A DNA stretch of 64,000 nt, taken from positions 1-64,000 of the forward strand of contig JAJFKU010000073.1 of the NCBI GenBank assembly GCA_021773035.1, written 5' to 3'. Positions 1 through 64,000 of the stretch are shown here, piece by piece (within the stretch, counting starts at the first letter, position 1; each line of letters begins with the position of its first letter). Below the pieces are notes generated by a model. The model had not been told where the DNA came from. It saw nothing but the letters and a program-made list of their open reading frames with translations, and made no database searches. This DNA comes from Woeseiaceae bacterium (GTDB taxonomy: Bacteria; Pseudomonadota; Gammaproteobacteria; Steroidobacterales; Woeseiaceae). Both the position numbers and the translations under genes were made by a program.

Positions 1-91
1 CCCAGCGGGATGAGTGGGCTGACTCTTGCTCGTGCACCATGCGCACAGCACGTTCTTGAACTTCTGTGGAATATCGGTTTGCTCTTGTCAT
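1..91 (-). CDS. IS3-family transposase OrfA, N-terminal part only
   Basis: The first 30 residues of a transposase OrfA are visible on the minus strand, starting MTRANRYSTEVQERAVRMV and running off the window edge. IS3-family OrfA is the helix-turn-helix subunit that binds the element ends and is joined to the OrfB DDE integrase by programmed -1 frameshifting; only its beginning is present here. The 'RYS..VQERAVRMV' pattern is typical of the IS3 group. A GAGAGGAT ribosome-binding site precedes the ATG. It is too short for the supplied ORF track. Whether the element is intact cannot be judged. Confidence 0.7.
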   Translation of the reverse strand, partial: MTRANRYSTEVQERAVRMVHEQESAHSSRW

Positions 92-141
92 CGGAGTATC
101 CTCTCAACATAAAAGGGCTCCGGCAATCCCGGGGCGGTTCA
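1..141 (-). mobile_element. end of an IS3-family insertion sequence, cut by the window edge
   Basis: Read on the minus strand, the element begins at 141 with TGAACCGCCCCGG, the kind of terminus seen in IS3-group elements, and carries the start of orfA 50 bases further in. The rest of the element lies outside the window. Its first three bases supply the stop codon of the protease gene it interrupts. The opposite terminus and any target duplication cannot be seen. The assignment rests on the terminus plus the OrfA N-terminus. Confidence 0.75.
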
Positions 142-555
142 CCCATTTCGACAATCCAAGAGAGTGGACATGGGGAAATAAGATCGCCTAAAGAATTCCG
201 CGCCTTTTGTATCGTTTATAGATGACTCTAGTATTGCGATATCGACTTTGTCACTCTTGTAATACTTTCTTCTGAACCTAAACGGAGGCACTGGGACTTG
301 AAACTCAAAGCGAGCAATGTCCTCTACGTAGGAATTCTTCACATCAATGTCATGGGGTGGCTTTGATCTCCTGGATGGCGTTACGACGTGATTTGCTGTA
401 AGGCAGAATTTTCGTCCGGTATCGTCAGTCAAGACCAGACCTGTGCCGCTATGCTCGTTACCTCGCGACTGATATGTGGTGATAATTGGTGAAATGAACG
501 ACGCAGCATGCTTGACGCAAAATGCACCAAAGGATTCTCTGGCAATTTTGGGCAT
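139..555 (-). pseudogene. trypsin-like serine protease, truncated by the IS3 insertion
   Basis: This fragment resembles the first half of a trypsin-like (S1/Do-like) peptidase. A 'SGTGLVLTDD' strand leads to 'LTANHVV', where the His would be catalytic, and later 'KVDIAILE', where the Asp would be catalytic. The third catalytic residue, Ser in a GxSG motif, is absent because the frame ends at 139 in a TGA that belongs to the insertion-sequence terminus. About 138 residues remain of a domain that needs roughly 200. The start is taken at an ATG at 555; an in-frame TTG at 570 is possible. No signal peptide is evident. It is most likely inactive. Confidence 0.6.
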
Positions 556-968
556 GTTGTGAATATTCAACTACTGTCGCCGACTCATTTTTGGACACCG
601 TCCTAAGGCTAGAGCATCTCAATTGATGAATGTGCTGCAACGACCGATTGAATCCACACTCGAAAGCAGCCGTTCGAGCGGCAAGTCTCGGGGGTTAAGC
701 GGAACTCGGCAATGGAAACTTCTGGCCGGTTCTTACCACCGCCCTGCTCGGCTCCGCTAAATAGCGAGAACAGCCCTTCTCGATACTAGCAGTAAGGTGC
801 CTTCTCGCTATCAATCCCAACTCTTGCCTGAAATGGCTGCGCAAGACAGCGACCGGCCCCTAGGCCAACCGATATGTGAGCGGCCTTGATCCCCTACAAA
901 ACCGAGGAGATGCCGACCACGAAAAATCAAAATAAACAATAGCTTAGGTTTTGATATGGAATCCTGCG
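556..968. other. intergenic stretch without a recognisable gene
   Basis: No reading frame here looks like protein. The only structure noted is a 10-base inverted repeat, ATAGCGAGAA at 761-770 and its complement at 802-811, with a 31-base loop. It lacks the T-run of a terminator and its role is unknown. The sequence lies between the broken protease gene and the toxin-antitoxin promoter, consistent with accessory DNA. Confidence 0.4.
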
Positions 969-997
969 TTGACCGGCACGAACCGCTGGGCTACAAT
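969..997 (+). promoter_or_regulatory. sigma-70 promoter of the dinJ-yafQ operon
   Basis: TTGACC at 969-974 and TACAAT at 992-997 are separated by exactly 17 bases, a near-consensus housekeeping promoter. It lies 27 bases before the antitoxin ATG and inside the longer ORF listed from 956, which argues for the start at 1025. Type II antitoxin-toxin complexes normally repress their own promoter, so an operator is expected around 995-1015, but no clean palindrome was recognised. Confidence 0.6.
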
Positions 998-1024
998 GTA
1001 GCTCACTCATTGGAGGATTCTATT

Positions 1025-1288
1025 ATGGCTGCGAATGCCGTAGTACGTGCACGAATTGACGAGCACATCAAAGAAGAAGCGACCATTGTCCTGGAGGCAA
1101 TGGGGCTGACCGTGTCCGATGCATTCCGCATCATGCTCACCCGTGTTGCTCGCGAGAAGGCGCTGCCTTTTGAGCCGCTGGTACCCAACGCGGAGACCAT
1201 CGAGGCCATGAAGGAAGCGCGCCGTGGCAATCTGCCTGCGTTCGACACTGTGGATGATCTGATGGCCGACTTGAATGCGGACGATTGA
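1025..1288 (+). CDS. dinJ: RelB/DinJ family type II antitoxin
   Basis: The 87-residue product has the RelB/DinJ pattern: an N-terminal ribbon-helix-helix DNA-binding part (VRARIDEHIKEEATIVLEAM, then GLTVSDAFRIMLTRVA) followed by 'ALPFEPLVPNAETIEAMKEA' and an acidic tail. DinJ binds and neutralises the YafQ ribonuclease and represses the operon. The start at 1025 is chosen because GGAG lies 9-12 bases upstream and the promoter sits inside the longer frame. The end overlaps the toxin start by 14 bases, as usual for translationally coupled pairs. It lies next to an IS end and a tRNA attachment scar, which fits a mobile module. Confidence 0.9.
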   Translation: MAANAVVRARIDEHIKEEATIVLEAMGLTVSDAFRIMLTRVAREKALPFEPLVPNAETIEAMKEARRGNLPAFDTVDDLMADLNADD

Positions 1289-1556
1289 ACGTACCACTCA
1301 GTTCAAACGTGATTACAAGCGCGAGTCGAAGGGCCAACATCGTCAGGTCCTCGCGGCAGATTTCCCAGAGATCTTGACGATTATCGCGGAGGACCAAGCA
1401 CTGGCGGAAAAGCATCGCGATCATGCTTTGACCGGTGACTGGAAGGACCACCGAGATTGCCATATTAAACCAGATTTTATCCTGATATATCGAAAACCAG
1501 ATGATGAGCGGTTGCAACTCGTTCGCCTCGGCTCACATAGCGAGTTGGGGCTGTAG
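1275..1556 (+). CDS. yafQ: YafQ family mRNA interferase toxin
   Basis: The 93-residue product matches the YafQ/RelE fold over its whole length. YafQ cleaves mRNA on the ribosome when freed from DinJ. Conserved positions include the His of 'HALTGDWKDHRDCHIKPD', which provides three histidines and an aspartate of the active site, and the late His in 'LGSHSELG'. 'FILIYRK' is the central strand. It starts inside the antitoxin gene (14-base overlap) and is transcribed from the same promoter. All catalytic positions recalled for YafQ appear present, so the toxin is probably active. The symbol is by family; biochemical specificity is inferred. Confidence 0.9.
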   Translation: MRTIERTTQFKRDYKRESKGQHRQVLAADFPEILTIIAEDQALAEKHRDHALTGDWKDHRDCHIKPDFILIYRKPDDERLQLVRLGSHSELGL

Positions 1557-1744
1557 CGCCCGCGTTCAGGTGGATGTTCTGGGAAAGACAGGAACGTAAC
1601 CAACCCAACCGGTTATTGCGAGACGCACAGCCTCCTTCGGAGACGTGTAGACTTTTCCTCGAATTCGAACAGGGAGCTGCGTCTTGTAAAGTGAGTGATC
1701 AGAGCAATGCGACAAGATAGGATGCTTTTTCCCAAATGAACTAA
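1557..1744. other. intergenic sequence left of the tRNA-Glu fragment
   Basis: No coding frame, RNA gene or clear repeat was recognised between the YafQ stop and the tRNA fragment. In particular, the 5' half of a tRNA-Glu gene (acceptor strand, D arm and first anticodon stem strand), expected here if the tRNA were intact, is missing. The stretch is probably part of whatever integrated into the tRNA gene. Confidence 0.4.
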
Positions 1745-1747
1745 CGG

Positions 1748-1792
1748 CCTCTCACGGCGGTAACAGGGGTTCGAATCCCCTAGGGAGTACCA
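1748..1792 (+). other. 3' fragment of a tRNA-Glu gene, probable attachment-site scar
   Basis: The sequence reproduces the 3' half of tRNA-Glu: anticodon loop CTCTCAC (anticodon CTC), second anticodon stem strand GGCGG, variable region, the T arm GGGGTTCGAATCCCC and the 3' acceptor strand ending in ACCA. The preceding bases do not form the partner anticodon stem and no D arm or 5' acceptor strand exists upstream, so no functional tRNA can be made. tRNA 3' ends are standard targets of tyrosine recombinases. The fragment is directly followed by what looks like the native tRNA terminator, so the foreign DNA should lie to the left. Confidence 0.7.
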
Positions 1793-1838
1793 AACAATAG
1801 AAACGGCCCGCCTCGTGCGGGCCGTTTCTATTGTTTGG
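1790..1838 (+). terminator. hairpin terminator behind the tRNA-Glu fragment
   Basis: A perfect 22-base inverted repeat, arms 1790-1811 and 1817-1838 with a five-base loop CTCGT, starts inside the CCA end of the tRNA piece. The lower stem is A/T-rich and the upper stem is GGCCCGC/GCGGGCC, so transcription in either direction could end here with a U-rich tract from the stem itself. It is probably the original terminator of the tRNA gene. Confidence 0.75.
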
Positions 1839-1968
1839 TTGTCCCTGTGCAGGATGAGAATCCTGTTCGACCGGTCGCGAAGCTACCGGGACGCACGCAG
1901 TGCGCCCCGAAGGGGTGAGGAGCGAAGCGACGAATCAATCCCCTGGTGAGGACCAGATTATGGGGGAG

Positions 1969-2017
1969 AAAAAAGGTGTCAGGTATCTTTGGCACGAAAA
2001 CAAACCTGGCACCTTTT
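1969..2017 (-). terminator. Rho-independent terminator of the DUF4349 gene
   Basis: On the minus strand the sequence forms AAAAGGTGCCAGG and CCTGACACCTTTT, arms of 13 bases with one G-T pair, followed by a run of six T. It lies about 27 bases after the DUF4349 stop codon and points the right way for that gene. Confidence 0.65.
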
Positions 2018-2043
2018 CCCATCCTTGGCGACTATCTCGGAAT

Positions 2044-2835
2044 CTACTTCCGCCTACCGCGTTTCCAGAATTTGCGAATTAGGTAGACCACGAAAAATAT
2101 GAAAAGGAACCATGGAAGCAAATAAGGAATTGCTTCGATCCAGTCGGCTAACCCGTCCGATAAGTTTTGACCGAATGACGATAGTGAGGTTCTTATCGGC
2201 CCCCAAAACGTTCGCCCTGCTTCAACTACAAACTGGACATTCAGAATATCCATATCGACACGTTGTCGTTGAAATGCACTTTGTCCCAACACTTGTTCAA
2301 GCTCAGCCTGAACCTTCGTCAGTTCCGTCGTAATCTTGATCAGGGAGTCGACATCATCGACACCGCGTTCCTCAAGTTCGAGCAGTCTGTCGCGAGTCTT
2401 CGTTAAGATCGAAACCCTTTTGTCGATCTGCGCAATGCTCTTAGCCAAGTCTTCAACTTGTGTATTGCGCCTGGTTACTTCCCCCGCGCCAGCCGCCAAC
2501 CCAGCTAAAGCATCTACACCGTCTGGCTTTACTCGCATCCTGATTGACGCTGAACTATAGCTTCCATGACTTATGTTGGAACTTAGTACTGTACAGAGGT
2601 TATCCCGATCTTCGGCACACGCCTCTATTAGTGTTGCGTGAGAGTCAGCCAGCAGGTCTTCGCTGGTATCGACGACGATCGAATGTTCATACGCCAGAAA
2701 CTCGCCTTCGCTGCGCTCACCTGTTCGAGCCAATGACATGTTCGCGTCATTGCTGAAGCCAGATACGTTTTCTGAAGAGCTGCAACCGACGGTTGAAAGC
2801 AGGAAGAACCCGAAAAATAGAATCAGCCTTGTCAT
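2044..2835 (-). CDS. DUF4349 domain lipoprotein
   Basis: The 263-residue product starts with a lipoprotein signal (LILFFGFFLLSTVGC, lipobox STVGC). The central part (about 80-215) matches the DUF4349 pattern: a 'SASIRMRVKPDGVDALAG' strand region, then a long coiled coil (LAKSIAQIDKRVSILTKTRD and following), and 'DMDILNVQF'. A transmembrane helix (PYLLPWFLFIFFVVYLI) near residue 245 and a basic tail close the protein. The family sits in the envelope and its function is unknown. GAGGAGA precedes the ATG. It is a single-gene unit with its own terminator, lying between two tRNA-Glu pieces, so it may be cargo of an old integration. Confidence 0.8.
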   Translation of the reverse strand: MTRLILFFGFFLLSTVGCSSSENVSGFSNDANMSLARTGERSEGEFLAYEHSIVVDTSEDLLADSHATLIEACAEDRDNLCTVLSSNISHGSYSSASIRMRVKPDGVDALAGLAAGAGEVTRRNTQVEDLAKSIAQIDKRVSILTKTRDRLLELEERGVDDVDSLIKITTELTKVQAELEQVLGQSAFQRQRVDMDILNVQFVVEAGRTFWGPIRTSLSSFGQNLSDGLADWIEAIPYLLPWFLFIFFVVYLIRKFWKRGRRK

Positions 2836-2919
2836 CGAATTCTCTCCTCAAGTGTTTGAAAATCCAAATGGTCGTTTTGGGTGAGCAGCCGCCATTCTAC
2901 CTCAATCCAGGTGCCCAAA

Positions 2920-3069
2920 TTAGTCGCACGCGTCCGGCGGAATCGGCAGAATTTCAACCGCGCCGACGCCCACTTCGCGGTTCGGAAGACCCCGCTCATT
3001 GAACTCGACGTACCAGGCACTAATCAAGTGCATCTTGTCGCGATAGCTTGGATTTACCTCAGGAATAAA
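2920..3069 (-). pseudogene. C-terminal remnant of an unrecognised minus-strand gene
   Basis: The minus-strand frame ending at 2920 is open for 68 codons and reads like real protein: 'PEVNPSYRDKMHLISAWYVE' followed by 'FNERGLPNREVGVGAVEI' and 'LPIPPDACD'. The only ATG in it (3033) would give 37 residues, too short for the ORF track. Toward the 5' side the frame runs straight into the second tRNA-Glu piece at 3077, which suggests the start of the gene was lost by recombination there. The product family is not recognised. The call rests on amino-acid composition and needs a protein search. Confidence 0.35.
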
Positions 3070-3076
3070 CCGCCGC

Positions 3077-3107
3077 AACAGGGGTTCGAATCCTCTGGGG
3101 AGTACCA
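3077..3107 (+). repeat. second tRNA-Glu 3'-end copy (attachment-site-like direct repeat)
   Basis: This 31-base stretch matches 1762-1792 at 29 positions: variable region, T arm (GGGGTTCGAATCC) and 3' acceptor strand through CCA. The two changes still allow the T stem to pair with one wobble. No anticodon arm precedes it. With the first copy it forms a direct repeat about 1.3 kb apart, the layout left by site-specific integration at a tRNA 3' end. No integrase gene lies between the copies. Confidence 0.65.
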
Positions 3108-3445
3108 GACACCCTTTGAAGTCCTACTGATTGATGAGAGAGTCAGTCACGAAGTTCAGGCGCTACGGGAAGGTGGTGTGATTAATGATCTGACCGCAAT
3201 GCTCCAGCGGAAATCGACTGTCGCGTGAGAGGATCGTCAAAATAACAACACCAGGATCGTGCGCTGTGACGTAAGTTCGCACTATCTGTCCCCTGCAAAG
3301 CGCGTATCGCCGACTATAATTGGCTAATCAGGACTTCTTTCAGGACATGAGAACGATAAGAATCACCCTGTTGAGTTCAGCTGCACTGTCAATGCTGCTG
3401 CTCGATTCACGCATAACATCGCGGTCGTCATTGGAGAATCGGAAA
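3108..3445. other. intergenic stretch with a possible promoter
   Basis: No convincing gene is seen. A TATAAT hexamer at 3315-3320 could be a -10 element for the membrane protein gene that follows, but no good -35 lies 16-18 bases upstream. The plus-strand ORF 2881-3228 runs through the tRNA fragment and is not protein-like in its first half. Confidence 0.35.
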
Positions 3446-4222
3446 ATGGATGAAAACACAGCCAAGAACATAGCTGTTGTAGCCGCCGGTGGCGCCATTG
3501 GTGGCATGCTGGGGTTTTTCTTCTCGCTGTATCTAGGCCATGAGCCGAAATTCGGCGCCTATCTGGACGCCGCGCTGTGGATGGCGATGGGAACCGGTGC
3601 TGGATTGATCTTCATATTTCTAATGGCGAATACCGATAGAACCGACAGGGCAAGACTGATCTCATTGGCTTTGGTAGCAGGATTTTTCTGGCAACCCGTG
3701 CTCGAAGGTAGCAAAGCGCTGGTGGAACGAAACACTGAAGACCGGACAGGTGTCGAAGCGATCGCTGCGCTGCAATCTGCCCGATCTTCGATTGATGAAT
3801 ACAACAATATTGCAGATTCCGGCTCAGTGGAGGACAAAGCGTCCCTGCTTGCAGATATTCGATCCAAGATTTCCGAAGCTGAGTTACTGGCCGGAGATCT
3901 TGACCGCATATCGACTGTGGAGAAAGTCGCGCGTGCATCAGAGAACCTTTTTGCCAGTAGTGAAGCAAACAGTGTCCTGGTCGACATAGGTTTTGAAACC
4001 GGCAATATGCTGGTGCTTGGCAATCTGGAGAACGAAACGGGTCCGCGACCTCTGGGCTCATGGTACGCACAGCAGTTGCCACAGAACCGAATAAACATAG
4101 TCAACGGACAGAATTCGCCGCAAGGCCGAATCGTTGCTATCGGCGGACAGACCCCGCTGGCGAATCCTTTTGAAGTAGGGAGCGATGACAGCGCCGAAGA
4201 AGCTGTCATTGAAGAGCGCTGA
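3446..4222 (+). CDS. membrane protein of unknown function
   Basis: The 258-residue product begins MDENTAKNIAVVAAGGAIGG and has two clear hydrophobic helices near the start (about 8-30 and 38-62) and a third, weaker one at about 72-88. A soluble, partly helical region of some 165 residues follows, with 'ALQSARSSIDEYNNIA' and 'SKISEAELLAGDLDRI' as probable coiled-coil segments, and an acidic tail. The start at 3446 has GGAG about ten bases upstream. The ORF could be extended to 3320, but those residues look random. No family was recognised. It appears to be a single-gene unit. Confidence 0.6.
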   Translation: MDENTAKNIAVVAAGGAIGGMLGFFFSLYLGHEPKFGAYLDAALWMAMGTGAGLIFIFLMANTDRTDRARLISLALVAGFFWQPVLEGSKALVERNTEDRTGVEAIAALQSARSSIDEYNNIADSGSVEDKASLLADIRSKISEAELLAGDLDRISTVEKVARASENLFASSEANSVLVDIGFETGNMLVLGNLENETGPRPLGSWYAQQLPQNRINIVNGQNSPQGRIVAIGGQTPLANPFEVGSDDSAEEAVIEER

Positions 4223-5170
4223 CGCTTCAGTATTCGGAAGCTTGCGCCTTGGTTGCTCGCCTTGAAAAGACGGCGCAGATAGACCCGAGCAGGAACAATG
4301 ACAGCGAACATGGTTCAGGAACCCTTGTGATGCGGCGAACACCGCCAGCATAGCGGGGGGGGTAGCTGCTAAGAGCTTTTTCCGGCGTCGGCGATATGCT
4401 CGAGAACGCTGTGCATGGCCTATATGTAATAACTCAGACCCGACCTTACAGACAGTGTCGGAATTGATCGAATTCGAACGGCGGGCTTCCTTGCGAACTC
4501 CAAGGGTCGATGTAACACGGGCTTTGGATTCTTGCGCCGGTGTTTCGCCGTACCGCAAAGAAATAGTGTTCGGCGCAGGGATGCGGTGGCTACGCCAATG
4601 ACCTCTTCACGACCCACAGGCGAGTTCATTGGCGTAGCCACCGCATCCCGACAGTCGGGCATGTATTTCAGTTAACGGTCAACGTGCTGAACAGGTGTTG
4701 ATCCGGGCGGCGCCACTTCGTGGACCTCGCTGCAGTGGCTCCCGACGTCTTCAAAAACAGAAAACGTGAACGGTCTTCTATCTAACAAGTTCCGCGTTCG
4801 TGGCTGTTTATCGGCCTCCGAGTCAACCTGCGGCCCCTCCAGTATAAAGATCTTCTACTCTGTGAACTGCTCTGGCGGAGGCGAGCCCGACTAATAGAAT
4901 ACGGCAGGAACGTACGCCAGCCAGCCGGCGGTTCCCGAAATAACGGGAGCTGCCGGTGTTTTCGGTCGAAGGTCACTGCTCCAAAGTTACGGTTTTTTTG
5001 GCCCGCTGTCCGCCCCGGGCAGCGTCAGGCAGCGCGCTGGTGTCCAACGCAAACTGCGCCACCTGAGTGGCCGGTTCGCGCTCGATAGCGATCATTGATC
5101 TGATAGGATTACGATAGACTGGTACTGACCCATACCAGCCGTCAATGAACAACAACTATAGTTTGGTGGC
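4223..5170. other. 948-base stretch without a convincing gene
   Basis: Both strands were read. The listed ORFs (4058-4558, 4420-4662, 4782-4976, 4973-5155 on the minus strand) are short, overlapping and not clearly protein-like, and none has a good ribosome-binding site. The one firm structure is the long inverted repeat at 4578-4649. The stretch may be decayed mobile DNA, but no transposase or integrase signature could be established. Confidence 0.45.
4578..4649. repeat. 24-base perfect inverted repeat
   Basis: The arms 4578-4601 and 4626-4649 are perfect complements of each other (beginning GGGATGCGGTGGC and ending GCCACCGCATCCC) around a 24-base loop. There is no T-run, so a simple terminator is unlikely. 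A folded stem this long may be the core of a small non-autonomous repeat or a recombination site. It lies in a gene-free stretch of accessory DNA. Confidence 0.6.
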
Positions 5171-5572
5171 ATGACTCTGACTTCTTTCTGGAGACGACTA
5201 AAGTCTCGAATAATGGCTGATAAGTACCCGGTAGAAACTTGGACGGGAGAACCTCTATTTGATGCCGCTTTGCCTGATAGCGACGCAGCAGGTATTGAGT
5301 TTTTGAACGATGATGAAACACCGATGGAATTCGTTATTGCCGTTTTAACTCGCTGTTTAAACCTGTCTCGAATAGACGCAACAGAAAGTATGTTGAGAGT
5401 CCACTTTAAAGGTTCTGCGAAGTTCGGTCGAATGCGTCGTTCTGTCGCTGATGAGCTTTCCGATTTCATCGCAACGGAATTGGCCAAGTCCGACTTTCCG
5501 TTGAAATTCCGCGTTTGTGATGGGCAACCTTCACTGGCTCCTTTGCCATTAACCAAAGGAGATGTCACCTAA
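5171..5572 (+). CDS. ClpS-like N-degron adaptor, not linked to clpA
   Basis: Residues about 42-110 resemble ClpS, the adaptor that delivers N-end-rule substrates to ClpAP. 'LNDDETPMEFVIAVLTRCL' corresponds to the ClpS segment NDDYTPMEFV, and 'MLRVHFKG' to the helix that carries the binding-pocket histidine. The Asn-Asp-Asp and His positions that hold the substrate amino group are kept. The end 'FPLKFRVCDG' fits the last ClpS strand. The protein is 133 residues with a longer N-terminal extension than classical ClpS (about 106). clpA is not adjacent, so this may be a second copy with another partner. A start at Met15 (5213) is possible. Confidence 0.7.
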   Translation: MTLTSFWRRLKSRIMADKYPVETWTGEPLFDAALPDSDAAGIEFLNDDETPMEFVIAVLTRCLNLSRIDATESMLRVHFKGSAKFGRMRRSVADELSDFIATELAKSDFPLKFRVCDGQPSLAPLPLTKGDVT

Positions 5573-5687
5573 CAATACACTTCATTTGTATTTTCAACGG
5601 CTGCTACATCAACATCAGGGAACTCTACCGAAGAAAAATGCCGTATTCTGCTCTCTATACATTCGATGACTCGGTAAGGAGGAGGAA

Positions 5688-6443
5688 TTGAAGAATCCTG
5701 ACCAATTCTTACTCGGAAAGCGAATCGCCATCACAGGAGCGGCCCGCGGCCTTGGTCGTGCGTTAGCCATTATTGCGGCTGACCACGGTGCAGAGCCCGT
5801 TCTCCTCGGCCGCGACCCGGCGGTTCTAAACAACGTCGCTGATACGATAAGAGCCCGTTCCGGACGCGAGTCTTTAGTCGTAGCTTGTGATCTGGCGAAG
5901 CCAGGAAGCATCACCTCAGCGTGCGAATTAACACTTGAGCACAATCCGATAATCGATGTACTGATCAACAACGGATCGCCGTGGTTGGAGGGACGTCTTG
6001 ACGAGATTTCCGACACCGACATCACTTCTACAGTTGCAGCAGCAGTATCCGGAACTATTCTCGTCACCAAGGGACTACTTCCCGGTCTCTACCGCTCGGC
6101 CGCTGCCGACATCATTACAATCATCTCGACATCCGGTGTTCCTGGCTGGGATCTCGGTGGCGGTTCGGTGCCCTTTTATGCCGCGAAACACGGTCAGTCC
6201 GGTTTCAGCGATAAACTTCGGCATGAACTGAGGGGCACGGACATTCGGGTGTCCGCGATCTACCCTCCGGACTTCGACGATGCTGACCCGACGCATGCTG
6301 GCTGGGACGACGTGCCGATTGATGGCGCGAAGATTTCGAATCGCGAGATTGTCTCTACCCTGCTTTTCATTCTGGCAACACCAAGAACATGCAGTTTTCC
6401 GATTGTGATCCTGGATGGCATGTCGCGGACATCAGATGAATAA
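5688..6443 (+). CDS. short-chain dehydrogenase/reductase
   Basis: The 251-residue product is a classical SDR enzyme with a Rossmann fold. The cofactor motif TGAARGLG lies near residue 17, NNG near 97 in place of the usual NNAG, a Ser in 'IIST' near 148, and the catalytic pair YAAK near 167. Substrate is unknown; oxidoreduction of a carbonyl or alcohol with NAD(P)H is expected. Translation starts at TTG (5688), supported by the strong AAGGAGGAGG just upstream. The 3' end overlaps the following lipoprotein gene by 8 bases, suggesting co-transcription. Confidence 0.85.
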   Translation: MKNPDQFLLGKRIAITGAARGLGRALAIIAADHGAEPVLLGRDPAVLNNVADTIRARSGRESLVVACDLAKPGSITSACELTLEHNPIIDVLINNGSPWLEGRLDEISDTDITSTVAAAVSGTILVTKGLLPGLYRSAAADIITIISTSGVPGWDLGGGSVPFYAAKHGQSGFSDKLRHELRGTDIRVSAIYPPDFDDADPTHAGWDDVPIDGAKISNREIVSTLLFILATPRTCSFPIVILDGMSRTSDE

Positions 6444-7362
6444 CCGTGAATTTCGGATGGTAGCCAAAAACTTCAGCTTTGTACTCAGCGCCCTGGCTCT
6501 CTGCGGATGTGCGATCAACTCCCAGGACGCGAAAATAATGCCCGGCGTACAGTTATCTGAATACAAAACGTTCTTCGTCATCGAGGAAGACGACGATAAG
6601 AGGAATGTTGGCGGGTCGATAGTCGACGTACTGGCGGACAAGGGGTTTAGTGCGTCAATCGGAAGCCCCACCGAGATCCCCGAGTCCACTGATATACTGG
6701 TGCGATACGATGCAAAATGGAGCTGGGATGTCACTTTTTACCTCCTCGGTCTGAATATTCGTTTTCTCGAGGCAGGCTCGCTCACGCCTCTCGCAACGTC
6801 CACGTCCGAGCATTCGTCGATAACCAGAAAAACCAGGCGCGGCATGGTTGAAGAGGTTTTGACTAACATCTTTATCGGTACTGCCGATAGTTCCAAGAAT
6901 GACTACAACGATCCGGTTGTTCTGGAAGATTTGCTGGTTAAACCAGCTGTACCGGTACCAGAGTCGCTGCCAATCAAAGTGGATATCGTTGGTTACGGCG
7001 TTCAGCTAGCTGATGATGAAACATTCGACACAGCCCTGAGAATATCCTTGGACGAACATCGTGTTTTCGATTCAATTTCCGCTGATGGAAACCACAGCTT
7101 GGTGGTCGCCCTGAATGGGCTAGAGACTAACGAAACCCACCTGGTAATATTCGGCTCGGTCATCTACCACAACGTCACAGCTGCGGCCACCTGGGTACTG
7201 AAAAGTAAGGACAGTGGAGAGGTGTTATTCGCTTCGGAAATCACTGCTGAATGCCCGGAAGAAGAACTGGGCGAATCCAGAAGCGTCACCGATAAAACCG
7301 CCTGTGCGATCAGGGAGAACCTGCGATCGGGTATCGGCGAACTGGCGTCGCTCAGGCTATAA
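6436..7362 (+). CDS. lipoprotein of unknown function
   Basis: The roughly 308-residue product has a lipoprotein signal (NFSFVLSALALCGC, lipobox LCGC). The mature part contains two similar-looking halves: 'LSEYKTFFVIEEDDDKRNVG' with a later 'DILVRYDAKWSWD', and a second half with 'VDIVGYGVQLADDETFDTAL' and 'AAATWVLKSKDSGEVLFASE'. The first half resembles DUF4136-like envelope lipoproteins, but the match is only by feel. Either ATG 6436 (overlapping the SDR stop) or ATG 6457 could start it. It probably forms an operon with the SDR gene. Confidence 0.65.
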   Translation: MNNREFRMVAKNFSFVLSALALCGCAINSQDAKIMPGVQLSEYKTFFVIEEDDDKRNVGGSIVDVLADKGFSASIGSPTEIPESTDILVRYDAKWSWDVTFYLLGLNIRFLEAGSLTPLATSTSEHSSITRKTRRGMVEEVLTNIFIGTADSSKNDYNDPVVLEDLLVKPAVPVPESLPIKVDIVGYGVQLADDETFDTALRISLDEHRVFDSISADGNHSLVVALNGLETNETHLVIFGSVIYHNVTAAATWVLKSKDSGEVLFASEITAECPEEELGESRSVTDKTACAIRENLRSGIGELASLRL

Positions 7363-7404
7363 TCAAACTCCCTTTTGTCGACCATAAGCTTCCTCTTTTC
7401 CATC

Positions 7405-7905
7405 ATGTTTAGATCAATATTTGCCATTTTTCTCTTTGTAATCGCGTTTGATGCATTCTCTCAGGAGAGTTTTCGGCAAATGCCGATTCACTAAGCGGTT
7501 ACCGTAATGCTCAGAGAATAATCGTCATCACAGAAGATGAAGCCATTCACTATGCACGATTCTGTGGCTTCTATGAACTTCGCGATATCTTGGTGGAAAG
7601 CGTTGACAGGGTTTCCGCTACTGTAAGCATCACAGACGCACCGATGTTCGAGATCAGGATGCTATCAAAGTCAGGTGAATACACGACTTTCGTTGGCAAC
7701 CATTGGATTAGAACAACTGACGGTACAGCGTTGCTGACAAGCGCCTCTTACGAACGCATAGTCGAATACGTGGAAAGGCGGAAAGGCGGAAAGGCGGAAA
7801 GGCCAAGGTCAGTCAAAGGAGAAGGTAAGCGGGACTATTCAGCAGATACTTGATCGCATAAATGACCCAGCGTATGTCGAAGAGAACATGTGCAAGAATC
7901 ATTGA
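7405..7905 (+). pseudogene. secreted protein gene, out of frame at two places
   Basis: Three frame segments join into one plausible protein. 7405-7460 encodes a signal-peptide-like start (MFRSIFAIFLFVIAFDAFS) that ends at a stop soon after. From about 7461 the next frame encodes 'GEFSANADSLSGYRNAQRII' through 'YERIVEYVERRKGGKAERP' (the listed ORF 7590-7853). After the GGAAAGGC repeat a third frame gives 'SGTIQQILDRINDPAYVEEN' and stops at 7903-7905. The first shift falls at a TCTCTC run, where loss of one TC restores the frame. The second could be corrected by gaining one repeat unit or losing two. No family is recognised. It may be a decayed gene, a phase-variable one, or contain sequencing errors. 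Confidence 0.5.
7772..7803 (+). repeat. four tandem copies of the octamer GGAAAGGC
   Basis: Four exact, contiguous copies of GGAAAGGC occupy 7772-7803 inside the out-of-frame secreted-protein gene. Because eight is not a multiple of three, each gained or lost copy changes the reading frame, the classic set-up of slipped-strand phase variation. The frame that looks real upstream and the one that looks real downstream differ by exactly the shift that one added copy would correct. Confidence 0.8.
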
Positions 7906-8123
7906 GTTCGTTCAGAGTTTTTACCGGTTCGACAAAATCTTAGTTCCAACAACTGGACCGTCCCAAACCGTTCTTTGATTTTACACTCGGGCCCAGACAT
8001 CACGTGGCAAAGCCAATGAAAAGCGTTCTTGATTTGCCCGAAGATCACTTGGGCGGGAAGAACGATCAGACTGATCCCGACCGGTGAACTTGTAAGTCTG
8101 GTCAGTGCGACCAGTCGTGCGCG

Positions 8124-8582
8124 TCACCGCCTCAATTTTTCGACGAGTTCCAACAGCTCTTTTTCCTGCTCGTCATTGAGCGGGTATACGGAGCGAAAAC
8201 TGCAGCCGCGATAGGCGTCGACGGGCACCTTGAATCTCCCAGGGTTAGGTACATTCTGAGTCGGTACGTCCCTTTCGTCGAGGGCCTTGCATGGTCTGCC
8301 AAACTCGATCAGGTAGGTATTTCTGCGATCTCGAAGGATGATATGCCTCAATGTAAGAGGTTGGTTACGGAGGCTGCCAATCGGTTTGAGGGAATGAGTT
8401 TTCTCTAGTCCGGATATGACAATGAAGTCATCAATCGGGCCGTTTCTCGCAACGTCAGCTTCTTGCTCGGCAGTCGCTGCGCAACCCGCAACGAGTATTG
8501 TGACGAACAACAATGTGTTCCTCGCCGCGCCCATCTCCCAACGAGTGGCTTTAATGCGGGACAACCCATTTTTACTGTTCAT
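8124..8582 (-). CDS. DUF6491-type lipoprotein
   Basis: The product (152 residues as listed) has a hydrophobic signal ending in the lipobox LVAGC. The mature region contains 'DDFIVISGLEKTHSLKPIGS', 'IILRDRRNTYLIEFGRPCKA' and 'FKVPVDAYRGCSFRSVYPL'. The spacing of the two cysteines and the 'YLIEFGRPC' strand fit the DUF6491 family of small gammaproteobacterial lipoproteins, function unknown. A start at Met17 (8534) would give a more usual signal length. It stands alone, divergent from the gene at 8722. Confidence 0.7.
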   Translation of the reverse strand: MNSKNGLSRIKATRWEMGAARNTLLFVTILVAGCAATAEQEADVARNGPIDDFIVISGLEKTHSLKPIGSLRNQPLTLRHIILRDRRNTYLIEFGRPCKALDERDVPTQNVPNPGRFKVPVDAYRGCSFRSVYPLNDEQEKELLELVEKLRR

Positions 8583-8721
8583 TTTATGCAGGTCTCATAT
8601 GAGGTGTTCGACTAGCCAACTCATGGCAGTTTAGCACTCGACCAGCTCGCTTTGGCGAATAGCAGCCGGTCAGGTTGAGTAGTACACTAATACAACGAAA
8701 TCAGAGCGAGGGAGTCTGCGA

Positions 8722-9405
8722 ATGTCATTAAAATCAAGGCTATTGGCGACGGGCCTTTTCCTGATTGGCGCCAGTATGGCCGCTTCTGCAGACGATACGA
8801 TGGATGTATGCGGTATGTCCATAGAAGGGGTGAACACCTTCATGTCGAAGGATGAGGTAAGCGCCAAGTTGACGGATGCAGGATATCGCCTGAGTCTCGA
8901 TAGCGCGGACACCTCGCACAGGCCGCACAAGCCGTACGCGTATGAGGCCCTCAGGTTTGAGACGATGGATCGCCAACCGAACGATAGTTTTGTTATCCGG
9001 ATCGAATGGTCTGGACAATCGAGCGACAAGGGTAACCGGGTATCGGCTCAGTACGCCTTGCCGAATGACCCGGACCGAAGGCCAGCCTATGACGACTTTC
9101 TTCGTTCTACAATCACCGACTATTGCGCCAATATGGAACCAAAACATCGAGCGGCTGCGCCGCCACCGCGGCAACGCCCGCGATCCGAATCACGGCGCGG
9201 TCGATCGGGAAGAAGAGGGACGCCTGGGTTCTGTGAGCGGGCGCTACAAGGAGAATTTGATAGCACCTCTAACGGCTACATTCTATTGCCCGGGCCTGGT
9301 CTGAGATATGACGACGAACAGGGTTGTGCGGTTTCGTACCAAAGCGCCGGCGCAAAGGGCTTCTCTAGTGTATTGGCTGTAGTGATTGAAGGCCCGAGTG
9401 AGTAA
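8722..9405 (+). CDS. secreted protein of unknown function
   Basis: The 227-residue product has a clean signal peptide (LLATGLFLIGASMAASA, cleavage probably before DDTMD). The mature part starts with 'VCGMSIEGVNTFMSKDEVSA', which reads like an IPT-type or PepSY-like repeat often found in periplasmic proteins, continues with a strand-rich region, then a basic Pro/Arg linker (PPPRQRPRSESRRGRSGRRG) and a short C-terminal domain with two cysteines. GAGGGAG precedes the ATG. No family was recognised and no operon partner is evident. Confidence 0.65.
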   Translation: MSLKSRLLATGLFLIGASMAASADDTMDVCGMSIEGVNTFMSKDEVSAKLTDAGYRLSLDSADTSHRPHKPYAYEALRFETMDRQPNDSFVIRIEWSGQSSDKGNRVSAQYALPNDPDRRPAYDDFLRSTITDYCANMEPKHRAAAPPPRQRPRSESRRGRSGRRGTPGFCERALQGEFDSTSNGYILLPGPGLRYDDEQGCAVSYQSAGAKGFSSVLAVVIEGPSE

Positions 9406-9559
9406 CCAGGGGTTTCCGAAAGGCCGCTTGAAATCGCAGTCAGTATTCGGTGACATTCCTGCTGGAACGATCAGATCGAGTAACCAGAACTGAGCTACTG
9501 TTAACATCACCTTGCGAGCACTGCCGATAATCTGAGAGAAATTCCCGAGGAAACACTCA

Positions 9560-9760
9560 ATGGACTCACCAGATTGGTTTTTTGAGACGTTCGGTTGGAT
9601 CTTTACTTTGACGCCGATGGGCTGGGTTGGTCTGCTTGTTGCAATTCTGGTGGCTCGCATAGTTCTGAGGTTCCTGTGGTACCTATTCTTTCCGGAGAGT
9701 TTCAGGGCCCACAGGGAAAGACGTCGAATAGCCAGAGCTGAACAAGAGAGTGATTTCTGA
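9560..9760 (+). CDS. small single-helix membrane protein
   Basis: The 66-residue product has one strong membrane helix (MGWVGLLVAILVARIVLRFL) flanked by aromatic residues on the N side and a basic C-terminal tail (RAHRERRRIARAEQE), so the tail should face the cytoplasm. GAGGAA lies 11-16 bases before the ATG. Nothing more specific can be said; it is a stand-alone small gene. Confidence 0.5.
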   Translation: MDSPDWFFETFGWIFTLTPMGWVGLLVAILVARIVLRFLWYLFFPESFRAHRERRRIARAEQESDF

Positions 9761-9855
9761 CTTAGCTGCGGGCCACCGACGGTGCAAGATATTTCACCGG
9801 GTATCTGCACATCCGGGTGTTCGTCCAGTCTTCGAGAAGCGACTCGAACACATCG

Positions 9856-10566
9856 TTACCTCAGCGCGACTTGCACGCCGTTTTCGCGCAGAACCTCTAT
9901 CTCTGAGTCTCGCCAACCCTTTTTCGTCAGGACGACCAGACGTAAGTTCCTCAATTCGGTCAGGAAGCGCAGATCACCGTCTTCGGTTCGGATAGTGGGA
10001 AGACTGAGGTACTCCAGAGACTGAACCGCCTCGAAGTGCCTGATTGTCTGAACTGTCGTGACTTTGGTCGATACGATCTTGACTGCTCTTATTGAGGGTA
10101 AGTCGTTCTCCGAAAAGCAGGAAAAGTCACAACTAGCGGGGGAAACACCGAGTTCCAACGATACTAGTTTAGGTGAGTGCACTAACGGCACGAGCGACCT
10201 TTCCCCCATCAAATGGGATATGCATAAGTATTCCAACTGCTGAAGTGAGGCGATCGGGCTCAAGTTCCTGGCACTTAGCTTCCCGATGCACAGTCTTTTT
10301 AGCCAGGTCATCCGGCAAATCGCATCCAGCAACGACTGCGGATTGGCTCCGGTCCACGATACCAGGTACTTTAAGCTTGAAAGCGTCGGCAATACCTTTG
10401 CCCACTCCTTCCTGTCACCTGACCCGAAACCCAGGAACAGCCCCTGCAGTTTGGATAGATGTTCGTCTCCGAGGTTCGCTTCATCGTCAACGAATTCGGC
10501 CACGTTCCAATCATGCCAGTAGCCGATCAGGTCCTTCGGAACTTCAAGAATCGCGTCTCTATTCAT
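9856..10566 (-). CDS. leucine-rich repeat protein
   Basis: The product (about 236 residues from the ATG at 10566) consists of repeats of the type 'LPTLSSLKYLVSWTGANPQS', 'MTWLKRLCIGKLSARNLSPI', 'LQQLEYLCISHLMGERSLVP' and 'LTELRNLRLVVLTKKGWRDS', the L-x-x-L-x-L spacing of leucine-rich repeats, roughly 22-24 residues each. Such proteins form curved solenoids for protein binding. There is no signal peptide, so a cytoplasmic partner is likely. A TTG start at 10593 is possible and would overlap the end of the small ORF upstream. Target unknown. Confidence 0.7.
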   Translation of the reverse strand: MNRDAILEVPKDLIGYWHDWNVAEFVDDEANLGDEHLSKLQGLFLGFGSGDRKEWAKVLPTLSSLKYLVSWTGANPQSLLDAICRMTWLKRLCIGKLSARNLSPIASLQQLEYLCISHLMGERSLVPLVHSPKLVSLELGVSPASCDFSCFSENDLPSIRAVKIVSTKVTTVQTIRHFEAVQSLEYLSLPTIRTEDGDLRFLTELRNLRLVVLTKKGWRDSEIEVLRENGVQVALR

Positions 10567-10585
10567 TACCCACCGGACGAAAAAA

Positions 10586-10708
10586 TCAATCAACCTGCGC
10601 GATAAGCTTTATTGGATTTCCATAGGGTGCTTTCAGCATATCTGGATAAACTCCTCGATCTGACCGGGCTTTCCCGAATTTCGACCAATCATCGCGATTG
10701 CCGAACAC
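10586..10708 (-). CDS. small open frame upstream of the LRR gene, possibly a gene remnant
   Basis: The minus-strand frame reads 'VFGNRDDWSKFGKARSDRGV' then 'YPDMLKAPYGNPIKLIAQVD' before TGA at 10586, which looks like the end of a real protein. From the GTG at 10708 it gives 40 residues, below the ORF-track cut-off; the frame is open a little further upstream but has no ATG. The stop overlaps the alternative TTG start of the LRR gene. It could be a small protein or the tail of a lost gene. No family is recognised. Confidence 0.3.
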   Translation of the reverse strand: MFGNRDDWSKFGKARSDRGVYPDMLKAPYGNPIKLIAQVD

Positions 10709-10810
10709 AACCTTGACCCGGCACCACCTTGTTGCGACGGTCTGTTTTGGTCAGCATTGGTCGGTCGCGGGTAGCAAGTCTGTGTCAGAACTTATCGGTC
10801 ACATTGCTAT

Positions 10811-11269
10811 TCACTTTGAGAAATCACAATTCGCATCTACGAACTCGCGTAATGCTGGCGCCCTCCCGCCCCTGATCTCATGCCAGTGCGCAATCACGCC
10901 ATCATTGGATCCAATTAGCGAACACGTATCGTGCGTGTAGTACTCAACGTAGTCCGCATCTACCAGGCCATTCTGAACAAACTTCATGTTGATCTCCTGG
11001 ATATTCAACGCATAGTTGAAGAGCCGTCGAAACTTGATTTTGCCCTTGTCGTTCAGTGACCTGTAATCCCTCAGACCCTTGCCCCATACTCGAGCTGCAT
11101 CTTCGTCTGTAAGCAGAATCGCGACGAGATCGTTGACATCACCGAGGTAGGTCGCAGCCGCTTCTGCTTCTGCGATGTCGTTGCCGCGCTTCAGTTCATA
11201 TCCGAGGAACATAATTGACAACACCAACGCAACAAGACCGACTATTTCAACGACTTTTTGGTTATCCAT
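10811..11269 (-). CDS. membrane-anchored protein of unknown function
   Basis: The 152-residue product (from MDNQKVV) has one N-terminal membrane helix (VVEIVGLVALVLSIMFLGYE) followed by a helical soluble domain with 'NDLVAILLTDEDAARVWGKG' and 'IKFRRLFNYALNIQEINMKF'. This arrangement resembles the many single-helix proteins of marine bacteria with a helical domain of unknown role (DUF6082/DUF4760-like), but no firm family is given. The listed ORF starts 14 codons earlier; MDNQK is preferred since the helix then starts at the usual distance. It is followed in the same direction by two further small genes. Confidence 0.6.
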   Translation of the reverse strand: MDNQKVVEIVGLVALVLSIMFLGYELKRGNDIAEAEAAATYLGDVNDLVAILLTDEDAARVWGKGLRDYRSLNDKGKIKFRRLFNYALNIQEINMKFVQNGLVDADYVEYYTHDTCSLIGSNDGVIAHWHEIRGGRAPALREFVDANCDFSK

Positions 11270-11342
11270 TAAGCGAAATCCTGTAACAAGACTATCAACA
11301 CACAAAGCCAACTAGAGCAGCCGCATTCGTCTGCGGTTGGCA

Positions 11343-11543
11343 TCAGGTTGTCTCACTGTCTTTTGACCGCTTCGACGGAACGGCGAGCATCACACCACCC
11401 GCGAAAACAATAAGCGCACCAAACAAAGAAAAGACTGTGCCAAAGAACTGGTCTGAATAAGCTGCGATGGCGAATCCCACTACTACTACAAGAAACCCTG
11501 CAAGCGTTACCCACAAAGGTTTCGTTTGATTCCGGTCAATCAC
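11343..11543 (-). CDS. small two-helix membrane protein
   Basis: The 66-residue product has two membrane helices (PLWVTLAGFLVVVVGFAIAA and FGTVFSLFGALIVFAGGVML) joined by a short loop, with a charged C-terminus (SKRSKDSE). It lies in the same direction as the NTF2-like gene, 38 bases downstream of its neighbour's end. No family recognised. Confidence 0.5.
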   Translation of the reverse strand: MIDRNQTKPLWVTLAGFLVVVVGFAIAAYSDQFFGTVFSLFGALIVFAGGVMLAVPSKRSKDSETT

Positions 11544-11581
11544 ATCTTCACTCCCACGAGCGGTGTGTTTGGGAGAAGGCG

Positions 11582-12085
11582 CTACTGCGTCTTCTCCTTT
11601 GCTTCGAATGCCATAATTTTCTGCGTGAAGTCCTTTGCAAGATCGTTCGGCAACGGAAAGGTCAGATGATACTGAGAGAATTTCCAGCCATTCACAGTCA
11701 TTACCAGAACCCCGGTGCCCCGGCTGGTGCCATAATTCTCGCTGTCCAGCACTTCATCAAACCACGCAGTTTGCCGGTCGGCGGAAACAAAAATGTTGCG
11801 GTCGCGTTTGTGGTAAACCCAACCCTGCCCCTTATCGAAAATGGGCATGGAATAGGCTTTAAACTGATCCAGTGTCCAGCGTTCGCTGACATCGGTACCG
11901 ATAAAGACAGCATCGGTGTCGTAGAGAGAGAAATAATCTTCTCCTCTGGCCTCGGCCGCATACTGATGCAGCAGATTCAGCACCTGGTTAACGGCGGCTT
12001 TATCGCTGGACAAGCCCTCTGCCTTTACAACCAGGCTAAAAGCCAACATCAAAACACCCACGCTCAACACCGCGACTTTCTTCAT
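11582..12085 (-). CDS. secreted NTF2-like (SnoaL/YybH-type) protein
   Basis: The 167-residue product has a signal peptide (VAVLSVGVLMLAFSLVVKA) and an NTF2-like cone fold of the SnoaL_3/DUF4440 type. Typical stretches are 'AAVNQVLNLLHQYAAEARGE', 'LYDTDAVFIGTDVSERWTLD' and the end 'GWKFSQYHLTFPLPND'. These periplasmic proteins often bind small ligands, and no catalytic residues can be assigned. The listed ORF begins far upstream at 12346 in random-looking residues; the ATG at 12085 is preferred because the signal peptide then starts with MKK. The MAPEG gene lies just upstream in the same direction. Confidence 0.75.
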   Translation of the reverse strand: MKKVAVLSVGVLMLAFSLVVKAEGLSSDKAAVNQVLNLLHQYAAEARGEDYFSLYDTDAVFIGTDVSERWTLDQFKAYSMPIFDKGQGWVYHKRDRNIFVSADRQTAWFDEVLDSENYGTSRGTGVLVMTVNGWKFSQYHLTFPLPNDLAKDFTQKIMAFEAKEKTQ

Positions 12086-12144
12086 CGTGAACTCAACTCC
12101 GTTACCCTGATTGACATTACCACGTTCCCCTTCCCTCACGCCTG

Positions 12145-12564
12145 CTATACAGCCAACAGCGACTTTACTGTCAACCCGAACAGCACGAACAACAGCAGCA
12201 CACTGAGAATAAACGCACGAAGACGAACCGGGACATAGTTGCTGCTCACATGCACATAAGCATGCACATAGCGCGCAGTGACGAACAACCATGCGACACT
12301 CAACACGATCTTGTCGACCGCATCCAGATTGGCGAGCACGATACACAAGACGTAAAAGATGACCGGAAACTGGAACTGATTCGCAAGGTTCTTGGACGTC
12401 AACACAGTGGCCTTACTCCAGGCCTCGTTATCCATTGCCGCCTTCTCACGATCAAAATTGCCCGACCGCACATCCTTGCTTTTACGCATGCCGTTGAGCA
12501 CCAGGACAACAAGGGGAATCAAAATCTGCGCTAACATCGGCCAGTAAATCAGGTAATTTTCCAT
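12145..12564 (-). CDS. MAPEG family membrane protein
   Basis: The 139-residue product (from MENYLIYW) has four membrane helices and the MAPEG signature 'NLANQFQFPVIFYVLCIVLA', with 'FVTARYVHAYVHVSSNYVPV' following. MAPEG proteins are inner-membrane trimers that include glutathione transferases and eicosanoid enzymes; the bacterial substrates are mostly unknown. Eight listed residues before MENYL are probably not translated. A second, unrelated MAPEG gene is at 22019-22402. It may be co-transcribed with the NTF2-like gene, 59 bases downstream. Confidence 0.8.
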   Translation of the reverse strand: MENYLIYWPMLAQILIPLVVLVLNGMRKSKDVRSGNFDREKAAMDNEAWSKATVLTSKNLANQFQFPVIFYVLCIVLANLDAVDKIVLSVAWLFVTARYVHAYVHVSSNYVPVRLRAFILSVLLLFVLFGLTVKSLLAV

Positions 12565-12615
12565 CTTGGAGTCCAGTGAATATCTCAAGGATCAGGAGCG
12601 GAAACGATACGCTGC

Positions 12616-13422
12616 TCAGACGGTCGCAGCAACCGCCGCCCGGTCGATGAGTGTGAGCAACTGCCTCCGTTCCGCTGCGACATCGTAGCCCAATCGCGCT
12701 ACGGCAACCGGAAACACCCATGGTTCTACGTCGCTCGCACTCAACTTACCCAAACGCCGATATCGGCTGGTGTAGGACCAGTGAAAAAGCGAACGCCCGA
12801 TACCTACTGCGGCGCGAGTGCGCAACGGTGCGCCAGGATGAGCAGCACCCAAACGAAGAATCAGTGAAGTGAGCAAGTAGTCGGCAACCGGGTTCCCTAT
12901 GCTCGCGGTTGTCCAGTCAATAACAGTAGCGACATCATCGCCGACCAGTATGTTATCGGGATGAAAATCACCATGACAGACCGCCGTGCCATCGGGCAAT
13001 TCGTGCAGTCTTGCCTGTGCGGCACGCCGTTGCCTATCCGGTAACCTGGCACGCGTAATCAGATGATCGAGTTGTTCGCGTTGTGGCGGCAACTCATCGA
13101 CACGACGGCGGTGAATCGCCAGGTGAAGCTCTGCCAGCAGGCGCCCGTGCGCCCTCAGCTTCCAGGGCTTCGTACTGAGTAGCTTGAGCATCGGGTTTCC
13201 GTAAACCCGATCAAATACAATTCCTGTCCTGCCCTCGAATTCAACAATTCCGTGCATACGAGGTGTGGCTAGCCCCGCTTCATACACCAGCTGACTGGCA
13301 CGCGCCTCGGCCTCGATGAGTTCGATATCACGCCCGGCCGAAAACAGTTTTACTACCTGCGAATCGGGCCAGGCGAAAACCTCGGCTAATCGCCCCTTGG
13401 CGATCGGGCGCGGACTCTCCAT
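12616..13422 (-). CDS. aminoglycoside phosphotransferase (APH) family kinase
   Basis: The 268-residue product has a kinase-like APH fold. The N-terminal lobe contains 'GRLAEVFAWPDSQVVKLFSA', with the Lys that binds ATP. The catalytic loop is 'CHGDFHPDNILVGDD' near residue 168 and the metal-binding motif 'VIDWTTAS' follows, the equivalent of DFG. Family members phosphorylate small molecules such as choline, homoserine or aminoglycosides; nothing here points to resistance. The start is set at MESPRP (13422). It lies 13 bases downstream of the DUF6653 gene and likely shares its mRNA. Confidence 0.8.
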   Translation of the reverse strand: MESPRPIAKGRLAEVFAWPDSQVVKLFSAGRDIELIEAEARASQLVYEAGLATPRMHGIVEFEGRTGIVFDRVYGNPMLKLLSTKPWKLRAHGRLLAELHLAIHRRRVDELPPQREQLDHLITRARLPDRQRRAAQARLHELPDGTAVCHGDFHPDNILVGDDVATVIDWTTASIGNPVADYLLTSLILRLGAAHPGAPLRTRAAVGIGRSLFHWSYTSRYRRLGKLSASDVEPWVFPVAVARLGYDVAAERRQLLTLIDRAAVAATV

Positions 13423-13435
13423 CACACCAGCGATC

Positions 13436-13942
13436 CTAGTACAGCCATCGCCGGTATTCCGGAGACTCGTCAATCATCTCATCGAACAACCAGACCATCC
13501 TGTCAAGAAACCAGCTCTTACCCATCAGGACCAGGCATGCGCCAAGCAATGTTGATGTCATCTCCATTTTGATCAGACCAAAGAGCAGCACCACGCCGCC
13601 AAGGGCGGTCAAGACGTTAAGAACACGAATGGCCCTGCTTTGGTGCTCCGGTATCGGTATCTGACCGGGGTTCAACCAGACCCGCTCGCCGAGCACTGCT
13701 TTTGATGCCCAGTGATCCGTCGTTTCCGGGCGGCTGAAGACCCGCGGGTTGAGCCAGATCCAGACCGCCACAACCAACACCAGCGCCAAGGACCACCATC
13801 CAATCCACACCCGGCTCCATATCGTCGCAATCAGGAGCGGCATGGCCGCATACCGCGTCCATACGCTCCACGGATTCGCATGCCGCTCCCAAACCTGCGG
13901 AGACATACTGAACATGCTCGCCATTTTGTGTTCAAAACCCAT
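13436..13942 (-). CDS. DUF6653 family membrane protein
   Basis: The 168-residue product has about four membrane helices, two before and two after a conserved loop: 'ANPWSVWTRYAAMPLLIATI', 'WWSLALVLVVAVWIWLNPRV', 'VLNVLTALGGVVLLFGLIKM' and 'LLGACLVLMGKSWFLDRMVW'. The 'HANPWSVWTR' and 'NPRVF' motifs with the loop 'KAVLGERVWL' fit DUF6653, a small family of unknown function. A second ATG at codon 7 (MASMF) could also start it. The APH gene follows directly. Confidence 0.7.
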   Translation of the reverse strand: MGFEHKMASMFSMSPQVWERHANPWSVWTRYAAMPLLIATIWSRVWIGWWSLALVLVVAVWIWLNPRVFSRPETTDHWASKAVLGERVWLNPGQIPIPEHQSRAIRVLNVLTALGGVVLLFGLIKMEMTSTLLGACLVLMGKSWFLDRMVWLFDEMIDESPEYRRWLY

Positions 13943-14009
13943 CGTTGTTCCCCATCTATACGCGAAACTCGCTGGCCGAGCTGTCAGTGCTTCGGATTGT
14001 CTGCTGCAT

Positions 14010-14735
14010 TCAGAAGTTCAAACGCATCGACAGTGCGCCGGTAGCTTCGTCCGACTGCTGCCACGATACACCAAGCTCGATATTTTCAGACAGCGAAAAG
14101 CGCATACCCAGACCGAACTGCTCGTCGCTCGCGAGGCCAACACCGTCAGCCATTACTCTCATGCGACCGCTATTGCTGCCGGACGCCGACACGAACCACT
14201 CAAGGCTGTCGCTGATCTGAGTGACAATCCCAAAACGCCACAAAAGACCTGATTTACTGATATCTCTGCCGTCGTAGGTAACGGAGCCGTTGCCGGAAGA
14301 CAAATCAAGTTGGATCGGTTGCAAATCCGTCGTTCTCTTTCGGAGCGATAATTCTGTTTCTAGAACCACGCGCTCGGACAACGGCATAGCAAGGCCGAAA
14401 CCAGCGCTGAAGGTACGTGAAGCGGTATCTTGAACCGTGAGCAGCCGTTCGTTCAGATCGGTGATGAAGATGTCGTAGTCCGCTTTGTAGGCTTCCGCGT
14501 CTGCGACGAAGTAGAGATACCTGCCCATTGGCCAACGAACAGACAGCCCGGCACCGCCACCTACATCGCCGGCGATACCAGCACTGAAAGGTGTGTAATC
14601 GAAGTCGGCATCGTTGTTGATGTATTTCCCGACGATACGCGCCTCGACGTATCCTCCATCCGCATTCGCAGCGGCCGCTAGTGGTAGCAACACCAGGCAA
14701 AGCGCCAATCTGGTCACACTGTTTCTTATCTTCAT
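14010..14735 (-). CDS. outer-membrane beta-barrel protein
   Basis: The 241-residue product has a signal peptide (LALCLVLLPLAAAANA) and about eight to ten amphipathic strands with alternating residues, for example 'GGYVEARIVGKYINN', 'GRYLYFVADAEAYKADYD' and 'NIELGVSWQQSDE'. It ends in Phe (SMRLNF), the usual recognition signal for BAM insertion of outer-membrane barrels. The fold resembles OmpW/OmpA-like small porins, without a firm family. It is divergent from the histidine kinase gene, with about 216 bases between that could hold promoters for both. Confidence 0.7.
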   Translation of the reverse strand: MKIRNSVTRLALCLVLLPLAAAANADGGYVEARIVGKYINNDADFDYTPFSAGIAGDVGGGAGLSVRWPMGRYLYFVADAEAYKADYDIFITDLNERLLTVQDTASRTFSAGFGLAMPLSERVVLETELSLRKRTTDLQPIQLDLSSGNGSVTYDGRDISKSGLLWRFGIVTQISDSLEWFVSASGSNSGRMRVMADGVGLASDEQFGLGMRFSLSENIELGVSWQQSDEATGALSMRLNF

Positions 14736-14951
14736 GTTCGTCTCCTGTATTTAGAAAAGTCACCACGCCGGTGGCAGTAATTTGGTGACGCGATATTGCT
14801 TGGTAACAGCGGCAGATTTCCGTGCTATTGGGTGAACTGCTACACCAGCTCGGGAACTGCACCAAGTCGCAGGGCTTTGGAAGTACACTATGGAAAAGCA
14901 GCTACCGACAGGACCACACATGCATTCCGCCGGCTATCGAGACGACGACAG

Positions 14952-16703
14952 ATGAAGCGTTCACGACACACGACCGCCTTCGCGTCCATAATGAGCATCG
15001 TCATGTTGTTGACGACGGCTCCCGGTCTCTCGGAGGACGAACTCGACCAAGCCAGTGGTGCCGCAGAACCGTTCGCCGAAGCAGCGCAGCTATCCTATCT
15101 GCTCAGCGATGCAGCGACCCCGGCCGACTTACGCAGAGAGAATGGCCAGTGGAAGGCCTTTGACCGCGAGCTCCTGATTCAGCAATCGGGAATCTACTGG
15201 CTGAAATGGACGATCACTATCGCCAATTTTCGATCTCCCCAGATACTGAGGATGGAAAGCCTCATGGCTTACGATCTGTTCTGGGACGATCGGCTGCTGA
15301 TGCAAAATGGTGTACCCGGCCTCGGCGATGCCGAGGTACCGGGAAAACGCACCGTCTACGTATTCATGCCGGACAATAGTTATGACGACGGCGAGCACAC
15401 TCTGCTGCTGCGCGTATCCAGCGAGCATTGGGGCTATCGCGGCGCGCTTTTTGAACACACGAACCGAGTGATTCATCAGTTGTCATTTTTTGACCACGGT
15501 GGTTATGAGGACAACATCGAGTACGACGAAGCACTCACAGTGGGCTTTGGTGGTGCCAACTTCTTTGTGGGTCTGTACTTCATAATCATGTTCTTCGGCC
15601 GCCGCGAGCGGATGGCCTATCTGTTGTGCGCCATCTGCAGTGTCGCTGTATTTGGTGTCGGCATTCTCGACTCGTCTGCCGACCTGTACAACTACGACTA
15701 CGATTGGCACTACCCGATCTGGCTGGGGCTTGCCATCGCCGTCACGGCGATATTCGTATTGCTGCCGCTCATTTTTCTTGTTCATTTCAATCTGCGACGG
15801 AAGGCAATCTGGATAGCCCTGTTACTTTTATTGGCCACATCCGCGCTTGTACTGGCGCCGTATGAAAATATCGGTACCTGGGCAATCGGCGGCTCTCTCA
15901 TGCTGTCGCTGGCAATCACCGCTGTTGCTGCATGGCATAAGCAACGAGCAGCCATTTGGTCGGCAATTGGGTTGATACTTTGTGCAGTGGCAATGATCGC
16001 AAATGCGAACCTCTTCTATCCGACATTCTCGCTGCTCATGCTGCTAATTCTTGCAACGCTGGTCATGCAGGACCGCTGGGATCGCGAGAATTTTCATGCC
16101 GCTGGCTTACTGGCGAGCCAACTCGAGGCACAGCTGCTTCGCAAGAATATACAACCTCACTTCCTTATGAACTCACTAACCAACGTATTGGAATGGGTTG
16201 AAGTTGCGCCAGACCGGGCGGCTGCATTTATCGAGTTACTCGCCGAAGAGTTTCGCCTGTTCAATCGCATTGCAAACAAGAAGGATATCTCCATCGAAGA
16301 AGAGTTGCGCTTGTGCCAGCTACACCTGGACATTATGGGCTATCGACTGAGAAAGTCGTTCCGCCTGAGCATCGACATCCAGGACCCGCAGCGTCGCGTG
16401 CCGCCGGCAGTTTTCCACACGCTGTGCGAAAACGGTATCAGCCACAATCGCTACTCTGAAGACAACATTGTTTTTGGTATTGAAGAAACCACGCCAGACA
16501 GCGGTACGATACAATATCGCTTCACGACGCCGCTGGAGAAAGCGAAGCTCCAGACAGGCAACGCGGCAGGCTCTGGAACCGGTATGAAGTACATCAAGTC
16601 CCGATTGGCACAGTCGTTCGGTAGCGAATGGCAGCTCTATGCGCATAAGGACAGGGACTGCTGGGTAACGGATATCACCATTCCGGCCGCGGCCAGGAAG
16701 TAA
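14952..16703 (+). CDS. LytS-type sensor histidine kinase with 7TM module
   Basis: The 583-residue product has an N-terminal periplasmic domain of jelly-roll type (about 40-180, 'QQSGIYWLKWTITI'), then seven to eight membrane helices (about 190-385), a His_kinase domain of the LytS/YehU family and a degenerate HATPase. The phosphorylated His is in 'KNIQPHFLMNSLTNVLEW' near residue 402, followed by 'EEELRLCQLHLDIMGYRL'. 'LCENGISHNRYSED' is the N box and 'GSGTGMKYIKSRL' the G box. The layout fits 7TMR-DISM kinases that sense a ligand outside the membrane. It is paired with the LytTR regulator five bases downstream. The listed ORF begins 52 codons earlier in non-protein-like sequence; the ATG at 14952 is preferred. 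Confidence 0.85.
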   Translation: MKRSRHTTAFASIMSIVMLLTTAPGLSEDELDQASGAAEPFAEAAQLSYLLSDAATPADLRRENGQWKAFDRELLIQQSGIYWLKWTITIANFRSPQILRMESLMAYDLFWDDRLLMQNGVPGLGDAEVPGKRTVYVFMPDNSYDDGEHTLLLRVSSEHWGYRGALFEHTNRVIHQLSFFDHGGYEDNIEYDEALTVGFGGANFFVGLYFIIMFFGRRERMAYLLCAICSVAVFGVGILDSSADLYNYDYDWHYPIWLGLAIAVTAIFVLLPLIFLVHFNLRRKAIWIALLLLLATSALVLAPYENIGTWAIGGSLMLSLAITAVAAWHKQRAAIWSAIGLILCAVAMIANANLFYPTFSLLMLLILATLVMQDRWDRENFHAAGLLASQLEAQLLRKNIQPHFLMNSLTNVLEWVEVAPDRAAAFIELLAEEFRLFNRIANKKDISIEEELRLCQLHLDIMGYRLRKSFRLSIDIQDPQRRVPPAVFHTLCENGISHNRYSEDNIVFGIEETTPDSGTIQYRFTTPLEKAKLQTGNAAGSGTGMKYIKSRLAQSFGSEWQLYAHKDRDCWVTDITIPAAARK

Positions 16704-16708
16704 CGACT

Positions 16709-17407
16709 TTGCATATCGTAATTGTTGAAGACGAGCCGGCGATAGCGGAAAGAATTGAACGCCTGACCAGAGAAATCCTGGAGTCGAAGGTTGATCGTAT
16801 CAGGCATTTCCCCGATGTCGACAGCGCCATCGAGCACATCAGCGAAAACGCGACGGACCTTCTGATGCTGGATCTGAAGCTTACCGGTCGCAGCGGTTTT
16901 GACGTACTTCGCGATACGGCCGCCCAATCGTATCAAACCATCATCATTTCCGCCTATTCCGATCAGGCGATTACGGCGTTCGAGTGGGGCGTGCTTGATT
17001 TCGTCAACAAACCCTTCGCCCGGGCACGACTCGAGAGTGCGTTGCTGCGTTTTGTGGATACAGAGAACCGAGCGAATATCGCTGCTCGCTACCTGTCCGT
17101 GAAGAAGGGTCGTGAACTCGAAGTCATAGATATCGAAGACCTCGTCTATGTGGCCGGCATGGACAACTACTCAGAACTCGTATTGACGGACGGCCGAAAA
17201 CGTTTGCACGACAAGTCTCTCGCCAAGTTACAAATGGTATTGCCACCGGTGTTCTTCCGCATACATAAATCGTACATCGTGCGTATGAACCGCGTAAAAA
17301 AAATGCACACACACCGCGGCGGCCGCTATGAGCTTGAACTTGAAGACGGCACCGTGCTACCGGTCGGCCGGACGCGTTACAAAGAAGTACAGGAGCTGTT
17401 TATATAG
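16709..17407 (+). CDS. LytTR family response regulator
   Basis: The 232-residue product has a receiver domain (1-115) and a C-terminal LytTR DNA-binding domain (about 130-232). 'IVEDEP' forms the acidic pocket, the phosphoacceptor Asp is in 'LLMLDLKL' near residue 54, and a Lys in 'VNKPF' completes the site. The LytTR part carries 'DLVYVAGMDNYSELVL' and 'FFRIHKSYIVRMNRVKKM', typical of AlgR/LytR regulators. Translation starts at a TTG (MHIVIVEDE). It follows the kinase by five bases and is surely its partner. LytTR proteins bind direct repeats of about nine bases; the regulon is unknown, though the divergent OMP is a candidate. Confidence 0.9.
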   Translation: MHIVIVEDEPAIAERIERLTREILESKVDRIRHFPDVDSAIEHISENATDLLMLDLKLTGRSGFDVLRDTAAQSYQTIIISAYSDQAITAFEWGVLDFVNKPFARARLESALLRFVDTENRANIAARYLSVKKGRELEVIDIEDLVYVAGMDNYSELVLTDGRKRLHDKSLAKLQMVLPPVFFRIHKSYIVRMNRVKKMHTHRGGRYELELEDGTVLPVGRTRYKEVQELFI

Positions 17408-17415
17408 AACGCAGA

Positions 17416-18390
17416 TCAGCCCGCCCCCTTTTCCGCAAGGTATCGTCGAAGCGCCTCATCGAGCGCCTGATCTGCAGGGACATCGACGTCAGGCTGAACA
17501 CCGACCCCCTGCCAGTTGTCGCCTGTGATCGGGTTCACCGACTTTGCCGTTACCGACCAGAGGACAAAATGCGAATGGATAGGAACGTACTGGAACGGAT
17601 GAGCGCCGCCGCCCGATGCTTCGCCTATGATCAGTGCTCGCTTTAGTGCCTGAAGATTGTAGGCAAGTGCTTCGGCTGCCGAAAACGTCCGCGGCGAAAT
17701 CAGCACGTAGACGGGTTTGTTCTTTCCAAAGCGATTTCCCGGAACGTAGGCCTGGGTAAATTGTTGGCTTAGTGTGTCAGTCGGGCGATCGTATATGCCT
17801 GTCAGGGGTTGCAGTTCGGGATCAAACAGATAGCTGGCAACAAGAGTCGCCATATCCCCAATGCCGCCGCCGTTGTTTCTGAGGTCTATGATCAAAGCGT
17901 CCGTGTGTGCAACGACATTCATCGCAGCCACGACAGTTTCCGCACCCATATCGATGGGTGCAAACACGCGCAGGTCGATCAAACCGACATTGCCTTCGAG
18001 ACGCTCGACACCGAAATTCAAATAGGCGCCGTACCAGCGTTCCATCTCGTTCGCAGAAAACGTCTCAGCGCCATCGTCAGATTCCGGCAATCTCTCGGCG
18101 GAGTACTCCACATTCGGATGTCCGTCGCCGGTGAGTTCCTGGAGCATCTCGCTTAGCGCCTCTGCAAAGGCCTGACCAGACGACAACTTGTCGAAAAAAC
18201 CTCCGGCAGACGCGTCTCGCAAAGAGTTCGCTGCGGTTTGACCAAGCGCTGCATCAACGTAGTCGGTTTCGAGATGGGCGATAACCGCTTCGATGACCGC
18301 AACTCTGTCGGTCTGCCGCACGTCATCCGCTGCTGCGGACGAACTGAAGCAAAACAACTGGGCTAAGGACAAGCACAGAATTTGTTTCAT
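17416..18390 (-). CDS. secreted S41 family (Ctp-like) peptidase
   Basis: The 324-residue product has a signal peptide (LCLSLAQLFCFSSSAAA) and an S41 peptidase domain. 'ALIIDLRNNGGGIGDMATLV' is the core strand and oxyanion region, and 'PRTFSAAEALAYNLQ' contains the nucleophilic Ser. The usual Lys/Glu partners are probably in 'LIIGEASGGGAHPF'. An N-terminal helical part resembles IRBP-type S41 proteins, and no PDZ domain is seen. It is likely periplasmic. It is convergent with the LytTR gene, with an eight-base gap, and lies downstream of the truncated marR remnant. Confidence 0.85.
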   Translation of the reverse strand: MKQILCLSLAQLFCFSSSAAADDVRQTDRVAVIEAVIAHLETDYVDAALGQTAANSLRDASAGGFFDKLSSGQAFAEALSEMLQELTGDGHPNVEYSAERLPESDDGAETFSANEMERWYGAYLNFGVERLEGNVGLIDLRVFAPIDMGAETVVAAMNVVAHTDALIIDLRNNGGGIGDMATLVASYLFDPELQPLTGIYDRPTDTLSQQFTQAYVPGNRFGKNKPVYVLISPRTFSAAEALAYNLQALKRALIIGEASGGGAHPFQYVPIHSHFVLWSVTAKSVNPITGDNWQGVGVQPDVDVPADQALDEALRRYLAEKGAG

Positions 18391-18407
18391 CCAGGCACCT
18401 CGGTGTT

Positions 18408-18740
18408 TTACTCTTCGTGCTCCGCTATGCGTGCTGCAAAGGGACGCTCGGACAGAGCAACGATCGCTTCCGCCAACAGTCCGCTAAGCGGCATAGAAAG
18501 TTCGCGATCCAGATGGTCGGCGGCGCGCTGCGTCGCCTTCCAGCGCGCTACGAGGCGCGGTAACAGCCCATGGCCCTTTGCCGTCAGGCTGATCAATCGC
18601 TCACGACTGTCGCTGCCGGTGCGTTGCTCAACCAGCCCCTCTGCCATCATTTTCGAAACGGTCTGGCTGGCTGCCGAATGCGAGATGCTTGAAAGCGCCG
18701 CAATCTCCTTTATCGTCCGGTCGGAGTCGTTTGAAAGCGC
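18408..18740 (-). pseudogene. MarR family regulator, 5' end lost
   Basis: The frame encodes the DNA-binding wing and C-terminal helices of a MarR regulator: 'IKEIAALSSISHSASQTVSK' (recognition helix), 'MMAEGLVEQRTGSDSRERLI' (wing) and a dimerisation tail. An in-frame TAA at 18741-18743 cuts it off before the first helices, about 40-50 residues short, and no ATG, GTG or TTG precedes the recognition helix. The listed ORF starting at 18650 would lack that helix and is unlikely to work. Another frame just upstream ends '...RNLIAFM', which may be the lost N-terminal part after a frameshift. Confidence 0.7.
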
Positions 18741-18775
18741 TTACATGAATGCAATGAGATTACGAACGCAGGCCT

Positions 18776-18991
18776 TCATCCACCGCAGCAACCCTGCCCC
18801 AGTTGTATCGGCGGGCATTTGACAGTACCGAACGAACAGTAGACACAGCAGTCGCCCGGGTTTGGTTTTAACAGTTCACTGCAGCCCGTACAGTCGTAGT
18901 AAAACTGACAGGCGTTCGTCGGCATCCGCTCGCGCGCCTCGTGGCCACAACGCGGACAGCTTATTACCGAAAACTCTTCAAAATCGGACAT
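18776..18991 (-). CDS. GDCCVxC zinc-ribbon-like protein
   Basis: The 71-residue product has CPRCGHEARE near the start, 'YDCTGCSELLKPNPGDCCVY' in the middle and 'CSFGTVKCPPIQ' after it, the pattern of GDCCVxC-domain (seleno)proteins. Ten cysteines in all suggest metal or redox function. In this family the position that is selenocysteine in some species is Cys here, and no in-frame TGA is present. It is followed by the marR remnant and preceded by the GNAT gene 24 bases upstream, so the two may be co-transcribed. Confidence 0.8.
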   Translation of the reverse strand: MSDFEEFSVISCPRCGHEARERMPTNACQFYYDCTGCSELLKPNPGDCCVYCSFGTVKCPPIQLGQGCCGG

Positions 18992-19015
18992 GCGATCCCG
19001 GTCTTTTCACCGTGG

Positions 19016-19492
19016 TCATGTGAGCTCCTTCTCCCGCTCCACATACAGTTTCCTGAACCCCATCGAGTCATACAGTCCATCCGCAGCCTGGTTTGCCGCG
19101 AGAACGCCGATTCTCAGCCACTTCACTTCGTTCGCTCTGGCGAAGGATTCCGCTGCTTCCAACAGGCTGCGTCCAATGCCACGATTTCGAAACCCGGACG
19201 CAACGACCAGGTCGGAGATCAGGCCGTACTCAATGTCGCCATCGTGGATTTCGTCGCTCCTGACCTGCGCGAGAACCGTTGCGAAGCCAGCTACTTCTTC
19301 GCCAATCTCTGCGACAAGAACCTCCCCACGGCAATGCCGGCAGCGGTCCAGCATATGCGGTACGTAGATGTTCACGATCTCCGCGCCCGATGGCATCCGT
19401 GGCTCAATATGACGTTCAGCGTCCTGTAGTTCGATAAAACAGGCGCGAACTCCGGCCAGGTGTGCGGTCTTGTCAAAGCTTCGAATCAACAA
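19016..19492 (-). CDS. GNAT family N-acetyltransferase
   Basis: The 158-residue product has the GNAT fold: 'ISDLVVASGFRNRGIGRSLL' holds the acetyl-CoA pyrophosphate loop (R-x-x-G-x-G/A), and 'EAAESFARANEVKWLRIGVL' and 'DSMGFRKLYV' complete the domain. Family members acetylate amino groups of small molecules or proteins; no substrate can be proposed. The start is a TTG at 19492 with AGGAC upstream. It is probably in an operon with the GDCCVxC gene. Confidence 0.8.
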   Translation of the reverse strand: MLIRSFDKTAHLAGVRACFIELQDAERHIEPRMPSGAEIVNIYVPHMLDRCRHCRGEVLVAEIGEEVAGFATVLAQVRSDEIHDGDIEYGLISDLVVASGFRNRGIGRSLLEAAESFARANEVKWLRIGVLAANQAADGLYDSMGFRKLYVEREKELT

Positions 19493-19685
19493 TGTCCTGT
19501 GCTCAATTGTAATGCGGGTCTGCAGCGCGGCTCACCGAAGCTCCTGGAAAACCGCTGGTCGTTTGGGCCATCAGCATACATTACGGTGTTGCAGCATTAC
19601 TATTCACTGCTGCCCGTGAACTGATCACCACAATGGAGTCTAAACATCAGGAACCTGATGTCCGTCCGCATTGGAAGAAATCAAC

Positions 19686-19781
19686 GTGAAAAAGAACCGC
19701 GTCCTCGGGGCGCTGATCGCATTCCCGCTTATTTGGGGTCGGAGCCCTTTTCCCTTCCGCCAGGCGATATACGAGTATTGA
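19686..19781 (+). CDS. possible 31-residue membrane or signal-like small protein
   Basis: The frame starting at GTG 19686 reads MKKNRVLGALIAFPLIWGR and ends after 31 residues with a TGA that lies 10 bases before the transporter ATG. The start is basic and then hydrophobic like a signal peptide, and GGAAG lies about 9 bases before the GTG. It may be a small membrane protein or a truncated leader. It is below the ORF-track limit. Confidence 0.3.
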   Translation: MKKNRVLGALIAFPLIWGRSPFPFRQAIYEY

Positions 19782-19791
19782 AGGAACTGCG

Positions 19792-20676
19792 ATGACGCGA
19801 AATCGGCTGGCACTGATTGCCTGGTTTGGGTTGGGTATTATCTGGGGCAGTAATTTCATCTTCATGAAATGGGCGGCGGACTATATCACTCCGCTGCAAA
19901 TCGTCTTCGTGCGCGTCGTGCTCGGCTTCCTGGCGGTACTTCTCTATGCGGCCGCGAAGCGCCAGTTGAGTTTGTCGCACCTCAAATACGTTCCACACTT
20001 CGCTGTCATGGCATGCCTCGCCGCTGCAATTTATTACTACGGCTTCGCGCGTGGCACGTCATTGCTTCCCTCCGGCATCGCCGGCGCAGTGAGCGGTGCC
20101 ATTCCGCTGTTTTCGCTGCTTGCCGCAGCCCTGTTCCTGCCCGACGAAACGCTGAACCGATCTAAGGTGATGGGGCTGCTGGTCGGATTTGCGGGCGTGC
20201 TGATGATTGCACGACCGTTTGACGCCGATCTGAGCACGGCATCTGTTGAGGGTGTAACGTTCATGGTGGTCGGTTCGTTAAGCCTTGGCGTATCGTTCGT
20301 CTATGCGAAACGATTCATTATGCCGCTCAGACTCACCAGCGCGGCTCTAACGACCTATCAACTCGGATTGGCGACGCTGATTCTTGCCTTCATTACACCG
20401 TTTGACGGCATTACGCTGATCGCCAACGACGCCCTGGCGCTAAGCGGACTGCTGCTCGGGCTCGGATTGCTGGGCACCGGGCTCGCGTACATCATCTACT
20501 ACTTTCTCGTTGAGGCGCTCGGTGCCGTCCGGGCCTCTTCCGTAACCTATTTGCCACCGATCGTCGCGCTGGCCATCGGTGCGGCAATCGTCGGCGAACC
20601 GATCGGAGCGCTGGATTATCTTGCCGCCGGACTCATCTTTGCCGGTGTTGTGCTCGTCAATCGAGCCAAGGCATAG
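19792..20676 (+). CDS. EamA/DMT family transporter
   Basis: The 294-residue product has ten membrane helices in two EamA repeats of five. The first begins 'LIAWFGLGIIWGSNFIFMKW' and the second at about residue 155, 'FMVVGSLSLGVSFVYAKRF', followed by 'GTGLAYIIYYFLVEALGAVR' and 'SVTYLPPIVALAIGAAIVGE'. The PxxxL and GE motifs of this family are present. It is likely a metabolite exporter (RhaT/YdcZ class) in the inner membrane, with unknown substrate. GAAGGAACTGC lies before the ATG. The 3' end overlaps the opposite-strand Fur-linked gene by 61 bases. Confidence 0.9.
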   Translation: MTRNRLALIAWFGLGIIWGSNFIFMKWAADYITPLQIVFVRVVLGFLAVLLYAAAKRQLSLSHLKYVPHFAVMACLAAAIYYYGFARGTSLLPSGIAGAVSGAIPLFSLLAAALFLPDETLNRSKVMGLLVGFAGVLMIARPFDADLSTASVEGVTFMVVGSLSLGVSFVYAKRFIMPLRLTSAALTTYQLGLATLILAFITPFDGITLIANDALALSGLLLGLGLLGTGLAYIIYYFLVEALGAVRASSVTYLPPIVALAIGAAIVGEPIGALDYLAAGLIFAGVVLVNRAKA

Positions 20677-20987
20677 GACTCAGCCAAACGCGTTGGCGAC
20701 AGCGCCCGGCACACGGAGCGAGCCGCAGCCGCTATCAGCGCAAGGTGCCAGACCGTCTGCTTGTCACAGGGGTGGTAGCCGTAGCGGCGTGTTTTCAGGC
20801 AGTGAAGCTCTCCGCTGTCGAGCAGATGGCGCGCTTCGCGGCCCTGCCAGTCAAATACCTCGCAACCGCGCTCGCAGTCCAGGACCTGGATTCTCGGGCC
20901 TGATTCCGGACTATTCAGGACCAGCAGACGATAGCGCGCCTTTTCAGGCTCCGCCGACGGTGGAATCAGATGAGCGATGTTGGACAT
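20616..20987 (-). CDS. small protein of unknown function under a Fur box
   Basis: The 123-residue product begins 'MSNIAHLIPPSAEPEKARYR' and contains 'LLVLNSPESGPRIQVLDCER', 'GCEVFDWQGREARHLL' and 'CLKTRRYGYHPCD', with five cysteines. No transmembrane segment or signal is seen, so it is probably cytoplasmic. AAGGAT precedes the ATG. The promoter upstream carries a perfect 19-base Fur palindrome, so the gene should be induced by iron limitation. The family is not recognised. The last 20 codons overlap the convergent EamA gene. Confidence 0.55.
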   Translation of the reverse strand: MSNIAHLIPPSAEPEKARYRLLVLNSPESGPRIQVLDCERGCEVFDWQGREARHLLDSGELHCLKTRRYGYHPCDKQTVWHLALIAAAARSVCRALSPTRLAESYALARLTSTTPAKMSPAAR

Positions 20988-21010
20988 GGTTGGTATCCTT
21001 TTCGTTCGTT

Positions 21011-21029
21011 AATGAGAATGATTCTCATT
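21011..21029 (-). promoter_or_regulatory. Fur box (perfect 19-base palindrome)
   Basis: AATGAGAATGATTCTCATT is a perfect palindrome around a central base and matches the Fur consensus GATAATGATAATCATTATC at most positions. It lies just downstream of the -10 element at 21033-21038, overlapping the expected transcription start, so Fur with Fe(II) should block the promoter of the gene ending at 20616. It is 24 bases before that gene's ATG. Confidence 0.85.
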
Positions 21030-21032
21030 CGT

Positions 21033-21060
21033 ATTTTACACGGAGAACAAGGATTGGCAA
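21033..21060 (-). promoter_or_regulatory. sigma-70 promoter repressed through the Fur box
   Basis: On the minus strand TTGCCA (21060-21055) and TAAAAT (21038-21033) are separated by 16 bases, a good housekeeping promoter pointing at the 123-residue gene. The Fur box follows within four bases of the -10 element. Confidence 0.6.
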
Positions 21061-21161
21061 CACTTTTTATTGAAATACGGCCGGCGAAGGCGGAATCCGG
21101 CCCCATTTCACGCCCGGGCATGGCATAGTGAGTTTGGACTCAGAAAGAACCCGAAGAACCT

Positions 21162-21380
21162 ATGAAAACCGCTTACGAGGCCGGCAGCAACATCGAAGCC
21201 CACCTGGCCATGCACCAACTGCAGCAAGCCGGCATCGTCGCCAGAATCGAAGGCGAGTACCTGCAGGGCGCTATCGGCGAACTCCCGGCGGCCGGCAACG
21301 TGCGCGTTCTCGTCGACTCGGGCGACCTCGAGGAAGCTCGTGCCGTTATCGCCGACTGGGAAGCTGCAAACGCTGACTAA
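21162..21380 (+). CDS. DUF2007 domain protein (putative signal-transducing protein)
   Basis: The 72-residue product matches DUF2007: 'TAYEAGSNIEAHLAMHQLQQ', 'AGIVARIEGEYLQGAIGELP' and 'VRVLVDSGDLEEARAVIADW'. It resembles an ACT-like small fold, and the family (called putative prokaryotic signal transducing protein) has no proven function. The two-residue gap between strand and helix at 'AGNVRVLV' is typical. It ends in a four-base overlap (CTAA) with the convergent secreted-protein gene. Confidence 0.85.
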   Translation: MKTAYEAGSNIEAHLAMHQLQQAGIVARIEGEYLQGAIGELPAAGNVRVLVDSGDLEEARAVIADWEAANAD

Positions 21381-21931
21381 CGCCCGTCAAACCGCTCTAT
21401 CGATCGCAACGCCAGGCCAAGGCGCAGTCTCAGATCATCATCGCGAAAACGAACCTCGTCACTGCTGAACGGGTTGTACATCTCACGCATGACCGCACGC
21501 GACACGGCTGACCAGCTCTTGTCGACGAACGATGTGCGCGTGCCGGCCATCGAATAACCCAGCCGATCGTGGTTCGGGTAACACTGCGACAGGAAACCAC
21601 CCCAGCAATAGTCGCCGTTCCTGTCGTCGTCCGGCCCCCATGACAACGAAATACCCGCACTCGATATTGCCGACGTGAAAGCCCGTGATACCGTTTTTGC
21701 CGCATGCTCGCAAACGGCCAGGTCGCCCTGTCCGAGATTGATCGTCCAGGGCCCTGAACGGCGTGAACCGTGTAGAGCCGCCGCCGAAACCTCCGTATAG
21801 ATAACACGCGCCAACTTCGCGCAACCGTCGACCGCGACCGGTATCGGTATCGGGGCCGCCCGCACCGCTGCGGCGAGCAGTCCGATCACCAATACACTCA
21901 CCAGCGGTGCGAAATTCCTCTTTGCCATCAC
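21377..21931 (-). CDS. secreted protein of unknown function
   Basis: The 184-residue product has a signal peptide (LVSVLVIGLLAAAVRA, cleavage before APIPIP). The mature protein has 'CAKLARVIYTEVSAAALHGS', 'GDLAVCEHAAKTVSRAFTSA' and 'CWGGFLSQCYPNHDR', with four cysteines that could form disulfides. It is probably periplasmic. No family recognised. It is transcribed from the same side as the MAPEG gene, 87 bases away. Confidence 0.6.
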   Translation of the reverse strand: MMAKRNFAPLVSVLVIGLLAAAVRAAPIPIPVAVDGCAKLARVIYTEVSAAALHGSRRSGPWTINLGQGDLAVCEHAAKTVSRAFTSAISSAGISLSWGPDDDRNGDYCWGGFLSQCYPNHDRLGYSMAGTRTSFVDKSWSAVSRAVMREMYNPFSSDEVRFRDDDLRLRLGLALRSIERFDGR

Positions 21932-22018
21932 CCTTCTCCTTCACCCGGTAAAACCTGAGCATCGGACAAACGTCGGGATTCCAACAGCGGCAAATCCCGG
22001 CAATTCGGCAAGAAGCGC

Positions 22019-22402
22019 CTAGAAGTAGGACCAGATCGCGACGATCAGCACCCAGATCAGCATGATGACGCTCGGCAGGTAAGACGTCACAAAGCCGAGC
22101 GTCCGGTTTTTCGGGTCCTGCAGATACGCTGCTCGGTAGATAAACCGACCGATGATGTAGACGATGCCCAGGCCGGCACCCCACAGCGGATTAACGTAGA
22201 AGCCATACATCCACAACGCCGGGACAAAGATGATCAGCTGCTCCAAAGTATTTTGGTGAACCCGGTTCACGCGTTCGAACTGCTGATCGCCGGACATGGC
22301 CGGTGCCGTAACCTTGTATTTTGGCCGCGCTCCACCGACCAGAACACTGAAGAACATGTACTGGACCAACGCCAGTACTGTAACGATGACTACTGCTTCC
22401 AT
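22019..22402 (-). CDS. MAPEG family membrane protein
   Basis: The 127-residue product has four membrane helices and the MAPEG core 'FERVNRVHQNTLEQLIIFVP', including the N-x-x-E-x-Q-like motif of microsomal glutathione transferases. 'GLGIVYIIGRFIYRAAYLQD' and 'PKNRTLGF' complete the signature. It may bind glutathione and act on hydrophobic substrates at the inner membrane. It belongs to a different branch from the MAPEG protein at 12145. It is divergent from the nucleotide-transporter-like gene by 46 bases. Confidence 0.85.
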   Translation of the reverse strand: MEAVVIVTVLALVQYMFFSVLVGGARPKYKVTAPAMSGDQQFERVNRVHQNTLEQLIIFVPALWMYGFYVNPLWGAGLGIVYIIGRFIYRAAYLQDPKNRTLGFVTSYLPSVIMLIWVLIVAIWSYF

Positions 22403-22448
22403 GATTTCCCCACCTTTTGATTATTATTTGCATTAAGATCGCCTGCAC

Positions 22449-23771
22449 ATGGCCAGCGACCCCAAGCTCGATTTTCGCACACTTCTGTTCGGCAGGGTTT
22501 TCAGCCTGGAACGGCATGAATATGTCGCCGTCGCCTGGTCGTTCGCCTACTTCTTTTGTGTCTTGTCTTCCTACTACATCATCCGCCCTATGCGTGAAGC
22601 GATGGCCGTTGGCAGCGGCACCGACACGATACCCTACCTGTTCCTGGCGACTTTCCTCGTCATGCTCGTGATCACGCCGATATTCGGCTGGATCACCTCG
22701 CGCTATCCGCGACGCGTTTTTCTCCCCTGGATCTACCTGTTTTTCATCTCCAACATGCTTATTTTCTGGGTCATTTTCGGTCAGATGCTGGATGAAGGCC
22801 GCGACAACATCTGGCTGGGTAGGGCTTTCGTCGTCTGGCTTAGCATCTTCAATCTATTCGTCGTCTCCGTCTTCTGGAGCTTCATGGTCGACATCTATAC
22901 CCGCGAACAGGGTCGCCGGCTGTTTGGCTTCATCGCAGCCGGAGGAAGCACCGGAGCCCTGCTGGGAAGCCTCGCAACGAGCCTGCTCGTGGTGCGTATC
23001 GGCAATCACAATCTGTTACCGATCGCCGCGGGCGTGCTGCTGATTGCCGTTCTCTGCATTCGTCAACTGCGAAAGTGGGTATCGCACGAGCACGAAAACG
23101 ATGACACGGAAACCGCGGAAACAGAGAAGCCGCTTGGCGGTAACGCGCTCGCCGGTATCACCCATGTTTTCGGCTCAAAGTACTTTTCGGGCATTGTCGT
23201 ATCTTCCGTTATTGCCAACCTGCTGGGCACGGCGCTTTATATTTTCGCAGCGCAACTCGTCGAAACGTCGATCTCCGACCCCGACGAACGAACGCAGTTC
23301 TTTTCCAACATCAATGTCGCGTCGAATTTCTTCACACTGATCGGGCAGATGTTCATCGTCAGGCATGTCGTCAAGCGTTTCGGCATCGGTGTCTCGCTGT
23401 CCCTGCTGCCGCTTGCGTCGATTGCCGGCTTTATTGTATTGGCCGTCAACCCGCTGCTCGGCGTCGTTGCTTTCCTGACCGCCGCGCGGCGCGCGCTGGG
23501 CTTCAGTTTCAGCAAACCGACGACGGACATGCTGTATTCCGTCGCAACACTCGAAGAACAGTACAAAACCAAAAACTTCATCGATACGGCCGTGTACCGG
23601 TTTGGTGACGTTGTCGGCTCTTTTTCCATAAAATTCATGTTGGGGCTCGGAATTACCGGCGTATCGATTATCATGGTGCCGTTCGCTGCGGTCTGGGCAG
23701 CCGTTTCACTCTGGCTGGGACGCGATTATCGACGGCAGGCCAAAACACTCAAAGACAGCGGTGTAGCATGA
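22449..23771 (+). CDS. Npt-like MFS transporter
   Basis: The 440-residue product has about eleven to twelve membrane helices. 'FCVLSSYYIIRPMREAMAVG' near residue 45 is the conserved loop of the ATP/ADP antiporter-like branch (Npt1/Npt2 family in NCBI), followed by 'FGWITSRYPRRVFLPWIYLF'. 'GFIAAGGSTGALLGSL' and 'FFTLIGQMFIVRHVVKRFGI' also fit. Family members in free-living bacteria have no known substrate; true nucleotide exchange is proven only in intracellular parasites and plastids. It overlaps the aldo/keto reductase start by four bases (ATGA), so the two form an operon with the RDD gene. Confidence 0.75.
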   Translation: MASDPKLDFRTLLFGRVFSLERHEYVAVAWSFAYFFCVLSSYYIIRPMREAMAVGSGTDTIPYLFLATFLVMLVITPIFGWITSRYPRRVFLPWIYLFFISNMLIFWVIFGQMLDEGRDNIWLGRAFVVWLSIFNLFVVSVFWSFMVDIYTREQGRRLFGFIAAGGSTGALLGSLATSLLVVRIGNHNLLPIAAGVLLIAVLCIRQLRKWVSHEHENDDTETAETEKPLGGNALAGITHVFGSKYFSGIVVSSVIANLLGTALYIFAAQLVETSISDPDERTQFFSNINVASNFFTLIGQMFIVRHVVKRFGIGVSLSLLPLASIAGFIVLAVNPLLGVVAFLTAARRALGFSFSKPTTDMLYSVATLEEQYKTKNFIDTAVYRFGDVVGSFSIKFMLGLGITGVSIIMVPFAAVWAAVSLWLGRDYRRQAKTLKDSGVA

Positions 23772-24682
23772 ATAGAAACTGGACACGTCGTGAAGCAATC
23801 TCTGCAACTGCGGCGCTCGCCGCTTTACCCGGCAGCGCGTTGGCCGGCGACAAGCCGTCGATGCGAACCAGCAGCATTCCTTCATCGGGTGAGCCCCTGC
23901 CCGTGATCGGGCTGGGCACTTACAGCGTCTTCGACGTCGAAAGTACAGCAGCCGAAATTGCGACACGCCGAGAGATCGTCGAGCTGCTGACTGACAGTGG
24001 CGGCAGTCTGCTCGACACTTCACCGATGTACAACCGCTCGGAAAAAGTCATCGGCGATGTCATCGCGCCCGGTACAGATCGTAAGAAGTTGTTTCTCGCA
24101 ACGAAAGTCTGGACCGACGGACAGGCGGCCGGTGCCCGCCAGATGCGGCGCTCCGCAGAGCTCATGCAAACCGAGGTTATCGATCTGATGCAGGTCCATA
24201 ACCTGCGCGATACCGCACTGCATATGGAGACGATCCGCGAGTGGCAGGATGAGGGCCGAATTCGTTACAACGGCCTTACCCACTACACCGCCGGCGCCCA
24301 TGCGGCGCTGCTCCGCGAGATGCAGCAATTCAAGCCGGAATTCATACAGATCAACTATTCGCTGGGCGAGAGAGAGGCGGAAGATCGTGTCCTGCCCATG
24401 GCCAGGGACCTGGGCATAGCGGTTCTCATTAACCGGCCGTTTCAGGCCGGCCGACTGTTTGGAGCTGTCTCCGGCAAGGCGATACCGAGCTGGGCCGCGC
24501 CGTTCGCAGAAAGCTGGGGCCAGTTTTTTCTCAAGTTCATCATCAGCCATCCGGCGGTTAGCTGTGTCATCCCCGCCACCAGCAAGACGCATCACATGAT
24601 CGATAACCTCGGTGCCGGAACGGGCGAGTTGCCGGACAATGCCACTCGCAAGCGCATGGCAGAATTCTTCGCGGACCTTTAA
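23768..24682 (+). CDS. aldo/keto reductase with Tat signal
   Basis: The 304-residue product has a twin-arginine signal (NWTRREAISATAALAALPGS, cleavage after ALA) and a truncated (beta/alpha)8 aldo/keto reductase domain. 'VIGLGTYSVFDV', 'SLLDTSPMYNRSEKVIGDVI' with the catalytic Asp and Tyr, and 'LATKVWTDGQA' with the Lys are visible. The usual His is probably in 'MQVHNLRD'. The Tat export means it works in the periplasm, perhaps with a flavin or NADP. It overlaps the transporter gene by four bases and is followed by the RDD gene with two bases between. Confidence 0.85.
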   Translation: MNRNWTRREAISATAALAALPGSALAGDKPSMRTSSIPSSGEPLPVIGLGTYSVFDVESTAAEIATRREIVELLTDSGGSLLDTSPMYNRSEKVIGDVIAPGTDRKKLFLATKVWTDGQAAGARQMRRSAELMQTEVIDLMQVHNLRDTALHMETIREWQDEGRIRYNGLTHYTAGAHAALLREMQQFKPEFIQINYSLGEREAEDRVLPMARDLGIAVLINRPFQAGRLFGAVSGKAIPSWAAPFAESWGQFFLKFIISHPAVSCVIPATSKTHHMIDNLGAGTGELPDNATRKRMAEFFADL

Positions 24683-24684
24683 CA

Positions 24685-25128
24685 ATGCAGAACACCGGTT
24701 TAGTTCGCCGTCTGGCGGCGATAGTTTATGACTTACTGTTGGTGTTCGCCTGCCTGGTAATGCTCGCTATTATCACGAACGCGTCTCTGGGTGGTGAGAG
24801 CGTATACGCCGGCGGGCCAATGTACGTGCATGCTTATAACGTCGCGCGCTTTCTCATTGTATTCCTGTTCTTCGTGCTCTACTGGTCCGGCCCCGGCCGC
24901 ACGCTGGGAATGCAATCGTGGCGACTACAGCTGGAAACATTTGATGGCGGGAGGCCGACAAAACGTATTGCTGCGGTACGTTTTTTCGCGGCACTGCTTT
25001 CGTTGGCACCGCTAGGGCTCGGTTTTCTCTGGCAACTCTGGGACAAAGACAAACTGACCTGGCATGACCGTATCAGCAAGACTCGAGTCGTGCATTATCC
25101 GAAAGTCGCCAAAGCCGACGGTAGTTAG
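24685..25128 (+). CDS. RDD family membrane protein
   Basis: The 147-residue product has the RDD domain: 'GLVRRLAAIVYDLLLVFACL' with the conserved Arg-Leu and Asp, 'FFVLYWSGPGRTLGMQSWRL' and 'DKDKLTWHDRISKTRVV' with the closing Asp. Three membrane helices are expected. Some RDD proteins transport Na+ or are putative permeases; function here is unknown. It is the last gene of the transporter-AKR-RDD operon and ends in a four-base overlap (TTAG) with convergent lptG. Confidence 0.85.
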   Translation: MQNTGLVRRLAAIVYDLLLVFACLVMLAIITNASLGGESVYAGGPMYVHAYNVARFLIVFLFFVLYWSGPGRTLGMQSWRLQLETFDGGRPTKRIAAVRFFAALLSLAPLGLGFLWQLWDKDKLTWHDRISKTRVVHYPKVAKADGS

Positions 25129-26189
25129 CGTATACGCGACAGCGCAAACAGGGTAATTGCGACCAGTACGACAGAAGGCAACCAGGTCACAACGATCGGG
25201 TTGAGGTTGAAAACCTGCCCTGAATTCGCCAGCGTTTCACTCGCCAGATAGTAGGCAAGACCGATCACGACGCCGATCATCAAACGACCACCCGCACCGC
25301 CGCTGCGCAGGGAACCGAATACGAAGGCTAACGCCAGAACAGGCATTACAAGAACCGTGGAGGTTCTCGCCACCCGAAACCAGAACTCCGTCTCGTACTT
25401 GATCGCATCCAGGTCGTTGCGCTTCAGGTAATCGATATAGCTCAGCAATTCACGCGCCGACAGGCTCAGTGGCTTTGCGAGCGAGCTGCCGAGAAGATCC
25501 GAGTTCACCTCGAACGACTCTATGGACCGGGAGGTCGTCAAAACCTGCACGCCGTCGCGTTCAAACTGTGTCTCACGAAGATTCTCGAGGATCCAGTTGT
25601 CGTTCTCGTCGATACCGGAGTTTTCGGCCACTGCAATTGAATCCAGCTGGTCACCGTTAAAGCGGTACATATACAGGTTACCGAATTCGAGCTCGGGGCT
25701 GACCCGCTCCAAGTGCAGAAAAGTCGATCCATCTTTGACCCACGCCTCATTGCGGTGACTGTCGTCATCCTGCTGATATCGTGATTCGACACGCATGTTA
25801 CGTGCATAAAAATCGAGTGGTGGACCGATGAACTCACCCAGAAGGCCGGTCAGAACCAGCAGCACGCCGCCGGAAATCGCGACCATGCCCGCCAGTTCCT
25901 TCACGGACAGACCCGCGGAGCGCATGACGATTATTTCGCTGTTGCCGGCCAGCGCACCGAGCCCCAGCAGGGAGCCGATCAGGGTGGCGACCGGCAGCAT
26001 TTCGAACGCAAGGTTGGGCAGGCGCAGCAGGGTATAAAGAATCGCCTGAGCAGTCTGGTAGTCGCCTTGTGTGTCATCGAGTTCTGCAATGAACTCGAAC
26101 AAGCCGGCCAGCGCCAGCAACACGACCAGCACCAGCGCCGTGCTGCTCAGTATGGTCCGCATCATGTACTGACTGAGGATTCCGGTCAC
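25125..26189 (-). CDS. lptG: LPS export permease LptG
   Basis: The 354-residue product is LptG, one of the two permeases that with LptB extract lipopolysaccharide from the inner membrane. Six membrane helices, three at each end, surround a periplasmic beta-jellyroll (about 130-265). 'LPNLAFEMLPVATLIGSLLG' and 'LAGNSEIIVMRSAGLSVKEL' are typical of the N-terminal half, with the coupling helix in the latter. Translation starts at GTG 26189, giving the usual 'TGILSQYMMRTIL'. That GTG overlaps the lptF stop by four bases (GTGA), so the two are coupled. Confidence 0.95.
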   Translation of the reverse strand: MTGILSQYMMRTILSSTALVLVVLLALAGLFEFIAELDDTQGDYQTAQAILYTLLRLPNLAFEMLPVATLIGSLLGLGALAGNSEIIVMRSAGLSVKELAGMVAISGGVLLVLTGLLGEFIGPPLDFYARNMRVESRYQQDDDSHRNEAWVKDGSTFLHLERVSPELEFGNLYMYRFNGDQLDSIAVAENSGIDENDNWILENLRETQFERDGVQVLTTSRSIESFEVNSDLLGSSLAKPLSLSARELLSYIDYLKRNDLDAIKYETEFWFRVARTSTVLVMPVLALAFVFGSLRSGGAGGRLMIGVVIGLAYYLASETLANSGQVFNLNPIVVTWLPSVVLVAITLFALSRIR

Positions 26190-27283
26190 CGGAATATCCT
26201 CCGGTGCCAGCCGTTCTGCACGGCGAGCAAACCGAATGCAAACGCCAGCACGAGCCCGTGTACCCACCACAGGCCCAGCGCCGGCGGTATCGTCGACTGC
26301 TCAATCCACGCCTTCGCAGCGCTTAACATGTTGAGGTAAATAATGAATACCAGCAGCCCCACCGCCAATCGACCGTATCTGCCGGCCCGCGGCTGGCTGC
26401 GACTCAGTGGTACGGCCAGAATGGCCAGAATGATGGTCGACAGGGGCACCCCCAGTCGCCATTGCAGCTCCGCAACGTGCTCCGGCTCGTCCGAGCGAAC
26501 GAGGTTCATAAGGGTCATGGCACGCGGCTGCAGATCCGGTGCCTCCAGGCTCGGCAGGCGATAGGGAACGCCGTGCTCGGCAAACTCGATGACTCGAAAC
26601 TCCGAGGTGCCCGGCACTCCTTCGTAGCGCCGGCCGTTGTGCAGTACCAGCAGGCGAAAGTTCGGATCGTCCGACTCCACCATCTCGCCAAGCTCGGAGA
26701 TAACCACTTCGAGCGTACCGTCGTCCCCCACCGCTCTTTGCACGAAGACGTTCTCCATCTTGCCGTCCGGCGTCACGTGATTGCCGTAGACGACCGCGCG
26801 GTCAGGACCAAACGTCGTGAACTGACCCGGCTCTATGCTGGCCAGGTCGGCCTCCCGACGCGCTTCCGCGCCGATACGCTCGACCGCCGTCAGCGCCTGG
26901 GGTCCGCCGGAAATCGATAACCAGGCCACGCCCAGCACCAGCGGCGTCATCAACCACGTCAGCGGACGGTAAATTCCCGACGGGCCGACGCGACAGGCCA
27001 TCATGGCCGGTAGTTCGCTGTCGCGATACAAACGTCCCAGCGCGAGCATAGTGGCAAGAAACAGGCCGATAGGGACAAGAATGGTCAGGTATTGCACAGC
27101 GGACAGTCCAATAACGTCAAACGCCGCATTCTTCGGTAATTTACCCTTCGCCACGTCACCAAGCACCCGCGCGAACTGGTTGGTCAGAAGGATCAGTAAC
27201 AGAACCATCGTGACCCCGAGCCAGGTCGTGGCGATTTCGCGAAAAATGTAACGGTCGAGGATTCGGGTCACGGGTGTCCGCAA
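26186..27283 (-). CDS. lptF: LPS export permease LptF
   Basis: The 365-residue product is LptF, the partner of LptG. 'ILDRYIFREIATTWLGVTMV' is the characteristic start. The first three helices (about 18-125) are followed by a periplasmic jellyroll (about 130-270) and three further helices, with 'LQWRLGVPLSTIILAILAVP' near the start of the last group. The coupling helix contains 'LYRDSELPAMMACRVGPSGI'. It is divergent from pepA with a 94-base gap, the arrangement usual in gammaproteobacteria. Confidence 0.95.
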   Translation of the reverse strand: MRTPVTRILDRYIFREIATTWLGVTMVLLLILLTNQFARVLGDVAKGKLPKNAAFDVIGLSAVQYLTILVPIGLFLATMLALGRLYRDSELPAMMACRVGPSGIYRPLTWLMTPLVLGVAWLSISGGPQALTAVERIGAEARREADLASIEPGQFTTFGPDRAVVYGNHVTPDGKMENVFVQRAVGDDGTLEVVISELGEMVESDDPNFRLLVLHNGRRYEGVPGTSEFRVIEFAEHGVPYRLPSLEAPDLQPRAMTLMNLVRSDEPEHVAELQWRLGVPLSTIILAILAVPLSRSQPRAGRYGRLAVGLLVFIIYLNMLSAAKAWIEQSTIPPALGLWWVHGLVLAFAFGLLAVQNGWHRRIFR

Positions 27284-27377
27284 TGACGTAGCTGTAGGTA
27301 GCTGAAACGGTTAGACTACCGCTTTTATTTTGTCCGTGACACCCCTACAACAAAACACAAAGGTGGCCTAAGGATTC

Positions 27378-28874
27378 ATGAAATATTTTACGACTACGAG
27401 CAAAGCGTCTCGCCGCGCCTCCGATTGCGTCATCGTTGGTATCTATAATCGCGGCAAACTGGGTATTGGTGCGACCGATATCGATACCGCCAGCAAGGGG
27501 CTCGTTCGCAGTCTCATCAAATCGGGCGATATCTCGGCGGAGGCCGGCAGGGTTGCTGTGTTGCCGGACGTTCCCGGTGTCAAAGCCAAGCGGGTCGCCA
27601 TCGTCGGTCTTGGCAAATCGGACTCACTCGATGCCATCGTCATGAGAAAGGCCGTCGCTGCGACGATCAAGGCCCTGGCGGATACCAAAACCCGACAGAT
27701 TCTGAACACGCTGACGCTCGAGCCAGCCAAGGGGTGTAATCCCTACTACCATGCCCGCCACTCTGTCGAGGCGATCGGCGATGCTTTGTACCGTTTCGAT
27801 CAGATGAAGAGCGGTCGCAAGAAGGCTCCGCTGCCGCTGAGTACGATCGGACATTCGATAGCAAAACGCGGTGATGCACGCCAATCCATGCTCGGCGCGG
27901 ACCATGGTGACGCAATAGCAAATGGCGTGGCTGTCGCCAAAGACCTGGGCAACCTGCCGCCTAATGTGTGCACGCCATCCTACCTCGGCCGTGTGGCGAA
28001 GAAGCTGTCCAGCGGTAACGGGAAACTGTCAACTCGAATTCTCAACGAAGCTGAGATGAAGAAGCTCGGCATGGGGTCGCTGCTATCTGTGACAGCCGGT
28101 GCCGTAGAACCGGGTAAGCTGATCATCATGCAATATAAAGGAGCTGGCAGCGACAAGCCGGTTGTACTCGTCGGCAAGGGCGTCACCTTCGACACCGGCG
28201 GCATCTCACTGAAACCCGGTCTCGGCATGGACGAAATGAAATTCGACATGTGCGGGGCCGCCAGCGTCATAGGTACGATGGCAGCTATCAGTCGGATGAA
28301 ACTGCCCATCAACCTGACCGTCGTCGTCCCGGCCGTCGAAAACATGCCAAGCGGCACGGCCACGCGTCCGGGCGACATTGTAAAGAGCATGTCCGGACAG
28401 ACCATTGAAGTCCTGAACACCGACGCCGAGGGCCGTTTAATTTTGTGTGATGCGCTGACCTACGTGAGGCGCTTCAAACCTGCCGCAGTGATCGATGTCG
28501 CCACCCTGACCGGCGCCTGCGTCGTTGCCCTCGGGCATCATCGTTGCGCTATTTACGCCAATGATGACAAGCTGCAGGCCGAGTTATTCACGGCCGGTGA
28601 CAACTCCGAAGACATCGGCTGGCCAATGCCGATGGGAGAGCAGTATGCCGCACAGCTAAAAAGCAACTTCGCTGACATAGCCAACATCGGTGGCCCCGGC
28701 GGCGGATCGGTTACCGCCGCCTGCTTCCTCGGCAAGTTCACGGATGGCATGAGCTGGGCTCACCTCGACATCGCCGGAGTCGCCTGGAAATCCGGAGCAC
28801 AAAAGGGCGGCACCGGCCGGCCTGTTCCGATGCTGTCCGAATTCCTGTTGTCGCGAGCCGGCGCCCTGCCCTGA
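27378..28874 (+). CDS. pepA: leucyl aminopeptidase PepA
   Basis: The 498-residue product is the hexameric M17 aminopeptidase that releases N-terminal residues, best with Leu. The catalytic domain carries 'GKGVTFDTGGISLKP' with metal-binding Lys and Asp, and the signature 'NTDAEGRLIL' near residue 347. The N-terminal macro-like domain (1-170) is present. In E. coli PepA also binds DNA in site-specific recombination and carAB control; this is not shown here. An AAGG site precedes the ATG. It is followed by holC eight bases later. Confidence 0.95.
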   Translation: MKYFTTTSKASRRASDCVIVGIYNRGKLGIGATDIDTASKGLVRSLIKSGDISAEAGRVAVLPDVPGVKAKRVAIVGLGKSDSLDAIVMRKAVAATIKALADTKTRQILNTLTLEPAKGCNPYYHARHSVEAIGDALYRFDQMKSGRKKAPLPLSTIGHSIAKRGDARQSMLGADHGDAIANGVAVAKDLGNLPPNVCTPSYLGRVAKKLSSGNGKLSTRILNEAEMKKLGMGSLLSVTAGAVEPGKLIIMQYKGAGSDKPVVLVGKGVTFDTGGISLKPGLGMDEMKFDMCGAASVIGTMAAISRMKLPINLTVVVPAVENMPSGTATRPGDIVKSMSGQTIEVLNTDAEGRLILCDALTYVRRFKPAAVIDVATLTGACVVALGHHRCAIYANDDKLQAELFTAGDNSEDIGWPMPMGEQYAAQLKSNFADIANIGGPGGGSVTAACFLGKFTDGMSWAHLDIAGVAWKSGAQKGGTGRPVPMLSEFLLSRAGALP

Positions 28875-28882
28875 CCGGACTC

Positions 28883-29302
28883 ATGGCCCAAGTCGACTTC
28901 TACATTCTCGACCGCAGCGACGAACGCGCACGAGAGGTGTTCGCCTGCAAGCTTGCCGAGAAAGCGTGGCGGCTGGAGAATACGATTCACATTCATACGA
29001 TGACATCGGGCGATGCACAACGCCTCGATGAACTGCTTTGGACGTTTCGTGACGGCAGCTTCGTCCCCCACGAAATGCTGGGTAGCGCTAACGAGGCACC
29101 GATCACTATCGGTTTCGGAGCCGCAGAAGTCGAGTCACGCGACTTGTTGATTACGCTGTGTGATGACGTGCTGCCCTTCTCCGGCGCTTTCCCCCGGGTC
29201 GCCGAACTTGTAATCTCCGAGGAAAACTGTCGCCAAAAAAGCCGGCTTCGATACGCCGCCTACCGTGACCAGGGTCACAAGCTGGAAACACATAAGATCT
29301 AA
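28883..29302 (+). CDS. holC: DNA polymerase III chi subunit HolC
   Basis: The 139-residue product matches HolC, the clamp-loader subunit that links the polymerase to single-strand binding protein. '[20 protein letters not shown]' is the usual N-terminus, '[20 protein letters not shown]' the conserved middle and '[20 protein letters not shown]' the end. The length is typical. It lies between pepA and valS as in most gammaproteobacteria, overlapping valS by a single base (TAATG). Confidence 0.95.
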
Positions 29303-32052
29303 TGGACAAGTCCTACCAACCGAAAGCTATCGAACAGCGGATCTACGAACACTGGGAAGCGCAGGATTACTTCGCTCCCAGCGGCGACGGCAAACCGTAC
29401 TGCATAGTGATTCCGCCACCGAACGTCACCGGCACCCTGCACATGGGGCATGCCTTCCAGAACACCATCATGGATGCGCTGACCCGCTACCATCGCATGA
29501 AAGGAGAACGTGCGTTATGGCAGCCCGGCATGGACCATGCCGGTATAGCGACACAGATGGTGGTTGAGAGACTGCTAAATGCCGAAGGCAAATCCAAGCG
29601 CGATCTCGGCCGCGAGAAATTCGTCGAACGCGTCTGGTCGTGGAAAGAAGAATCCGGCGGGCAGATCGCCAGGCAGACTCGCAGATTGGGCGCATCCGTT
29701 GACTGGAGCCGTGACCGCTTCACGATGGACGATGGATTGTCGGAAGCTGTTCGAAGAGTATTCGTGCAGCTACACGACGAGGGCCTCATCTATCGTGGCA
29801 AGCGTCTCGTCAACTGGGACCCGGTACTGCACACGGCGCTATCCGACCTCGAGGTTTTGTCAGCGGACGAAGACGGCCATCTGTGGAATTTCCGCTATCC
29901 ACTGGCGTCCGGCGACGGTTATCTCGTTGTAGCGACCACTCGACCGGAGACGATGCTGGGCGACAGCGCCGTTGCCGTACACCCCAAAGATGAACGATAC
30001 AAACATCTCGTCGGCCAGGAAATCATCCTGCCGATCGTTGGACGCCGCATTCCGATCATTGCTGATGACTACGTCGATCCGGAGTTCGGCAGCGGTTGCG
30101 TAAAGATAACGCCGGCACACGACTTTAACGACTATGACATTGGCAAGCGTCACAACCTGCCGATGCATAATGTTTTTACCGATGACGCTGCGATCAACGA
30201 AGCTGCCCCCGAGGCCTATTGCGGTATGGATCGGTTCGACGCGCGCAAAGCTATTGTCGCCGAGTTCAAACGACTGGGCCTGCTGGACAAGATTGAGGAC
30301 TACACGGTCAAGATTCCTCGCGGTGACCGCAGCAACGCAGTCATCGAACCTTATCTGACCGATCAGTGGTACGTAAAAATCGAACCGCTGGCAAAACCGG
30401 CGATCGAGGCGGTTGAAAGCGGTCGCATCCGGTTCGTTCCGGAAAACTGGTCGAAGACCTACTACGACTGGATGTACAACATCCAGGACTGGTGCATCAG
30501 CCGGCAACTTTGGTGGGGACATCGGATTCCGGCCTGGTACGACGACGACGGCAACATCTATGTCGGTCACAACGAGGCCGAAGTACGCGAGAAAAACCAG
30601 CTTGGCGATGTCGCTCTGCGACAGGACGATGACGTACTCGACACCTGGTTTTCCTCAGCCCTGTGGCCGTTCAGCACCATGGGCTGGCCGGAAAAAACCG
30701 AGGCGCTGAAAGAGTTCTATCCGGGCAACGTTCTGGTTACCGGCTTCGACATCATCTTCTTCTGGGTCGCGCGCATGATCATGTTCGGACTGAAGTTCAT
30801 GGACGACGTGCCATTTCACGAGGTATATATTCACGGCCTGATTCGGGATCAGGACGGCCAGAAGATGTCGAAAACCAAAGGCAATGTTCTGGATCCGATC
30901 GACCTTATCGACGGTATTGACCTTGAGTCACTCGTCGAAAAACGCACCAGCGGCATGATGCAGCAACATCTGATACCGAAGATAGAGAAAGCAACACGTA
31001 AGCACTTTCCCGAGGGTATCGACCAGTATGGTACCGACGCACTGCGGCTCACTTTCGCGGCGCTGGCGACGACAGGCCGCGACATCCGCTTCGACCTGGG
31101 GCGCATTGAGGGTTATAAGAACTTTTGCAACAAGCTCTGGAACGCCGCCCGCTACGTCCTGATGAACACAGAGACCCTGGACGATGGCGACGCAGAATTC
31201 AGCTCAGCCGACAGATGGATACGCGCCCGACTCGATCAAACCACCGCCGAACTACACCAGCATTTTGCGAATTATCGTCTGGACCTGGCAGTACAGTCGA
31301 TCTACGAGTTCACCTGGCACGAATTCTGCGACTGGTACCTCGAATTATCGAAACCCATACTGCAGTCCGACGATGTTTCCGCCGCTATGCAACGCGGCAC
31401 TCGACGAACACTGATCGAGGTGCTGGAGTCCACCCTGCGGCTTCTGCACCCGCTGATGCCGTTCGTCACCGAGGAAATCTGGCAAAGCGTCGCACCGCGG
31501 GCGGGCATCGACGGCGAAACCATCATGTTGCGCAGCTACCCGGAAGTATCCGGCAGCAGCGACGATGGCGCTATCGCCGATATCGAATGGGTCCAGCAGT
31601 TCATCCTCGGAATACGGCAAATCCGCGGAGAGATGGATATCTCTCCAGGTAAACCGCTGCCGGTAATCCTGCAGGACGCGAGCATCGCGGATCGACAGCG
31701 GGTACAGGATCAAGCCATGTTATTACGACGTGTCGGACGCGTGGAATCGATCACTTTGTTACCCGATGGCGAGCAGCCACCGGCAGCAGCGACAGCACTG
31801 CTGGGCGATCTACGCCTGCTGGTGCCGATGAAAGGACTTATCGACATAGACGCGGAGCGGTCACGGCTCACGAAGCAGCTGGACAAGGTCAAAACCGAGC
31901 TGCAACGCAGCAACGCCAAACTCGACAACGATAAATTTGTGAACAATGCACCTCCGGAAGTGGTCACACAGGAACGAGAGCGGGTTGCCGAGTTCGAGAG
32001 AACCATCGCTCAATTGCACGAGCAACTCGAGCAATTGAACGAGCTGGAGTGA
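29302..32052 (+). CDS. valS: valyl-tRNA synthetase
   Basis: The 916-residue product is ValRS, a class I synthetase charging tRNA-Val. The HIGH-type motif is 'GTLHMGHAF' near residue 47 and the KMSKS loop '[14 protein letters not shown]' near 520. The editing domain (CP1, about 190-340) contains '[20 protein letters not shown]'. The C-terminal anticodon domain ends in a coiled coil ([20 protein letters not shown]), a ValRS feature. The length is close to the usual 950. It is the last gene of the pepA-holC-valS operon. Confidence 0.97.
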
Positions 32053-32148
32053 TACGGATCGTTTTCTGAGCACTGCATCACAGTCTTGCCGCTGCTGCAG
32101 TGCAAATGAATCGCGTATCGGTAACGATATCGCCTGGAGGACTATCGT

Positions 32149-33114
32149 ATGCAGCGCGGCAACACACTGGAACAGCTTCCGACAAGCGTCGATGCACAGC
32201 GCAACGCTGTAAAAAACGCTCAGGAAGTACTTGGGCAAATTATCCTTGGCAAGGATAAGCAGATTTCTCTGGCGCTTTCCTGCCTGCTAGCTCGTGGTCA
32301 TCTCCTGATCGAGGATCTGCCCGGTCTCGGTAAAACAATGCTGGCGCAGTCGTTGGCGAAAGCGCTGGGACTAACGTTTCGGCGCATTCAGTTTACCAGC
32401 GACCTGTTGCCCGCGGACATCATCGGCGTTTCGATTTTCCGCCAAAACAGCGGTGACTTCGAGTTTCAGCCGGGCCCGGTGTTCTCGCAGCTGATTCTCG
32501 CCGACGAAGTGAATCGTGCAACGCCCAAAGCGCAGAGTGCGTTGCTCGAGGCGATGGAGGAGCACCAGGTCTCTGTCGACGGACAAACACGACCGTTGCC
32601 AACACCATTCTTCGTCGTCGCAACGCAAAACCCCGGCGATCAGATCGGCACATTCCCACTACCGGAATCGCAGCTTGATCGGTTTTTGATGCGAGTCGCC
32701 ATCGGCTATCCCAACGAAGCCAGCGAGCGCGAACTCATTGTCGGAGATGACCGACGGCTGATGCTTGACGACCTTGAGCCGGTTGCCGGTGCCGAAACGC
32801 TGCTTGAACTACAAAAGTCAGTACAAAAACAAAACGTCAGCGACCCGCTGATCGACTACGTTCAGGCCCTGGTCCGCTTTACCCGGGAATCGGCCGACAT
32901 AGAAATCGGTATTTCGCCCCGCGGCGCGCAGGCACTGGTAGCAGCGGCAAAAGCCAGGTCTTTCATTGAGAGCCACTCCGGAGTCTATCCTGACGACATT
33001 CAGGCAGTATTCCCGTCTGTCGCCGGACACCGCCTGAAACCGGCTGGCGACACCCGTTTTCGCAGTCCGTCTGAACTCTGTCAGCATGTCCTCGATTCAG
33101 TGGCAATTCCTTAA
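32149..33114 (+). CDS. MoxR family AAA+ ATPase
   Basis: The 321-residue product is a MoxR-type AAA ATPase. Walker A is 'EDLPGLGKTMLAQSLAKALG' near residue 59, Walker B 'LILADEVNRATPKAQSALLE' near 120, and sensor 1 is 'FVVATQNP' near 162. The final helical lid includes 'ISPRGAQALVAAAKARSF'. MoxR proteins act as chaperones with DUF58 and VWA partners. Here the gene starts an operon with DUF58 and a TgpA-like transglutaminase, overlapping the DUF58 gene by 29 bases. GGAGG precedes the ATG. Confidence 0.95.
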   Translation: MQRGNTLEQLPTSVDAQRNAVKNAQEVLGQIILGKDKQISLALSCLLARGHLLIEDLPGLGKTMLAQSLAKALGLTFRRIQFTSDLLPADIIGVSIFRQNSGDFEFQPGPVFSQLILADEVNRATPKAQSALLEAMEEHQVSVDGQTRPLPTPFFVVATQNPGDQIGTFPLPESQLDRFLMRVAIGYPNEASERELIVGDDRRLMLDDLEPVAGAETLLELQKSVQKQNVSDPLIDYVQALVRFTRESADIEIGISPRGAQALVAAAKARSFIESHSGVYPDDIQAVFPSVAGHRLKPAGDTRFRSPSELCQHVLDSVAIP

Positions 33115-34096
33115 CCCGAGACGATTGTTCGGCGGCATTCGCCAACGCGCGACGGCGCGCGTTGGTCGATGGGCGCGAAAACGCCAGGGCGGCGACACGG
33201 CAACGACCAGCCTGGGCCCGGGCCGCGTCTACATCCTGCCCACCGGCGTCGGCCTTGTTTTCGGGCTGATGGCATTCGCCATGTTGCTGGGCTCGATGAA
33301 TTACAACAACAACCTGTCGTTCGTGTTGACTTTCCTCTTGATCGGCGTTGGTTTTGTCGCGATGCACCAGTGCCAGCGCAACCTGGTTGGCCTCGAGTTG
33401 AGTTTCGCGGGGACCGACCCGGTCTTCAGCGGACAGACTATTCGCTTCCGGATCGCAATAAGCAACCGGTCCCGAAGCGCCCGGTTCGGTATTCGTCTCT
33501 ATCATGACGAGGCGCAAAGCGATATTCACGACCTGCAACCCGGCGAGAGCCGGGTTTTCACACTGCCGGTTGCCACTCACAGCCGAGGCTGGGTACGACT
33601 TGATCGTTTCGGAGTACGAACGCTGTTTCCTTTCGAGTTGTTTCGTTCCTGGGCGTGGCTGCACATGGATCTGCGCGGCCTCGTCTACCCGGAGCCAAGT
33701 GCGCAGGCTCCGGAGCCACCACCGACGCGCGTGGCGCACGGTCATCGGCAGCACGATGCTCGTGGCGAGGAGGATTTCGCGGGTTTGCGCAGGTTCAACG
33801 ACGGTGACTCACCTCGCCACGTTGCGTGGAAGGCGTATGCACGCGGCGGCCAGTTGTTGTCGAAACAGTTCGCCGGCGCAGATACCAGCAGCCAGTGGTT
33901 CGATTTTGACGAAGTTCCGTCAGCTGACGTCGAAGAAAGGCTGTCAATCCTCACTAACTGGATCGTCAGTACAGACCGTAGTCTGACAGACTACGGTCTG
34001 CGAATTCCCGGTGCCGAATTCCCACCCGCCCATGGCGACGCGCACCGACGACGATGCCTCGAAGCGCTGGCGCTGTTTGGCACGGGGCCGTCGTGA
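33086..34096 (+). CDS. DUF58 domain membrane protein
   Basis: The 336-residue product has two helices near residues 50-95 ('VGLVFGLMAFAMLLGSMNYN' and 'NLSFVLTFLLIGVGFVAMHQ') followed by a soluble DUF58 domain. 'RPYEPGED' of the family is replaced by 'DFAGLRRFNDGDSPRHVAWK', which carries the conserved R-x-Y/F-x-x-G-D and H-W positions. DUF58 proteins resemble a degenerate VWA domain and work with MoxR. It is encoded between moxR and the transglutaminase gene, overlapping both, the common gammaproteobacterial order. Confidence 0.9.
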   Translation: MSSIQWQFLNPRRLFGGIRQRATARVGRWARKRQGGDTATTSLGPGRVYILPTGVGLVFGLMAFAMLLGSMNYNNNLSFVLTFLLIGVGFVAMHQCQRNLVGLELSFAGTDPVFSGQTIRFRIAISNRSRSARFGIRLYHDEAQSDIHDLQPGESRVFTLPVATHSRGWVRLDRFGVRTLFPFELFRSWAWLHMDLRGLVYPEPSAQAPEPPPTRVAHGHRQHDARGEEDFAGLRRFNDGDSPRHVAWKAYARGGQLLSKQFAGADTSSQWFDFDEVPSADVEERLSILTNWIVSTDRSLTDYGLRIPGAEFPPAHGDAHRRRCLEALALFGTGPS

Positions 34097-36054
34097 AAGC
34101 ACAGCCCAGGGGCACCGACGGTTCATTACTCCAGAGTCTGCCCTGGACCCTGGCAGCACTCGGCATTTCGCTGCTCCCACACATCCCCTATCTTCCGATC
34201 TGGATTACCGGCGCATTTGTGGGCTGCGCCGCATGGCGTTACGTCATCGAAAAGCGACGCCGTTTCCTGCCATCACGGTGGATTCGTGGCGGCCTTGCGC
34301 TGGTCTGTTTTCTGGGCGTGCTGGGCACCTATTCTTCTATCAGCGGCGTCGGCCCGGGTTCCGCACTGCTTGCCATCATGGCGGCGCTCAAGCTGCTGGA
34401 AACACGAAGACGGCGCGATCAGTTCGTGTTGCTGTTTATCTCCATCTTCCTGGTGATGTCGTCGCTGCTGCGCGAACAGTACCTCTGGTCCTTACCCTAT
34501 CTGATCGGCAGCATGCTGATCATCATGACCGCATGGCTGCGCATGTCGGCCGGGGAAAACGATACGGCACGGCAGAGTTTCACTACGGGCGGCAGGCTGA
34601 TGCTTTATGCAGCGCCGCTGGCAGTCGCCATGTGGGTCCTCTTCCCTCGACTGGCAGTGCCCTTCTGGGCCGTACCGGTCGATACCAGCCGCGCAGTCAG
34701 CGGCCTCAGCGACGAGATGAGTCCGGGAGATATAAGCTCGTTGTCGATGTCCGACGAGGTCGCGTTCCGAGTGCGCTTCGACGCTGCAATACCCGAGCCT
34801 CGCGACCGCTACTGGCGTGGGCTGGTGCTGAATACGTTCAATGGCAGGAAGTGGTCGAGATCATCAGAGCCAGGAGTTGGCCTCCCGGCCAGTGAGCAGA
34901 TTTCCGTCAGCGGACAGAGCTTTTCCTACGAAGTCACTCTCGAGGCGACGAGCCAGCGATGGGTGTTCGCGATGGACATGCCAATGTCGTGGTCGCTCGA
35001 GAAAACGCTTATGGGCAGGCAGCAACAGCTGTTCCGCGAGACACCGATCGAACAACGCGTTGCCTATGATGTCGTCTCCTACCCGGAATACACTGTACAG
35101 ACGAAGCTTCCGCACTACCTTCAGCGCGGCTATACCGAACTGCGGGGCAGCAACAATCAGCGCAGTGCGGCACTGGCTCGGCAAATGCGCGAGGCCGCAG
35201 CTTCGGATACTGCATTCATCGACGCAGTGCTCCGGAAGTTCCGCAACGAGGAATATTTCTACACCTTACAGCCACCGCCTCTTGGCAGTAATCCGGTAGA
35301 TGGCTTCCTGTTCGATACGAAACGCGGTTTTTGCGAGCACTATGCGTCGGCGTTCGCATTCATGATGCGCAGCGCCGGAATTCCGGCACGTATTGTACTG
35401 GGCTACCAGGGCGGTGAAATCAACCCGATGGGCGGTCACCTGATCGTGCGGCAGTCGGACGCGCATGCCTGGAACGAAGTCTGGCTGGAAGACTATGGCT
35501 GGTATCGGGTCGATCCGACATCCGCGGTCGCACCGGAGCGCATTGAGTACGGCGCACGCAACGCAGCGCTTGATGGCATCGGCCTATCCTGGGGGTTTTC
35601 GGCACCGTCAGAGCTGCTGCAAAAACTGACCTTGACGTGGGATGCACTGAACGCGAAGTGGAATGACTGGATTCTGGGCTACGGCCCGGACAAACAGAGG
35701 AGTTTCCTGGAGTGGCTCGGCATGGACGATCCCAGCTGGCGAAAAATGCTGTTGACACTGGTCGCGGTCGTCGTCGCGTTGATTATCGGCGTCAGCGTAT
35801 TAATGATGTTGCGCTATCGTACACCGTCGCGGGACCGTGCATCGATACTCTATGACAGGTTCGTTAAGAAAACCGGGCTCAAGCGCCATCTTGGCGAGAC
35901 TGCACAGGATTTTGCCCGCAGGGCGGCCGCGGAAAGCAAGCTCCCCGGCGCTGCCATCGATAAGTTTACAGCCGCCTACCTCGATGCCCGCTACGGACCA
36001 GAAACCGATGACGCAGAAACAAGACTGCGAGCAGCGCTCGCGGCCGTTACGTAG
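34093..36054 (+). CDS. TgpA-like membrane transglutaminase (DUF3488 + transglutaminase core)
   Basis: The 653-residue product has five to six N-terminal helices (DUF3488, about 10-180), a periplasmic transglutaminase-like domain and a last helix near 560 before a DUF4129 tail. The triad is Cys in 'GFCEHYASAFAFMMRSAG' near 413, His in 'SDAHAWNEVW' near 456 and Asp in 'YRVDPTSA' near 474, all present. Pseudomonas TgpA is essential and is thought to act on the envelope. Translation starts at GTG 34093, overlapping the DUF58 stop by four bases, whereas the listed ORF begins 13 codons earlier. Confidence 0.92.
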   Translation: MKAQPRGTDGSLLQSLPWTLAALGISLLPHIPYLPIWITGAFVGCAAWRYVIEKRRRFLPSRWIRGGLALVCFLGVLGTYSSISGVGPGSALLAIMAALKLLETRRRRDQFVLLFISIFLVMSSLLREQYLWSLPYLIGSMLIIMTAWLRMSAGENDTARQSFTTGGRLMLYAAPLAVAMWVLFPRLAVPFWAVPVDTSRAVSGLSDEMSPGDISSLSMSDEVAFRVRFDAAIPEPRDRYWRGLVLNTFNGRKWSRSSEPGVGLPASEQISVSGQSFSYEVTLEATSQRWVFAMDMPMSWSLEKTLMGRQQQLFRETPIEQRVAYDVVSYPEYTVQTKLPHYLQRGYTELRGSNNQRSAALARQMREAAASDTAFIDAVLRKFRNEEYFYTLQPPPLGSNPVDGFLFDTKRGFCEHYASAFAFMMRSAGIPARIVLGYQGGEINPMGGHLIVRQSDAHAWNEVWLEDYGWYRVDPTSAVAPERIEYGARNAALDGIGLSWGFSAPSELLQKLTLTWDALNAKWNDWILGYGPDKQRSFLEWLGMDDPSWRKMLLTLVAVVVALIIGVSVLMMLRYRTPSRDRASILYDRFVKKTGLKRHLGETAQDFARRAAAESKLPGAAIDKFTAAYLDARYGPETDDAETRLRAALAAVT

Positions 36055-36083
36055 CGCAGGATGGAAGCCAACAAGACTGCTCT

Positions 36084-36527
36084 CTAACGTGGCGAAGCCG
36101 CGATCCTGACGTCTGGTATCCAATTGCGTTTTCTGCGCTCGAGCCTGCTTCCCGTGTCCTCGCCATCAAAATCCGTTGACGACGTGCTCAACGAGTGGGG
36201 ACCGATATCCTCGAACGTATTGACGTTTACGCCGGCATATATCGCCCCATCGATTTCACTGAGCACAAACGGCACCACGCCGCAGGCCGAGCATATGTGG
36301 AAATCAGCTGTCTTAGTGCCGAACCGGTATTTGCGAACCAGCGCAGAATCCTTGATTGTAACGACCAGCAGCGAATCCCGATGCGACGTCCACACGCCAC
36401 CATGTTTTCGACAAAAACTACAGCCACACTTTCTAACCTGTATTTCCAGCTCGTGTTCTGGCCATGGAAGCTCGAAACGAATGTTTCCGCAATGGCAGGC
36501 CGCACTGATATTCGTCGTCTTTTTCAT
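36084..36527 (-). CDS. GFA (Mss4-like) family zinc protein
   Basis: The 147-residue product has the GFA family cysteines: 'ACHCGNIRFELP' near the start, 'KCGCSFCRKHGGVW' near 35-48 and 'HICSACGVVPF' near 79-89, which bind zinc in a Mss4-like fold. The name comes from glutathione-dependent formaldehyde-activating enzyme, but most members have no proven activity. It overlaps the MFS transporter stop by four bases and is its downstream partner. Confidence 0.88.
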   Translation of the reverse strand: MKKTTNISAACHCGNIRFELPWPEHELEIQVRKCGCSFCRKHGGVWTSHRDSLLVVTIKDSALVRKYRFGTKTADFHICSACGVVPFVLSEIDGAIYAGVNVNTFEDIGPHSLSTSSTDFDGEDTGSRLERRKRNWIPDVRIAASPR

Positions 36528-37807
36528 GCATCAATGCCCTCGCTCGCAGGTCGCTCTGCATCCGGCAATCGCACGAGCGTGAGTAACAAGGCGCCGATAA
36601 CAAACATCGGAATCAATGCGAGCAGCACCCACTTCGGGTCGTCGGAGAGCATTGCCGCGATAGCGACTATGGCCGGTCCCAGTACGTGCGCAAACTTCGT
36701 TGTCATACTGTAGAAGCCGAAAAACTCGCCCGGCTGGTTCGCCGGAATCAACGTAGCGTAAACCGAGCGGCTAAGCCCCTGCACGCCGCCCTGCACCGCA
36801 CCGATAGTAGCCGCCATGACGTAGAATTCGCTGATATCGGTCATCTGCATTCCCCAGAGACAGGCCCCAATGTAAGCAATCAACGCGAAATAAATGCCCT
36901 TCTTTGCGCCGAATCGATGGGCGAGGACGCCGTATAGCAGGGTCGCCGGGAAACCGACAAAGTTCGCAATCAACAGCGCCATGACAAGGTCGCTGTCCTC
37001 AAATCCCAGCCGCTGCCCGTAGTTGACCGACATGAAGATCACGGTGAACACGCCACCGACATAAAACCAGTAGCTGGCAAGGAATACTGTGACGTTACGA
37101 TACTCGCGAATCTTAAGGATCGTAGTCCGCAGTTCGGAGTATGCAGTGCGGAATGTTCCCTGCGTTGCGACGGTCGGGCCTTTTTTTTCAGGAACGAAAA
37201 ACAGCAACGGCAACAGAAACACCAACCACCAGACACCGACCGAAATAAACGCAACGCTGAAAGCCTCCGCTGTGCTTTCCAGGCCGAAAGTCTGCGGTGA
37301 CTTCAGCATCCACAGATGCAGCGACATTAGCGTCGCCCCGCCCAGATACCCCACCGAAAACCCAAGAGTCGAGACGAAGCTGTAGTTGCGGGGCTCGGTA
37401 ATGTCGACCAGTAACGAGTCGTAAAAGACGGTCGCGCTGTAGAAACCGACGGACGCGACGAGATAAAACCCCAGCGCAAGCGGCCATTGACCCTGGCCGA
37501 CCAGGCCAAGCGCCGCCGTCGCTATCGCACCGGTTGTCGCAAAGACGACGAGGAAGCGCTTCCTGTATCCGCCTGCATCTGCAATCGTACCAAGCAGCGG
37601 CGCACTGACGAATACGATCGCACTGGCAGCGAAGGTTATCCATCCCAAGCGAACGGTCGATGATGCACCGCTGTCAGTGGCTCCCCAGTAATTACCGAGA
37701 ACGAGGGGAAACAGAACGGCAAGCACGCTCAATGCGAACGCGGAATTCGCCCAGTCATACAATGCCCAGGTAATAACTTTTCTGCTTAGTAATTTGGGCT
37801 TTTGCAA
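36524..37807 (-). CDS. UMF1/Atg22-like MFS transporter
   Basis: The 427-residue product has twelve membrane helices. The start 'VITWALYDWANSAFALSVLA' is the UMF1/Atg22 signature, with 'ALYDWANSAF' near-invariant. 'FGAKKGIYFALIAYIGACLW' and 'GGVQGLSRSVYATLIPANQP' in the second half also belong to this family. Yeast Atg22 exports amino acids from the vacuole; bacterial substrates are unknown. It heads a two-gene unit with the GFA protein and lies 28 bases downstream of prfC in the same direction. Confidence 0.9.
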   Translation of the reverse strand: MQKPKLLSRKVITWALYDWANSAFALSVLAVLFPLVLGNYWGATDSGASSTVRLGWITFAASAIVFVSAPLLGTIADAGGYRKRFLVVFATTGAIATAALGLVGQGQWPLALGFYLVASVGFYSATVFYDSLLVDITEPRNYSFVSTLGFSVGYLGGATLMSLHLWMLKSPQTFGLESTAEAFSVAFISVGVWWLVFLLPLLFFVPEKKGPTVATQGTFRTAYSELRTTILKIREYRNVTVFLASYWFYVGGVFTVIFMSVNYGQRLGFEDSDLVMALLIANFVGFPATLLYGVLAHRFGAKKGIYFALIAYIGACLWGMQMTDISEFYVMAATIGAVQGGVQGLSRSVYATLIPANQPGEFFGFYSMTTKFAHVLGPAIVAIAAMLSDDPKWVLLALIPMFVIGALLLTLVRLPDAERPASEGIDA

Positions 37808-37835
37808 AACGGAGCCTCGGGTGAAGGCCTGGCTA

Positions 37836-39416
37836 CTAAAGCTCTCTGGTCTTGCGGAAAACGATATCCGGCCAGCGCTCCTCAGTCAGGTTGAGATTAA
37901 CACGCGTCGGTGCAATGTAGACCAGACTGCCGCCATGATCCAGCGCGAGGTTGTCGTGCGCCTTGCGCTCGAAATCGCCGAGCATTTTTTCGTCTTCGCA
38001 ATCGACCCACCGAGCCGTCGCTACATTGATCGCCTCAAACTGACATTCGACGTTGTATTCATCGCTCAGCCGATGCGCGACAACCTCGAATTGTAACGGG
38101 CCAACGGCACCCAGAATCAGGTCGTTGTTGCGCATTGGTTTGAACAACTGGGTGGCGCCTTCTTCGCATAGCTGCGCCAGACCTTTCTGCAGCGCCTTCA
38201 AGCGCAGCGGATCTTTCAGTACTGCACGTCGGAATATCTCCGGAGCAAAACTCGGAATCCCGGTGAAACGGAGCTCTTCACCTTCGGAAAAGCTATCGCC
38301 AATGTTTATCGTCCCGTGATTGTGAATCCCTATGATGTCGCCGGCATAGGCCGTTTCGGCATGCTGGCGGTCCGCAGCCATGAACGTAATAGCGTCCGGA
38401 ATCTTCATCTCTTTTCCGGACCGAACGTGCAGTGCCCGTATTCCTTTCCGGTACTCACCTGAGCAGATGCGCATGAACGCGATCCGATCGCGGTGAGCCG
38501 GGTCCATATTCGCCTGAATCTTGAAGACGAAACCCGTCAGCTTTTCTTCGTCAGGAAGCACCTTGCGCTGCTCGCTTTCGCGTGCGAGCGGCGCCGGCGC
38601 GTAGTTGACGAACTCGTCAAGCAATTCCTTGACGCCAAAGTTCCCGATCGCGGAACCAAAAAATACGGGCGTTTGCTTCGCGGCCAGGTAGTCATCGATG
38701 GACAACTCCGGACAGGCACCTTTGACCAGTTCGACTTCCTCACGAAAGTCGTCGGCCATATCGCCGAGAACGGCGCTTGCCTCATCAGAATACAGACCGT
38801 CGATAACCTCACGTTCCGACGCTTTTTCCCGCCCGACACGATCATGTAGATAAATCTTGTCCTGTAACAGGTGATACACGCCGCGCAGCGAGCGGCCCAT
38901 GCCGATAGGCCACGTAACCGGCGTGCATTGAATCTTTAACACGGACTCTATTTCATCGAGCAGATCGATAGGCTCCTGGCCGTCTCTGTCGAGTTTGTTG
39001 ATAAAGGTCATGATCGGCGTATCGCGCAGGCGACACACTTCCATTAACTTGATCGTCCGTTTTTCAACGCCTTTCGCACAGTCAATGACCATCAGCGCCG
39101 AATCGACAGCGGTCAGCGTCCGATAGGTGTCCTCGGAAAAATCTTCATGCCCCGGTGTGTCCAGCAAATTGACGACATGGTCCTTGTACGGAAACTGCAT
39201 CACGGACGAAGTCACAGAAATACCGCGTTGTTGTTCCAACGCCATCCAGTCGGAGGTTGCATGACGACTGGCCTTGCGGCCTTTCACGGTACCCGCGAGC
39301 TGAATCGCACCACCGTAAAGCAGCAGCTTCTCAGTAAGTGTTGTCTTGCCGGCGTCCGGATGCGAGATAATCGCGAAAGTGCGCCGTTTGCTGACTTGTT
39401 CGTTGAGGTTTGCCAT
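37836..39416 (-). CDS. prfC: peptide chain release factor 3
   Basis: The 526-residue product is RF3, the GTPase that removes RF1/RF2 from the ribosome. The G motifs are '[15 protein letters not shown]' (P loop), '[16 protein letters not shown]' (switch II) and 'NKLDRDG'. '[12 protein letters not shown]' is the switch I region characteristic of RF3. Domain II and the C-terminal domain are complete and the length is as usual (about 529). It is transcribed toward the MFS transporter. Confidence 0.97.
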
Positions 39417-39481
39417 TGCTGTGTCGAGACTTCAGTGGCGGCGCAGTCTAGCCGAATCCTGGCGCGCGCGATAGCGTCTGC

Positions 39482-39958
39482 TCAGTCTTCAATAACGAGC
39501 TTTTTGACGAGAACGGCCGCATCCTCACGACCTTCGTTGGCCTGATAATAGGCGGGACGCTCGGCGATCTGATGAAAGCCCTTTTTGCGGTAAAGGGCCA
39601 GGGCAGTCTTGTTGGACGGCCGGACCTCCAGAAAAATCTCCCGTACCGACGTCGAGCGCGCCCGGTAAAGCAGTTCATCGAGCAATTTCTCACCGTAACG
39701 AAGCGACCTGAAGTCCGGGTCAACGCACAGGTTGAGTATGTGCGCCTCACCTGCCGCGACCGAGAGTATCGAGTACCCGGCAACGCGGTCTTCTCGCACC
39801 AGCACGAAGCACTGGTAGCCGGCCAGCAGGCAGTCGCGAAACACCCCGTGACTCCAGGGAAACTCGTAACTGCGGCGCTCGATATCGGACACCATTGGCA
39901 GATCGTCATGCAACATGTCACGAATCGTGCTCACCGGTTCTGCCATCGGCGTAATCAT
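39482..39958 (-). CDS. rimI: ribosomal protein alanine acetyltransferase RimI
   Basis: The 158-residue product is a GNAT acetyltransferase of the RimI type, which acetylates the N-terminal Ala of ribosomal protein S18. 'IERRSYEFPWSHGVFRDCLL' is the typical N-terminal segment, 'HILNLCVDPDFRSLRYGEKL' holds the acetyl-CoA loop (here R-S-L-R-Y-G in place of R-x-x-G-x-G), and 'LEVRPSNKTALALYRKKGF' is the conserved C-terminal part. The start at 39958 overlaps the upstream glycosylase stop by four bases (ATGA); the listed ORF reaches 12 codons further. Confidence 0.9.
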   Translation of the reverse strand: MITPMAEPVSTIRDMLHDDLPMVSDIERRSYEFPWSHGVFRDCLLAGYQCFVLVREDRVAGYSILSVAAGEAHILNLCVDPDFRSLRYGEKLLDELLYRARSTSVREIFLEVRPSNKTALALYRKKGFHQIAERPAYYQANEGREDAAVLVKKLVIED

Positions 39959-40635
39959 ACGGCCACCTCTGCTGCCTGCGCTTTCGCCAGACACAGATCG
40001 CTCCAGGACTTACGTTTCTGCGACGGACTGCGTAGCAGATAAGCCGGGTGATACGTGACCACCAGCGGAATACCGTTGTGATCGTGCGGCCGACCGCGCA
40101 TACGACCGACAGGGTCGTCGCAGCCCAGCAGGTTCTGCGCGGCGATTTTTCCCACCGCCAGAATGATCTTCGGTTGCACCAGCGCTATTTGGCGCTCCAG
40201 GTAGGCGCGACACTCGGCAGCCTCTGACGGTTCCGGATCGCGGTTATTCGGCGGGCGACATTTGAGAATATTCGCAATAAACACGGCATCGCGACTCTGA
40301 CCGATGGCCCGTAGCATTTCGTCGAGCATTTTTCCGGCGCGACCGACAAAGGGTTCGCCGCGACGATCCTCTTCAGCGCCCGGTGCTTCGCCAATAATCA
40401 TCCAGTCAGCATTCTGATTGCCAATGCCAAAAACGGTTTGTGTCCGACTACCTGCCAACTCGCAGCGCGTACAATCGCTAACGCACTGCCGCAGCTCGCC
40501 CCAATCCAGCTCGTCGGCAAACCCGGCGCCGGTATCACTGCTGGCGGCAGCGGGCTCAGGCGCATCCTGTGGCAGCCACACGTCAATACCCATCGCCTGC
40601 AGATAGGCACGTCGTTGATGTTCTGGATGGGTCAT
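39955..40635 (-). CDS. family 4 uracil-DNA glycosylase (Fe-S)
   Basis: The 226-residue product is a 4Fe-4S uracil-DNA glycosylase. The catalytic loop 'GEAPGAEEDRRGEPFVGRAG' is near residues 80-100. Cluster cysteines are in 'CTRCELA', 'LKCRPP' and 'ECRAYLERQ', and 'VVTYHPAYLLRSP' carries the conserved His. It removes uracil from DNA in base excision repair. A Pro/Ala-rich N-terminal extension of about 45 residues precedes the domain. It is translationally coupled with rimI, an arrangement common in gammaproteobacteria. Confidence 0.92.
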   Translation of the reverse strand: MTHPEHQRRAYLQAMGIDVWLPQDAPEPAAASSDTGAGFADELDWGELRQCVSDCTRCELAGSRTQTVFGIGNQNADWMIIGEAPGAEEDRRGEPFVGRAGKMLDEMLRAIGQSRDAVFIANILKCRPPNNRDPEPSEAAECRAYLERQIALVQPKIILAVGKIAAQNLLGCDDPVGRMRGRPHDHNGIPLVVTYHPAYLLRSPSQKRKSWSDLCLAKAQAAEVAV

Positions 40636-40718
40636 TGGTCGGGACCGGGCGTCAGTATTAACATCGATTTTGCCACGGCCCGACGTTCATTTCACGATCC
40701 GCGCCCTATCGGGCCGTT

Positions 40719-41315
40719 TTACTTCGGTGCCGGGACACTTCCGATCTGATCGATCCCGGCAACGACAATCTGACCAGGCTCGACCAGCACCTTGCCGTCG
40801 ACCGGTATCTGCACCTCAGCCGTACGAGCCAGGCGCAAATAGGCACATCGCTGCCCTTGTCCAAGCCGTTCGCCGAACTGCGCGAAAGCTCGCGGCGGCA
40901 GACCGAGGCGATAACCGCTGAACTTCAAAAGGACATCCGCGCCTTCATCGCTCTGCACCCACAGTGCTTTCTTGCCAGGATTTCTGATAATGCCCTCGAT
41001 CGGGCTACGCGCCGTGTAGGTACCAAGACTGTTGATCCTGATCAGTATGCGCAGCGCAGCCGCGCCGGTATCACCCTGTTCCGTGCGCCCCGTTTCAACA
41101 ACCTCACCGTCGACCGGGCTGAAGACACCGAGTGCAACCGAGGCCCCTGCCCGGTGCGGGTCCCGAAACAGGAGGTACAACAGGACGAACAGAGCGGCCG
41201 GTACAATGGCCGTCAGTGGCTCATAGTAACGAATCAACACGATGCCCAGTGCGATTACCAGCGCCAGCAAGAGCAGACCTTCCTGAGCAACAAACGGATT
41301 TCGGCGACCGTGCAA
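40719..41315 (-). CDS. phosphatidylserine decarboxylase-like protein lacking the cleavage Gly-Ser
   Basis: The 198-residue product has two N-terminal membrane helices ([20 protein letters not shown] and [17 protein letters not shown]) and a phosphatidylserine-decarboxylase-like domain with '[10 protein letters not shown]' and '[14 protein letters not shown]'. In short Psd enzymes the motif RFGSR is cut at Gly-Ser to make the pyruvoyl group. Here the aligned stretch reads 'RLART', with no Gly-Ser, so self-processing should not occur. The usual His near 'NxxDVHVxRxP' also appears lost. It is likely a non-enzymatic relative, perhaps lipid-binding. It is divergent from proS, with the proS promoter inside the gap. 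Confidence 0.7.
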
Positions 41316-41357
41316 TTTGCAGCCCCTGCAGTCAAAGATGTCGGACCTTCCCCTGCT

Positions 41358-41385
41358 TTGGCTTATCTGTCAATACGGTTAGAAT
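41358..41385 (+). promoter_or_regulatory. sigma-70 promoter of proS
   Basis: TTGGCT at 41358-41363 and TAGAAT at 41380-41385 are 16 bases apart. Transcription would start near 41392, about 26 bases before the ProRS ATG. This supports 41418 as the start rather than the much longer listed ORF. Confidence 0.55.
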
Positions 41386-41417
41386 GCGCGCCTCACACAC
41401 TTTTTCTAAGGCAAGCA

Positions 41418-43112
41418 ATGCGTTTTTCGGAATTTGGGCTCACAACACTAAAGGAAGTGCCTGCTGACGCAGAGATTGTCAGCCATAAACTGATGCTCCG
41501 GGCCGGCCTGATACGACGGCTGGCATCGGGGCTGTTCACGTGGATGCCGCTGGGCCTGCGCGTTCTACGCAAAGTCGAAGCCATCGTACGTGAAGAAATG
41601 AACCGTGCCGGCGGACTCGAATTGCTGATGCCGGCTGTGCAACCGGCTGAGCTGTGGCAGGAGTCCGGTCGCTGGGACAAGTACGGCCCGTTGTTATTGC
41701 GTATGCACGATCGCCATAACCGCGACTACTGCTTCGGCCCTACTCACGAGGAAGTTATTACCGACGTCGCACGCCGCGAGCTACGCAGCTACAAACAGCT
41801 GCCAATCAACTACTACCAGATTCAGACCAAGTTCCGCGACGAGATCCGACCCCGGTTCGGCGTCATGCGTTCCCGGGAGTTCATCATGAAGGACGCCTAT
41901 TCCTTCGATATCGATCAATCCGGCCTCGAGGCATCCTACGCACGCATGCATGCGGCCTACACGGCAATATTCGAGCGCCTGGGTCTGAAGTTCCGGATTG
42001 TTGACGCCGACTCAGGAGAAATCGGCGGTAGTCGCTCACAGGAGTTTCATGTGCTGGCCGATTCCGGCGAAGACGCCATTGCCTACAGCGACGAGGACAA
42101 TTACGCATCGAATATCGAGACGGCCGCGACCTCGCCAGGCGCAGGCAGCCCGCCGGAAGCCGGCGGGGACTTCGAGAAGATAGCGACGCCGGGCATCAGG
42201 ACGATCAAGGCGCTGTGTGAGTTCCTCGACGTAGCGGCCGAGCAAACGCTGAAAACGCTGATTGTCGAAGGAAACGACGGTCCGATTGCGCTGGTACTGC
42301 GCGGCGACCATGAACTGAACACGGTCAAGGCGCAGAAGATTCCCGGCGTCGCGTCGCCGTTAACGATGGCAACCCCGGAGCAGATTGTGGCTGCGACTGG
42401 CTGCGGTCCGGGATTCGTCGGGCCGGTCGGTCTCGGGATGCCGGTTTATTTCGACCATGCCACGCTGGCGATGAGCGACTTCGTCTGCGGAGGCAACGAA
42501 AAGGACCAGCATTACGTCGGCACAAACTTCGGCCGCGATCTGGAGATACCGGAAACCGTCGATTTACGAAATGTCGTCGCCGGCGATCCAACGCCCGGCG
42601 GTAACGGCACACTCAGTATTGCCCGTGGAATAGAGGTTGGACATATCTTTCAGCTCGGCACTCAGTACAGCGAAGCTATGGGTGCCACCGTTCAGGACCC
42701 GAATGGGCAAAACCGGGTGATGTCCATGGGCTGCTACGGGATCGGCATTACGCGCATCGTCGGCGCGGCCATCGAGCAGAATCACGACGACGCCGGCATC
42801 ATCTGGCCGGCTCCGCTGGCACCGTTCGATGTCGTTCTCATCGCGATCAACATGCATCGCTCCGAAGCCGTCGCCGCGGCGGCGGAAGAGCTCTATCGTG
42901 AGCTCAGCGAACAGGGTTACGAGGTGCTGCTCGACGATCGTAAGGCGCGGCCCGGTGTGCAATTTGCCGAGGCCGAACTTATCGGCGTCCCGCATCGTCT
43001 CGTCATTAGCGAGCGTGGCCTCGCCGCAGGCGAACTCGAGTATCGTCACCGCAGCGCCTCCGAATCGCAAAACCTGAAACGTGAGGAAGCTCTCAATTTA
43101 CTGAAAGAATGA
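41418..43112 (+). CDS. proS: prolyl-tRNA synthetase, bacterial type with editing domain
   Basis: The 564-residue product is ProRS, class II. '[20 protein letters not shown]' and '[20 protein letters not shown]' (motif 2) are characteristic. The YbaK-type insertion (about 235-380, with '[12 protein letters not shown]') clears Ala-tRNA-Pro. Motif 3 is '[20 protein letters not shown]'. The C-terminal anticodon domain begins '[13 protein letters not shown]'. The listed ORF starts at 40857, but residues before MRFSEFGL are antisense to the Psd-like gene; 41418 has AAGG and a promoter upstream. Confidence 0.96.
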
Positions 43113-43149
43113 GCTGTAAGCTATTAATTAAATTAGAGTATGGCTGAAT

Positions 43150-43725
43150 ATGAATCGAGTACGTACATGGCTTGGCAGTCTCCTGTTCGTCGCTTCGCTT
43201 ACGATGGCCAACGCCTTTGCGCAGGGTCATCCAGACCCCGAACTGCGCGAGGTATTGCGCGCAGCCGCCAGCGATACTGCGAGCTTCACTGATCGTTTCG
43301 AGGCAGAGGTATGGCTGACCGACATGTCGCGCCGCCTCGAACGCCAGGTCAAAGACCCGAAGGAAAGAATCCGCATACTCAAACTGGTGCATCTGGAAGC
43401 GGCACGCGCGGAGTTGCCGCCCGAACTCATCCTCGCCGTTATCGAGACCGAGAGTAATTTCGACCCCTACGCAATCTCGGTGGCCGGCGCCATCGGCATC
43501 ATGCAGATCATGCCCTTCTGGCTGGACGAGATCGGACGGCCGGACGACAACCTGCTGCACGTCGATACCAATCTGCGCTACGGCTGCACGATCCTGAGAT
43601 TCTATCTCGACAAGGAAAATGGCGACCTGCGGCGCGCCCTGGGCCGATACAACGGCAGCCTCGGGCGGCGCAAGTACCCGAACAAGGTCATCGATAAACT
43701 CAGCAGGAAGTGGTTTCAGGCCTAG
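43150..43725 (+). CDS. SLT-type lytic transglycosylase
   Basis: The 191-residue product has a signal peptide (WLGSLLFVASLTMANAFA) and an SLT domain. The catalytic Glu is in 'LILAVIETESNFDPYAIS', followed by 'GAIGIMQIMPFWLDEIGR' and 'NLRYGCTILRFYLDKENGDL' and 'ALGRYNGS', all typical of family 1 lytic transglycosylases. It cleaves peptidoglycan to 1,6-anhydro products in the periplasm. It lies 37 bases after proS, which could make it part of that transcription unit, and is convergent with the DUF4398 gene with three bases between. Confidence 0.93.
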   Translation: MNRVRTWLGSLLFVASLTMANAFAQGHPDPELREVLRAAASDTASFTDRFEAEVWLTDMSRRLERQVKDPKERIRILKLVHLEAARAELPPELILAVIETESNFDPYAISVAGAIGIMQIMPFWLDEIGRPDDNLLHVDTNLRYGCTILRFYLDKENGDLRRALGRYNGSLGRRKYPNKVIDKLSRKWFQA

Positions 43726-43728
43726 CGT

Positions 43729-44052
43729 CTAATCGCGTTGCGACTCATTCATCTTTTCGGCGGCTTCAAGTGCGTCGAGCGCCTTCATTTTGGCCTGTCG
43801 GGCGTCGCGGCGAGCCTGATGATAGGCATGTTCGCCAAGACTCTGCTCCGCGCTGGCAAGATAGTCTTCGGCAGCCCGCAGGTGCAGGCCCGCAAGGTCC
43901 GCCGCGCCGGCTTTTCGAGCGACAGCTATCGCCTGCCGGGCATCGCTCATCTCCTGCACCGGGGGCGCCGTCTCACAGGCCGCCAGGCAAAATAAGGCCG
44001 CCAGCAGGCAGGCCCGCAGGGAAAGCGTCAGTTGAGGTAAAACATGCTGCAT
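43729..44052 (-). CDS. DUF4398 family lipoprotein
   Basis: The roughly 107-residue product has a lipoprotein signal ending in 'CLAACETAPP' (lipobox LAAC). The mature part is helical, with 'MSDARQAIAVARKAGAADLA', 'GLHLRAAEDYLASAEQSLGE' and 'YHQARRDARQAKMKALDALE', the DUF4398 pattern found in periplasmic or outer-membrane lipoproteins beside OmpA-like genes. There is no OmpA partner here. The listed ORF begins at a GTG two codons earlier. Confidence 0.85.
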   Translation of the reverse strand: MQHVLPQLTLSLRACLLAALFCLAACETAPPVQEMSDARQAIAVARKAGAADLAGLHLRAAEDYLASAEQSLGEHAYHQARRDARQAKMKALDALEAAEKMNESQRD

Positions 44053-44206
44053 AGCCACGACTTTATTATTCTATTTTATGCGCCGAATTCAAAGCCAAGC
44101 TACCAACAGGCGCCGCTTCGCGTCAAGCACAATCGTCGCCGCTGACGCCGCCAGCCGGTCCTGCTAGAGTGCGCTCTGCCACAATCTGAAGACGAGCGAG
44201 GAATCC

Positions 44207-44566
44207 ATGGCTTTGACGATCTATCACAACCCACGCTGCTCCAAGTCCCGAAAAACGCTGGAGTTATTGGACGAAGCCGACGCGGCACATACCGTCGTCC
44301 TGTATCAGGACGATACCCCGGATGCCGCACGACTGCTGCAAATCGCGAAAATGCTCGGTATACCGCTGGCGGACCTGCTGCGCCGGGGTGAGAGCGTTTT
44401 CAAAGAGGCCGGCGACCTGCCGGATCTGGACGATGACGATGCCCTCGCTCACTGGATAGCCGCAAACCCCATCACACTCGAGCGCCCGATTGTGGTCGAT
44501 GACGCAAGCGGCAAAGCCATCATCGGCCGGCCGCCCGAGAATGTGCTGACGCTGCTGTCGCAATGA
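44207..44566 (+). CDS. arsC: ArsC-family arsenate reductase (glutaredoxin type)
   Basis: The 119-residue product has a thioredoxin-like ArsC fold with 'YHNPRCSKSRKTLELLDEAD', where the single catalytic Cys lies at residue 12, and 'PITLERPIVVDDASGKAIIG' with the conserved Arg before Pro and the 'GRPPENV' end. Enzymes of this type reduce arsenate with glutathione and glutaredoxin; related YffB/Spx-like proteins have other roles. No arsR or arsB is nearby, so resistance is uncertain. It overlaps wrbA by four bases. Confidence 0.88.
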   Translation: MALTIYHNPRCSKSRKTLELLDEADAAHTVVLYQDDTPDAARLLQIAKMLGIPLADLLRRGESVFKEAGDLPDLDDDDALAHWIAANPITLERPIVVDDASGKAIIGRPPENVLTLLSQ

Positions 44567-45156
44567 ACGAAGTTCTGGTCCTCTACTACTCGCGCTACGG
44601 CGCCACCGAATCGCTGGCGCGTGAAGTTTGCAACGGTATTGATTCAGTCGCGGGTATGTCGTCACGACTGCGCACCGTACCGCCGGTGTCCGCCGTGTCG
44701 GAAGCCAGCGAAGACTCGATCCCCGCCGCGGGTCCACCGTACGTCAGCGACAAGGACCTCGCCGAATGCTGTGGCATGGTTATGGGCAGCCCAACGCGCT
44801 TTGGTAACATGGCGGCACCGCTCAAGTATTTTCTCGACACAACCGGTAGCGACTGGATGAAGGGCACGTTGATCGGCAAGCCGGCCGGCGTATTCACATC
44901 CACATCGACCGCGCATGGCGGTAACGAATCAACTCTGCTGACGATGGCCATACCCTTGCTGCACCACGGTATGTTGTATGTCGGCCTGCCGTTTTCGGAA
45001 GAGGAGTTGACGTCGACGACGGGAGGCGGTTCGCCCTACGGCGCCAGCCACGTCACATGGGGTCGGAAAACAGATGCCTTGAGCAGCGACGAAAAAAAAC
45101 TGGGACTTGCTTTAGGCCGGCGTGTCGCCGAAATCGCCGCGAAACTGAACGGTTAA
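44563..45156 (+). CDS. wrbA: NAD(P)H:quinone oxidoreductase, WrbA type
   Basis: The 197-residue product is a flavodoxin-fold WrbA protein. 'VLVLYYSRYGATESLAREVC' binds FMN phosphate, 'GSPTRFGNMAAPLKYFLDTT' and 'TSTSTAHGGNESTLLTMAIP' complete the FMN site, and 'SPYGASHVTWGR' is the conserved end. It reduces quinones by two electrons, preventing radical formation. It is translationally coupled to arsC (ATGA overlap) and shares its final four bases (TTAA) with the convergent hda gene. Confidence 0.93.
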   Translation: MNEVLVLYYSRYGATESLAREVCNGIDSVAGMSSRLRTVPPVSAVSEASEDSIPAAGPPYVSDKDLAECCGMVMGSPTRFGNMAAPLKYFLDTTGSDWMKGTLIGKPAGVFTSTSTAHGGNESTLLTMAIPLLHHGMLYVGLPFSEEELTSTTGGGSPYGASHVTWGRKTDALSSDEKKLGLALGRRVAEIAAKLNG

Positions 45157-45842
45157 CCGCCGTTGTCCCCAACCACGCTGCGCACAAACGGTATCGTCAG
45201 ACGGCGCTTCGCGCGCAGCGCCTCTTTATCCAGTTTGTCGAGTAGATCGTAGAGGCTCGCCATGTCCCGACGACTGTGTTTCAGAAGATAGCGAGCCGTA
45301 TCGTCCGGCAACTCCAGTCCACGATGGCCCGATCGAAGCTGCAGGGCCTCGACACGCTCAGCCTCGTTTAAAGCATGCACCTGAAACACCGGCAATTTCC
45401 TGAGGCGGCTGCCGAGGTCCGGAAGCATGATCGAACTCTCGCGCGGCGGCGCAGCCGCTGAAACGACCAGCTGTCCACCTGCGTCAATAATCTGATTGCA
45501 AAGTCCGAACAGCGCGGCTTCCCAGGCTGAGTCGCCCAGCGCGACATTGACGTCGTCCAGGCAGACGACCTCCCTGCTCGACAGACCTTCGAGCAACTGC
45601 GGACCCGCTGCAGCGAACATCGACAACGGCAGATACGCTGATCGATCGCCTGCGGCGTCACAGACTGCTTGCAGCAAGTGTGTCTTACCGGTGGCTGGCG
45701 GGCCCCACAACCAGCAGCCGTAACCGTCATTGCCGTCGGCGATCCCGGACAAGGTCGATACCAGGGTTTCGTTGCCGCGCTCGAGAAAACTGGCGAATAC
45801 GGCGTGGTCCGCCAGCTGTAACGGCAGCGCCAGCTGACTCAT
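45153..45842 (-). CDS. hda: DnaA regulatory inactivator Hda
   Basis: The 229-residue product is Hda, an AAA+ protein related to the DnaA ATPase domain. The N-terminal 'QLALPL' fits the QL(S/D)LP(L) sliding-clamp binding motif, and 'LWGPPATGKTHLLQAVCDAA' is Walker A near residue 46. 'EVVCLDDVNVALGDSAWEAA' is Walker B. With the clamp it stimulates ATP hydrolysis by DnaA and limits re-initiation. The order hda-perM here is usual for gammaproteobacteria. Confidence 0.93.
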   Translation of the reverse strand: MSQLALPLQLADHAVFASFLERGNETLVSTLSGIADGNDGYGCWLWGPPATGKTHLLQAVCDAAGDRSAYLPLSMFAAAGPQLLEGLSSREVVCLDDVNVALGDSAWEAALFGLCNQIIDAGGQLVVSAAAPPRESSIMLPDLGSRLRKLPVFQVHALNEAERVEALQLRSGHRGLELPDDTARYLLKHSRRDMASLYDLLDKLDKEALRAKRRLTIPFVRSVVGDNGG

Positions 45843-46909
45843 TCAGATTCCTGGTCCACGATGATCTCCAGCTCCGGATGCTCTTTGAGGTAACGGAAAT
45901 AGGCGAAGCGGATCAGCACGGACAAAACGGCGGCCACCGGCAACGCCAGCAGAATGCCAAAGAATCCAAACAGCTGGCCGCCTGCAGCAACTGCGAAAAT
46001 CACAATGACCGGGTGCAAGCCAATACGATCACCGACCAGTTTCGGGGTCAGAAACGATCCTTCGATAAGCTGCGCAATCGTGAATGTGGCGACCACGCCG
46101 ACCAGATGCCAAAGCGGGTTCGGTTCCAGGGCAACGGTCAGGCCCGCGAGCCCGATGCCAAAGACGAACCCCAGATAAGGTACGAAACTGACCAGGCCGG
46201 CTACCACACCGATCGCGATCGCAAACTCAAGGCCAACGATACTCAGACCCAGCGAATAGATAACGGCCAGGGCAAGCATGACCAGTAGCTGGCCGCGCAG
46301 GAACGCGCTTAAAACCTCATCCGTTTCCCGCGCCAGTCCGAAAATAGTGCTTCGCTGGCTCTCGGGTACCAGGGCTCCGAGGTGAGCAACGAACGAATCC
46401 CAGTCCCTCAGCATGTAGAACGTCAGAATAGGAATCAGGAAGAAACTCAGTACCGCCGCAACGAGCACGCCCCCCGACTTGCCAACACCCAGCAGTATCT
46501 TGCCGCTCCAGCTACCCACCATATCGCTGTAACGCGCCAGGAATGCACCAAGACCAACGTCGTCGCCCGGCTCAATATTCATCCAGCCAAGCAGACCCGG
46601 CAGCCAAACCTGCTCGATCTGCCGCGCGATATCCGGCAGCGCCAGAAACAGGGCGCCTACCTGCTTTTTGATTAGCGGGCCCATTAACAAAATGAGCAGC
46701 GCCAACAGCAAAAATGTCGTCAGGAAAACGACCACAACCGCCAGCGTTCGCGGCAGCTTGAGTTTTTGCAGCCGGTCCGCGAACGGGTCTCCGAGATAGG
46801 CGAGCAAGCCCGCCGCGACGAACGGCGTCAGGACCGGTGCAAGCAGGTAGAGCAAACCACCCGTAAGCGCTATCGCAATTAGCCAGTTGAGACGAATTCC
46901 AGCCTGCAT
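45839..46909 (-). CDS. AI-2E family transporter (PerM-like)
   Basis: The 356-residue product has about eight membrane helices, two clusters around a soluble loop (about 85-140). 'GLVSFVPYLGFVFGIGLAGL' is the typical segment near residue 250, and 'FLTPKLVGDRIGLHPVIVIF' the conserved C-terminal motif. Members export small molecules; the E. coli relative PerM is of unknown function and TqsA exports AI-2. It overlaps hda by four bases and follows the CDP-alcohol phosphatidyltransferase gene. Confidence 0.9.
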   Translation of the reverse strand: MQAGIRLNWLIAIALTGGLLYLLAPVLTPFVAAGLLAYLGDPFADRLQKLKLPRTLAVVVVFLTTFLLLALLILLMGPLIKKQVGALFLALPDIARQIEQVWLPGLLGWMNIEPGDDVGLGAFLARYSDMVGSWSGKILLGVGKSGGVLVAAVLSFFLIPILTFYMLRDWDSFVAHLGALVPESQRSTIFGLARETDEVLSAFLRGQLLVMLALAVIYSLGLSIVGLEFAIAIGVVAGLVSFVPYLGFVFGIGLAGLTVALEPNPLWHLVGVVATFTIAQLIEGSFLTPKLVGDRIGLHPVIVIFAVAAGGQLFGFFGILLALPVAAVLSVLIRFAYFRYLKEHPELEIIVDQESE

Positions 46910-46913
46910 AAAC

Positions 46914-47459
46914 CTACTCCTCGCTGCGCGCCCGTCGGGACCACGACCAGACGTAATCGACGCCGCTGATTACAACCGTGACAAGAATCGCCGCACCCAG
47001 CACAGTAATCGATATCTGATCCGGCCAGTCAAAGCCGGCACGGCTAAGAACAAACATCAGAAACAACAACTGCAGTGCCGTATTCAGTTTACTGATACGG
47101 GTCGGTTCACCCTGCACCGGTCGGACGAAAAAATTGTAAATGGTCGCACCGGCAACAATAACGACATCGCGTAATATGACAATCGCCGCAAGCCACAGCG
47201 GTATGTGCTGCGTATACGCGAGGGTGATAAAGGTTCCGGCGACGAGGAGCTTGTCGGCGATGGGGTCCAGCAAGGCGCCCAGACGCGTATGCCAGTTGAA
47301 TCGCTTGGCGAGATAACCGTCGACGCCATCCGAAAAACCGGCCAACCAGAACAAGGCCAGTGCCCAGCCGAAGCTCCCGTTCAGGATAAGGATCAGGATG
47401 GGTGCCACAAGCGCTATGCGCAGCAGCGATATCGCGTTGGGCAGCCAGCTAAAAGTCAT
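46914..47459 (-). CDS. CDP-alcohol phosphatidyltransferase (PgsA-like)
   Basis: The 181-residue product carries the CDP-alcohol phosphotransferase motif 'SDGVDGYLAKRFNWHTRLGA' and then 'LLDPIADKL', giving D-G-x-D-G-x-x-A-x(8)-G-x3-D-x3-D, the metal site. Five to six helices are expected. The family makes phosphatidylglycerol phosphate, cardiolipin or phosphatidylcholine; the neighbourhood with DUF2066 and hda is where a second PgsA-like enzyme is often found. Residues before MTFSWLPN in the listed ORF are from the overlapping DUF2066 gene. It overlaps that gene's end by 11 bases. Confidence 0.88.
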   Translation of the reverse strand: MTFSWLPNAISLLRIALVAPILILILNGSFGWALALFWLAGFSDGVDGYLAKRFNWHTRLGALLDPIADKLLVAGTFITLAYTQHIPLWLAAIVILRDVVIVAGATIYNFFVRPVQGEPTRISKLNTALQLLFLMFVLSRAGFDWPDQISITVLGAAILVTVVISGVDYVWSWSRRARSEE

Positions 47460-48558
47460 TCGAGGAACTATAGAAGAATTCCAGCGTGAGGGGCGCTTCC
47501 GGATCACGCAATCCGCCATCCCCCTGCTGTTCGAGCAGACCGGAAAAACGCAGTGCCCGCCGCAGGCGTTCCGGCCCACCGCGCACCTCAATCTCATAAC
47601 TGACGCTGTCGCCGACAACCGCGACAATTCGGGAATCTTCAATAAGGCTCACAGCGGACAACAACTCCTGAACCGAGCCGTAGTCATCGACGGTTTCAAC
47701 ACCCGACAGGTTTAGCGCAACCACCTCCAGTGGCGAATTACCACCAACGGCGAACTCCGCAGCAAGCATATCCGCAATCTGACCGACGACGGCTTCCGGC
47801 GGTCCGCTCCAGGTCCGATTCTCGCTACCAAAAACATAGGTCCAGCGGTTGCGCTGGCCCGATGCAGGCCGAACGCGCCCAATCAGAACCGAATTCGTCT
47901 CGTAGCGCCGCGACGCATCGACGATACGTTCATCGAAACCGCCCCAGATATCGCTGAACGTCACGCTTTGCAGATCGGTCGTATCCAGCAGCGGGAAGGC
48001 CAGCGGCAGACCGCGCTTTTGCGCAATTTCGAGAACTCTCTCGCGCAACAGGCGATTGCGATCGATGGACCGGCCCTGCTGCTGCGTCCGCCCGGGATCA
48101 TCGGCAGCAATAATCTCGCGTTCGCCCTGCCCCCAATCGACCGCAAGCCAGACCAGCGTCAACGGTCGCTCCCGGCCCCAGACCGTTTGCCCGCCATTGC
48201 GCAGAATGCGCTCGATCGCCTCGCCATCGAACGAGACCCATAAGCTGCTGTCGGTCCCGGGTCTGAACTGACTAACATAGGCGGACGGCACCGGGAACAA
48301 CTCGTCGATTGCCGCTGGGTTAGCGCTGAGCTGCGATCCCGATACGCGCCCAAGTACCTCCATAAGCGCCAGCTTGTAAGCATCGTCCCGTGGGTTATCG
48401 GCGGTTTCATCCAGCGGCACTTCCGCCGTATAAAGGGTCGGCACATCGACCGCCTGGGCCGGCACCACGGCCACGACCAGGAAAAACAGCATTGCTGCCG
48501 CACAGATGAGAGAATGCCAAGCGCGTTCAGCGCTGTGGATTGTTCGAGTTTTTAACAA
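47449..48558 (-). CDS. DUF2066 domain periplasmic protein
   Basis: The 369-residue product has a signal peptide ([20 protein letters not shown], cleavage before VDVP). The mature start '[20 protein letters not shown]' with '[12 protein letters not shown]' is the DUF2066 signature. The middle '[20 protein letters not shown]' and the end '...[12 protein letters not shown]' complete the domain. Function is unknown; it is nearly always encoded beside purM/purN and hda in gammaproteobacteria. It is divergent from purM by 64 bases. Confidence 0.9.
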
Positions 48559-48587
48559 GGGTGGTTTCCCCGTCGGTCGCCAAGCAC

Positions 48588-48593
48588 TATTAT
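48588..48593 (+). promoter_or_regulatory. possible -10 element of the purMN promoter
   Basis: TATTAT at 48588-48593 lies about 30 bases before the PurM ATG, with a weak TTTCCC 17 bases upstream as -35. No PurR-type palindrome (ACGCAAACGTTTGCGT) was seen, so purine control by PurR is not supported here. Confidence 0.35.
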
Positions 48594-48622
48594 ATCGCTC
48601 TCACAGAGTATGCCACTCCCTA

Positions 48623-49654
48623 ATGACCAATAAACCTCTAACCTATAAAGACGCCGGCGTTGACATTGATGCCGGTAACGAGTTCGTCGAGCGCATCAAA
48701 CCGCTGGTAAAACGCACGCAGCGCCCTGAAGTGCTGGCCGGGCTGGGCGGCTTTGGCGGCATGTTTGCGCTGCCACCGGACCGTTACCGCGAACCCGTGC
48801 TGGTTTCCGGCACAGACGGTGTCGGCACCAAGCTCAAGCTCGCGCAGCAACTGCAGCGACACGACAGCATCGGCATCGATCTCGTCGCGATGTGCGTTAA
48901 CGACGTACTGGTACAGGGCGCGGAGCCATTGTTTTTCCTCGACTATTTCGCCTGCGGGAAACTCGATACTGCGGTCGCAACGGCCGTCATCGCAGGCATC
49001 GCAGAAGGCTGCCAGCAGGCAGGAGCCGCATTGATCGGCGGAGAGACCGCGGAAATGCCCGACATGTATTCGGACGGTGACTACGATCTGGCCGGCTTTA
49101 CCGTGGGCGCCGTAGAGCGCGCGAATCTCATCGACGGCAGTCGCATCACGGCCGGTGACGCGATCATCGGCATCGCGTCCAGCGGTCCTCATTCGAACGG
49201 CTATTCGCTGATCCGCAAGGTACTGGCGCTGGCGCCGGACGCCGATATCGACGGCAGGCCCGCGAGCGAGCGCCTGCTCGAACCGACGCGCATCTATGTC
49301 AAACCCGTGCTCGCGTTACAGCAGGCGATCGACGTGAAAGGACTCGCACATATTACCGGCGGCGGCATAACGGAGAATATTCCGCGGATCCTGCAAACCG
49401 CGCTGGATGCGGAAATCGATACCGGCAGCTGGGAACCCGGACCGGTCTTCGACTGGCTGGCGGCTACCGGCAATATCGAGACTGCCGAAATGCGCCGCAC
49501 CTTCAACTGCGGTGTCGGTATGGTTGTGGTTGCCGACTCAAAGCAGGCAGATGAGACCATTCGAATTCTCGACGAACACGGCGAGACCGCCTGGCGGATC
49601 GGTACCATTGTCGAGGGAAGTCCCGATTCTGCGCGAGCTGTGCAATACGTCTGA
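48623..49654 (+). CDS. purM: phosphoribosylformylglycinamidine cyclo-ligase PurM
   Basis: The 343-residue product is AIR synthase, which uses ATP to close the imidazole ring in purine synthesis. '[20 protein letters not shown]' is the usual N-terminus, '[17 protein letters not shown]' near residue 57 the ATP-binding loop, and '[20 protein letters not shown]' near 140 the signature. '[15 protein letters not shown]' is in the C-terminal half. The start at 48623 follows the Met-Thr-Asn start usual for PurM. It overlaps purN by one base (TGATG). Confidence 0.97.
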
Positions 49655-50304
49655 TGGGCAAGCCCTGTAAAACAGCGATCCTGATCTCCGGATCGGGCAC
49701 CAACCTGCAGGCTTTCATTGATGCCGTCGACAGCGGCGATCTCGATCTCGAACTGTGCGCCGTATTCAGCAACAATCCGGACGCCTTCGGCCTGGAACGA
49801 GCCGAAAAAGCCGGTATTGCGACAGCCTGTATCCAGCACGCAGATTACCCGGACCGGGAGTCCTTCGACCAGGCTGTCATTGCGGAGCTGGATCGCTTCG
49901 AACCCGACCTTCTCGTGCTGGCCGGGTTCATGCGCATCCTGAGCCCTCGCTTCGTCACCCACTACGCCGGCAGAATTCTTAACATTCACCCGGCACTGCT
50001 ACCCCTCTACCCCGGACTCAACACCCATCAGCGCGTGCTGGATGCGGGCGACGAATGGCACGGCAGCACCGTGCACTTCGTTACCGAGAAGCTGGACGCC
50101 GGGCCCTGTATTTTGCAGGGGCGGGTGGCTGTCCTGCCGGGAGAATCGGCGCAGGAACTCGAGAAACGCGTGCAGGCAGTAGAACATCGCATATACCCGC
50201 AGGCGGCGGGCTGGGTGGGTTCCGGCAAGGTGAAGTTCAGCAAGGGCGAATCGTGGATCGATGGCGCGAAGGCCGAAATGCCCAGGGTCGTAACATTTAA
50301 ATAA
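49654..50304 (+). CDS. purN: phosphoribosylglycinamide formyltransferase PurN
   Basis: The 216-residue product is GAR transformylase, which uses 10-formyl-THF. 'AILISGSGTNLQAFIDAVDS' is the N-terminal phosphate-binding loop. The catalytic triad is Asn in 'RILNIHPALLPLYPGLNTHQ', the His two residues later, and Asp in 'FVTEKLDAGPCILQGRVAVL'. Length and order after purM are typical. It converges on the hydrolase gene with one base between stops. Confidence 0.96.
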   Translation: MGKPCKTAILISGSGTNLQAFIDAVDSGDLDLELCAVFSNNPDAFGLERAEKAGIATACIQHADYPDRESFDQAVIAELDRFEPDLLVLAGFMRILSPRFVTHYAGRILNIHPALLPLYPGLNTHQRVLDAGDEWHGSTVHFVTEKLDAGPCILQGRVAVLPGESAQELEKRVQAVEHRIYPQAAGWVGSGKVKFSKGESWIDGAKAEMPRVVTFK

Positions 50305-50305
50305 A

Positions 50306-51106
50306 TCAATGCCTTGAGATGAACTTCTCGACTTCTTCTAATATGGGAAAGTCGCTTAAATCGTTATGTCCCGCACCGCGCACCTGGTAGAAGGCCTTTG
50401 GCTGCAGCGCTCGCTCGAATAATCGGCGGCCGTTTTCAATGCCGATGATCCGGTCCTCGTCTCCGTGCACAATCAGTAACGGCATGTCGATGCGGTCAAT
50501 GCGCTCGATGGAATCAAACGGGTCTAGCATCAACAGTCTCACCGGCAGGTAAGGGTAGTGAGCCTCTGCCACCCTCACCGCCGACGACATGGGCGCTTCG
50601 AGAACGAGTGCCCTCGCCGCATTCCGTGATGCGAGGGTGACAGCGACGCCAGTGCCGATCGATTCGCCATAGATGACGATATCGTCGGCACTCACACCAT
50701 CCGATTGCAGGTAGTCGTAGGCCAGCTGAGCGGCATCGTTAAAGGCCTCCTCAGACGGGCCGCCCTCGCTGCCGCCGTACCCGGGATACCCGAGCATGAA
50801 GACGCCGAAACCCGCGTTGGCATACTCGCGAAAACGATGGCGGCGATGAATAAGCGATCCCGCGTTGCCGTGAAAAAAGAGGATGGTCGACTGTCCGGGG
50901 TCCGCGTCGTCGTACCAGCTGTAGAGCCGCTTCCCCTGCCCTGTACGAAACTCGATCTCCTTAACCCGAGACAGTCCGATATCGCCCGGAACCACCCGGC
51001 TCGTCGTCGGCACGAACATCATCTCGCGCTGTTTGATAAAGACCACGAAAAGCAACAATCCGTAGACTGCGATAGCGTACAGAAGCGCCCGGCGCAGCAG
51101 CTGCAT
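50306..51106 (-). CDS. alpha/beta hydrolase (BEM46-like) with membrane anchor
   Basis: The 266-residue product has an N-terminal helix (RALLYAIAVYGLLLFVVFIK) and an alpha/beta hydrolase fold. 'TILFFHGNAGSLIHRRHRFR' is the oxyanion segment, 'DDIVIYGESIGTGVAVTLAS' the nucleophile elbow with Ser, 'PLLIVHGDEDRIIGIENGRR' has the acid, and 'VRGAGHNDLSD' the His. It resembles the BEM46/ABHD13 group; substrate unknown. It lies two bases after dcd in the same direction. Confidence 0.88.
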   Translation of the reverse strand: MQLLRRALLYAIAVYGLLLFVVFIKQREMMFVPTTSRVVPGDIGLSRVKEIEFRTGQGKRLYSWYDDADPGQSTILFFHGNAGSLIHRRHRFREYANAGFGVFMLGYPGYGGSEGGPSEEAFNDAAQLAYDYLQSDGVSADDIVIYGESIGTGVAVTLASRNAARALVLEAPMSSAVRVAEAHYPYLPVRLLMLDPFDSIERIDRIDMPLLIVHGDEDRIIGIENGRRLFERALQPKAFYQVRGAGHNDLSDFPILEEVEKFISRH

Positions 51107-51108
51107 GG

Positions 51109-51675
51109 CTAAGCTTTTGGCAAGGTAACGCCCGTCTGACCCTGATACTTGCCGCCGCGGTCGCGGTAAGACGTTTCGCAGGGCTCATCGGATTCAAGGA
51201 ACAGCATCTGTGCAACACCTTCGTTCGCATAGATCTTCGCGGGCAAAGTGGTTGTGTTCGAAAACTCCAGCGTTACATGACCTTCCCACTCGGGCTCCAG
51301 CGGCGTAACGTTCACGATAATGCCGCAGCGGGCGTAGGTCGACTTGCCGAGGCAGATTGTCAGCACCGTGCGTGGAATTCGAAAGTACTCGACGGTACGT
51401 GCCAGGGCGAAGGAGTTCGGCGGTATGACGCAAACATCGCTTCGCAGATCGACAAAACTGGTCTCGTCGAAGGCCTTGGGATCGACAACCGCCGAGTTGA
51501 TATTGGTGAAAATCTTGAACTCGTCCGAACAACGTACATCGTAGCCGTAACTCGAGGTTCCGTAGGAAACGATACGCCCACCGTCGTTTTCACGAACCTG
51601 GCCGGGTTCGAACGGCTCGATCATGCCCTGCTCGGCCGCCATGCGGCGAATCCAGCGATCCGACTTGATACTCAT
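51109..51675 (-). CDS. dcd: dCTP deaminase
   Basis: The 188-residue product is dCTP deaminase, which makes dUTP for dTMP synthesis. '[20 protein letters not shown]' is the usual start, '[20 protein letters not shown]' the nucleotide-binding segment, and '[20 protein letters not shown]' carries the catalytic Glu. The end '[10 protein letters not shown]' is typical. Length is as in E. coli (193). It overlaps the Mrp gene stop by four bases (ATGA) and is followed by the hydrolase gene; mrp-dcd is a common pair. Confidence 0.96.
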
Positions 51676-52763
51676 CCTGCGCCCTCAACGACGATATTGC
51701 CGAATTTCGAACTGTAGTCGCTGCGCTGCGCTGCCTGCGCGACCGCTATGTTGATCGCGGCCTGCCGATAGGCCCGGGCCGCCGCCGAATCGGGGTCCGC
51801 GACCACCGTTGGCACGCCGCTATCGCTATGCTCGCGGATGCAGGTCTGCAATGGCAGCTGTCCCAGCAGTGGAATATCGAAGTCGGCGACAATCCTGTCG
51901 GCACCGCCGGCGCCGAAAATGCTGTCCTCATGCCCGCAGGACGAGCATATATGCATGCTCATATTCTCAATGACGCCAAGAACCGGGATCGATACCTTAC
52001 GAAACATGGCCAGACCCTTACGCGCATCCAGGGTGGCGATATTTTGCGGCGTCGTCACGATGACCGCGCCGGACACCGGTACCTTCTGCGATAAGGTGAG
52101 CTGGATGTCTCCGGTTCCCGGCGGCATGTCGACGATCAGATAATCGAGATCCGACCAGCGGGTCTGGTGCATCAGCTGATTCAGTGCCGACGTCACCATC
52201 GGTCCCCGCCACACCATCGGCTGATCAGGGTCGACGAGAAAACCGATCGACATCACCTGCAGACCATGCCCGACCAGCGGCAACATGCTCTTGCCGTCTT
52301 CGCTGACCGGTTGTTCGCCGCTTATTCCGAGCATATGCGGCTGGCTGGGCCCATAGATATCCGCGTCCAGAACGCCGACAGCCGCACCTTCGGCCGCCAA
52401 AGCGAGCGCGATGTTGGCCGCAACGGTGGACTTACCGACGCCGCCCTTTCCCGACGCAATGGCGATGATGTTCTTGATGCCCGCAACGGGCTTGAGATTA
52501 CCCTGCACGGCATGCGACCTGATCTTCGTTGTTATCTCAATATCGACGGTCGCCGCAGCGCTATGAGCCAGCAATTCAGCACCGATCTGCGCGCGAAGCG
52601 CCTCGAGTCCGCTCGCAAACGGAATTGCGAGTTCGATTGATGCGTTGGCCCGGCCGTCGACAATTGCCGATTCCAGAACTCGACCAACCTTGTGCAAAGG
52701 CTGACCAATCGCCTCTAACTCAATGGAATTGAGGAACTTATTCACGTCCGTTTCTGTTGACAC
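51672..52763 (-). CDS. Mrp/ApbC Fe-S cluster carrier ATPase
   Basis: The 363-residue product has an N-terminal MIP18-like domain (1-90) and a P-loop NTPase. The deviant Walker A is '[20 protein letters not shown]' near residue 115, and the cluster-binding motif is C-S-S-C in '[14 protein letters not shown]'. It dimerises to carry a 4Fe-4S cluster to apo-proteins. The start is set at the GTG 52763 ([12 protein letters not shown]); the listed ORF runs 25 codons further in sequence that does not look like protein. It is followed by dcd. Confidence 0.94.
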
Positions 52764-52899
52764 CGTCACACTTCGCTGGCTGGCATTAGGTAAAATTCGC
52801 GTACGAATGACTGGCTTGCTGGAAATTCGCAAGCACATTGTAACGGAGCCGGCTGGCCGCCGAAAGCCAGTATTGGCGGGCGATGTGCGGGGTCCGATG

Positions 52900-52908
52900 T
52901 GGCATAAT
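52900..52908 (+). promoter_or_regulatory. possible extended -10 of the HEAT-kinase operon
   Basis: TGGCATAAT at 52900-52908 fits an extended -10 (TGn then CATAAT) without a good -35 at the right distance. A very similar TGGCATAAT lies before metG. It would give a leader of about 120 bases to the GTG at 53034, which contains GC-rich inverted repeats that may form structure. Confidence 0.35.
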
Positions 52909-53033
52909 GCCGCGTTGGGGAATGGCGGAAACGACTCCCCGGTGGCTCGGAACCATCGGTCGAGCCGCCTTGCTTGGGCAAGAGCGAATTAGCGATTGGT
53001 ATTACATAATACGAACAACAGAGGAATGACTGC

Positions 53034-55484
53034 GTGAGTTTTCTCGCATCATTTCGCTCTGACCAGATACTTGGACAGCTCATCGCAGAGCCGGATCCGG
53101 CGTCTCCGGCTGCACAGAAACTGGTCGGCAGGCTAAAAAGCGCCGGTAACAAAGCAGTGCCCAAGATCATCGATGCGCTCGCCCTGTCCGACAAGACCCA
53201 CACCATGGTATTGGTCGACATCCTCGGCGCAATGATCAACGACAAGAATCTCCTCATGTACAAGGAAGGGCTGGCCGATGGCAACGAGCGAGTCGTGTCC
53301 GGAACAGCCTGGGCGCTTTCCAGCAGCACCAGCTACAACGCAAACGGCCTGCTCGACTTCTTCGAGGATCCGGAAGTCTCGAAGGCGGCATTGATCGAAA
53401 TTCTTCGCGTTCACAAGCAGGACCTGAGCGTCCACGAACTGCTGCGTCACGCCTACGAATGCGAGCCGAAGGAAAAGGCCGCAATCTTCAAGATTATTCA
53501 GGAGACCATCAAGCCGGAGATGATCCCCGATTTGATTGCGCGAATGGGCGGCAAGGATCCTGTTATCAAGATTCACCTGATGCAGTTGCTTGCCAAATTC
53601 GACAGGGCGGAAATAACCAATGCCCTGGAGATGCAGCTCAAGGACCCGAACAAGATGGTTCGGGGCGCTGCTCTTGCGGCACTGTCAACGCGCGAAAGCA
53701 GCAGCATCAGCATCGACAAGGTTGCCGATGCGCTAGTCGATCCGGACCTGGATGTGCAAAGCAAGGCTGTTGACGTTTTGATCAAGATCAATCATCCCGA
53801 TACGGTTCGCTACCTGCTGCCGGCGCTGAAGGATGAGTCTGAGTATTCCCGCCGTGCCGCCGTTGAGGTGCTCAACGAAGTAGGCAATGAAACATCGGTG
53901 CAGGACCTGCTGGGCGCGATTAAGGACGACGACTGGTGGGTGCGATCACGCGCCGGCGATGCGCTTGCCGAGATTGGGGGGCCAAGAGTCGTCGACTCTG
54001 TTCTGAAACTGATCACCTCCGAGGACGAAGAAATTCGTCGTTCGGCAATCGAAATCCTGAATTCAACCAAGGACGAGCGCGCCGTTGCGGGCCTGATCCA
54101 GGCGACCGACGACACGGACTGGTGGGTCAGAGAGCGCGCAGTCGATGCACTATCGAAAATCGGCAGCCCGAAAGCTCTGCCGAAACTCGAGTCCATGCTC
54201 GGCGACAACCCCAAAACGGATACGGTTGTCATTCGAGCACTGGGCAAGCTGGGTAACCATAAACACATTTCGAAGATTGTGCCCATGCTGCAAAGGCCCG
54301 AACGCGCGATCCAGATAGAAGCAATCAAAGCCCTGTCGCAGTTGGCCGACGAAACGCATGCCGAAACGATTCGCAGCGTGCTGAAGAAGATCAAGCAATC
54401 CGACGAACATACCATTATCAACGCTGCGGACACCGCTCTGAAGAGCCTTGATGACCGCTACTCGGAAACCGTCATCGAGGAAAATGTACGCGCGGAGAAG
54501 ATCGGCGTGCACACCAAGACCCTGTTGCTCGACAATCAGGACCTCGAGAAACTACTCGGTGCACAGGCCGAGCAACAATCGGAAGCTGCTGCTGACGAAG
54601 CAGAGCCGGCGTCCGCTCCGGAAGCACCGACAGCGGCACCGGTACTCGACATCACGCAACTGCAGCCCGGCGATGTTATCGATGGTCGATACAAATATAT
54701 CGAAAAGATTGGTAAAGGCGCTTTCGGAACCGTACTGCTGATGGAAGACGAAGTTGTCGACGAACAACTGATTCTCAAGTTCCTGAACCCGAATGTCTCT
54801 TCGGACGAGGAGATGATGAAACGTTTCGTTCACGAGCTGCGGTATTCGAGAAAAATAACGCACCGCAACGTAATTCGAATCTACGACTTCCTGCACCTGC
54901 AGGGCTGTTATGCCATTTCCATGGAGTACTTTCCGTCCCACACGCTGTCCGGAGAAATCCCCGACAGTAAGCCGATGCAACTTTCCAAGGCGTTGCGCTA
55001 CTCGAAGGATATGGCAACCGGCATGACAATCGCGCATCAGGCGGGCGTTATTCATCGTGACCTGAAGCCGGCAAATATTCTGGTCAACAGCGATGGGTTG
55101 CTGAAGATTGTGGATTTTGGCGTCGCTGCCGCGGCCAGCAGTGGCGATACGCAGCTGACAAAAACCGGCTACGTTATCGGCTCGCCGAAATACATGGCAC
55201 CGGAACAGATTCTCGGCAAGAAGGTCGATGAAACCGCAGACGTCTACAGCATCGGAGTCATCATGTACGAAATGGTGACCGGAATCCCTCCTTACAGTCG
55301 CGGCGACCACATGTCCGTCATGTATCAGCACGTGCAGGGCAAGGCCAAGCCCTGCCAGGAGATCAATCCGGACTTGCCCGACGACTACGCAAATCTTATT
55401 GTTAGGGCCATGTCAGTTGACAAAACCAAGCGTTTTCAATCAATGGACGAGCTGACAGAAGCGCTAAACTCGATCAATCTCTGA
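53034..55484 (+). CDS. HEAT-repeat Ser/Thr protein kinase fusion
   Basis: The 816-residue product joins some twelve HEAT/PBS-lyase-like repeats (1-480, such as 'LLGAIKDDDWWVRSRAGDAL' and 'LIQATDDTDWWVRERAVDAL') to a eukaryotic-type kinase (about 547-816) through an Ala/Pro-rich linker. The kinase is complete: glycine loop 'IGKGAFGTVL', ATP Lys in 'LILKFL', catalytic loop 'HRDLKPANIL' near 675, 'DFG' near 693 and 'YMAPEQILG'. No membrane helix is present, so it is cytosolic, with HEAT repeats for binding partners. Translation begins at GTG with GAGGAA upstream. It stands eight bases before two PilT-type genes, so it probably acts on pilus retraction. Confidence 0.9.
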   Translation: MSFLASFRSDQILGQLIAEPDPASPAAQKLVGRLKSAGNKAVPKIIDALALSDKTHTMVLVDILGAMINDKNLLMYKEGLADGNERVVSGTAWALSSSTSYNANGLLDFFEDPEVSKAALIEILRVHKQDLSVHELLRHAYECEPKEKAAIFKIIQETIKPEMIPDLIARMGGKDPVIKIHLMQLLAKFDRAEITNALEMQLKDPNKMVRGAALAALSTRESSSISIDKVADALVDPDLDVQSKAVDVLIKINHPDTVRYLLPALKDESEYSRRAAVEVLNEVGNETSVQDLLGAIKDDDWWVRSRAGDALAEIGGPRVVDSVLKLITSEDEEIRRSAIEILNSTKDERAVAGLIQATDDTDWWVRERAVDALSKIGSPKALPKLESMLGDNPKTDTVVIRALGKLGNHKHISKIVPMLQRPERAIQIEAIKALSQLADETHAETIRSVLKKIKQSDEHTIINAADTALKSLDDRYSETVIEENVRAEKIGVHTKTLLLDNQDLEKLLGAQAEQQSEAAADEAEPASAPEAPTAAPVLDITQLQPGDVIDGRYKYIEKIGKGAFGTVLLMEDEVVDEQLILKFLNPNVSSDEEMMKRFVHELRYSRKITHRNVIRIYDFLHLQGCYAISMEYFPSHTLSGEIPDSKPMQLSKALRYSKDMATGMTIAHQAGVIHRDLKPANILVNSDGLLKIVDFGVAAAASSGDTQLTKTGYVIGSPKYMAPEQILGKKVDETADVYSIGVIMYEMVTGIPPYSRGDHMSVMYQHVQGKAKPCQEINPDLPDDYANLIVRAMSVDKTKRFQSMDELTEALNSINL

Positions 55485-55492
55485 GACACACG

Positions 55493-56596
55493 ATGGCACG
55501 AATAGACGCCTTTCTAAAGCTTGGCCTCGCACAGGGGTGTTCTGACATCCATCTGGCCGTCGGCGTACCGCCCATGCTGCGCATGATGGGCGATCTGATG
55601 CCCATCAAGTTCCGTGAACTCTCCGATACCGAGCTCGAGTCTTACATCCTCGAGATACTGAGTGCCAAACAGAAAGAGCGGCTGCAAAAGGGCCTGGACC
55701 TCGACTTTTCCTATGTAGCCGACGAAGGTGGCCGTTTTCGTGTCAACGTGTTTCGTAAGGCGACCGGCTACGGTGCCGTATTCCGGTTTATTCCGGGTGA
55801 CGTACCCACCCTGGATCAACTGCACGTACCACCGATACTAAAAAAATTCTGCGACTACCATCAAGGCATGGTGCTGGTGACCGGATCGACCGGTACAGGT
55901 AAATCTACGACGCTCGCGGCAATGATCGATCACCTCAACTCAACGCGCGCACTTAATATTATCAGTCTTGAAGACCCTATCGAGTTTGTGCACCCGAGTA
56001 AGCAGAGCCAGATTATCCAGCGAGAACTCGGCACCCACGTACAAAGTTTTGCCGACGGCGTTCGCGCTGCGATGCGCGAAGACCCGGACGTTATCCTGGT
56101 GGGCGAGCTTCGTGATGCGGAAACCATATCGATGGCGATGACCGCGGCAGAAACCGGCCACCTGGTACTCGGCACGCTGCACACTACCGGCGCGGTAAAA
56201 ACGCTGGACCGAATCATTGACGCCTTGCCGGGCGAGCTTCGGGAGCAAACCAAGGGCTTCCTGGCGATGAGCCTCAAGGCAGTCGTTACGCAGGTGCTTG
56301 TCAAAACGCCGGACGGACGCGGGCGAAGAGCGATTCTGGAAATCCTGGTCAACAGTCGGGCTACCGCCAAACTGATTACGTCCGACCAGACGCACCAGAT
56401 CCCCTCGCAGATGCAGACGGGCAAAGACCTCGGCATGCAGATGATGGACCAGACCCTGATCGATGCGATCAATGCCAAGGAAATCGATCCCGACGATGCG
56501 ATCCGCTTCGCCACCGACAAGTCAAAATTCAAGCGGTTCGTAACAGACACCAGCCTGCTCCCGGTAATCGATATCGGCGACCAATCGAAGTTGTGA
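55493..56596 (+). CDS. PilT-family ATPase, first copy
   Basis: The 367-residue product is a PilT/PilU hexameric ATPase. Walker A is '[20 protein letters not shown]' near residue 130, followed by the Asp box '[11 protein letters not shown]', Walker B '[20 protein letters not shown]' and the His box 'HLVLGTLHTTGAVKTLDRII'. The N-terminal PAS-like domain (1-100) starts 'CSDIHLAVGVPP'. It should power retraction of type IV pili. It sits between the HEAT-kinase gene and a second PilT gene; no pilB or pilC is present. The C-terminal tail after 335 (SKFKRFVTDTS) is longer than in PilT and could be regulatory. Confidence 0.93.
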   Translation: MARIDAFLKLGLAQGCSDIHLAVGVPPMLRMMGDLMPIKFRELSDTELESYILEILSAKQKERLQKGLDLDFSYVADEGGRFRVNVFRKATGYGAVFRFIPGDVPTLDQLHVPPILKKFCDYHQGMVLVTGSTGTGKSTTLAAMIDHLNSTRALNIISLEDPIEFVHPSKQSQIIQRELGTHVQSFADGVRAAMREDPDVILVGELRDAETISMAMTAAETGHLVLGTLHTTGAVKTLDRIIDALPGELREQTKGFLAMSLKAVVTQVLVKTPDGRGRRAILEILVNSRATAKLITSDQTHQIPSQMQTGKDLGMQMMDQTLIDAINAKEIDPDDAIRFATDKSKFKRFVTDTSLLPVIDIGDQSKL

Positions 56597-56600
56597 GGCG

Positions 56601-57662
56601 ATGAGAAAAATCGATAAATACCTGCAGGCGGCGCTGGAGAAGAATGCGTCCGATCTGCATTTTGTTTCCGGCGATCCGGTGCGCGCACGTGTGCATGGCA
56701 CTCTGCAGGCCATTATGGACGAAAAACTCAGCATCGAAGTGGTGCAGGAAGCGATGAAGGAAATCATGGACGGCGCGACACAGCGGACATTCGCCGAAAA
56801 TGATGCCGCCGATTTCGCCTGTGAAATCGAGAATGTCTCGCGATTTCGCGTCAACGTCTTCCGACACCTGAACGGTATCGGCGCCGTCTTTCGCGCCATT
56901 CCGTCAAAAGCCATGTCCCTGGAAGAACTCGACATGCCCGACGTCGTGCGCACCATGTGTCGCCATACGCAGGGGATGATTCTCGTGACCGGCAAGACCG
57001 GCTCCGGAAAATCGACGACGCTGGCCGCAATGATCGATGAAATGAACCGTCGCATGAAGGGCCATATCGTGACGATCGAGGACCCGATCGAATTTGTACA
57101 CGGCGCTAAAGGCTGCCTGATCAGTCAGCGCGAAATCGGCGTGCACAGCCCGAGCTTTGCAGACGCACTTCATTCTGCCTTGCGTGAAGACCCCGACGTC
57201 ATCCTGGTCGGTGAAATGCGCGACCTCGAGACGATTGGCATCGCGGTCACCGCAGCCGAAATGGGCATTCTTGTTATGGGTACTCTGCACACCAATGGTG
57301 CGGCACAGACTGTCGATCGCATCATCAACTCGTTTCCGGCGGACAAGCAGAGCCATATACGCACGATGATATCGACGTCGTTGCGTGGCGTGGTCTCACA
57401 GCAGCTGCTACCGACGACGCATCGACCCGGTCGCGCGGCGGCGCTGGAAGTCATGATCAACACGCCAGCTATCGCAAACCTCATTCGTCAGGGCAAGCTC
57501 GATCAGCTCGAAACCGCCATTCAGAGCGGCGGTCGCATCGGCATGAAGACGATGGACAATGCCCTGATGGAACTGGTCGACAAGGGCTGGGTATCGGGGC
57601 AAGAGGCCTATCAGCAGGCCAATAACAAGCACATGTTCGAGAAGCTCAAAGACATCGATTAA
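56601..57662 (+). CDS. PilT-family ATPase, second copy
   Basis: The 353-residue product is another PilT-family ATPase, clearly diverged from the first copy. Walker A is '[20 protein letters not shown]' near residue 130; Walker B '[20 protein letters not shown]' and the His box '[20 protein letters not shown]' follow. '[20 protein letters not shown]' contains the Asp box. The AIRNLIRE-like motif of PilT is '[15 protein letters not shown]', and '[16 protein letters not shown]' closes the core. It is separated from the first copy by four bases, so the two are one operon and may form mixed complexes, as PilT and PilU do. Confidence 0.93.
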
Positions 57663-57675
57663 TAATCGCCCGACA

Positions 57676-57684
57676 TGGCATAAT
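57676..57684 (+). promoter_or_regulatory. possible extended -10 of metG
   Basis: TGGCATAAT lies 31 bases before the MetRS ATG, the same nine bases as before the HEAT-kinase operon. No -35 was recognised. A transcript would start near 57691, leaving a leader of about 24 bases. Confidence 0.35.
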
Positions 57685-57714
57685 CGCGCCAATCGACCAA
57701 GCGCACACGCCACC

Positions 57715-59730
57715 ATGTCTCAGAAACAACGAAAAATCCTAGTCTCGAGTGCACTGCCATACGCCAATGGTTCGATCCATATGGGGCATCTTGTCGAGTA
57801 CCTGCAGACGGATATCTGGGTCCGCTTCCAGAAACTGCGTGGCCATCGCTGTACCTACGTCTGTGCTTCAGATTCGCACGGTACGCCGATCATGCTGAAG
57901 GCCCGGGAGCTCGATATCAGCCCGGAGGCGCTGACCGAAAAAGTGTCTGAGGAATTTGTTAGGGATTTCAAAGACTTCGGCATAGAATTCGACAACTATC
58001 ACACAACGCACTCCGAGGAAAACGAAGCGCTCGTTACAGAAATCTACACCAGGCTGCATGACGGTGGCGATATCTACACGCGCAATATCGAACAGTTCTA
58101 CGACGAAAAGGAAGGCATGTTCTTGCCGGATCGCTTCGTGCGCGGCACCTGCCCGGTCTGTAAGAGCGAAGATCAGTACGGGGACTCGTGCGAGGTCTGT
58201 GGCGCGACCTACGGACCCGACGATCTGATCGACCCGATATCAGTTCTTTCCCGCACTGCGCCGGTGAAGCGCGAATCTGAACACTACTTCTTCAGACTCA
58301 GCCGCTACGAGCAACAACTTCGCACCTGGATGGACGACGCAGCACTCGACAAAAACATGGTTGCAAAGCTGGACGAATGGTTTGCGACGGGCTTACAGGA
58401 TTGGGACATTTCGCGTGATGCGCCCTACTTCGGCTTTCGTATCCCGGGGACAGAAGACAAGTATTTCTACGTGTGGCTGGATGCGCCGGTCGGTTATATG
58501 GCGAGCTTCAAGAACCTGTGCGATCGCGATAGCAGCCTGGATTTTGACGAATACTGGGATGCCAACAGCGATGCCGAGGTTTACCACTTCATCGGCAAGG
58601 ACATCATGTATTTCCACACCCTGTTCTGGCCTGCAGTCCTGAAAGGCGCGGGTTACCGGCCACCAAGCAGCGTTTTCGCCCACGGCTTCCTGACGGTGAA
58701 CGGACAAAAAATGTCGAAAACCCGTGGCACTTTCATCAATGCTCGCACGTATCTGGATCACCTGAATCCCAGCCACCTGCGCTACTACTATGCGGCGAAA
58801 CTTGGCCCGACTATTGAGGACATCGATCTCAGCCTCGACGATTTCGTCGCGAGGGTGAACTCCGACCTCGTTGGCAAGCTGGTTAACATCGCCAGCCGCT
58901 GTGCCGGATTTGTCGCCAAACGCTTCGCCGGGCGCCTGGCAGACGCCTTACCGGACCCCGATCTGTTCGCGGAGTTCACGGATTGTTCCGAAATCATTGC
59001 CGAACACTTCGAACGCCGCGAGTACTCGAAGGCGATGCGGATGATCATGTCGCTGGCTGATAAGGCGAATCGTTACATTGACGAAAACAAACCCTGGGTC
59101 ATGATCAAAGACGAAGCCAAAACGGCTGAGGTACAGCAAGTTTGTACGCAAGGCCTGAATATGTTTCGCAGCCTGATGATCTATTTGTCGCCGGTCATAC
59201 CGGCGGTAGCCGAAGACGCATGCAGGTTTCTCGGCGAGGAGGAGTGGCGCTGGGACAATGCCACCTCACCGCTGCTGGGCACCGTAATCAAGAAGTTCAA
59301 ACCACTGTTGACGCGAGTCGAACCGGAGCAGGTAAGCGCCATGGTCGAACAATCCAAAGAATCGCTGGCCGGCAAATCCAGTGTCGCACCCGCAGAGCAC
59401 GATGACACGATCAGCATCGACGACTTCATGAAAGTCGATCTTCGTATCGCGCGGATCGAAAATGCGGAAGCCGTCGAGGGGGCCGACAAGTTGCTCGCGC
59501 TTACACTTGATACCGGCGACCGGACGCGTAGTGTATTCGCCGGCATCAAGGCTGCGTACGACCCACAGACGCTGATTGGACGCCACGTGGTCGTGGCTGC
59601 CAATCTGGCCCCTCGAAAAATGCGTTTTGGCGTGTCTGAGGGCATGGTTCTGGCGGCGGGTCCTGGCGGTGAGGATATATTCCTGCTGTCCCCTGATGAT
59701 GGCGCAAAACCGGGCATGCGCGTGAAGTAA
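57715..59730 (+). CDS. metG: methionyl-tRNA synthetase
   Basis: The 671-residue product is MetRS, class I. The HIGH motif is '[12 protein letters not shown]' near residue 17, the zinc knuckle '[19 protein letters not shown]' lies near 146-160, and KMSKS is '[11 protein letters not shown]' near 332. The C-terminal EMAP/Trbp111 domain (about 565-671, '[20 protein letters not shown]' through '[18 protein letters not shown]') makes the dimeric form. Residue count matches E. coli (677). It is followed after 16 bases by the rnf operon. Confidence 0.97.
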
Positions 59731-59746
59731 TCTCTACAATACAGGC

Positions 59747-60328
59747 ATGACAGAACTCATCGTCGTCCTCATCAGCACCGTCCTGGTCAACAATTTCGTG
59801 TTGGTCCGGTTTTTAGGGCTCTGCCCTTTTTTGGGTGTTTCGCGAAATCTCGAGGCCGCGACGGGAATGTCGCTGGCAACCGGCTTTGTTCTTACTCTTT
59901 CCTCGGCAAGTGCCTACCTGCTGCACCAATACGTCCTCGTGCCGCTGCAACTCGAATACCTGCGGACGATCAGCTTCATCCTGGTGATTGCTGCCAGCGT
60001 GCAGTTTACGGAAATCATGGTGCGTCGCCTCAGCCCGATGCTGGACCAGGTGCTCGGTATCTATATTCCACTGATTGCGACGAATTGCGCAGTATTGGGT
60101 GTCGCGTTGCTCAACGTGCAAGAAGCCAAGGGATTTGTACAATCGCTGTTCTTCGGTTTCGGTGCGTCCGCTGGTTTCGCGCTCGTCCTGGTGTTGTTTG
60201 CCGCGATGCGCGAGCGACTCGAGGCCGCCGATGTACCGGTAGCCTTTCGCGGCACGGCAATCGCCCTGGTAACGGCAGGCATCATGTCGCTGGCGTTCAT
60301 GGGTTTTTCCGGCATGGCCAGGCCCTGA
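59747..60328 (+). CDS. rnfA: RnfA/RsxA subunit of the electron transport complex
   Basis: The 193-residue product is the RnfA membrane subunit with six helices. '[20 protein letters not shown]' near the start carries the membrane Cys that binds the intramembrane cluster; a second Cys is in '[17 protein letters not shown]'. '[20 protein letters not shown]' is conserved. Rnf couples ferredoxin-NAD+ electron flow to ion transport, or keeps SoxR reduced in enterics. It is the first gene of rnfABCDG, ten bases before rnfB. Confidence 0.95.
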
Positions 60329-60338
60329 ATGATCGCCA

Positions 60339-60821
60339 ATGCTGATCGCCATCATGACAATCGCCGCCATCGCCCTGCTTGCAGGGCTTGGGCTCGGCTA
60401 CGCATCGCGGCGGCTGCCGAGCAGCGGCACGGATCTGTCGGAACGGGTCAATGAAATGTTGCCGCAGACACAATGTGCACAATGCGGCTACCCCGGTTGC
60501 CGACCGTATGCCGCAGCCGTGATCGACGGCTCAGCCGCAATCAACCTGTGCCCACCGGGCGGCGAGGAAACGGTCCAACGCCTCGCAAAACTGCTGGGCA
60601 GAGAGGCGATTCCGCTTGTTTCGTCCTCTATACCCTCAGTTGCCGTTATCGACGAGTCACTGTGCATCGGCTGCACGCATTGTCGTAACGCCTGCCCCGT
60701 TGATGCCATTGTCGGCGCACATCAACTGATGCATACCATCATCGCAAGCGAGTGCACAGGCTGCGAACTGTGTGTCGCCCCCTGCCCGGTCGACTGCATC
60801 AGCATGAGGCCGCTCAAGTGA
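60339..60821 (+). CDS. rnfB: RnfB/RsxB Fe-S subunit
   Basis: The 160-residue product has an N-terminal membrane helix ([20 protein letters not shown]), the four-Cys cluster segment '[20 protein letters not shown]' with a later 'NLCPPGG', and two 4Fe-4S ferredoxin motifs, '[17 protein letters not shown]' and '[16 protein letters not shown]'. It accepts electrons from ferredoxin. Length is shorter than the enteric form (192) since it ends right after the second ferredoxin motif. It overlaps rnfC by four bases (GTGA). Confidence 0.95.
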
Positions 60822-62338
60822 GTGCTCCGACATACGATCTGGGCAAACTTCACGGCGGCCTGCGCTTGTCGTCTGAAAAATCTGCGTCGACCGATCGCGC
60901 AACCGTCGATGTTCCGCTACCGACACAACTGATAATGCCGATCACGCAGCATGTTGGAGACCCTGCGCAGCCCGTTGTCGGTATTGGCGAACGGGTTCTC
61001 AAGGGACAACTGATCGCCGAGCCTGATGGCACGCTCGGCGCTCCCGTCCACGCCTCATCTTCCGGCAAGGTCGTCGCGATCGAACCGTGGCCTGTAGCGC
61101 GCCGTTTCGGTGACAACGCGCCGTGCATCGTTATTGAATGCGACGGCAGGGACGAAGCGGTACAGGCGGCCGAAACGCTCCCTGACTTTCTGACCCTGAC
61201 GCCCGAAGACCTGCTCGGCAAGATACTGCAAGGCGGCATTGTCGGTCTTGGCGGAGCTGTCTTCCCGACGGCGCAAAAACTAATGCAGGCGCGAAGCTGC
61301 AACATCGATCACCTGCTGCTCAATGGCGTGGAGTGTGAACCTTATATCAGTTGCGACGACATGCTCATGCGCGAGCGCGCCGGCGAAGTCGTCGGCGGCG
61401 CCCGGATTCTCATGCACGCCCTGCAGATCGACGTCTGCTTCCTCGTCGTCGAAAGCGACAAACCGGAAGCCATCCGCTGCCTCGGCCAGGTGCTGAGCGA
61501 TATTGACGATGAACGCATCGTTCTCAAACAGGTACCGACGATTTATCCATCGGGCGGCGAAGACCAACTCGTACAACTTGTCACCCACCGGGAGGTTCCA
61601 AGCGGCGGATTGCCCTCCGACGTTGGCTGCCTGGTACAGAATGTCGGCACCGCCGCGGCAATCCACGACTGGATAGTCGCCGGCGAGCCCCTGATATCGC
61701 GTATCACGACGATTACCGGCGACGGCGTAAGCAAACCACTTAATGTACGCGCACGCATAGGCACGACAATCGCCGATATCGTTGCACTCGCCGGCGGTTA
61801 TACCGAACACGCGGAGCAACTGATCATCGGTGGACCGATGACCGGCAAGTCCGTAACGACCGATCGCGTTCCGCTGGAGAAGGCGAGCAACTGCATACTC
61901 GTCTCTTCAGAGATCGAAGCGCCGGGGCCCGAACTTCCCTGCATTCGCTGCGGTGACTGCGCAGCAGTCTGTCCGGTACAGCTGTTACCGCAGCAGCTGT
62001 TCTGGTACGCCTGCGCGGACGACGAGAAAAAACTGCGCGAGTTTGGCCTGATCGACTGTATCGAGTGCGGCTGCTGCGATCTGGTCTGTCCCAGTCATAT
62101 CCCCCTGACTGCGGACTTCCGGGTAGCCAAGGGCCGTATCCGCGAACTCGCCGACGAAAAAGCCAGAGCACAGAGGGCACGACATCGCTTCGAGGCCCGT
62201 AACGACCGGCTTGAGCGCGATCAGGCCGCGAGAGACGAGCAACTCGCCCAACAAAAAACGGCGGCAAAGACGGCTGGGCCGGCGGCTATCGCAGAAATTC
62301 TCAAACGCAAACAGCGCCAGAGTGAGGACGACGAATAG
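60818..62338 (+). CDS. rnfC: RnfC/RsxC NADH-binding subunit
   Basis: The 506-residue product is the soluble RnfC subunit. An N-terminal barrel-like region ([15 protein letters not shown]) is followed by the NADH/FMN domain with '[18 protein letters not shown]' and '[20 protein letters not shown]', and by two 4Fe-4S motifs, '[17 protein letters not shown]' and '[17 protein letters not shown]'. A short basic coiled tail ends the protein. Translation starts at GTG 60818; 22 listed residues before it belong to rnfB. It overlaps rnfD by one base. Confidence 0.95.
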
Positions 62339-63393
62339 TGGAGTTCACACGCGGCGAAGCACCATTCCTGACTCCTCGAGCGAGCGTCCCTTCATTGATG
62401 CTGCAGGTACTTGTCGCACTGATACCGGCGGCGATGGCGCACGTCTGGTACTTCGGCCCGGGCTTCGTCTTTAATCTCCTGGTTGCGGCGTTCTTCGCCG
62501 CGGCCGGCGAGACGGTAATGCTCAGCCTGCGCAGCCGTAAGCCGGAAACCGGACTGACCGACTACAGTGCCCTGGTGACCGCTGCCCTGCTGGCGTTCGC
62601 CTTACCGTCGTTAACGCCGTGGTGGGTTACCGCAACTGGCGCGTTGTTCGCGGTTGTCGTTGCGAAACATCTCTACGGTGGCCTTGGTTTCAACATATTC
62701 AATCCCGCGATGGCCGGCTACGTCGTTGTCCTCGTCGCCTTCCCGATGCACCTTAACCTCTGGGTTGCACCGCAGATGGGCGATCTCGACTATCAGCGCC
62801 TGACGATTCTGCAGACCTTGGGCTTCACGTTGACAGGTTCTCTACCGGACACCATCACATTCGATGCGATCAGTCGCGCGACACCGCTGGACGTCATGAA
62901 ATCCGGCCTCAACAACGCGCGTACTATCAGCGAAATCCGTTCGATACCCATCATGGGTGACTTCGGCGGGCGCGGCTGGGAGTGGATCGGCAACTTTCTC
63001 GCAATCGGTGGCTTCTGGCTACTGATCAAGAAGATAATTCGCTGGCAGATTCCTGTCGGCGTGGGTCTGGGACTGCTGTTACCGGCGACGATAATGTATC
63101 TGATCGAACCCGGTTCTCATGCCAGCCCGGGCTTTCATCTGTTCGGCGGCGCGACCATTCTCTGCGCATTCTTCATAGCGACGGACCCGGTCTCCGCCGC
63201 CACCAGCCCCAGGGGCCGGCTAATCTACGGGCTGGGTATCGGCTTCCTGATTTACTGCATTCGCCGCTGGGGAAGCTATGCCGATGGCGTTGCTTTCGCC
63301 GTGCTGCTTATGAATATGGCGGTACCCGCCATCGATTATCTGACCCGGCCGCATATCGTCGGGCACGACGACCACGGTGACCGCAGTGGCTGA
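62338..63393 (+). CDS. rnfD: RnfD/RsxD membrane subunit
   Basis: The 351-residue product is RnfD with nine to ten helices, related to NqrB. 'GLTDYSALVTAALLAFALPS' and 'HLYGGLGFNIFNPAMAGYVV' are conserved. The residue that carries covalent FMN is the Thr expected in the S/T-G-A-T-like stretch; the candidate here is 'FDAISRATPLD', whose Thr follows Ala. Translation starts at GTG 62338, the last base of the rnfC stop. It overlaps the rnfG start. Confidence 0.94.
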   Translation: MEFTRGEAPFLTPRASVPSLMLQVLVALIPAAMAHVWYFGPGFVFNLLVAAFFAAAGETVMLSLRSRKPETGLTDYSALVTAALLAFALPSLTPWWVTATGALFAVVVAKHLYGGLGFNIFNPAMAGYVVVLVAFPMHLNLWVAPQMGDLDYQRLTILQTLGFTLTGSLPDTITFDAISRATPLDVMKSGLNNARTISEIRSIPIMGDFGGRGWEWIGNFLAIGGFWLLIKKIIRWQIPVGVGLGLLLPATIMYLIEPGSHASPGFHLFGGATILCAFFIATDPVSAATSPRGRLIYGLGIGFLIYCIRRWGSYADGVAFAVLLMNMAVPAIDYLTRPHIVGHDDHGDRSG

Positions 63394-64000
63394 CCGACCG
63401 GTGTGGAAAAGTGGCGTAACCCTTGCAGTCATCGCGGGCTTTTGTACAGCGCTGGTGGCGTTGACGTGGCAACTCACCGCAGAACGTATTGAGGACAACA
63501 AGAAGCGGTGGCTCGAGCGCAGCCTGCAGCCCGCGCTCGCTGGCTTGTTCTTTGACAGCCCGGTAACGGAGTCGATGCGCACGATTCCTCCGCCAAACGA
63601 TCTGCCCGGCTCCGGCGCAGCAATCGTTTATCGCGTCTATGCGGGCGAAACTCCTGTTGCTGCCCTGTTTGTGGTCTCCGCCCGCGACGGCTATGCCGGC
63701 CCTATCCGATTGTTGATTGGCGTCGACATGGAGGGAACGGTCACGGGAATTCGAGTACTCGAACACCGTGAAACGCCCGGACTCGGCGATCGCGTTGAAA
63801 CGACAAAGTCGGACTGGGTACTGCAATTCGACGGTCGCTCGCTTAACAACCCCCAGCCCGGCAGCTGGGCAATCAAAGACGACGGCGGTGAATTTGATCA
63901 ACTAACCGGCGCATCGGTTACACCGCGCGCTATTGTCAAGGCGATCAAGGAGACACTAAGGTATTTTGAAACCAATGCTGCAGCGATATTCGCAACGCCG
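63386..64000 (+). CDS. rnfG: RnfG/RsxG subunit, partial at the window end
   Basis: The frame runs off the window after 205 codons and is absent from the ORF track for that reason. It starts VADRPVWKSGVTLAVIAGF, an anchor helix, and contains 'YAGPIRLLIGVDMEGTVTGI' and 'VLEHRETPGLGDRVE', hallmarks of FMN-binding RnfG/NqrC. The flavinylation motif Dxx(s/t)GAT appears as 'DQLTGASVTPRAIV', with Ser in place of the acceptor Thr. A GTG at 63377 is an alternative start. rnfE would be expected beyond the window. Confidence 0.92.
   Translation, partial: MADRPVWKSGVTLAVIAGFCTALVALTWQLTAERIEDNKKRWLERSLQPALAGLFFDSPVTESMRTIPPPNDLPGSGAAIVYRVYAGETPVAALFVVSARDGYAGPIRLLIGVDMEGTVTGIRVLEHRETPGLGDRVETTKSDWVLQFDGRSLNNPQPGSWAIKDDGGEFDQLTGASVTPRAIVKAIKETLRYFETNAAAIFATP

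Follow-up and report, generated by a model that had tools for sequence, protein, structure and literature searches.

The window, by which we mean the whole 64,000-nucleotide stretch of DNA analysed here, contains near its beginning a short locus that was described in an initial annotation as a secreted-protein gene interrupted by two changes of reading frame. The features of this locus and of its immediate neighbours are as follows.

6415–7362, plus strand: intact lipoprotein-type gene, 42 nt upstream and outside the lesion (weak match to the Sbal_3080 family lipoprotein, E 1.9e-10, below cut-off)
7405–7494, plus strand: 5′ piece, with an ATG and a hydrophobic signal peptide, running out of frame to a TAA (frame analysis; its position matches the signal peptides of three relatives)
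7452–7491, plus strand: interval of the first frame change, containing TCTCTC at 7457–7462 (bounded by TGA 7449–7451 in the mature-region frame and by TAA 7492–7494 in the signal-peptide frame)
7452–7853, plus strand: mature-region frame, about 111 codons of it conserved, with its TGA beyond the array, in a tail that lacks homology (frame analysis; 57% and 47% identity to relatives; profile match)
7762–7905, plus strand: C-terminal piece in the register of the signal peptide, with homology beginning near 7789 and reaching the stop (frame analysis; profile match, E 3.4e-8)
7770–7787, plus strand: GTG GAA AGG CGG AAA GGC, a conserved V(E/D)xRKG block that holds the first two octamer copies (the block is also found, without the array, in the relatives L004, L005 and L009)
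7772–7803, plus strand: GGAAAGGC repeated four times in tandem without mismatch, two copies above the block length of the relatives (+16 nt) (Tandem Repeats Finder; alignment to relatives)
8124–8582, minus strand: small lipoprotein-type gene (weak match to DUF6491, E 5.7e-5, below cut-off)

Frame analysis indicated that the frame opened by the ATG at 7405 comprises 29 codons, reads MFRSIFAIFLFVIAFDAFSQESFRQMPIH and ends at the stop at 7492–7494. The mature-region frame is open from 7452 to 7850 (133 codons, stop at 7851–7853) and contains no ATG, GTG or TTG before 7590, while the C-terminal frame (ending ...QILDRINDPAYVEENMCKNH) is open from 7762 to 7902 in the register of the 7405 ATG, with its stop at 7903–7905. 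A profile built from the relatives matches the window copy as two separate segments (7452–7820 and 7789–7899) that lie in different frames. Because the profile splits the copy into two registers, it independently confirms the earlier description of a signal peptide, a mature region and a C-terminus read in three frames of one strand.

Homologues of the protein were found in few genomes. A search of 73 same-genus genomes returned two, 57% and 47% identical to the mature piece, and a third came from a profile search across the order (296 genomes), in a completed genome of 4.1 Mb belonging to the same family. The gene is present in 4 of 107 genomes of the family and, in a class-wide sample (n = 369), was found only in the same genus; the protein family is therefore rare and patchy in its distribution. 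The records that contain homologues include UBA1847 and an uncultured Woeseiaceae bacterium MAG. All three homologues are encoded in a single frame, with lengths of 154–158 amino acids (158 for L004, 154 for L005; L009 is also intact), and align over all three pieces in the window. They share a signal peptide, the segments IxVIT..EAIHY and C.FYELR, the V(E/D)xRKG block and a C-terminal VEE/VED...C segment. Since the relatives encode this protein in one open frame, we conclude that the pieces in the window belong to one disrupted gene, as had been proposed.

A DNA-level search of 60 relatives gave no match outside the genome itself, so the gene is detectable by protein comparison only. A contig scan queried with the window piece recovered no relatives, and an alignment query recovered only the two that were already known. 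Compared with the Pfam and NCBIfam models, the window piece, L004 and L005 gave no match at E ≤ 1. An AlphaFold model based on four sequences had a mean pLDDT of 69, and its top Foldseek match was 4r7r, a putative lipoprotein of C. perfringens (E 0.0076, TM 0.44–0.54); we considered this match too weak to assign a function and rejected it. The product is best described simply as an exported protein, with a predicted signal peptide and no recognised domain; it belongs to a small, hitherto uncharacterised Woeseiaceae family of exported proteins of about 155 amino acids. The label ‘surface protein’ given to it previously is thus not upheld beyond the signal peptide, since no known domain accompanies it.

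The octamer array was returned by Tandem Repeats Finder with a period of 8, 4.0 copies and 100% match, and is the top-scoring array of the window. Its self-match run is 24 bases long, whereas 60 simulated 64-kb Markov sequences never exceeded 14 (mean 9.7, shifts of 4–12), from which we conclude that the array did not arise by chance. It sits in the last third of the gene. At the corresponding block the relatives read GTC GAG ATG CGA AAA GGA (L004), GTC GAA AGG CGA AAA GGC (L005) and GTC GAC AAA CGC AAA GGC (L009), encoding VEMRKG, VERRKG and VDKRKG, respectively, followed directly by SG or EG. The array is absent from the block in all three, and in the window the codons 3′ of the array resume homology to the relatives' continuation. 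Because the block exists in the relatives without the array, the reading we favour is that an original pair of octamers expanded to four. Judging from these three relatives, the simplest history that we infer is that slippage added 16 nt at a near-repeat supplied by the motif's own codons. It had been suggested that the gain of one octamer, together with the loss of one TC, would restore a continuous protein of about 169 residues. Modulo three, the octamer part of that proposal is equivalent to ours; the relatives, however, favour two extra copies rather than one missing. Homologues with differing repeat numbers, which had been named as a check, did not appear: the array is in none of the three relatives, nor was it found in 72 genus mates.

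The first frame change could be placed only within the interval 7452–7491. The TCTCTC run at 7457–7462, to which it had been attributed, lies in that interval, but the window holds approximately 39 overlapping places with at least three TC/GA copies. We therefore rejected the run as a phase-variation tract, such runs being common in the window. The two lesions are about 300 nt apart and only one of them coincides with a repeat.

These observations bear directly on the possibility that the octamers act as a genuine contingency switch, in which slippage would toggle the last 35–40 residues (including the conserved VEEN-Cys), the sequenced clone would be in its off state, and the 5′ change would be a second event or a second switch. 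The array is perfect, its unit is not a multiple of three, it lies within the coding region of an exported-protein gene, and conserved coding sequence flanks it on both sides. Surveys of phase variation accept at least three copies for units of 6–9 nt (PMC5953494), a cut-off that four copies pass, and an octanucleotide array of H. influenzae ranges from 1 to 6 units and differs between strains (PMC2651432). Heptamer tracts proposed to switch coding genes of H. influenzae contain 8–14 units (PMC2651432). An uninterrupted non-triplet tandem repeat in or before a coding sequence, as expected of a phase-variable gene, is thus present at 7772–7803. The number of repeats alone, however, would not toggle between a full-length and a truncated product, given the second change within 7452–7491. 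Since that 5′ change is separate and has no notable repeat of its own, octamer slippage alone could not switch the gene on. The position of the array close to the 3′ end also argues against a switch, as variation there would alter only the tail, and no relative carries the tract.

A census of tandem arrays with units of 4–30 nt, using survey-type thresholds and covering 2.59 of 5.38 Mb (48% of the genome), returned the GGAAAGGC array as the only one with a unit not divisible by three; all others were 6-mers or 9-mers. We accordingly rejected the idea that this genome is rich in repeat switches, and see no sign in the surveyed half that the organism uses switching of this kind. The two other longest perfect arrays found each lie in an open frame: a 6-mer, AGAGCC (6.5 copies, L154 7551–7589), in one of 5.4 kb, and a 9-mer, TCCGATTTC (4.1 copies, L051 6779–6815), in one of 0.9 kb; in both cases the unit keeps the frame.

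The locus does resemble the contingency loci of H. influenzae and Neisseria, which are built on tetra-, hepta- and octanucleotide repeats, in combining a non-triplet tandem repeat with an exported-protein gene and in passing the formal copy cut-off. It differs from them in having only four copies, in their location near the 3′ end, in the second, repeat-free frame change, in the absence of the tract from every relative, and in the lack of a second non-triplet tract of 4–30 nt in half of the genome. We consider a contingency switch at this array unlikely. More doubtful still, in our estimate, is a more particular proposition: that in this free-living marine member of the Woeseiaceae the C-terminus of an exported protein is toggled by an octamer switch that is driven by slippage and grew out of conserved-motif codons. 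The original suggestion of phase variation therefore survives in part: the repeat is non-triplet, slippage-prone and above the copy cut-off, and on/off switching is not supported, in view of the repeat-free 5′ change and of the relatives without the array.

The translation start was also compared with that of the relatives. No Shine-Dalgarno-like motif precedes the ATG at 7405, while all three relatives have one, a difference that speaks weakly against a functioning switch; under the loose test used, such a motif was found in only 22 of 48 long unfiltered ORFs of the window, which makes this a weak argument.

One or both frame changes might instead be errors of sequencing or assembly and so not exist in the organism. 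The genome is a draft of 76 contigs, and low-complexity junk occurs at several contig starts. Five of these (C25 (L078), C17 (L030), C49 (L102), C46 (L099) and C10 (L023)) have C/G runs and low-complexity junk within their first 60 bases, and in three of the five CGCCCGGATCAACACC follows the run; this junk is probably artefactual, arising from assembly or from adapters at a repeated element. The poly-C/poly-G at contig starts resembles a short-read artefact, however, and short reads would seldom create indels and would easily span 32 bp. The contig is 89 kb long, with the locus 7.4 kb from its nearer end; an insertion of precisely two octamers is biological in character, and an estimated completeness of 99.99% argues against widespread frameshift errors. 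We regard an error at this site as improbable.

The persistence of a mature frame that is still open and conserved raises the further possibility that the frames are joined by programmed frameshifting, or that the mature frame is translated from a cryptic start as a shorter, new protein. Inspection by eye revealed no classical slippery heptamer at either junction, and two shifts would be required where the relatives need none. A cryptic start, for which the first ATG, GTG or TTG is at or beyond 7590, would cost the protein both its signal peptide and the conserved IxVIT..EAIHY segment. Either arrangement seems highly improbable.

We believe instead, with a probability of roughly three in four, that the locus is a recently disrupted gene (a pseudogene) carrying an indel born of slippage. 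Two features expected of a pseudogene were found: homologues that are intact (the three single-frame relatives) and disabling lesions (the two frame changes). In the sequence of events that we envisage, replication slippage on the near-repeat in the V(E/D)xRKG codons would have turned two octamers into four, a frame-shifting gain of 16 nt, while a small indel of separate origin, close to where the signal peptide is cleaved, would have parted the signal peptide from the mature domain. The ribosome-binding site would be weak or lost, and the present product would most likely be a 29-residue signal-like peptide only, or nothing. This comparison draws on few relatives, three in number and none conspecific. 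The locus resembles the frameshift pseudogenes that arise by slippage on short direct repeats, in that it combines a non-triplet tandem gain in a conserved frame with intact homologues and a second, independent lesion; it differs in nothing fundamental, although its four-copy octamer is unusually clean. A literature search on Woeseiaceae together with pseudogenes returned nothing relevant.

Frame changes aside, the mature frame is free of stops over 111 codons. Such a clean frame would also be expected of a functional or switching gene, and to that extent counts against a pseudogene. Substitutions relative to L004 are still biased by codon position (0.32/0.19/0.59), and the retention of this bias, together with the stop-free mature frame, indicates that the break is recent. 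Changes unique to the window branch are distributed 8/7/8 over the three positions, as compared to 6/5/11 for L004; these few changes offer only a hint of relaxed constraint, the numbers being too small for a test.

If the locus is such a pseudogene, it provides a clear, small case in which a codon pair that forms a near-repeat can seed a tandem expansion that breaks the frame, and it illustrates how a slippage lesion of this kind can be mistaken for phase variation. Were the array found to vary in populations, it would represent a contingency locus in the making, within a group of bacteria that is abundant in marine sediments.

A further observation in favour of the pseudogene reading is that the same genome contains a short second fragment of this family, on contig C33 (L002, G000:C33, positions 306–350), which is 82% identical and loses homology after about 15 codons. 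The tail of an rve_3 transposase (E 2.4e-18) lies at positions 3–152 of the same contig, approximately 150 nt before the fragment. From this proximity, it seems that a further copy of the family, also decayed, is present on C33.
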